From the IMG/VR virus record IMGVR_UViG_3300042868_003893, positions 1 to 23,487 of that record: a DNA stretch of 23,487 nt; one strand, given 5' to 3'. Source of the stretch: a virus. The translations under genes and the position numbers were made by a program. The notes beneath the pieces are model-generated. The model was not told the origin of the DNA. It was given only the letters and a program-made list of their open reading frames with translations, and did no database searches. Of the stretch, positions 1 through 23,487 are shown in pieces (within the stretch, counting starts at the first letter, position 1; each line of letters begins with the position of its first letter).

Positions 1-1
1 C

Positions 2-283
2 ACCGGATTCAACATCACAGTGCCCACGCCCACCACAGAGCAGCAGTGGATGATCTTTCAGCCAGCCGGAACTCTGGCCGCTGGAACAGTCACCCTACCC
101 CTGAACACCAGCGTACCAGACGGCACAGAGGTAAGAGTCACCACCACTCAGATCATTACCACATTCACGCTGGCGCTGAACGGCGCAGCAGCAGCCTTCG
201 GAGCACCCACCACCCTGGCCGCAAATGCCTTCTTTACGATGCGTTTCTACCAGGCCACCAACAGCTGGTATCGCGTCGCCTAA
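2..283 (+). CDS. Partial small phage structural protein (C-terminal end)
   Basis: The reading frame is open from the first full codon at position 2 to TAA at 281-283, so the gene probably begins upstream of the window. An internal GTG at 20 has no visible ribosome binding site. The visible 93 residues are rich in Thr, Ala and Val with alternating hydrophobic residues, which suggests a beta-rich fold. The end, around 'LAANAFFTMRFYQATNSWYRV', resembles C-termini of small structural or decoration proteins encoded between capsid and tail genes in podoviruses (recognised by eye, not searched). It lies 3 bases before the next gene in the late operon. The exact function is unknown. Confidence 0.6.
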   Translation, partial: TGFNITVPTPTTEQQWMIFQPAGTLAAGTVTLPLNTSVPDGTEVRVTTTQIITTFTLALNGAAAAFGAPTTLAANAFFTMRFYQATNSWYRVA

Positions 284-286
284 GCC

Positions 287-571
287 ATGGCCACAAAAGA
301 CACACGACTTGCCCGTGCCGGGGTCTCGGGCTACAACAAGCCCAAGGCCACCCCAAGCCACCCCACCAAAAGCCACGTCGTCGTGGCCAAGTCGGGCGAC
401 CAGATCAAGACCATCCGCTTTGGTCAGCAAGGCGTGTCCGGCTCTCCCAAAAAAGAGGGCGAATCCAAGGCCAGCCAAGCGAGGCGCGAATCATTCAAAG
501 CTCGGCACGCTGAAAACATTGCCAAAGGCAAACTGAGCGCAGCGTATTGGGCCAACAAGGTCAAGTGGTAA
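287..571 (+). CDS. Small basic phage protein, conserved in podovirus late regions
   Basis: 94 residues, strongly basic and probably disordered in its first two thirds. The N-terminus has a 'GVSGYNKPK..PSHPTKSHVVVAK' pattern and the C-terminus a conserved 'SFKARHAENIAKGKLSAAYWANKVKW' type motif. I recognise this pattern from small proteins of many environmental podoviruses and other phages whose role is unknown. The basic character would fit nucleic-acid contact or packaging, but that is inference. It sits between the partial structural gene and the gp10-like gene with gaps of only 3 bases, so it is part of the late operon. ATG 287 is the natural start, directly after the upstream stop. Confidence 0.75.
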   Translation: MATKDTRLARAGVSGYNKPKATPSHPTKSHVVVAKSGDQIKTIRFGQQGVSGSPKKEGESKASQARRESFKARHAENIAKGKLSAAYWANKVKW

Positions 572-574
572 GCC

Positions 575-1987
575 ATGCAAATCCCAATCCTCAACGGCAT
601 CTATGCCGACACCACCCCAGAGCTGCGCACCGCCTACCCGGTCAACTTGGTTCCAGTGCCCAAGCAGTCAGGCATCAGCAACGGCTTTCTTCGCCCGGGT
701 GACGGCATCGTGGCCAACGGCACAGGCCCAGGCGTCGACCGAGGCGGCATCAACTGGAACGGCGTCTGCTACCGGGTCATGGGCACCAAGCTGGTAACCG
801 TATCCAGCAACGGCTCGGTGACAGTGCTGGGCGATGTGGGTGGCCCCACCACCGAACTGGTCACGCTTGACTACAGCTTTGATCTTTTGGCCATCGCCTC
901 AGGTGGCCGCTTGTACTTTTGGAATCCATCAGCAGGAACACTGACACAAAACACAGATCCAGATCTTGGGGTTGTGCTGGATGTGGCGTGGGTGGACGGC
1001 TACTTCATGACCACAGACGGGGCTAACTTGGTTGTCACCGAGCTATTGGACCCCATGAGTGTCAATCCTCTGAAATATGGCAGCTCAGAGATCGACCCAG
1101 ATCCAGTGGTGGCCCTGCTCAAACTGCGCAACGAGATCTATGCGCTCAACAGCAACACCATCGAGGTGTTTGACAACGTAGGCGGCGACCTGTTCCCATT
1201 TGCACGCATCGACGGCGCACAGATTCAAAAAGGATGCCTTGGCACGCAGGCCTGTTGCATCTACCTAGACCGCATTGCCTTCTTAGGCGGTGGACGCAAC
1301 GAAGCCCCAGGCATCTACATCGGGGCAGCGGCTACCACCCAGAAGATCAGCACGCAAGAAATCGACAACCTGCTCCTGACCTACACAGAGGCACAGCTGG
1401 TGCGCGTGCAACTCGAAGCACGCAACGACAAAAACCACCAACACCTCTACGTCCACCTGCCAGACCGAACCGTGGTTTATGACGCATCAGCATCAGAGGC
1501 ACTCGGGGAACAAGTTTGGTTTACCCTGGTCAGCGCCGTTGTCGGCTTCAGCCAATACCGCGCACGCAATCTGGTATGGATCTACGACAAGTGGCTGGTG
1601 GGAGACCCACAAAGCAGCGCCATCGGCTACCTGGTGCAAGACACCGGCCACCATTGGGGCCAGCAAGTGCGCTGGGAATTCGGCACGGTCATTGTTTACA
1701 ACGAGGGCAACGGCGCGATCTTCAACCGCCTGGAGCTGGTCAGCTTGACCGGCAGCGTGGCTTTGGGCACAAACCCACAGATCAGCACCAGCTACAGCGT
1801 CAACGGCCTCTCATGGAGTCAGGATCGCAGCATCGCAGTCGGCACCACTGGAAACACGGCCAAGCGCCTTGCGTGGTTTCAGCAAGGCCACATGCGCAAC
1901 TGGAGAATCCAGCGCTTTCAAGGTGACAGCGATGCGCACGTTTCTTTTGTCCGTCTTGAAGCTCAGATTGAGGCATTGGCGTACTGA
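575..1987 (+). CDS. Packaged DNA stabilization protein, P22 gp10-like tail accessory factor
   Basis: 470 residues, essentially the same length as P22 gp10 (472). Known role of the family: a tail hub protein that plugs the portal channel after packaging, together with gp4 and gp26, and keeps DNA inside the head. The N-terminus 'IPILNGIYADTTPELRTAYPVNLVPVPKQSGISNGFLRPGDGI' is typical of the gp10/Phage_stabilise family, followed by beta-propeller-like repeats ('...VMGTKLVTVSSNGSVTVLG', 'LLAIASGGRLYFWNP'). The start ATG is 3 bases after the upstream stop. The stop overlaps the next start as TGATG. Gene order (gp10, needle, gene 14, 7, 20, 16 positions) supports the call. Confidence 0.92.
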   Translation: MQIPILNGIYADTTPELRTAYPVNLVPVPKQSGISNGFLRPGDGIVANGTGPGVDRGGINWNGVCYRVMGTKLVTVSSNGSVTVLGDVGGPTTELVTLDYSFDLLAIASGGRLYFWNPSAGTLTQNTDPDLGVVLDVAWVDGYFMTTDGANLVVTELLDPMSVNPLKYGSSEIDPDPVVALLKLRNEIYALNSNTIEVFDNVGGDLFPFARIDGAQIQKGCLGTQACCIYLDRIAFLGGGRNEAPGIYIGAAATTQKISTQEIDNLLLTYTEAQLVRVQLEARNDKNHQHLYVHLPDRTVVYDASASEALGEQVWFTLVSAVVGFSQYRARNLVWIYDKWLVGDPQSSAIGYLVQDTGHHWGQQVRWEFGTVIVYNEGNGAIFNRLELVSLTGSVALGTNPQISTSYSVNGLSWSQDRSIAVGTTGNTAKRLAWFQQGHMRNWRIQRFQGDSDAHVSFVRLEAQIEALAY

Positions 1988-2838
1988 TGGCAACCGCACC
2001 AACATCACGCAGGCTCAATCTGACCCGCGACCAGCTTTCGGCGTTCCTTACCGACCAGCAACAGATCAGGCAGTTTGAATTGCTGTTCTCAACAGTCGAT
2101 CAAATTCAAGTAATCGTTGGGACTGATTTTGAGTATCAAGCAGACAACGCTGCCGCCAGATCAAACGAAGCGCTGGCCCAACTGGCGGCATTTGCCAAAG
2201 AGTCGGCTATAAATTGCGCTTTGGCGGAAAACAAAGCAAATCAGGCATTGGAACTGCTAGACAATCTGACCAAGGAAGTTCAGGCATTGCGGTTGGCTCC
2301 ATCTCAAAATCAATTTGATGAGCTGACCAAGGCTGTAGAGGGCTTGCAAATGGCACCCCCACCAAGGGAATTCAAGCGTTCAAGATACGGATCGTTCTAC
2401 GACACCACCACGCAGACAGCCACGACCATGAACACGGCCAAGGCCATCACGTTCAACAACACCGATTTGAGCAATGGCGTGTATCTTGGCACCCCGACAT
2501 CGAGGGTGTACGTGGACACGCCGGGCATCTACAACTTCGACACCTCGTTTCAATTGGACAAAACAGCAGGCGGAACGGGTGAGTTCTTTTTTTGGTTTAG
2601 GATTAACGGCGTAGACGTGCCAGACAGTGCCAGTCAAATCAGAATTCAGGGCAACAACGCTGAAATTTTTTCATCGCTGAATTACTTTTTTGATCTCAAA
2701 GCCAATGACTATATTGAGCTGATGTTTTCGGTGAGCGACCTCACTGTCGAAATTACTGCATTTCCTGCGGCTGCACCCCACCCAGGCATCCCGTCCATTA
2801 TTCTCACAGTTTCAAACAACATTGAAGGTGTCTTATGA
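1987..2838 (+). CDS. Probable tail needle (P22/Sf6 gp26 position) with C1q/TNF-like knob
   Basis: 283 residues. Residues 1-40 carry 'RRLNLTRDQLSAFLTDQQQIRQFELLF'. Residues about 45-125 are heptad-like Ala/Leu/Glu/Gln-rich and predicted by eye as a trimeric coiled coil. Residues about 130-283 form a beta-rich domain ('RYGSFYDTTTQTA', 'YVDTPGIYNFDTSFQLD', 'RIQGNNAEI', 'DYIELMFSVSD'), a pattern found in C1q/TNF-like jelly-roll domains of phages. It lies directly after gp10, where P22 places gene 26. Sf6 gp26 is also about 282 residues with a coiled coil ending in a TNF-like knob (established), so the architecture and length fit a tail needle that plugs the portal and probes the envelope. Sequence identity to gp26 is not evident by eye. 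Confidence 0.68.
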   Translation: MATAPTSRRLNLTRDQLSAFLTDQQQIRQFELLFSTVDQIQVIVGTDFEYQADNAAARSNEALAQLAAFAKESAINCALAENKANQALELLDNLTKEVQALRLAPSQNQFDELTKAVEGLQMAPPPREFKRSRYGSFYDTTTQTATTMNTAKAITFNNTDLSNGVYLGTPTSRVYVDTPGIYNFDTSFQLDKTAGGTGEFFFWFRINGVDVPDSASQIRIQGNNAEIFSSLNYFFDLKANDYIELMFSVSDLTVEITAFPAAAPHPGIPSIILTVSNNIEGVL

Positions 2839-3170
2839 CCGTCTCCATCAAAGTCCTGATCCCAGCCAAACAAGCAGAAAACAGCCAGACCACGCAGTAC
2901 ACAGCCGTGAACTGCAAAACCATCATCGACAAATTTACGGCCACCAACACAACAGCAGGCAACGTCACGATCAGCGTCAACCTAGTGACAAGTGGCGGCA
3001 CGGCTGGCGTGTCCAACCTGATTGTGGACACTCGCAGCATCGCACCCGATGAGACCTACACTTGCCCTGAGCTGGTCGGCCAAGCACTCGAACCTGGTGG
3101 CTTCATCAGCACCATTGCCAGCGCAGCCACATCACTGACCATCCGAGCATCAGGACGTGAGATCACTTGA
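2835..3170 (+). CDS. Small beta-rich phage structural protein, function unknown
   Basis: 111 residues starting with 'TVSIKVLIPAKQAENSQTTQYTA' and continuing with alternating polar and hydrophobic residues ('TATNTTAGNVTISVNLVTSGGTAGVSNLIVDTRSIAPDETYTCPELVG'), which suggests an Ig-like or beta-sandwich fold. ATG overlaps the needle stop (ATGA at 2835-2838), implying translational coupling with the needle. I recognise similar proteins in tail regions of Burkholderiales phages, without a known role. A decoration or needle-partner role is inference. No transmembrane segment or catalytic motif is visible. Confidence 0.75.
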   Translation: MTVSIKVLIPAKQAENSQTTQYTAVNCKTIIDKFTATNTTAGNVTISVNLVTSGGTAGVSNLIVDTRSIAPDETYTCPELVGQALEPGGFISTIASAATSLTIRASGREIT

Positions 3171-3196
3171 TTTACTTGTTGTAAATGTGGGACAAT
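3167..3196 (+). promoter_or_regulatory. Candidate sigma-70 promoter with palindrome ahead of the gene 14-position GNAT
   Basis: TTGATT (3167-3172) and GACAAT (3191-3196) are separated by 18 bases. Between them is a perfect inverted repeat, ATTTAC (3170-3175) and GTAAAT (3181-3186), around a 5-base loop. This is the only clear break (80 bases) in an otherwise packed late operon before the tailspike. The -10 match is weak (4 of 6), so this may be only an operator-like or chance palindrome. Confidence 0.28.
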
Positions 3197-3250
3197 CTGG
3201 CCGCTGAGTCAACAAAGCCGCCAGCAGCTTGCCCTAAACAGGAGTTGCAC

Positions 3251-3703
3251 ATGTCGGTCGTCACTGAGGGAATCACAAAAGGCCATCTTCTTGAGGTCTA
3301 TTCTGATCCGTACATCACCAAAGTCGGGCACGACCACCGACCAGCCGCGCACATCGACCACCCTCTTGTCACTTACCTGTCTGCATGGACTGACAGCACC
3401 TTTGTTGGCGCATTCATGGCGGTACGATTCACCCCCATTGAAATCGAGCTGCACGCACTCCTGAAGCGGTCGGCCATCAAACACTCCCGAGACCTTGGCA
3501 ATGCCTGTTTGAAGTGGGCATTTGCCCAACCCATTCAGCGCGTCACGGCATACATCATTGAGGGCATGGAGTCCGCCAAGAATTACTGCCTCAAGCTCGG
3601 CTTCAAAGAGGAAGGCCGCAGACGCGCAGCGTGTCTGCAAGGCGGCATTGTCAAAGACGTTTATGTGCTGGGCATGACCCGGCTGGATTGGAGTTCAAAA
3701 TGA
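3251..3703 (+). CDS. GNAT-like acyltransferase in the P22 gene 14 position
   Basis: 150 residues from ATG 3251, chosen over an upstream in-frame start at 3185 because AGGAG lies at 3240-3244. The C-terminal half has a GNAT-like pattern: an alpha-helical segment ending 'GNACLKWAFAQPIQRVTAYIIEGMESAKNYCLKLGFKEEGRRRAACLQGGIVKDVYVLGMTR', where the 'SA...Y..KLGF..EG' stretch is typical of GNAT motif B. P22 gene 14 lies at the same place (between 26 and 7) and its relatives are GNAT-like proteins needed for particle maturation. The acyl substrate cannot be read from sequence. The stop overlaps the next start (ATGA). Confidence 0.72.
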   Translation: MSVVTEGITKGHLLEVYSDPYITKVGHDHRPAAHIDHPLVTYLSAWTDSTFVGAFMAVRFTPIEIELHALLKRSAIKHSRDLGNACLKWAFAQPIQRVTAYIIEGMESAKNYCLKLGFKEEGRRRAACLQGGIVKDVYVLGMTRLDWSSK

Positions 3704-4320
3704 GTTTTGTTGGCGATTTGATTGGCGACGTTGTTGGTGGCATCACCGGAGCAAAGCAGGCGGGTAAAGCAGCCGAACGCGCTGGACAAACTCAAGCAGC
3801 ATCAGCGCAAGCAGGCATTGATGAGCAGCGCAGGCAGTTTGATGCACTGGTTGAACTCATGGCCCCATACGTTTCAGCGGGCACTGGCGCAATGGGCCAA
3901 CAGCAGGCCTTGATTGGCTTGCAAGGTGCAGAAGCACAGCAGCAGGCAATCTCTGGCTTTGAGCAGTCTCCGCTGTTTCAGGCCATGACCCAGCAAGGCG
4001 AAAACGCCATCCTACAAAACGCATCGGCTACCGGCGGACTGCGTGGCGGCAACGTACAGGCAGCTCTTGCGCAGTTTCGCCCCCAAGCACTCAACGCATT
4101 GATCGAACAGCAATATGGCCGCCTCGGAGGTTTATCGACAATGGGCCAAGCATCTGCTGCTGGTCAAGCCTCTTCTGGACTTGAATCAGCAAGCAACATC
4201 GGGAACCTTTTGGCCAACCAAGGCGCAGCCATTGCGGGTGGCCAAATAGCCAGAGGCGGCATCCCACGTCAAGCCTTTGGCGATTTGTTAAACATCGGTA
4301 AAACCGTTGCAGCGTTTTAA
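3700..4320 (+). CDS. DNA ejection protein, P22 gp7-like
   Basis: 206 residues from ATG 3700, which overlaps the upstream TGA as ATGA. The N-terminal 'MSFVGDLIGDVVGGITGAKQAGKAAERAGQTQAA' is followed by an Ala/Gln-rich helical body with 'LVELMAPYVSAGTGAMGQQQALIGLQG', 'QSPLFQAMTQQGENAILQNASATGGLRGGNVQAALAQF' and 'LIEQQYGRLGGLSTMGQ'. This is the characteristic pattern of gp7-type internal virion proteins. P22 gp7 (229 residues) is ejected with gp16 and gp20 and helps carry DNA across the cell envelope. A longer upstream reading of this frame from 3631 overlaps the GNAT gene and lacks a binding site, so it was not used. Confidence 0.88.
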   Translation: MSFVGDLIGDVVGGITGAKQAGKAAERAGQTQAASAQAGIDEQRRQFDALVELMAPYVSAGTGAMGQQQALIGLQGAEAQQQAISGFEQSPLFQAMTQQGENAILQNASATGGLRGGNVQAALAQFRPQALNALIEQQYGRLGGLSTMGQASAAGQASSGLESASNIGNLLANQGAAIAGGQIARGGIPRQAFGDLLNIGKTVAAF

Positions 4321-4329
4321 GGCGCATTT

Positions 4330-5817
4330 ATGTCAATCAATCCACTACAACCGCCAGTCAATTACATGGCCATGACCCCCCAGGTAAATCTGGGCCAGCA
4401 ATTCGCTGAGTTTGGCCAAGTTCTTGCACAGCGTCAGCAGCGTCAACAGGCGCAAGAGGTCAAGCAGCAATTTGCAACCGACTTGCAAACGGCGCAAGCA
4501 GACGGCACGCAACAAGCATGGCTTGGCATGATCGCCAAGTATCCGCAATTCCGTGAAGCCTTTGGAGATGTACGAAAAGGTGTAGGTGAGGAACGCTTGA
4601 AAAACGAATTCACTCAAGGATTTGAGATTTCCAACGCATTGGAAAATAAAGCCCCAGAGGTAGCGATGGAGCGAGTGCAAACCATCATTCAAGCCAAAAA
4701 GAACGCAGGCGAACCGACCAAAATTTATGAAGATGTTTTGACGTCACTTCAAAACGGAAACATCACAGGCGCACAGTCTGGGGTTAACTTTGCATTGGCC
4801 GCAATCGACCCGGACCGTTTTGAAAAAACGGTCAAGGCCAGAACAACAGCAGCAAAAGCGCCAAGCGAAGTGACCCAGGCAATTGCCTCTGCAAGCAAAG
4901 CAGAGTCAGATGCTCAAACAGCATTGGCCGCAGCCACCACCGCGCCAGAAAAAGCAGCAGCCGAAGCAGCACTGGCCAAAGCCCAGGCAGACAAAGCCAG
5001 GGTCGAGGCGCAGTTTGCAGGCCCACTGGCACAAGCCAGCTTGAACTTGAACTCTGCACAAATCAAGAACATCAACAGCGAGATCGGCAACCGAGCTGCA
5101 AAGCTCAATCTTGATCGCCAAACCATGCAGGCCACGGTCGCTGAGAAGCTGTCCACCATTCAAAATAACTTGAACCAGATGCCTGCCGACACCCGAAAGC
5201 TGGTAAATGAATCTGCTGTGACGGCGGCGGCATCCAAGCAATCCGCAGACCAGTACAACGATCTGGCCAAGCGTCTTGATGCAGCTGGTGGTGGCTACGG
5301 TGCATTCACCAGTGCAAGAGATTTTCTGAACAAATCATTAGGTACGCAAAACTCTCTGACTCAACTGCGTAACGAGTACACACGTTTACGCAACTCAGCA
5401 GCCATCAAATCTTTGCCACCAGGTCCAGCCACCGATGCAGATATTCAATTGGCATTAAAGCCTTTCCCGCCTGAAACCGCTGACGCTAAAACAATGGCGA
5501 GTTTTCTTCGGGGAATGGCTAAATTGCAAGACATTGAAGCGGCTGTTAGCAACGCCAAGACCGACTGGCTGGCCAACAACAACGGCGTGCTGACCCGTGC
5601 ACGAAACACCTTTCAGGCTGGTGACTACGCTACTAAGCCGGGCGAGTCTTTCAACGACTTCACGCAGCGCGTAGTGCAAGACCAAAGCAAACGTTACGAC
5701 CCAACGCAGCAGACTTCTTTGGTGCAGCAGATTCCTACTGATCGCAACCCACGACCAGCAGCCCCAGCAGCAAACATTCGGTCGCAAGCTGACGCAATCC
5801 TGCGCGGAGGTCAATAA
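4330..5817 (+). CDS. DNA ejection protein in the P22 gene 20 position
   Basis: 495 residues (P22 gp20 is 471). It starts 'MSINPLQPPVNYMAMTPQVNLGQQFAEFGQVLAQRQQRQQAQ', a pattern found in podovirus internal virion proteins of this position. The rest is almost entirely helical and rich in Ala, Gln, Lys and Glu, with long coiled-coil-like stretches around residues 165-300. No membrane segment or enzyme motif is visible. It is placed 9 bases after the gp7-like gene and immediately before the gp16-position gene. Expected to be packaged in the head and ejected with DNA; sequence similarity to P22 gp20 itself is not evident by eye, so the role rests on position and composition. Confidence 0.78.
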   Translation: MSINPLQPPVNYMAMTPQVNLGQQFAEFGQVLAQRQQRQQAQEVKQQFATDLQTAQADGTQQAWLGMIAKYPQFREAFGDVRKGVGEERLKNEFTQGFEISNALENKAPEVAMERVQTIIQAKKNAGEPTKIYEDVLTSLQNGNITGAQSGVNFALAAIDPDRFEKTVKARTTAAKAPSEVTQAIASASKAESDAQTALAAATTAPEKAAAEAALAKAQADKARVEAQFAGPLAQASLNLNSAQIKNINSEIGNRAAKLNLDRQTMQATVAEKLSTIQNNLNQMPADTRKLVNESAVTAAASKQSADQYNDLAKRLDAAGGGYGAFTSARDFLNKSLGTQNSLTQLRNEYTRLRNSAAIKSLPPGPATDADIQLALKPFPPETADAKTMASFLRGMAKLQDIEAAVSNAKTDWLANNNGVLTRARNTFQAGDYATKPGESFNDFTQRVVQDQSKRYDPTQQTSLVQQIPTDRNPRPAAPAANIRSQADAILRGGQ

Positions 5818-7890
5818 ATGGCAACAGCCGACGAATACGCAGCCTGGATCGTCAAGAATTCCGCCAAGCGCGGAACGCCTGAGTTCGACACCGTGGCACA
5901 GGCCTACCAACTGGCCAAGGGCGAAGAAAACACGGCCACTTTCCAGCAGCAGAACGCACCAGCACCACGCGAACCAGGCATTGGCCAGCAACTCATTGGC
6001 GCTGGTGAGACTGCTTTGACCTTGGGCACGGCGGCCACAGGTGGCACGCTCGGCACACTGGCCGGAACTCTCCAGGGCTTGTCCCAGCAGATCCTCTCCG
6101 GTCAGTTCGGCACGCCAGAAGCCATGCGTGCGGTCGAGCAAGCCGCAGCAAAAGGCGCACAGGCGCTCACCTACCAGCCACGCACCCAAGCTGGCCAAGA
6201 GCAGGTACAAGCCGTTGGCCAAGTCCTGGCCAACGTCCTGCCACCAGTCCTGCCTGCAATCGCAGCCCCAGGCGCTATCATGCAAGCAGCACGCACCGCA
6301 GCCCCAACCGCAGGCGCGGCCCGTCAGATCGCAGGCGCAGCAGGACAGAGGGCGGCCACAGCAACAGGTCAGGCCATTGCCAGGCCAATGCAAGCCGCAC
6401 AGACAGCCGTCCGAGAAATGGTCTCGCCTGCTGCGGCGGCTCCATTGGAGACTACGATTCCGGCAATGTCCATGAAGTCTGCGCCAGTCGAAATATTGGC
6501 CGACGCAAGTGTTCGTGCTAGGCCTTCTGCCTCACCACTTGATGCCGTGGCAACAGGAAAGCGCGACTTGGTTTTAGATGCCATCGGTATACCGACCGAG
6601 TCGCGCAGACTTGGCGCACGCACTGGCGACAAAAATCAAATCCAAACTGAAATCATGCTCAGCAAGCTGGAGGGCGCAGAACCCATGCGCCAACAGCTTG
6701 ACCTTGAGTCTCAGCGCCTCGCAGAATACGCAGCGGCCATTCAGCGCGACACAGGGGGCACAGCGGGTGCAACTCCACTTGCCAGGGGAGAGGCCATCAG
6801 CGCTCCGCTTGAGGGCTACCAAAACTGGTACAACGAGCAAATCAGCAGCCTGTACAAGCAAGCCAACGAAGCGGCAGCGGGTCAAGGCGGCATTCGTTTG
6901 GATGGCCTCAAATCGTATCTAAACGAACCAGCCAACTTCAAAGGCGATGGGCGCAGCGTTGCCCGTGACATGCGAAACGAACTTGTCAGGCTTGGCGTCA
7001 TGGACAAAGACGGCAACCTCACTGACATTGACGCGCCCACAGCAGAGCGCATCAGGCAAGAAGCAAACCGCCTGTTTGATCCAACCAAGCCGCAAACGAA
7101 AAACGCAGTGGCTGGCGTGAAGGATGCCATTGACCAGGACGTTTTGTCTGTTTTACCTTCAGACGTTTACAAGGACGCACGCGCCAAGCGCACACAATAC
7201 CGCGAGATTTTTGAAGACCCCAAAGGGCTGGCTCAAATCCTTGACATCAGTGGGCCAGAGGGCGTAAACCGCGCTGTCGCATTGGATGTGTTGCCCGATA
7301 AGCTGGTCAACTACGCAGCCAAGAACACAGCGCAATTCAACAACATCATTCGCACGCTTGAGACACTGCCAACACCGGAACTCCAAGCACTTGGCAAGCA
7401 AGCCCTGGCCGAAGTCCGCGCCCACCTGGTTGAAAAGATGATCTCAAAGAACATCGACCCGACCGAGGCCGCATTAGGTGGTGCAGTAGTTTGGAAGGGA
7501 ACAGATGACACCTTGAGCCGCCAAATGGCACCCTATCGCGGCAAAACCAAACAATTGCTTGGCGATGATCTTGCCAATCGTTTGGACACATTGCGTGTCG
7601 GTGCTCGCATCCTTCGCCCATTTGATCCAAACCCTAGTGGCACGGCAACCACTGCATTGAACTTGCAGACCGAGTTGTCTAAGAAAGCCATCAGCGCAGC
7701 TGGCGGTCTTGCAGGTGCAGGCATTGGAGCAATGACTGGGGGTCCGGCAGGGGCAGCAGGAGGAGCGATTGCAGGTGCATCAGCAGCTAAGAAGATCATT
7801 GACGTTCGTCAGCAAAAAGCCATTGAGCGAGCACTCGAGAAATCTTTGCGAGCCCAGCAAAAGCCAAATCCGCAAAAGGCAGGCTTTTGA
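5818..7890 (+). CDS. Large internal virion / DNA ejection protein in the P22 gene 16 position
   Basis: 690 residues. ATG follows the upstream TAA directly, with GGAGG at 5806-5810. The N-terminus 'MATADEYAAWIVKNSAKRGTPEFDTVAQAYQLAKGEE' is typical of phage internal virion proteins. Residues about 60-90 and 135-175 are Gly/Ala-rich and hydrophobic. The middle is charged and helical. Near the C-terminus (about 620-650) is a Gly/Ala-rich membrane-seeking stretch ('AAGGLAGAGIGAMTGGPAGAAGG'), then a basic tail. P22 gp16 (609 residues) is the membrane-active ejection protein in this position. No lysozyme-like domain is visible. The function is inferred from order, length and hydrophobic segments. 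Confidence 0.75.
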   Translation: MATADEYAAWIVKNSAKRGTPEFDTVAQAYQLAKGEENTATFQQQNAPAPREPGIGQQLIGAGETALTLGTAATGGTLGTLAGTLQGLSQQILSGQFGTPEAMRAVEQAAAKGAQALTYQPRTQAGQEQVQAVGQVLANVLPPVLPAIAAPGAIMQAARTAAPTAGAARQIAGAAGQRAATATGQAIARPMQAAQTAVREMVSPAAAAPLETTIPAMSMKSAPVEILADASVRARPSASPLDAVATGKRDLVLDAIGIPTESRRLGARTGDKNQIQTEIMLSKLEGAEPMRQQLDLESQRLAEYAAAIQRDTGGTAGATPLARGEAISAPLEGYQNWYNEQISSLYKQANEAAAGQGGIRLDGLKSYLNEPANFKGDGRSVARDMRNELVRLGVMDKDGNLTDIDAPTAERIRQEANRLFDPTKPQTKNAVAGVKDAIDQDVLSVLPSDVYKDARAKRTQYREIFEDPKGLAQILDISGPEGVNRAVALDVLPDKLVNYAAKNTAQFNNIIRTLETLPTPELQALGKQALAEVRAHLVEKMISKNIDPTEAALGGAVVWKGTDDTLSRQMAPYRGKTKQLLGDDLANRLDTLRVGARILRPFDPNPSGTATTALNLQTELSKKAISAAGGLAGAGIGAMTGGPAGAAGGAIAGASAAKKIIDVRQQKAIERALEKSLRAQQKPNPQKAGF

Positions 7891-7960
7891 CATGAAGCCC
7901 TCAACGCATTGCCACCCGTGCAGCCTTGAGCGACAATCCACCATCCAGGAGAACCAGTAA

Positions 7961-9910
7961 ATGTCCGCACTTTCGATTCAAGTCCCTTTTCCTGTCTTTC
8001 AAGGCCGTGACGGCCAGCCACTGAAAAATGGTTATGTCTGGATCGGCCAACCAAATCTGAACCCACAGACCAACCCAGTAGCGGTTTATTTCGACGCAGC
8101 CCTAACCATCCCAGCGGCCCAGCCATTACGCACACTTAACGGTTACGTCTCACGCGCAGGCACTCCTGCCCAGATCTACGTCGATGGCGTGAACTTCAGC
8201 ATCTTGGTGCAAGACAGCAAAGGCTCAATGGTCTACAACTTTCCAGACGGAACGGGAATTAGTCCAAATGCTTCTGGAGTGGCATTTACTGGTTTTAAAG
8301 GACAAGTTGGTACTGTTGCAGATCTTGCAGATGATGATGGGTCAGACTGGATTGGATTTGACCAAGCAGGCACAGGATCTGTAGCAATTTCAGCGCAAGA
8401 CAAAATGCGTCAAACCGTCAACCTTGACGATTTTGGTGCGGATGGTACCCAAGCCGGTGACAGCGCAGCTTTGAAAGCAGCAGTTGCTTACGCTACTACC
8501 AATTGGCTTCCTATCATTCTTCCACCCCGTCGAATTTACTGGGATGGGACAATCATTGCGCAGGATAAAGTTCGATTGTGGGGAAGCGGAATGCCTGCAC
8601 TCAACAGCGGAAAAACTGCTCTTGAGGGCGGCACTATTATTCAAGGTGCGCTGTCCTTGACCGGCGATTACATTGATTTGCGTGACTTTGGTGTTGACAT
8701 TGGATCAATGTCTGGTGTTGCCACAGCCGATGCAATCAAGTGCCTTGCACAACCGTACAACACAGGAAAAGTACTACATACAGAAAACCTTATCGGTCTT
8801 TGCAACAGTCCAGCATCGGCTGTTCATGCTCTGTTGCTTGAAGGATACAACCAACACACAGGCGGCAATCTGCACGGCATTTACGGCTACTTCGGTGTTG
8901 TGCTCAAAACCCGCAATGTGCAGTTGACCAATATCAAGGCCATCGATCCAAGCGACACCGGTGTGTATTTCAAGTCTGACAGCAAATACGGTCAGTGCAG
9001 CGATGTGCAGGTTGACGCAATTGAGGTTGTCGGCTCAAGTGCTGGTGCAGTTGACTATGCTGTGCGACTACAAGCAGACAGCGCACTGATGGACAACATT
9101 CAAATCGGCAAAATTAGAGCGCAGGGCCACGGCACTTCTTTGCTGGTTCAAACGCTTGATTTTGCTGGTGCGGCATTTGGATCGGCTTACATCGGCAGCA
9201 TCATCAGCGAAGGTGCAACTACTGACGATGTTTTTGTCTACAACTTGAAGCCTGGAGGTCGCCTTAACAATGTTGAAATTAACTCAATCATTTCCATCAA
9301 CCCGTTGGCTAAAACACTAAACTTGCTGTGTGAGTCGGGCGCAGAAATTAACGATGTTCGAATCAACAGCATTTATGCTAGTTATGCCAGCGGAGCGTCT
9401 AGTGCAGTTTTGGATGGGGCCGGTTTTATTGGGAGCGGTGTTCTTCGTTCGCAAATAGGTTCTGCTTCTCTGCTTGTAAATTACGGAACCGCATCTCTTG
9501 GCGCGTTGAATTATGCATCTCTTGGAGGCGATCATTTGCTGGGTATGCGAGTTGCGCGAGTTACTGGCCCAGGTTACCCAACACCAGGATATAGCGCTCA
9601 AACACTTTCAGGCGCAACAGCGAATGTTATTATTCCAAACAATAACGCGGGAACGCGAATAAGTTTGGTCAAGTTGACCCATGCTGCACCAATTACCATT
9701 ACAACATTTAGTCTGAGTCCATTAGGCAATCAATCAATCAGCCCAGGCCACATAGTGACGTTGTTTAATGGAACGTCTAATTTGGTCACAGTTAACAACA
9801 ACGGGGCAGGAAACATCCTAAACCCTGGTTACGCAAGCGTCGCTCTTGCTGAAAATGAAATACGGTCTTGGGTTTGCGGTGATGATTTTGTTTGGCGCGG
9901 AATGCCATAA
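7961..9910 (+). CDS. Tailspike with P22-like head-binding domain and beta-helix
   Basis: 649 residues. Residues 1-100 resemble the P22 tailspike head-binding domain ('VPFPVFQGRDGQPLKNGYVWIGQPNLNPQTNPVAVYFDAALTIPAAQPLRTLNGYVSRAGTPAQIYVDG...FPDG'). Residues about 145-215 begin a pectate-lyase-like parallel beta-helix ('NLDDFGADGTQAGDSAALKAAVAYA', 'ILPPRRIYWDGTI', 'LWGSGMPAL'). Repetitive 'NI.IG.I.A', 'INSI.S' coils follow to about 520. The last 100 residues form a separate beta-rich domain ending 'RSWVCGDDFVWRGMP', possibly trimerisation. Known role of the family: host polysaccharide recognition, often hydrolysis. AGGAG at 7947-7951 supports ATG 7961. The receptor and catalytic residues cannot be assigned from sequence alone. 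Confidence 0.88.
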   Translation: MSALSIQVPFPVFQGRDGQPLKNGYVWIGQPNLNPQTNPVAVYFDAALTIPAAQPLRTLNGYVSRAGTPAQIYVDGVNFSILVQDSKGSMVYNFPDGTGISPNASGVAFTGFKGQVGTVADLADDDGSDWIGFDQAGTGSVAISAQDKMRQTVNLDDFGADGTQAGDSAALKAAVAYATTNWLPIILPPRRIYWDGTIIAQDKVRLWGSGMPALNSGKTALEGGTIIQGALSLTGDYIDLRDFGVDIGSMSGVATADAIKCLAQPYNTGKVLHTENLIGLCNSPASAVHALLLEGYNQHTGGNLHGIYGYFGVVLKTRNVQLTNIKAIDPSDTGVYFKSDSKYGQCSDVQVDAIEVVGSSAGAVDYAVRLQADSALMDNIQIGKIRAQGHGTSLLVQTLDFAGAAFGSAYIGSIISEGATTDDVFVYNLKPGGRLNNVEINSIISINPLAKTLNLLCESGAEINDVRINSIYASYASGASSAVLDGAGFIGSGVLRSQIGSASLLVNYGTASLGALNYASLGGDHLLGMRVARVTGPGYPTPGYSAQTLSGATANVIIPNNNAGTRISLVKLTHAAPITITTFSLSPLGNQSISPGHIVTLFNGTSNLVTVNNNGAGNILNPGYASVALAENEIRSWVCGDDFVWRGMP

Positions 9911-9932
9911 TTTAAGACTAAAAGGCCAAATC

Positions 9933-10343
9933 ATGTTACCACTAACTGCCCTGCTTGATGTCGGCGGAAAGCTGATAGACAAGCTCATCCCAGACCCGAA
10001 GGCCAAGGCCATCGCTCAGATCGAACTTGCGAAGATGGCCCAGGGCGGTGAGTTGGCCAAAATGGCAAACGAAACTGATCTCTACAAGTCGGAGCAGGGC
10101 AACGTCACAGAGCGCCTAAAAGCCGATATGGGGTCAGACTCTTGGCTGTCAAAGAACATAAGGCCCATGACCCTAATAGCCATCTTGCTGGGGTACTTTA
10201 CATTTGCCACAATGTCGGCCTTCGGCAAAAACGCCAATGAATCTTACGTTGAACTTCTCGGGCAGTGGGGCATGTTGATCATGTCATTCTACTTCGGTGG
10301 ACGCACTCTTGAGAAAATCGTAGACATGCGGAGCAAGAAGTGA
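9933..10343 (+). CDS. Holin, 3-TM family
   Basis: 136 residues from ATG 9933 with AAGG at 9922-9925. A longer reading of the frame from 9846 overlaps the tailspike and is unlikely. The N-terminus 'LLDVGGKLIDKLIPDPKAKAIAQIELAKMAQGGELAKMANETDLYKSEQGNV' matches the phage 3TM holin pattern (GGKLIDRLIPDP...). 'WLSKNIRPMTLIAILLGYFTFA' and 'WGMLIMSFYFGGRTLEKIV' are membrane segments (about residues 68-90 and 105-125). Holins form the membrane lesion that times lysis. The stop overlaps the endolysin start (GTGA), the usual holin-endolysin pairing. Confidence 0.88.
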   Translation: MLPLTALLDVGGKLIDKLIPDPKAKAIAQIELAKMAQGGELAKMANETDLYKSEQGNVTERLKADMGSDSWLSKNIRPMTLIAILLGYFTFATMSAFGKNANESYVELLGQWGMLIMSFYFGGRTLEKIVDMRSKK

Positions 10344-10777
10344 ACCTGACGCCCCACTTCACCCTTCAAGAATTGATCGCCAGCGATACAGCCGAGCGCA
10401 ACGGCTGGGACAACAGCCCAAATGAGCAAGAGCTGTCCAACCTCACGCGCTTGGCTGACTTTTTGGAACAGGTAAAAGTTGTTCTTCGTGGCAAGCCCAT
10501 CATGATCAATTCGGCATTCAGATCCAAGAAGGTCAACGATGCCGTGGGCAGCAAAGATACCAGCCAGCACCGCCTTGGCTGCGCGGCTGATTTGAGGGTG
10601 CCAGGCATGACACCAGATCAAGTGGTCAAGGCCATCGTCGCCAGCGGTATTGGCTACGATCAGGTAATCCGCGAGTTTGACCGCTGGACACACGTCAGCA
10701 TTTCCAACACCATTGACACAGCGCCCCGGAAGCAAGCGCTGATTATCGACAAAACGGGCGTAAGGGCTTATTTGTAA
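10340..10777 (+). CDS. Endolysin, peptidase M15 family (peptidoglycan L,D/D,D-peptidase type)
   Basis: 145 residues from GTG 10340, which overlaps the holin TGA (GTGA). Zinc ligands of the M15 fold are visible: His77 and Asp84 in 'SQHRLGCAADLRV', and His118 in 'DRWTHVSI'. The 'NSAFRSKKVNDAVGS' segment (57-71) is the typical substrate-side motif. These enzymes cleave peptide crosslinks of the cell wall. There is no signal peptide, so access to the wall depends on the holin. No spanin gene was recognised after it; the next gene is on the other strand and overlaps its last 10 bases. Confidence 0.9.
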   Translation: MNLTPHFTLQELIASDTAERNGWDNSPNEQELSNLTRLADFLEQVKVVLRGKPIMINSAFRSKKVNDAVGSKDTSQHRLGCAADLRVPGMTPDQVVKAIVASGIGYDQVIREFDRWTHVSISNTIDTAPRKQALIIDKTGVRAYL

Positions 10778-11007
10778 ACGGATAAAAAGGCCAACAAGAA
10801 AGCAATCCAAAGTGTTGAAATAATCCCACCAAAAAACAGCTTCCCTAAAATCAATGTCAGCAGATCTACAGGCCCTATTTTCTTTCGGCAAACTTTAGCC
10901 GCACGTGCTGGGCAGTTCCGTCCTTGATTGCAGTCGTTATTGCACGGTGAACAGGATCCTGCTACATAGATCATTGGCTCTATTGCTGCAACTTGTTTGT
11001 CATTCAT
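10768..11007 (-). CDS. Small Cys-rich protein with C-terminal membrane segment
   Basis: 79 residues. A Cys-rich half 'CSPCNNDCNQGRNCPARAAKVC' (about residues 19-40) is followed by a long hydrophobic segment 'LLTLILGKLFFGGIISTLWIAFLLAFL' (about 49-76). The 'CNQGR.CP.R' signature is one I recognise from short proteins in Burkholderiales phages; its function is unknown. ATG overlaps the upstream gene's stop (ATGA at 11004-11007). It is the last gene of the leftward operon and ends inside the last codons of the endolysin gene on the opposite strand. Topology suggests a membrane-anchored protein with a cytoplasmic or periplasmic metal- or disulphide-stabilised knuckle. Confidence 0.7.
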   Translation of the reverse strand: MNDKQVAAIEPMIYVAGSCSPCNNDCNQGRNCPARAAKVCRKKIGPVDLLTLILGKLFFGGIISTLWIAFLLAFLSVYK

Positions 11008-11222
11008 ATATTCTCATTTCCCCTGATAGCGGCAACTATGTCAGGTAGATATGGGGTTTCCATATTCTCAAACATATCAGTTACTCGCTCTTCAGCTTGC
11101 TCACGTTCATCAGCACGAACAAGGGCTTCAAAGGCTTTGATGGCATCTGTGCTGCACATATAAGTGTTAATGTGTTCCTGCCAAAAACCAGCTTCACGGG
11201 CCATGTCTATCGTGTCTCTCAT
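11004..11222 (-). CDS. Small conserved phage protein, function unknown
   Basis: 72 residues from ATG 11222, which has GGAG upstream and overlaps the neighbouring stop as ATGA; an upstream in-frame ATG at 11276 lies inside the preceding gene. The pattern 'MRDTIDMAREAGFWQEHI...DAIKAFEALVRADEREQAEE' is common in short phage and prophage proteins of Proteobacteria. Largely helical and acidic. No catalytic motif is visible. It is coupled on both sides in the leftward operon. Confidence 0.72.
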   Translation of the reverse strand: MRDTIDMAREAGFWQEHINTYMCSTDAIKAFEALVRADEREQAEERVTDMFENMETPYLPDIVAAIRGNENI

Positions 11223-11470
11223 GTGTTCTTCTCCACCTGAGTAAACAGGGCATTGGTTGTTCGTGCCATCGCCCAAGCCATCCTGAAAGCCTCATCGACT
11301 TCAAAGCCTACGTCATTTTCATAGTCGGCAACGGTGGGCCAAGCGTAGTCGGGTGCTTGGGAACGATGCGCCCTGCCTTTCCAGTAATGGACATCACACA
11401 AATCACCTTGGTCAATGCCCTCTTTGTAAAGGTTGAACGCATAGCTTCCGCATTTGATGCACTTGTTCAT
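11219..11470 (-). CDS. Small protein with N-terminal zinc-knuckle-like motif
   Basis: 83 residues from ATG 11470, chosen because AAGGAG precedes it and ATG overlaps the upstream stop (ATGA); a start at 11509 would lie inside the upstream gene. It begins 'MNKCIKCGSYAFNLYKEGIDQGDLCDVHYWKGRAHR', with CxxC (residues 4-7) and a later C-x2-H that could bind zinc. The C-terminal half is acidic and aromatic. It ends in 'VEKNT', a tail shared with two other genes in the operon because it encodes the next gene's ribosome binding site. Function unknown. Confidence 0.7.
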   Translation of the reverse strand: MNKCIKCGSYAFNLYKEGIDQGDLCDVHYWKGRAHRSQAPDYAWPTVADYENDVGFEVDEAFRMAWAMARTTNALFTQVEKNT

Positions 11471-11874
11471 GTGTTCTTCTCCTTGAGTTTGGCTTCGATG
11501 TAACGCCATGTTGAAATCATGTCTACATACTCACCGTTTGCCTCAGTAGCCCCCCCGTATGCACTACGACAATCTTCAGACCAGTAGCCCATAGCCTCAA
11601 CCATCTCATCATCCGTCAGCCCAACCCATTGGTGTGCTGCGGGATGTTCTTCCAGCATGTACAACATTGTTTCCCTGCATTCATTCCAACCCGCCCGATA
11701 TTGAGGGCTTTCGCTGTCATCAACGATGGCCTCTGGCACGGCTGGCTGTGCTGCAAGGGCTTGCTTGATGGCGGTGATGGCCTTATTCCAGTACTCCTCT
11801 GCCATTGGCGTCATGTTGCCGGGATGTATGCCTTCCAACGCCTCCAGCGCCAGCTTCAATGCTTCGTCTTTCAT
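11467..11874 (-). CDS. Conserved phage protein, helical, function unknown
   Basis: 135 residues. The start 'MKDEALKLALEALEGI...NKAITAIKQALAAQPAVPEA' is a widespread N-terminal pattern in phage hypothetical proteins of Gammaproteobacteria and Betaproteobacteria, followed by variable C-termini. Here the C-terminal part has 'RAGWNECRETMLYMLEEH' and 'LTDDEMVEAMGYWSEDCRSAYGG'. The stop shares ATGA with the next gene, and the final 'KEKNT' codons form the GGAGAAGAAC ribosome binding site of that gene. No enzyme motif is visible. Confidence 0.72.
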   Translation of the reverse strand: MKDEALKLALEALEGIHPGNMTPMAEEYWNKAITAIKQALAAQPAVPEAIVDDSESPQYRAGWNECRETMLYMLEEHPAAHQWVGLTDDEMVEAMGYWSEDCRSAYGGATEANGEYVDMISTWRYIEAKLKEKNT

Positions 11875-12515
11875 TCTTGCACTCCAAAATTAAAAGCAAT
11901 CAATTGGCAGAACAGTCGATATTGCTCCAATGATTCTTTGTTGTCGGCGTGAGTTTTTTCAATTTGCCGAGAAAATTCAAGCACAGACCCTGTAAAGCAT
12001 CCACAAACAATTCGCACACCAATATTGTTATCAACAAACGCCGTTGTAAAACGACCAGAAGATTTTGCAGGGCCGATAAGCAACAGATTTTTGTGACTGG
12101 ACACCCAAGCATTGCCGGACACCCGAGCATTGTCGGACACCCGAGCATCGCCGGACACACAAGCATTACCGGACACACAAGCATTACCGGACACCCGAGC
12201 ATCGCCGGACACCCAAGCATCGTCGGACACCCAAGCATTGCCGGACACCCGAGCATTGTCGGACACCCGAGCATCGCCGGACACACAAGCATTACCGGAC
12301 ACCCGAGCATTGTCGGCCACCCAAGCATTACCGGACACCCAAGCATCGTCGGCCACCCAAGCATTGTCGGACTGCGAAAGGTTTTCTTCCTTTTCAATGT
12401 ATCCACCCAAATCTCCGGGAGATACTAGTGCGCCAATAGCAACAAGGGCTTTTACGCGATATAAGGTTATTCCTGAAAATTGCTTTGTGTCTGTTTCAAC
12501 CAATTCGTATTTCAT
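11871..12515 (-). CDS. Hexapeptide-repeat beta-helix phage protein
   Basis: 214 residues. The N-terminal segment to residue 49 includes 'VSPGDLGGYIEKEENLSQS'. Residues 50-139 are 15 tandem hexapeptides of the form (G/D)-(N/D)-A-(W/R/C)-V-(S/A), expected to build a left-handed or pentapeptide-like beta-helix. A C-terminal domain follows: 'LLLIGPAKSSGRFTTAFVDNNIGVRIVCGCFTGSVLEFSRQIEKTHADN'. The same three-part design occurs in many phage proteins of unknown function. The repeat is also an 18-bp DNA minisatellite (12099-12368), so repeat number may vary. It is coupled by ATGA to both neighbours. Confidence 0.78.
   Translation of the reverse strand: MKYELVETDTKQFSGITLYRVKALVAIGALVSPGDLGGYIEKEENLSQSDNAWVADDAWVSGNAWVADNARVSGNACVSGDARVSDNARVSGNAWVSDDAWVSGDARVSGNACVSGNACVSGDARVSDNARVSGNAWVSSHKNLLLIGPAKSSGRFTTAFVDNNIGVRIVCGCFTGSVLEFSRQIEKTHADNKESLEQYRLFCQLIAFNFGVQE
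12099..12368 (-). repeat. 18-bp coding minisatellite, 15 units
   Basis: Fifteen consecutive 18-bp units encode hexapeptides such as GNAWVS, DNARVS and GNACVS. On the + strand units read like 'gccggacacccaagcatt' with variation at a few positions. Length is an exact multiple of 18, so gain or loss of units keeps the frame. The reverse strand also stays open because of the repeat, which produces a false antisense ORF. Confidence 0.95.
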
Positions 12516-12793
12516 GTGTTTTTTTCACCAATATGATCAGCCTCGAAAGCGATGTCAATGCGTTTGTCATTCGCAAATTTCAAAATTGAGCGATCTGGAA
12601 AGACGACTCCAATAGCTGCAAGAGTTTCTTGCAGTTGTCCAAGTTTCTCTGTAAATCGTTCCTTTGTTGTTCCTCTCATGTCAAACTTCAAAGTCAGATT
12701 GATCGTGGTGTTACCAGAATTGTTTATTGCAGCCCCGCCACCGGCGCAATGAAATGTTCTCATTTTTTCTTCTTCTTGTGTGTGTTTTCTCAT
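12512..12793 (-). CDS. Small phage protein, function unknown
   Basis: 93 residues if started at ATG 12793, which overlaps the stop of the upstream microprotein (ATGA), as at almost every other junction here. A second in-frame ATG at 12763 after AGAAGAAG gives 83 residues and cannot be excluded. The body reads 'RTFHCAGGGAAINNSGNTTINLTLKFDMRGTTKERFTEKLGQLQETLAAIGVVFPDRSILKFAND', a beta strand followed by helices. It ends 'GEKNT', like two neighbours. I do not recognise the family. Confidence 0.62.
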   Translation of the reverse strand: MRKHTQEEEKMRTFHCAGGGAAINNSGNTTINLTLKFDMRGTTKERFTEKLGQLQETLAAIGVVFPDRSILKFANDKRIDIAFEADHIGEKNT

Positions 12794-12948
12794 GACGACC
12801 ACCATGAGACAAGCAAAACGGCCATGCCGACACCAATGGAAAAGGCCGTGGCGTAGCCTGCCAAGCGCTCAGAAAGTGGCTCTGCGCGGCCATAGCCCTG
12901 CACCCATGTGCAGTCGGCGTAGTTACGGGGTGTTGTGTTGTTCTTCAT
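12790..12948 (-). CDS. 52-residue membrane microprotein
   Basis: A short gene: ATG 12948 has GGAG upstream ('caggagaacgac' before ATG). The product begins 'MKNNTTPRNYADCTWVQGYGRAEPLSERLAGY' and ends in a hydrophobic helix 'ATAFSIGVGMAVLLVSWWSS' (about residues 33-52). Its stop overlaps the next ATG as ATGA at 12790-12793. The conserved-looking soluble start ('NYAD.TWVQG.GRAEP') plus a single C-terminal membrane helix resembles small tail-anchored proteins in Burkholderiales phages. Function unknown. Confidence 0.7.
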   Translation of the reverse strand: MKNNTTPRNYADCTWVQGYGRAEPLSERLAGYATAFSIGVGMAVLLVSWWSS

Positions 12949-12966
12949 GTCGTTCTCCTGAAAGGT

Positions 12967-12981
12967 GGGGCCAGTGGCCCC
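12967..12981. other. Perfect short hairpin between two small genes
   Basis: GGGGCCA and TGGCCCC pair around a single base, so the stem is effectively 6 bp with a 3-base loop. It lies in the 39-base gap between 12988-13155 and 12790-12948. No T-tract follows in the direction of transcription, so it is more likely an RNA-processing or attenuation element than a full terminator. Confidence 0.5.
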
Positions 12982-12987
12982 GGTTTA

Positions 12988-13155
12988 TTAAGAAAAGTTT
13001 TTGTCAACAATTTCCCAGCACTTATCTCCAGCGCATGATGCCATTTGAATACATGCTTTTGCTTTTTCGTAGCTATCGCCAAAATTATTCATTCTGAATT
13101 TGACGCGCTCCGTCAGTTCTTTTGCAAATTTCTCAATCATCTCGGCGTTTGTCAT
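12988..13155 (-). CDS. 55-residue phage protein, function unknown
   Basis: ATG 13155 is preceded by AAGGAG at 9-base spacing, and stop TAA is at 12988-12990. The product 'MTNAEMIEKFAKELTERVKFRMNNFGDSYEKAKACIQMASCAGDKCWEIVDKNFS' is helical and amphipathic, with three cysteines in its C-terminal half. It is the first gene after the promoter-like block at 13198-13225. I do not recognise the family. Confidence 0.62.
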   Translation of the reverse strand: MTNAEMIEKFAKELTERVKFRMNNFGDSYEKAKACIQMASCAGDKCWEIVDKNFS

Positions 13156-13197
13156 AATGGTCAGCTCCTTGCTGGTTTGGTTTGTTGCGATGACTGA

Positions 13198-13225
13198 ATC
13201 ATAACATCATTTCACACAATCTCAC
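13198..13225 (-). promoter_or_regulatory. Candidate leftward promoter, copy 1 of a duplicated block
   Basis: On the - strand GTGAGA (13220-13225) and TATGAT (13198-13203) are 16 bases apart, about 45 bases before ATG 13155. The nonamer TTATGATTC containing the -10 recurs at 22552-22560 ahead of the Sak4-like gene. The surrounding block (13211-13256) is repeated at 14001-14036. Confidence 0.45.
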
Positions 13226-13256
13226 ACAATTCATTGATAGGGGCAAACCCTTAGAT
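13211..13256. repeat. Duplicated promoter-like block, copy 1
   Basis: Two conserved parts, 13211-13228 and 13241-13256, match 14001-14018 and 14021-14036 at 16/18 and 15/16 positions, with 12 versus 2 bases between them. Both copies are in the same orientation and lie on either side of the attC/cassette locus. In both, the - strand TAA stop of an upstream reading frame lies in the shared 'ATCTAAGGGTTTG'. Confidence 0.75.
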
Positions 13257-13382
13257 CGCCGGAGATAAGCGGGGCGCGTAGCGCATCCGACTTGGGCGAC
13301 CTGTTTTTAACCCTCGCTCGTAGGCCCAGCGAATCATCGCCATGCTGTCGTTTCCGTAGCTTGCTGAAATCACGTAGTCCAT
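13251..13382 (-). pseudogene. Truncated PP-loop (PAPS-reductase-like) gene, 5' fragment
   Basis: A 43-codon frame from ATG 13382, with GGAG upstream, begins 'MDYVISASYGNDSMAMIRWAYERGL'. SYGNDS is the PP-loop (SxGxDS) ATP-pyrophosphatase motif of phage PAPS-reductase-like proteins, normally some 200 residues or more. After residue 25 homology stops and the frame reads through an attC-like hairpin ('KTGRPSRMRYAPRLSPAI') to TAA. The fragment cannot be a working enzyme. It lies between attC-like hairpins, so a recombination break is likely. Confidence 0.7.
13257..13312 (-). other. Degenerate attC-like hairpin
   Basis: Read on the - strand, AACAGGTC (13300-13307) starts an arm with 'CAAGTCGGATGCGC', a short loop, and a returning arm 'GCGCCCCGCTTATCTCCGGCG'. 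The arms pair as AAG-CGG-GCGC with unpaired bases, like attC L''/L' boxes. AACAGGTC and the 14-mer GCTTATCTCCGGCG are identical to parts of the attC-like site at 13926-13978, which lies in the opposite orientation. The expected 3' GTTRRRY core is missing (GCGATCT instead), so recombination activity is doubtful. Confidence 0.45.
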
Positions 13383-13401
13383 CGTTCTCGCTCCGAAAAA
13401 C

Positions 13402-13458
13402 TGCTAACCCGTCATTCCAGCGGACGCCTATCGGCGCCCCTGAATTCAGGCGTTAGGT
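13402..13458 (+). other. Candidate integron attC site (attC-1)
   Basis: 57 bases in the classic 59-base-element layout. R'' TGCTAAC (13402-13408) is complementary over CTAAC/GTTAG to R' GTTAGGT (13452-13458), a perfect GTTRRRY core. The arms CAGCGGACGCC and GGCGCCCCTG pair with one extrahelical A in the 5' arm, as in known sites such as that of aadA cassettes. TATC forms the loop. The asymmetry places the cassette orientation on the + strand, with crossover expected between 13452 and 13453. The last codons of the gene at 13446-13631 (- strand) overlap it. Confidence 0.7.
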
Positions 13459-13631
13459 TCCTTTGCGCGGTCGATCTTGCTGCGCACCCATTCGGCACCT
13501 CCAAGCCGTGCCAGCTTCGCCCGTTGCTCCGGGGTCATCCGCAAGGAGGCTGTTACTGTCTCATCCCCCTGCTTCACGGGCTTGCGGCCTTGCCCCCTTC
13601 CGGGGCCTCCGCGCTTGGCTTCTTTGCTCAT
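13446..13631 (-). CDS. Small basic DNA-binding-like protein (cassette gene 2)
   Basis: 61 residues. The basic N-terminus 'MSKEAKRGGPGRGQGRKPVKQGDETVTASLRMTPEQRAKLARLGGAEWVRSKIDRAKEPNA' contains an RHH-like strand-helix-helix pattern ('ETVTASLRMTPEQRAKLARLGGAEWVRSKID', residues 24-54), seen in small proteins of plasmids, prophages and chromosomes of Burkholderiales. ATG overlaps the preceding stop (ATGA at 13628-13631). Its last codons 'PNA-stop' lie in the attC-1 site. It could be the autorepressor binding the paired repeats upstream of the pair; that is inference. Confidence 0.72.
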   Translation of the reverse strand: MSKEAKRGGPGRGQGRKPVKQGDETVTASLRMTPEQRAKLARLGGAEWVRSKIDRAKEPNA

Positions 13632-13837
13632 GCGTGGCGCTTCATCAGAAGGCTGGTGGCGGCACGTTCCGGGCCGGTCACGTAGTCAAGCAGGTGCTCG
13701 GCTTCTTCGTCTGTCACTTCGGCGTAGGCTTCGGCGCTGGTGATGCCGTAGTGCTTGGCAATGTTTGCCAGAATTGCCGCCTTGGTGGCTGCGTCGGTGG
13801 CTGCAAGAAACTTGGTGCTGATTTGTGCGTTGTTCAT
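13628..13837 (-). CDS. Small helical protein (cassette gene 1), function unknown
   Basis: 69 residues from ATG 13837 with AAGGAG upstream. 'MNNAQISTKFLAATDAATKAAILANIAKHYGITSAEAYAEVTDEEAEHLLDYVTGPERAATSLLMKRHA' is all-helical with an acidic central part. I recognise this type as occurring together with the 'GGPGRGQGRKP' protein in plasmids and prophages. The acidic-basic, overlapping arrangement with a private promoter resembles a toxin-antitoxin or similar two-part module, but no known toxin fold is visible. Confidence 0.72.
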   Translation of the reverse strand: MNNAQISTKFLAATDAATKAAILANIAKHYGITSAEAYAEVTDEEAEHLLDYVTGPERAATSLLMKRHA

Positions 13838-13872
13838 TTTGTTTCTCCTTCGTTTGTTGAGTTGATGTTGTT

Positions 13873-13900
13873 ATTGTAGTGCGTAATCAAACAATGTCAA
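13873..13900 (-). promoter_or_regulatory. Strong sigma-70-like promoter of the cassette operon
   Basis: On the - strand a perfect TTGACA -35 (13895-13900) and TACAAT -10 (13873-13878) are separated by 16 bases, about 36 bases before ATG 13837. It is the best consensus promoter in the window. Confidence 0.7.
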
Positions 13901-13925
13901 GAACTATTTGTAGTGCGCTATCAAA
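13874..13925. promoter_or_regulatory. Paired direct operator-like repeats
   Basis: TTGTAGTGCGTAATCAAA (13874-13891) and TTGTAGTGCGCTATCAAA (13908-13925) match at 16 of 18 positions and are 34 bases apart. Each has an imperfect palindrome (TGTAG...CTATCA in the second). One copy overlaps the -10 and spacer, the other lies just upstream of the -35, as expected for autoregulation by a small DNA-binding protein. Confidence 0.6.
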
Positions 13926-13978
13926 ACATAACAGGTCAATCAAGGCCGACCTGCGGCGGCTTATCTCCGGCGTTGCGA
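13926..13978 (+). other. Candidate integron attC site (attC-2)
   Basis: 53 bases. R'' ACATAAC (13926-13932) and R' GTTGCGA (13972-13978) pair over AAC/GTT. The 5' arm AAGGCCGACC and the 3' arm GGCGGCTT pair with two extrahelical bases in the 5' arm, around a TGC loop. This is the layout and orientation of attC-1, 520 bases away. The R' core departs from GTTRRRY at the sixth and seventh positions, so it is weaker than attC-1. Its 14-mer at 13959-13972 is an exact inverted copy of 13257-13270. Confidence 0.58.
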
Positions 13979-13985
13979 TGCCCAC

Positions 13986-14015
13986 ATCTTAACACACTAT
14001 TTCCCACAATCTCAA
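13986..14015 (-). promoter_or_regulatory. Candidate leftward promoter, copy 2 of the duplicated block
   Basis: On the - strand TTGAGA (14010-14015) and TAAGAT (13986-13991) are 18 bases apart, inside the block repeated at 13211-13256. It would read toward the cassette operon. The -10 is weak. Confidence 0.35.
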
Positions 14016-14036
14016 ACATGGGACAAACCCTTAGAT
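14001..14036. repeat. Duplicated promoter-like block, copy 2
   Basis: 14001-14018 and 14021-14036 match copy 1 at 13211-13228 and 13241-13256. It includes the TAA stop of the gene at 14031-14528. The two copies flank about 750 bases containing all the attC-like hairpins. Confidence 0.75.
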
Positions 14037-14528
14037 TGAAGTGATCTCCACATCATGCGGTTTTCGCTTTCCGACCAGCAGTTCATGCAGGCGTTGCTCG
14101 GTCAGGCGGTGGCAGCGAATCATGGTGCGTGCGGGCAACACATCCAGCAGCGCGGCGTAATCCTCCAACACAGCACGCACGGCATGGATGCCTGCACCAT
14201 CCAGCCGGATCGCGCCCCCGGCCAGGTTTCGCCTGCCTGCCATTGCCATCGCGGTGATCGAATCCATCAGCAGGCCAGAGCTGTCCTCGCACACTTGCAT
14301 GGTCTCGATCAGGGTCTCCATCAGGTTGACCGCATCCGACACCACCCGCCAATCGTCCGTGGTGGGGCTTGGCGCTTTTTCCATGGCGGCCAGCCCCTCG
14401 TACATCCTGGTGAGCTGGTGTCGGCGGTATTCCGGCGGCAGCGGCTCGGTCGGGCTGGCCATCATCTCGTCAAGAATCGTGTAGTGCTTCGGCCTTTGGG
14501 CCGGGCGTTTCTTCCCGGCCTTCTTCAT
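14031..14528 (-). CDS. Conserved phage protein, function unknown
   Basis: 165 residues, helical, with a basic N-terminus ('MKKAGKKRPAQRPKHYTILDEMM') and a body containing 'QLTRMYEGLAAMEKAPSPTTDDWRVVSDAVNLMETLIE' and 'LDGAGIHAVRAVLEDYAALLDVL'. The layout is like small proteins common in Burkholderia prophages and plasmids, whose role is not known. ATG overlaps the upstream stop (ATGA at 14525-14528). Its stop lies in the duplicated promoter-like block, so it is probably the last gene of the upstream transcription unit. Confidence 0.75.
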   Translation of the reverse strand: MKKAGKKRPAQRPKHYTILDEMMASPTEPLPPEYRRHQLTRMYEGLAAMEKAPSPTTDDWRVVSDAVNLMETLIETMQVCEDSSGLLMDSITAMAMAGRRNLAGGAIRLDGAGIHAVRAVLEDYAALLDVLPARTMIRCHRLTEQRLHELLVGKRKPHDVEITSI

Positions 14529-14971
14529 ACAAAACCCCGCAGGTCAGGCGGCTTCCATCCCTCTGGCTTGCCGATCTTTCCGCCTTCCAAAATCACAGGC
14601 TTGCCGTCGATCAGCTTTGCATCGTTGGAGTCCAGCACAGCGCAATCGGCCCCAGGCTTTTCCATCCCGGCCAGGTAGGCCACGCCATTGCCCGTGACCT
14701 CGATGTCGCACAGGGCGTCCAGAGAATTAACTCGTAGGTGTATCGGGATGTAGACAGACTGCTCACGGCGCTTCAATTTTCCAGCGTACCAATCAAGATC
14801 TATCCGCGTGCGCTCCAGCAGCTTTCCGTAGCCCTCAGAGTCGCTTCGCAGCGCCCCCAAGAACTCGCAGAATTCCTCAAGGTGGCAGCCGATCTGCACA
14901 GACAGATCCTCAGCGCCAGGCTCTTTGCCGCAGGCCTTTAACCAGGCCTCGGTGCGTTCGTAGTTCGTCAT
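14525..14971 (-). CDS. MazG-like nucleotide pyrophosphohydrolase-like protein
   Basis: 148 residues from ATG 14971, which overlaps the upstream RHH gene's stop; a longer frame to 15217 is a shadow over that gene. 'SVQIGCHLEEFCEFLGAL' holds an EExxE motif (residues 32-36), and 'NSLDALCDIEVTGNGVAYLAG' follows about 50 residues later, giving the all-alpha NTP-pyrophosphatase layout (EExxE then a second acidic pair). The C-terminus 'VLDSNDAKLIDGKPVILEGGKIGKPEGWKPPDLRGFV' is typical of phage members, where a substrate-reading loop is common. Known activity: hydrolysis of (d)NTPs to monophosphates. The second motif is DALCD rather than ExxD, so activity is probable, not certain. Confidence 0.72.
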   Translation of the reverse strand: MTNYERTEAWLKACGKEPGAEDLSVQIGCHLEEFCEFLGALRSDSEGYGKLLERTRIDLDWYAGKLKRREQSVYIPIHLRVNSLDALCDIEVTGNGVAYLAGMEKPGADCAVLDSNDAKLIDGKPVILEGGKIGKPEGWKPPDLRGFV

Positions 14972-15132
14972 GCTTTCACCTTTTCTTGGCGTTCCAGTTC
15001 CAACTTGATGCAGTGCAGGATCTGCGCGGCCAGCGTACGGGTGTTCTCCTCGGCCATCTTCCGCAGCTCGATCTCCACATCCGCAGGCAGCCGCAACGTC
15101 ATGTAGCGGTCTTTGATCTTGTCGGTCGGCAT
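14968..15132 (-). CDS. Arc-type ribbon-helix-helix DNA-binding protein
   Basis: 54 residues. 'RYMTLRLPADVEIELRKMAEENTRTLAAQILHCIKLELERQEKVKA' is a clear RHH pattern: a beta strand MTLRLP, then two helices as in Arc/Mnt. ATG 15132 overlaps the upstream stop as TGATG and the stop overlaps the MazG-like start as ATGA. A likely dimeric transcription regulator; the target is unknown. The palindromic and repeated sites elsewhere in this early region are candidates. Confidence 0.8.
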   Translation of the reverse strand: MPTDKIKDRYMTLRLPADVEIELRKMAEENTRTLAAQILHCIKLELERQEKVKA

Positions 15133-15371
15133 CAGTCAGTCCCTCCAGCGTTGGCGATCGTCTCCTCGAACATGTCCATAGTCGCACCAGCGCCAGCCAG
15201 CTCGATGGCCGTGCCACCAGTGAGCAAGCTCACCAGATCATCCTGGCCAGCCACCTCGATGTCGAAACGGGTCTGGGCGGCGTACTTGATCGCCTGCGCC
15301 TGGTTGCTTGCGCGAATCAGGCGGTGCTTGTTGGTCTCAATGTCGGTGACGACATAAATGCGAGTGCTCAT
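15132..15371 (-). CDS. Small conserved phage protein, function unknown
   Basis: 79 residues. 'MSTRIYVVTDIETNKHRLIRASNQAQAIKYAAQTRFDIEVAGQDDLVSLLTGGTAIELAGA' has a beta-alpha start with a repeated pattern ('RLIRA.N.AQAI.Y', 'VA.QDDLVSLL..G') that I recognise in small phage proteins, with no assigned function. ATG overlaps the VRR-NUC gene stop (15368-15371, ATGA). Confidence 0.75.
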   Translation of the reverse strand: MSTRIYVVTDIETNKHRLIRASNQAQAIKYAAQTRFDIEVAGQDDLVSLLTGGTAIELAGAGATMDMFEETIANAGGTD

Positions 15372-15742
15372 AAATTGTCCTTGTGTTGGTTGAAAAAGGC
15401 CTGAAGTTTGCCCTTGGCATCATCAGCACCTTTTCCCACTATACAACAGAATCTCACACTTTCAAGATAGGCAATCCAGTCTTTCTGTTCGGCACTCAGG
15501 CTGCCACCCTTGGTGCGCTTCATTTCCACCCAAAGCCCCCAAGCAGGGATGAATAGATCAGGAACGCCAGAGGACACACCTTCGGCCTTCAAGCGGCCAG
15601 CGGTGGCCGGACTGCGATGGCCTCCATTGGGGATCGCAAAAATGCGCACGCCTGGCCAAGTCTGGCGAAACCAGCGCACCAGCTCGCGCTGCTCCTCATG
15701 CTCGGTTGGTATGCGGTCGGTAGTCAAAAAGGCACCTCGCAT
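15368..15742 (-). CDS. VRR-NUC domain endonuclease
   Basis: 124 residues from ATG 15742. 'HEEQRELVRWFRQTWPGVRIFAIPNGGHRSPATAGRLKAEGVSSGVPDLFIPAWGLWVEMKRTKGGSLSAEQKDWIAYL' is the phage VRR-NUC pattern: Glu near 17, Asp62 of PDL and Glu73-x-Lys75 form the PD-(D/E)XK active site. Phage members cut branched or structured DNA, fitting a recombination or replication role. Start choice is uncertain: a GTG at 15748, and a TTG at 15727 that overlaps the upstream TGA and follows GAGGTG, are alternatives. Confidence 0.88.
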   Translation of the reverse strand: MRGAFLTTDRIPTEHEEQRELVRWFRQTWPGVRIFAIPNGGHRSPATAGRLKAEGVSSGVPDLFIPAWGLWVEMKRTKGGSLSAEQKDWIAYLESVRFCCIVGKGADDAKGKLQAFFNQHKDNL

Positions 15743-15918
15743 TCCCACTTAGGACAGGCATCCACCTCGGCAGCAAACTCAGCTGGCGGTGTCATGAAGA
15801 ACTCGGTGCACAGGCCATCGTTGCCGTACATCTCGCAGGTGTGGCAGCACTTCGGTGGGCCAGCTTTGACCCACTCGCGCCACTGGATCAGAAATTCAGG
15901 TTCTTGGGGTCTGGTCAT
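15724..15918 (-). CDS. Small Cys-rich phage protein with acidic -PF tail
   Basis: 64 residues. 'GPPKCCHTCEMYGNDGLCTEFFMTPPAEFAAEVDACPKWECEVPF' contains C-x2-C, then Cys37, Cys55 and Cys60, which probably forms a zinc-stabilised fold. I recognise this family from phage early regions. The C-terminus E-C-E-V-P-F resembles the acidic DIPF tail of SSB. Coupled to both neighbours by overlaps. Function unknown. Confidence 0.75.
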   Translation of the reverse strand: MTRPQEPEFLIQWREWVKAGPPKCCHTCEMYGNDGLCTEFFMTPPAEFAAEVDACPKWECEVPF

Positions 15919-16361
15919 TGCTTTGCCTCTAAAACTTCAGTTGCACCGCCTGTGTTGTTGTCAAACATCGACGCGATCTCCACAGCCTCTTTTGCGCTTT
16001 TTCCAAGATGCATTGCAGTCAAAGCGAAATCTCTCCCAGAACCACATGCGTGATAAATCCTGCTGCATGGAACTATCAACCCGCCCATATGTTTATAAAC
16101 ACCACCAAATCGTGGGGCAATCAAAATTGAAGGGTCATTTTTTTCCTTGTCGTACATCGGGTATCCAAACTTCAGCACATCATCAAAATGCATGTGCTCA
16201 ACTTCTTTCCACCATTGGAGAATTTGAGATCGTTCACCTGCGCCTCCTGCGACAAAGTCTTTCCCCTTCATCAATTTTGAGACGTAATCTTTGAGGCCCC
16301 AGTTATCTACTGCAAGCATGTCTGCTGCAAGAGTTTTCCCGTCAAATGCAATAGTTGTCAT
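15915..16361 (-). CDS. Proteasome beta/HslV-like Ntn hydrolase
   Basis: 148 residues. 'MTTIAFDGKTLAADMLAVDNWGLKDYVSKLMKG' is the proteasome-beta-like start, with a Thr at position 2 that would be exposed as the nucleophile after Met removal. 'VAGGAGERSQI', 'ACGSGRDFALTAMHLGKSAKEAVEIASMFDNNTGGATEVLE' match the GSG..A..A and activity-loop regions of the fold. GGAGG lies just upstream (inside the zinc-ribbon gene). Related proteins occur in phages, where their substrate is unknown. No partner unfoldase gene is visible in the window. Confidence 0.8.
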   Translation of the reverse strand: MTTIAFDGKTLAADMLAVDNWGLKDYVSKLMKGKDFVAGGAGERSQILQWWKEVEHMHFDDVLKFGYPMYDKEKNDPSILIAPRFGGVYKHMGGLIVPCSRIYHACGSGRDFALTAMHLGKSAKEAVEIASMFDNNTGGATEVLEAKQ

Positions 16362-16450
16362 TTGCTTTCACCTCCAAATTCACCAAGACATTTTTTGCAG
16401 ACAATCAGTCCGCGCATGGCTCTGCGGTATCCGCAATGTTCACACATCAT
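16358..16450 (-). CDS. 30-residue zinc-ribbon microprotein
   Basis: 'MMCEHCGYRRAMRGLIVCKKCLGEFGGESK' contains two CxxC knuckles (CEHC and CKKC), a complete single zinc ribbon. ATG 16450 follows AAGGAG and overlaps the stop of the sigma-like gene (ATGA); its own TGA overlaps the next ATG. Its codons GGA GGT near the end also form the ribosome binding site of the Ntn hydrolase gene. Size and position argue for a real gene; the role is unknown. Confidence 0.65.
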   Translation of the reverse strand: MMCEHCGYRRAMRGLIVCKKCLGEFGGESK

Positions 16451-16869
16451 CTCTTTCTCCTTTGTTCATGCTTCCACCAAAAATAAGACATCACCCTTGC
16501 ATCCAACTCCCACGCAGGCACATCGGTCAGCACCTTTTGATGCGTGCGAAAACGCCTGAGCGCCTTCTCAAGTATCTGCCGCACACGCTCTTGCGTGCGC
16601 CCCATCTCAACGCCTGCCTCGCGCAGCGTGCAGTTGTCCAGCACGCACAATGCAATGGCCTGTTTCTCGGCCTCAGTCAACGGTGTGACCTCGACCAGCC
16701 TTCTGGCAAAGTCCTGCGCCAGCACAAGCTCGGGGTCGGTGGCGGTCGGCCAGTAGGTGTCCACAGCCTCGCAAGGCTCCGGCTCCACGTCCCGGCTGTA
16801 CCAGATCGCCTTGACCTCGGCAGGCAGCTTGGCCACGCCTAGCTTGCCGTAGTGCTGGCCCCTGCTCAC
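16447..16869 (-). CDS. Sigma-70 region 4-like transcription regulator
   Basis: 140 residues from GTG 16869 (overlaps the helicase stop as GTGA). Residues about 50-110, 'LAQDFARRLVEVTPLTEAEKQAIALCVLDNCTLREAGVEMGRTQERVRQILEKALRRFR', match sigma region 4.1-4.2, with the HTH 'TLREAGVEMGRTQERVRQILEKALRRF' close to the RpoD recognition helix. Regions 2 and 3 are absent, so it cannot be a full sigma factor. It may bind -35-like DNA or the beta flap to redirect host RNA polymerase, for example for late expression. Start and coupling are well supported. Confidence 0.82.
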   Translation of the reverse strand: MSRGQHYGKLGVAKLPAEVKAIWYSRDVEPEPCEAVDTYWPTATDPELVLAQDFARRLVEVTPLTEAEKQAIALCVLDNCTLREAGVEMGRTQERVRQILEKALRRFRTHQKVLTDVPAWELDARVMSYFWWKHEQRRKR

Positions 16870-18476
16870 GCCCAGCTCCGCTTGATCACCCGGTGAAACT
16901 TCCCGTCCATGCGGTACTCGATCGTCTTGGGGGGCGCTGAGTTGCTCATCTGCACCGACAGGTAGTCCAGCCCCTGCTCGCCTTCCAAGTTGGCTGCCTC
17001 GGCCAGATTAGCGCCCGATGAGTTGGCCATCTTGAACAACTGCTGCATGGCCCTCTGTCCTGCATACCCATCGTGCAAGACCGGCAAATACTCTGTGATC
17101 GGCTTGTCCGACAGACTGCCGTAATAGGTGCAGGCCAGCATCATCTTGCCGCTGGCGCGGCTCGTATGCTCACGCCAGGCCCAGCTGCTCACCTCCAGCT
17201 CCTTGCCCTCCAGCCCCATGATGTCGTCATTGCGCAACACCATCGCCTTCTTGACAGGCTCTGGGAATTGCTCACCGCACGATGGGCAGGTCATCACCGA
17301 GATGTGCACCAACTCCCCACAGTGGTCGCACACCTTCACTGGCGCTTCGCCCTCACCATCGCTGCTCGACTTCTTCGGCGGCTGCACATTGGTGATCGGG
17401 CCATGAGTCTCCACCACGCCAGCAAAGTCCAACACCAGACAGTCGGCCTTGCCAGCGTGCGGCCTCATGCCTCGCACGGCCATTTGCAGGTAAAGCCCTG
17501 GAGACATCGTGGACCGCAAGAATGCAATGCAGTCCAGCGCAGGAAAGTCGTAACCAGTGGTCAAAATCCCTACGTTGCACAGTGCGCGCAACTTGCCAGA
17601 TTCAAAGTCGGCCAGCTTGCGCTCTCGCTCCGCTTTGCTGTGCGTTGCGTCCAGGGCTTCAGCAGCAATGCCAGCAGCACGCAGGCACTCAGCCACGGCC
17701 TCAGAGTGCGCAACACCAGAGCAGAAAATCAACCAGTGCTTGCGACTGATTGCCTTTTCAATGATCTCCTGCACCACGGCCTGGTTGTGGTCATCGGTGT
17801 TGAACTTGGCCTCCATCTCGGATGCGATGTATTCGCCCTGGCGCTTGTGCAATCCATCGGTGTCCAGCTTGTGCTTGGTAATTTTTGAACGCAGTGGCAC
17901 AAGGTGAGTTTTGAACACCAATTCCTCGATGCTTACCGGCTCCAAAATCTCGGAAAAGATCGCGGTCGGCCCTTCGGTTATCAGACCCTGCCCAAGACGA
18001 TACGGACTGGCGCTCAGGCCCACGATCCGCATGGCTGGGTTGATCTCCAACAGGTCGGCAATCAGCTTGCGGTAAATGCCACTCTCAGCAGTTGAGACAG
18101 CGTGCACCTCGTCGATGATGCACAGATCAATGTGTCCGATCTCCTTGGCACGTTTGGCCACAGAGCCAATGCCAGCGTATGTGATCGGCTCCCCAAGATC
18201 GCGCCTGCCTACGCTGGCGCTGTAAATGCCAAGCGGCGCACCTGGCCACAGCTTGCGCAGCTTGTCGGCGTTTTGCAAAATCAGTTCTTTGGAATGCACC
18301 AGCATCAAGATGCGCGTGTCCGGCCAGTTTTGCAGCGCATCCTTTGCCAGTGATGCGATCACCACAGACTTTCCAGACCCGCCCGGCATGTTCAGCACTG
18401 GATGGCCGGTCGCGTTCTTTTCAAACCACGCATAAAGCATGTCCAGTGCGCGTGTTTGATATTCACGCAGTTGCAT
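16866..18476 (-). CDS. SF2 DEAD/DEAH-type DNA helicase with zinc motif
   Basis: 536 residues. The N-terminus 'MQLREYQTRALDMLYAWF' is the Q-motif-like start of type III restriction/RadD-like helicases. Walker A MPGGSGKS is at 30-37, DEVH at 122-125, motif III 'GLSASPYR' near 153 and motif VI 'QMAVRGMRP' near 332. A CDHCG...CPSCG zinc motif follows at about 380-400, then a C-terminal domain. Likely ATP-dependent translocase in phage replication or recombination. ATG overlaps the HNH gene's stop as TGATG and its ribosome binding site (GGGGAG) lies in the HNH gene's last codons. Confidence 0.92.
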   Translation of the reverse strand: MQLREYQTRALDMLYAWFEKNATGHPVLNMPGGSGKSVVIASLAKDALQNWPDTRILMLVHSKELILQNADKLRKLWPGAPLGIYSASVGRRDLGEPITYAGIGSVAKRAKEIGHIDLCIIDEVHAVSTAESGIYRKLIADLLEINPAMRIVGLSASPYRLGQGLITEGPTAIFSEILEPVSIEELVFKTHLVPLRSKITKHKLDTDGLHKRQGEYIASEMEAKFNTDDHNQAVVQEIIEKAISRKHWLIFCSGVAHSEAVAECLRAAGIAAEALDATHSKAERERKLADFESGKLRALCNVGILTTGYDFPALDCIAFLRSTMSPGLYLQMAVRGMRPHAGKADCLVLDFAGVVETHGPITNVQPPKKSSSDGEGEAPVKVCDHCGELVHISVMTCPSCGEQFPEPVKKAMVLRNDDIMGLEGKELEVSSWAWREHTSRASGKMMLACTYYGSLSDKPITEYLPVLHDGYAGQRAMQQLFKMANSSGANLAEAANLEGEQGLDYLSVQMSNSAPPKTIEYRMDGKFHRVIKRSWA

Positions 18477-19051
18477 CAGTAACTCTCCCCACTTTTAATC
18501 CGGCCAATAGTTGTTGCACTCACGCCAAACATGGCTGCAAGTTTTTGATGGGATATGTCCATATTTCTGATCTGGTCTGCTTGTTGATTGGTCAGCTTTG
18601 CCAACCCTTTTTTGTTTTCACCACGGCCAGTAAATGAGCGTTTTTTCTGCACCATGTCTTGCATGTTGTCGTGATGCGTTCCAACAAAAAGATGATCTGG
18701 ATTCACGCACAGCGGCGTGTCGCATTTATGGCAAACGTACATGCCTTTCGGTATCGCACCATGCACAAGCTCAAATGAAAATCTGTGCGCGCCAATTGAC
18801 TTTCGGTCATCAGTCCAATGCCTTGGATATGCCACGCCTTTGCTGTTTGGCCTTGTTCCACCAGTCCACATCCAGCATCCAGATTCGTCAATCTCATACT
18901 TTTGATGAAATCGCTCAATGGCATTTCCATCATCGACTTTTCGACTGCCGTGGTCGTTGACATCTCCACGCTTGAGCAGCCTTCTGTAATGCTTGTCACA
19001 GTATCCTTTTGATACAGAATTACGCTCACATCCATCAAATGCACATTGCAT
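18476..19051 (-). CDS. HNH homing-type endonuclease (free-standing)
   Basis: 191 residues. An N-terminal Cys/His cluster ('CAFDGCERNSVSKGYCDKHYRR', residues 3-24), the HNH core 'GAHRFSFELVHGAIPKGMYVCHKCDTPLCVNPDHLFVGTHHDNMQDM' (about 85-132) and a C-terminal HTH ('KLTNQQADQIRNMDISHQKLAAMFGVSATTIGRIKSG'). This is the usual design of phage mobile HNH nucleases that cut a cognate site and spread by repair. AAGGAG precedes ATG 19051. It interrupts the usual ATGA-coupled operon between the Cas4-like and helicase genes, next to a leftover helicase 5' end. Confidence 0.9.
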   Translation of the reverse strand: MQCAFDGCERNSVSKGYCDKHYRRLLKRGDVNDHGSRKVDDGNAIERFHQKYEIDESGCWMWTGGTRPNSKGVAYPRHWTDDRKSIGAHRFSFELVHGAIPKGMYVCHKCDTPLCVNPDHLFVGTHHDNMQDMVQKKRSFTGRGENKKGLAKLTNQQADQIRNMDISHQKLAAMFGVSATTIGRIKSGESY

Positions 19052-19154
19052 GTCGTTCTCCTTGTGTCAGTGAGTCCATTTTATAGGAATGACAGACACA
19101 ATGCAACCAGGCATACAGCTGGTCGATGGTGCGCTGTTGGTACTCTCTCAGCAT
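19035..19154 (-). pseudogene. Duplicate 5' end of the helicase gene, cut off before the HNH gene
   Basis: A 39-codon frame from ATG 19154 begins 'MLREYQQRTIDQLYAWL', matching the helicase N-terminus 'MQLREYQTRALDMLYAWF' over 16 residues, but with many synonymous base differences. It overlaps the Cas4-like stop as TGATG, which is exactly how the intact helicase start overlaps the HNH stop. After the Trp codon (19107-19109) similarity ends and the frame runs into the HNH leader. Confidence 0.8.
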
Positions 19155-20185
19155 CAACCCACCACCCTTCCACCAAACTGCTTGCGCATATCGTGCAGCT
19201 GTGTCCAGCCCTTGTCTGCACAGGCAGCAGCATTGGCCAACAGCTCACGCGAACTGAACACGCCCTCGATCTCAGGATCGCCATTGGCCACATTCGTGCC
19301 ATTGATCTCATAAACCGCGGTGTAATCGTCCGGCCCATCCTTACGCTGCCACGGCACCAGATCAGGGTGCAGCACATGGCCATCGCAACCTGTACGCTGG
19401 GCACCGACCGGGATCACGTCATCCCACTTGGCACAGTGCCAGGTAGAGTCCGACAAAGGGGTTGCCATTGCACAGGTGCGGCAGTTCACATGCTCAGTGG
19501 TTTTGGTGTAGGCGCAGAACTGCGACGCATCACAGAACTTGCACTGATACCAGGTCGCAGGGTCAGCACTGATCGGCTCCGGCATCCGGTCACTCAGAGC
19601 AATGCGCTGGCCTCGCGCAATCGCAGGCAGCGCCACATCTTTGTCGAACTTCACACGCTCGGTGTGAATCCGGTCATCATCCTTGCACACGGCCAGATAC
19701 AAGGCACGGTCCAGGCCAGTCCCGGCCATGTAGACCTGCATCTGCACAAAATGCTCAGGCTTCGACTTCTCCACGCCATCCTTCACCAGCGCATCAAAGG
19801 ATTTTTTGGAGTGCGTCTTGAACTCGGCCACATGCTTGGTCTTGGGGGCATCAGGCACGCCAGAGTCGATGATCGCGTCCAGAGATCCAGACACATGGCT
19901 GCCAAAGTCAACCCGGTGTTGGCTCGACACTTTGCGCACATCCATGCCGATCGCACGCAGGTCGCTGATGATCGTGGCTTCTTCATTCTGCCCACGGCGG
20001 AACAGTCGCAGGATTCGGCCAGGGAAGCTCGGCTGCACAGCCCAGCGGAACGACAACCACAGCCAACGGTCGCAAGGGTGGCCCAGGACACTGGCCCCCA
20101 TGTGAGGGCGAGGCTCCTCCTTCTTGGCCTCATGCGCTTTGTCAATCAAGGCCTGGATGGTATGCTCTGACTCGGGAATCTTCAT
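19154..20185 (-). CDS. PD-(D/E)XK nuclease, Cas4/RecB-like
   Basis: 343 residues from ATG 20185, chosen for the AAGGAG before it; an in-frame upstream start at 20233 lacks one. Active-site residues: Asp103 ('GSLDAIID'), Glu121-x-Lys123 ('VAEFKTH') and 'QMQVYM' (148-153, RecB-type Q..xxY). Cys38 plus C-x2-C-x5-C ('CKFCDASQFC', about 215) match a Cas4/AddB-type Fe-S cluster, and further cysteines ('CRTCAMA', 'HCAKW', 'TGCDG') follow. Likely a resecting exonuclease acting with the Sak4-like ATPase and DUF669 protein nearby in recombination-dependent replication. Confidence 0.85.
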   Translation of the reverse strand: MKIPESEHTIQALIDKAHEAKKEEPRPHMGASVLGHPCDRWLWLSFRWAVQPSFPGRILRLFRRGQNEEATIISDLRAIGMDVRKVSSQHRVDFGSHVSGSLDAIIDSGVPDAPKTKHVAEFKTHSKKSFDALVKDGVEKSKPEHFVQMQVYMAGTGLDRALYLAVCKDDDRIHTERVKFDKDVALPAIARGQRIALSDRMPEPISADPATWYQCKFCDASQFCAYTKTTEHVNCRTCAMATPLSDSTWHCAKWDDVIPVGAQRTGCDGHVLHPDLVPWQRKDGPDDYTAVYEINGTNVANGDPEIEGVFSSRELLANAAACADKGWTQLHDMRKQFGGRVVG

Positions 20186-20207
20186 GTTGTCTCTCCTTTG
20201 AGAATTT

Positions 20208-20239
20208 GCCCAGGCCTTCAACAGCCTGGGCATTTTTTT
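20208..20239 (+). terminator. Rho-independent terminator oriented against the operon
   Basis: A perfect 8-bp stem, GCCCAGGC (20208-20215) and GCCTGGGC (20224-20231), with an 8-base loop, followed by A and seven T (20233-20239) on the + strand. The surrounding genes are on the - strand, so it would stop rightward (antisense) transcription. On the - strand only a weak AAATT follows the stem. Confidence 0.72.
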
Positions 20240-20242
20240 CGC

Positions 20243-20749
20243 TTACTTCTTGGCCCAAGGCGGAGCGGCCTTGGCAGTGGCAGCCTGAGCAGCCTCGGCC
20301 TGCTTCACAAAAGGTGGAACAGCAGCGGAAGCAGGGGCAGCACTTCCAGACATAGACTTGAAGTCCTTCACCTCGTTGCTTGCGCCATATTGCGCGTCGT
20401 TCTTCACATCCAACTTGATCGACAGGTTGTTACCAATCAACTGGTCGGTGTCCGTCACCTTGGCCAAGCCAATCGCACGCATGATCTCACCAAGCTGCTG
20501 GCGGCCAATCTCCTCAGCCTTCTGGTTCGGGTTTTTGATGTTCAGGTTGCCAAACACCACGCGGCCTTGGTGGGTCGGGCCCGTCACGTCGTAGCGAAGC
20601 TTGATGTACTGGCCATTGCCTGCCTTCGTGTCTTTCAGCTCGGCCTGCGTGATCGTCACGGTGTACCAACCAGCTGGCAGCGGGTCAAATTTTCCACCAG
20701 TACCCTGGGGCAGTTCGTTGACGTTAAATTCTTCGTTGAGAAAAGCCAT
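20243..20749 (-). CDS. DUF669 family ssDNA-binding-like protein
   Basis: 168 residues. 'MAFLNEEFNVNELPQGTGGKFDPLPAGWYTVTITQAELKDTKAGNGQYIKLRYDVTGPTHQGRVVFGNLNIKNPNQKAEEIGRQQLGEIMRAIGL' is the DUF669 pattern, an OB-like beta barrel followed by helices. An Ala/Pro-rich linker leads to the C-terminal 'APPWAKK'. DUF669 proteins are usually linked to phage recombination and replication genes and are thought to act as single-strand binding proteins. GGAG precedes ATG 20749. Neighbours (Sak4-like ATPase, Cas4-like nuclease) support the role. Confidence 0.85.
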   Translation of the reverse strand: MAFLNEEFNVNELPQGTGGKFDPLPAGWYTVTITQAELKDTKAGNGQYIKLRYDVTGPTHQGRVVFGNLNIKNPNQKAEEIGRQQLGEIMRAIGLAKVTDTDQLIGNNLSIKLDVKNDAQYGASNEVKDFKSMSGSAAPASAAVPPFVKQAEAAQAATAKAAPPWAKK

Positions 20750-20769
20750 GATGATTACTCCAAATAAAA

Positions 20770-21177
20770 TTAAACAATTGACCAGTCATCTGCCAGAAGA
20801 TCCGTTTGGCTGGCAAGCCAAGGCACAACGGCACCAGGGGTTGTCTTGCTCTCTTTAGGGTAGATGATGACAATGTAGGGTAGGGTGCTCACCTCGCTCA
20901 TTCCGTGCTCGTAGCGGCCGCCTTTGCCGACAAGCGCCAGCTTCAAGCCTTTGCCATTCCAACCGGCGCGTTGGACGTATTGTTCTTTCTTCAATGCTTC
21001 AAGCGCCAACCCAAAGGTCATTGCGTCGCATTGCTTGTAGGATTCTTCAAAGGCATCTGATGGACTCCACGATTTATATCCATCAGCATATTCAACGTCA
21101 TACCCAAACATCCCATCTGGGCCTTGTCGTTCAGAAATCTTTGCCTTAATGATCTTAGTTCCAATATAGCGATTCAT
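20770..21177 (-). CDS. DUF2829 domain protein with extra N-terminal region
   Basis: 135 residues. The C-terminal two thirds, 'MTFGLALEALKKEQYVQRAGWNGKGLKLALV...YIVIIYPKES...VVPWLASQTDLLADDW', is the DUF2829 (MW1434-type) domain widespread in phages and prophages; its function is unknown. About 50 residues precede it, 'RYIGTKIIKAKISERQG...GYDVEYADGYKSWSPSDAFEESYKQC', a segment that in other phages also occurs fused to this domain. GGAG lies before ATG 21177. It follows the upstream gene by 3 bases. Confidence 0.85.
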   Translation of the reverse strand: MNRYIGTKIIKAKISERQGPDGMFGYDVEYADGYKSWSPSDAFEESYKQCDAMTFGLALEALKKEQYVQRAGWNGKGLKLALVGKGGRYEHGMSEVSTLPYIVIIYPKESKTTPGAVVPWLASQTDLLADDWSIV

Positions 21178-21180
21178 AAA

Positions 21181-21576
21181 TTACTCCTTAGTGGTGATGA
21201 TTTTGAAAGATGGGCGGCCAGTCTTGGCCGTAATTGCACCGGCCAACGGCCCGGTGATCGTTGCGTCTGTCGCCTTCCAGATCGCCATGTTCAGTTCAGG
21301 CTTCCAGCGGAACAGCTTGGCCAAGTGGTCTGTCAAACCAAACTCGGCGGCCAGCTCTTGAACCTTGTCGCCATCGACCTCGCGATCAATACGGCCAGAG
21401 ATCTTGACCACAAACCCCTCGGGCTCCGCAGTCTCAGTGCCCTCAAAGTTCTCCATCAAAGCCAACAGCTTGACAATCTGGTCCTCGATCTTTCGACGTT
21501 CGACTGTGGCCTTTTTTTCTTCTGACTTGTATGCCATCCACAGGCGCGACAGTTCTTTCAGGTCGGGCTGCATCAT
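21181..21576 (-). CDS. Conserved phage protein with coiled-coil start, function unknown
   Basis: 131 residues. The N-terminus is helical and charged ('LSRLWMAYKSEEKKATVERRKIEDQIVKLLALMENFEGTET'), followed by a domain with beta strands and 'EFGLTDHLAKLFRWKPELNMAIWKATD'. The pattern is similar to small proteins found beside DUF669 and Sak4-type genes in phages, probably part of the same replication-recombination set. ATG 21576 overlaps the upstream stop (ATGATG). Function unknown. Confidence 0.75.
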   Translation of the reverse strand: MMQPDLKELSRLWMAYKSEEKKATVERRKIEDQIVKLLALMENFEGTETAEPEGFVVKISGRIDREVDGDKVQELAAEFGLTDHLAKLFRWKPELNMAIWKATDATITGPLAGAITAKTGRPSFKIITTKE

Positions 21577-21818
21577 GCTCCCATCGCTTTCAGCATGGCA
21601 TTTGCCATCTTGTAGGCATCTTCGGCAGCCCGCTGTTCATATCTGTTAACTCCGATGAGGCCCATATACCTATCGGAGCCAAGAATTTCCTGCATCGCCT
21701 TGGCTGCAAAATAGTCGCGCAGGGTCATTCCTTCATGGGGCTGTCGGCATTCACCGTATTCGTCAACTCCAATTGCAACGCAGGGAAACGCTGGCCCGCC
21801 TGTGTTTGTATTGCTCAT
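21573..21818 (-). CDS. Small conserved phage protein ('GGPAFP...GMTLRDYFAAKA' type)
   Basis: 81 residues from ATG 21818, which overlaps the Sak4-like gene stop (ATGA); a longer frame to 21923 lies inside that gene. The pattern 'TGGPAFPCVAI...QPHEGMTLRDYFAAKAMQEIL...EDAYKMANAMLKA' is very common in short phage proteins of Proteobacteria. Its role is unknown. Confidence 0.78.
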   Translation of the reverse strand: MSNTNTGGPAFPCVAIGVDEYGECRQPHEGMTLRDYFAAKAMQEILGSDRYMGLIGVNRYEQRAAEDAYKMANAMLKAMGA

Positions 21819-22492
21819 GCTTTGCCCCCAATTTTGGTAATGATCGCGCCCAGGTCTGGGGCTTCCCAGCCGGACAGCTTGCCAGAGCGATCCTTGGCCA
21901 ACCAAAGACCGTCTGAGTCGCACATCAAAGCGCGCTGTGTCACGCCCTCAGCATCGCGCTCAACCCGCAGCGCCAGTACCTCATCGAAGAAATACGGCAA
22001 CGCTTGGCCGGTCTTGTTGCCAGGCATCGAGGGCGAATACAGCACACGGCCCATCTCGTCCTGCGTCTTTTCCAGCTTGGCGCTCATGTAAACGTGCTTG
22101 CCAGGCAGGTCACGGAAGGCGCGAATGATGTCAGCCATCTGCTCCTGCATCGCACCATAAGCGGCCCTAGGGTCTTTGTTCGACTTCTTCTCAGTGTTTA
22201 GGCAGACTTCCGCGATCTCGCTGATCGAATCCAAGGCCACAGACTGGAACCCGCCAGATTCTTCGCTGGAAGTCAGCCAGGAATAAGCCTCGCGCAGATC
22301 GTCCATGCTGGTGATCTCAATGTACGGAAGGTCAGCATCTTGAATGGACAGCAGGCCACCCTCGGCACTGAGAACGATTACATTGGGCAATGTCTTTACC
22401 AGCGTAGTCTTGCCAGCACCAGCCTGCCCATAGACAAGCAACTTCACTCCATTGGCCGTCAAGCCTCCGGTCGTCTTCAAATTGATCGCCAT
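21815..22492 (-). CDS. Sak4-like RecA-fold ATPase (phage recombinase)
   Basis: 225 residues. Walker A GQAGAGKT is at 22-29, Walker B-like 'FQSVALDSISEIAEV' near 81-95, and the size fits single-domain Sak4-type annealases (AAA_24 nucleotide-binding proteins). No RecA N- or C-terminal domains. Known family role: strand annealing or invasion stimulated by SSB. First gene of the leftward operon, with AAGGAAA before ATG 22492, and followed by a DUF669 protein and a Cas4-like nuclease, consistent with a recombination module. Confidence 0.85.
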   Translation of the reverse strand: MAINLKTTGGLTANGVKLLVYGQAGAGKTTLVKTLPNVIVLSAEGGLLSIQDADLPYIEITSMDDLREAYSWLTSSEESGGFQSVALDSISEIAEVCLNTEKKSNKDPRAAYGAMQEQMADIIRAFRDLPGKHVYMSAKLEKTQDEMGRVLYSPSMPGNKTGQALPYFFDEVLALRVERDAEGVTQRALMCDSDGLWLAKDRSGKLSGWEAPDLGAIITKIGGKA

Positions 22493-22619
22493 GATTGGCT
22501 TTCCTTTTCTTTGTTTGCACCACTGTCAGGGAATCTGTTTGTGGTGTGATCGAATCATAAACCATTTTTTAAGGTAATATCCACACATCGAAAGATTTTT
22601 TTCAACAGGAGAAACCAAC
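22493..22619. promoter_or_regulatory. AT-rich divergent intergenic control region
   Basis: 127 bases between the leftward Sak4-like and rightward HTH genes. Leftward: TATGAT (22554-22559 on the - strand) with TGGATA 18 bases upstream (22578-22583), sharing the nonamer TTATGATTC with the promoter at 13196-13204. Rightward: a weak TAATAT at 22575-22580. A DnaA-box-like ATATCCACA (22577-22585, 8 of 9 to TTWTNCACA) overlaps both. Candidate early promoters and possibly part of an origin. Confidence 0.45.
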
Positions 22620-22805
22620 ATGATGACCCTTGAACAGATACGGTACGCCCTCTCAGATCGAATGCCCATGAAGGTGGCAGAGGCCACAGGCGTTCACTAC
22701 AACACCATCCGAAAGGTGCGCGATGACCTCAATGCAAACCCCACGCACAAAGTCTTGCAGGCTCTCTCGGACTATCTCGAAAGCCGCAAGGTGACACATG
22801 GCTGA
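22620..22805 (+). CDS. Small HTH protein, possible early regulator
   Basis: 61 residues. 'LEQIRYALSDRMPMKVAEATGVHYNTIRKVRDDLNANPTHKVLQALSDYLES' is a compact HTH (MKVAEATGVHYNTIRKVRD as helices 2-3) followed by a helix that resembles Cro/C1-type proteins. AGGAG at 22607-22611 favours ATG 22620; an adjacent ATG at 22623 is also possible. It is the first rightward gene, opposite the leftward operon, so it may control the divergent region. The stop overlaps the next start (22798-22805). Confidence 0.78.
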   Translation: MMTLEQIRYALSDRMPMKVAEATGVHYNTIRKVRDDLNANPTHKVLQALSDYLESRKVTHG

Positions 22806-23487
22806 CCTCTCCAAAGTCCTCGGCGGCCCATGGGCTCCGCCACCTGAGAAACTGGTTTCATCTCCAGAAGCACAGCTCATTGATGCAATGCGTGCAGCAG
22901 GACTGGAACCACCAGACGAGATTTTGATGGACGGCAAGATCCACAGATTCAAGTCAGGAACCAAGGGCACGCCAGGCATCGAAAAGCCGGGCTGGTATCT
23001 GGTTTTTGGGGATGGCATCCCAGCAGGGCGCTTCGGTTGCTGGCGAGCAGGCATGGAAGTGACATGGCGTGCAGACGTAGGAAGAAAACTCACGCAGACC
23101 GAGGAAATGTCACACGCCAAACGACTGGCCGAGGCCAAAGCCTTGCGAGACGCAGCTCTTGAGCGCCAGCACCAAGTGGCCAGCGACACGGTCGAGAAAA
23201 TCTGGACAGGCGCACAGGCTGCACTTCCAGATCATCCTTACTTGGCCAAAAAGGGCATTCAAACGCATGGTGCAAGGGCAACAGGAGACGGTCGACTGGT
23301 ACTGCCACTCTACGATGAAGACGGAACTCTGGCCACCTTGCAGTACATCGACCACGAAGGCGGCAAGCTCTACCACCCAGGCGGTCAGACAGGCGGCAAG
23401 TTCTGGATGGTAGGCTCACTAGATGAGCCTGGCACACTGTTCGTGGCCGAGGGATTCGCAACGGCAGCCACCATCCACGAAACCACC
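22798..23487 (+). CDS. Primase-like protein with Toprim domain (partial, runs off the window)
   Basis: The frame is open from ATG 22798 to the last base (230 residues visible). 'SPEAQLIDAMRAAGLEPPDEILMDGKIHRFKSGTKGTPGIEKPGWYLVFGDGIPAGRFGCWRAG' is the N-terminal part seen in phage and plasmid primase-helicases. After a helical linker, 'HPYLAKKGIQTHGARATGDGRLVLPLYDEDGTLATLQYIDHEGGKLYHPGG..GGKFWMVGS' and 'GTLFVAEGFATAATIHETT' show the start of a Toprim domain (VAEGFATA). Known role: primer synthesis for replication. A helicase domain may follow outside the window. Confidence 0.85.
   Translation, partial: MADLSKVLGGPWAPPPEKLVSSPEAQLIDAMRAAGLEPPDEILMDGKIHRFKSGTKGTPGIEKPGWYLVFGDGIPAGRFGCWRAGMEVTWRADVGRKLTQTEEMSHAKRLAEAKALRDAALERQHQVASDTVEKIWTGAQAALPDHPYLAKKGIQTHGARATGDGRLVLPLYDEDGTLATLQYIDHEGGKLYHPGGQTGGKFWMVGSLDEPGTLFVAEGFATAATIHETT

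Follow-up and report, generated by a model that had tools for sequence, protein, structure and literature searches.

Probable integron-cassette DNA in a phage early region and an apparently undescribed class of phage cassettes with reversed polarity

Introduction

Phages have already been reported to carry clusters of attC sites lacking an integrase (CALINs; Qi et al. 2023, PMC9892861), and in that study five of six phage attC sites recombined with attI1 under the action of IntI1. This integrase also inserts DNA at minimal secondary targets, for which a GNT consensus has been quoted (PMC4618277). The insertion of cassettes at non-classical "attG" sites has likewise been described, according to PMC12901181, which cites Loot et al. 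2024 (its reference 57) on this point.

Here, we describe a related locus in a 23,487-base IMG/VR virus record, taken in full (hereafter "the window"), whose genes include those for phage head, tail, and recombination functions. The locus is situated in the leftward early region, adjoining a MazG-like gene. Apparently, it is a natural cassette insertion and a member of a seemingly undescribed class of phage cassettes in which the genes run against their attC sites.

Results

The attC sites of the window

We searched for attC sites with a covariance model (R1) constructed from 14 attC sequences, 12 from bacterial plasmids and two from one virus contig. The entire window was scanned on both strands with filters off. 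A first list that contained longer chromosomal sites was too heterogeneous for alignment; R1 was thus made from shorter sites, which biases it toward aadB-like attCs. One of the 14 seed sequences was short by a single base, an error whose effect is expected to be immaterial. Searches of the window for Rfam families (at gathering thresholds) and for tRNAs yielded no matches.

A preliminary description of this DNA had placed two plus-facing, attC-like hairpins here. R1 recovered both of them, in position, with the attC layout, on the plus strand, and well above background (E = 9.6e-12 for attC1 and 1.7e-5 for attC2; Table 1). The orientation of attC1 is clear, as its score on the plus strand (53.0 bits) compares to 10.3 bits on the minus strand. 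It carries the perfect GTTAGGT core that had been ascribed to it, and its bottom strand folds better than shuffled sequences do (z = -2.4). When the attC1 hairpin was used as a blastn query, 550 plasmid records were matched, many at integron attC sites (e.g., those of fosE, qacF, and aadA16). The second site, attC2, is closely resembled by the aadA2 attC. Alone, it folds poorly (z = -0.4 vs. shuffles), and its R' box, GTTGCGA, is a degenerate version of GTTRRRY; the final bases, TTGCGA, are phage target sequence, which fits with the poor quality of this half.

The next-best R1 match was a third site, attC0, which the preliminary description had missed. Its score is marginal (Table 1), and its R' box does not conform to GTTRRRY; rather, it ends as G|ATCTAAGG in a conserved phage motif, i.e., at a G|AT target (the bar denotes the cut). 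It resembles attC-like sites of two other contigs (L138 and L150). With two same-strand attC sites 520 bp apart, a weak third, and no integrase nearby, the locus is a CALIN (at least two attC sites without a nearby integrase).

Table 1. Features of the inserted segment and its phage flanks (window coordinates).
Feature	Position	Strand	Details
Phage sequence left of the insert, a conserved ~70-bp intergenic segment ("type A" copy)	13184-13256		GTTGCGATGACTG...AAACCCTTAGAT
attC0, degenerate attC-like site	13257-13307	-	R1 match 13257-13303, 16.2 bits, E = 0.043 (marginal)
Remnant reading frame running into attC0	13257-13381	-	First ~25 aa MDYVISASYGNDSMAMIRWAYERGL; from sequence
attC1	13402-13458	+	R1 53.0 bits, E = 9.6e-12; crossover 13452/13453
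P0002, 61 aa, basic (GRGQGRKPVK...), second gene	13446-13631	-	Homologue alignment
520-bp cassette with its genes running against attC	13453-13972		Starts at the attC1 crossover; 88% identical stretch in L002/L200
P0001, 69 aa, all-helical, first gene	13628-13837	-	Conserved phage family
Direct repeat 1 (TTGTAGTGCG..ATCAAA), operator candidate that overlaps the promoter	13873-13892		From sequence
Predicted sigma-70-type promoter, TTGACA-N16-TACAAT	13900-13873	-	11/12 consensus
Direct repeat 2, possible operator	13907-13927		From sequence
attC2	13926-13978	+	R1 29.1 bits, E = 1.7e-5; crossover 13972/13973
Phage sequence right of the insert, the ~70-bp segment again ("type B" copy), insertion target	13973-14042		Alignments to relatives

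Could the hairpins be phage terminators or regulatory elements that resemble attC sites by chance, with the difference in gene content being due to ordinary homologous or illegitimate mosaicism? Phage genomes are mosaics, and a terminator-like stem does overlap attC2. Nevertheless, the strength of the attC1 match, its likeness to attCs of clinical integrons, the presence of multi-attC arrays in several phages, and the breaks at the crossover base in independent comparisons (see below) render this explanation very improbable.

Boundaries of the insert

The insert is absent from about 25 related phages that have the same surrounding genes, and R1 detected no attC in the empty-site relatives (L018-L040, L063, and L090). 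In 15 relatives, the right-hand homology resumes exactly at 13972, corroborating the crossover that had been predicted at 13972/13973; the comparison with homologous phages that had been proposed as a check is therefore consistent with a cassette. For a cut at this point, 60 of 62 bases on the right side are identical to those of the closest relatives (L025 and L034), compared to 3 of 16 on the left side. The empty site at this flank reads ...GGTTG|TTGCGATGCCC. The left-hand homology of the relatives stops at 13251-13261. The break at 13256/13257 is evident on the minus strand, where the window has CTCCGGCG|ATCTAAGG and L018 has CACTTCG|ATCTAAGG; this attC0-side empty-site sequence is present in L018 and L035.

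Judging from these alignments, the right junction coincides with a G|TT cut point and the left one with a G|AT cut point. Both G|TTGCGATG and G|ATCTAAGG are intact across L025, L034, L018, and L035. Hence, at the sequence level, an attC R' half is joined to a G|WT target that is uninterrupted in the relatives, as in attG insertion. The DNA is also a discrete unit, like an integron gene cassette: attC crossovers delimit it, and phages have it whole or not at all. It is larger than the single 520-bp segment first proposed, spanning ~13257-13972 (716 bp) and containing the remnant of a further cassette.

The insert sits between two diverged copies of the ~70-bp phage sequence (Table 1). The left copy resembles one group of relatives, aligning with the single copy in L019, L035, and L036, and the right copy resembles another group. 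The relative that is closest on the left, L018, matches the window through 13258 and again from 13994, and these two segments overlap in the L018 sequence; it follows that L018 has a single ~70-bp copy where the window has two. For the window contig taken alone, the two flanks might have arisen from an assembly chimera at this repeat.

Genes, promoter, and repeats of the cassette

Although the preliminary description drew the insert too small, the reversed operon that it proposed is in place: both genes and a promoter with an 11/12 match to consensus lie antiparallel to the attC sites. Three promoter-like sites were found in the region, as opposed to 0.5 expected. The promoter region is conserved in other P0002-carrying phages, as are, in homologues from other phages, the two direct repeats located at and upstream of the promoter.

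P0001 is confidently predicted to be a small helical protein (AlphaFold2 pLDDT of 93.3), and a comparison of the model to the PDB returned no match with E <= 0.001. We considered whether P0001 is a bacterial integron cassette gene; this notion was discarded, as its two bacterial relatives are in runs of small genes with no attC in view. Both of these genomes have intI elsewhere. On a Pseudomonas plasmid (L101, 4944-6130), ~300 bp separate a P0001 relative from the gene of a tyrosine recombinase.

An alignment of 16 P0002 homologues revealed 19 invariant residues. The predicted structure of P0002 is of low confidence (pLDDT of 71), making its fold uncertain; conceivably, the protein may be a self-regulating, DNA-binding protein that acts on the promoter repeats. 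Its stop codon is just past the crossover, inside attC1 (13446-13452). Because the P0002 frame extends over the crossover and is terminated within the neighboring attC1, the C-terminus depends on the adjacent cassette.

The start of the remnant frame resembles what we take to be a PP-loop/PAPS-reductase-like start; a Pfam search with this frame returned no match. A reversed cassette of contig G154 contains a full-length gene that appears, by eye, similar to this truncated start.

The same cassette and attC sites in other phages

The phage nature of the contigs examined is attested by portal, terminase, tape-measure, and tail matches. One of them, L200 (of which L002 is a part), has a portal gene and a gene set unlike that of the window, and its version of the two-gene cassette is 88% identical, with the homology beginning at the crossover edge. 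There, the cassette ends in another attC, one with similarity to Vibrio repeats. L227 is a relative of L200 from the same metagenome; the two have 97% of the left flank in common, as far as ...TTCTAC G|TTA. Past this point, the two contigs have different cassette arrays (L200 10908-13600 vs. L227 4484-5650), both with further attC sites, followed by a common right flank. By sequence comparison, this pair gives the clearest sign of cassette exchange, and it represents a true exchange hotspot. An insertion hotspot had been suggested for the window itself; the idea thus finds its example in L200/L227, whereas in the window's lineage an attC occupies the spot in one of about 25 relatives.

About twelve further phages contain P0002 together with its promoter region. 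The gene is bounded by attC sites in L103, L105, and L108 and lacks them in L102, L111, L112, and L114, a distribution that suggests that P0002 started out as a phage gene and was later turned into a cassette. A stretch of attC2 (13926-13972) recurs verbatim over 45-46 bp in L117 (10280-10332), L135 (2165-2217), and L146 (1893-1945), with different genes on both sides. It is as if the attC had been exchanged separately from the gene among these four phage contigs. Conversely, P0002 has a different attC in each phage. With the same gene beside different attCs and the same attC beside different genes, homology must break at R' boxes and at R'' boxes alike. Such reshuffling is unexpected from simple bottom-strand crossovers at R'; it may stem from crossovers of the top strand or from homologous exchange. 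The attC2-type pattern had no match in 398 sampled Pseudomonadota genomes, and thus a donor was not found among them.

Genes for DNA modification proteins, i.e., Mom (E = 3.8e-37) and Dam (E = 2.7e-9), occur within reversed phage cassettes, where they are plausible anti-restriction cargo. Examples of reversed cassettes with Mom-family and Dam-family genes are found at L150 4185-4820 and at approximately 13188-13797 of L204 (G163). Overall, the pool of cassette genes looks phage-native. We also observed a single open frame of 6095 codons (L218-L219; G155 16269-34556) in a 55.5-kb phage contig with five attC sites.

Polarity of the genes with respect to attC

A cassette gene is usually co-oriented with its attC, but this arrangement is no strict requirement. 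The genes studied here depart from it: in the window, as in 37 of the 41 clearly scored phage cassettes, they run antiparallel to attC instead of preceding it on the same strand. The sample comprised contigs that were picked up via P0002, the attC2 motif, or the MazG-like gene. The direction of each gene was called mechanically from codon use and ribosome-site scores, as calls from the longest ORF were too noisy. Among 45 phage cassettes, 37 were antiparallel, four parallel, and four unclear; for those with attC sites on both sides, the counts were 23, two, and two, respectively. The two-sided sign test gave values of 1e-7 (37 vs. 4) and 2e-5 (23 vs. 2), with the proviso that the cassettes are not fully independent.

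When P0002 was set to the plus strand, all attC matches in the phage loci bearing it were on the minus strand; the same was true of L085 and L086, which were oriented by the MazG-like gene. The gene directions are independently backed by the Mom and Dam proteins and by the conserved P0002 family. In control integrons, the annotated resistance genes are on the attC strand; the codon-plus-ribosome-site scores gave few clear calls there, and the control therefore rests on those annotations. Reversed small operons had been noted beforehand as known from chromosomal integron cassettes; in the phages studied here, reversed genes are not confined to single cases, and they are apparently the rule. Virus contig L151 displays the canonical polarity by eye, and hence virus contigs include exceptions to the rule. 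Reversed polarity is what appears to be new in the phage contigs sampled.

The genes would be normally oriented if these near-symmetric sites were true attCs that must be read in the opposite sense, with the crossover at the minus-strand GTT of the R'' box. Such a reading could accommodate the homology break that is also found at the R'' box (13927/13928), as well as the different attC that accompanies P0002 in each phage and the verbatim recurrence of attC2 in unrelated cassettes. We nonetheless judge it to be improbable, given the disparity of the attC1 scores on the two strands, an L-box asymmetry like that of the aadA2, fosE, and qacF sites (whose genes are upstream on the same strand), and outermost junctions, in L200/L227 as well as in the window, that are on plus-strand G|TT, where the phage side has no hairpin.

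Integrase and movement in trans

The preliminary description had noted no integrase in view, and this held: a search of the window and of 16 attC-bearing contigs, records that may be fragments, returned no integron integrase (TIGR02249) over the cut-off. Similarly, no tyrosine recombinase (PF00589) was found in the window or in nine array contigs, which may also be fragmentary. Lacking both matches, the window does not contain a complete integron (intI with an adjacent attI and Pc). The failure to find an integrase, taken together with the competence of phage attCs as IntI1 substrates and with secondary-site insertion, makes an IntI supplied in trans, by the host or by co-infection, the best explanation for how the cassettes move. 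The enzyme is one that we infer, as the window is a metagenomic contig without an integrase or a known host.

A phage-encoded or unknown recombinase could take the place of IntI as the mover of the cassettes. The pool is common to many unrelated phages, none of which has IntI, and the pattern of attC2 is absent from the sampled Pseudomonadota genomes, as such a scenario would have it. We consider it unlikely, since the potentially fragmentary contigs surveyed have no tyrosine recombinase and known phage attCs are substrates of IntI1 (PMC9892861).

Discussion

The best explanation for the whole, in which we place high confidence, is that 13257-13972 is integron-cassette DNA that was inserted by IntI into a phage early region, that the window is a mosaic of two phages, and that the cassette belongs to a reversed phage pool. 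A host-encoded or co-infecting integron integrase would have joined the attC of a cassette to a non-attC phage target, i.e., an attG-like secondary site. One phage would have received a minus-oriented cassette at G|AT, and another would have received plus-oriented cassettes at G|TT. On the simplest reading, an exchange between those two phages produced the present mosaic; such a history would account for the divergence of the two flanking copies. The cassette would have been drawn from a pool common to phages in which the genes point against attC, and consequently the attC precedes the genes. Expression would come from the genes' own promoter or from a phage operon, not from an integron Pc.

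A wider proposition, for and against which we find ourselves evenly balanced, is that phages possess their own communal pool of reversed-polarity cassettes, moved in trans by the integron integrases of their hosts, with attC sites being re-used between genes. In such a pool, the attC would stand ahead of self-promoted or operon-read phage genes, anti-restriction genes included.

If these ideas are correct, bacterial integron integrases would provide phages with a gene-exchange service, and integrase-free phage cassettes, some with DNA-modification genes, could be precisely swapped in one step during infection. Reversed polarity would suit phage operons and would poorly suit expression from the Pc of an integron. 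It would also offer a simple sequence signature for finding such cassettes, and it raises a testable question regarding the strand that is exposed during phage replication.

How does this locus compare with known systems? Both attC1 and attC2 share layout (R'', L'' with an extra base, L', and R') and sequence with the aadA2-, aadB-, fosE-, and qacF-type attCs of class 1 integron cassettes; in contrast, the annotated cassette genes of those integrons are co-oriented with attC. As in attG or secondary-site insertion, a cassette resides on a minimal non-attC target, and the G|TT and G|AT sites are within the GNT consensus of IntI1 (PMC4618277). Such insertion is known from bacterial genomes, whereas the recipient here is a phage.

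The phage CALINs of Qi et al. 2023 (PMC9892861) are similar in that they are attC cassettes without intI and carry DNA modification cargo. However, the TJE1 and PH101 arrays were described as typical, and the genes here are antiparallel to attC. With its bias toward aadB-like sites, R1 found no site in P12002L and only one in TJE1; the latter (244-293, plus strand) is beside orf1 (77-280, plus strand) and thus co-oriented with it, unlike the cassette of the window. Beyond what those CALINs offered, the present locus adds an empty site, exact junctions, and cassettes that recur across phages.
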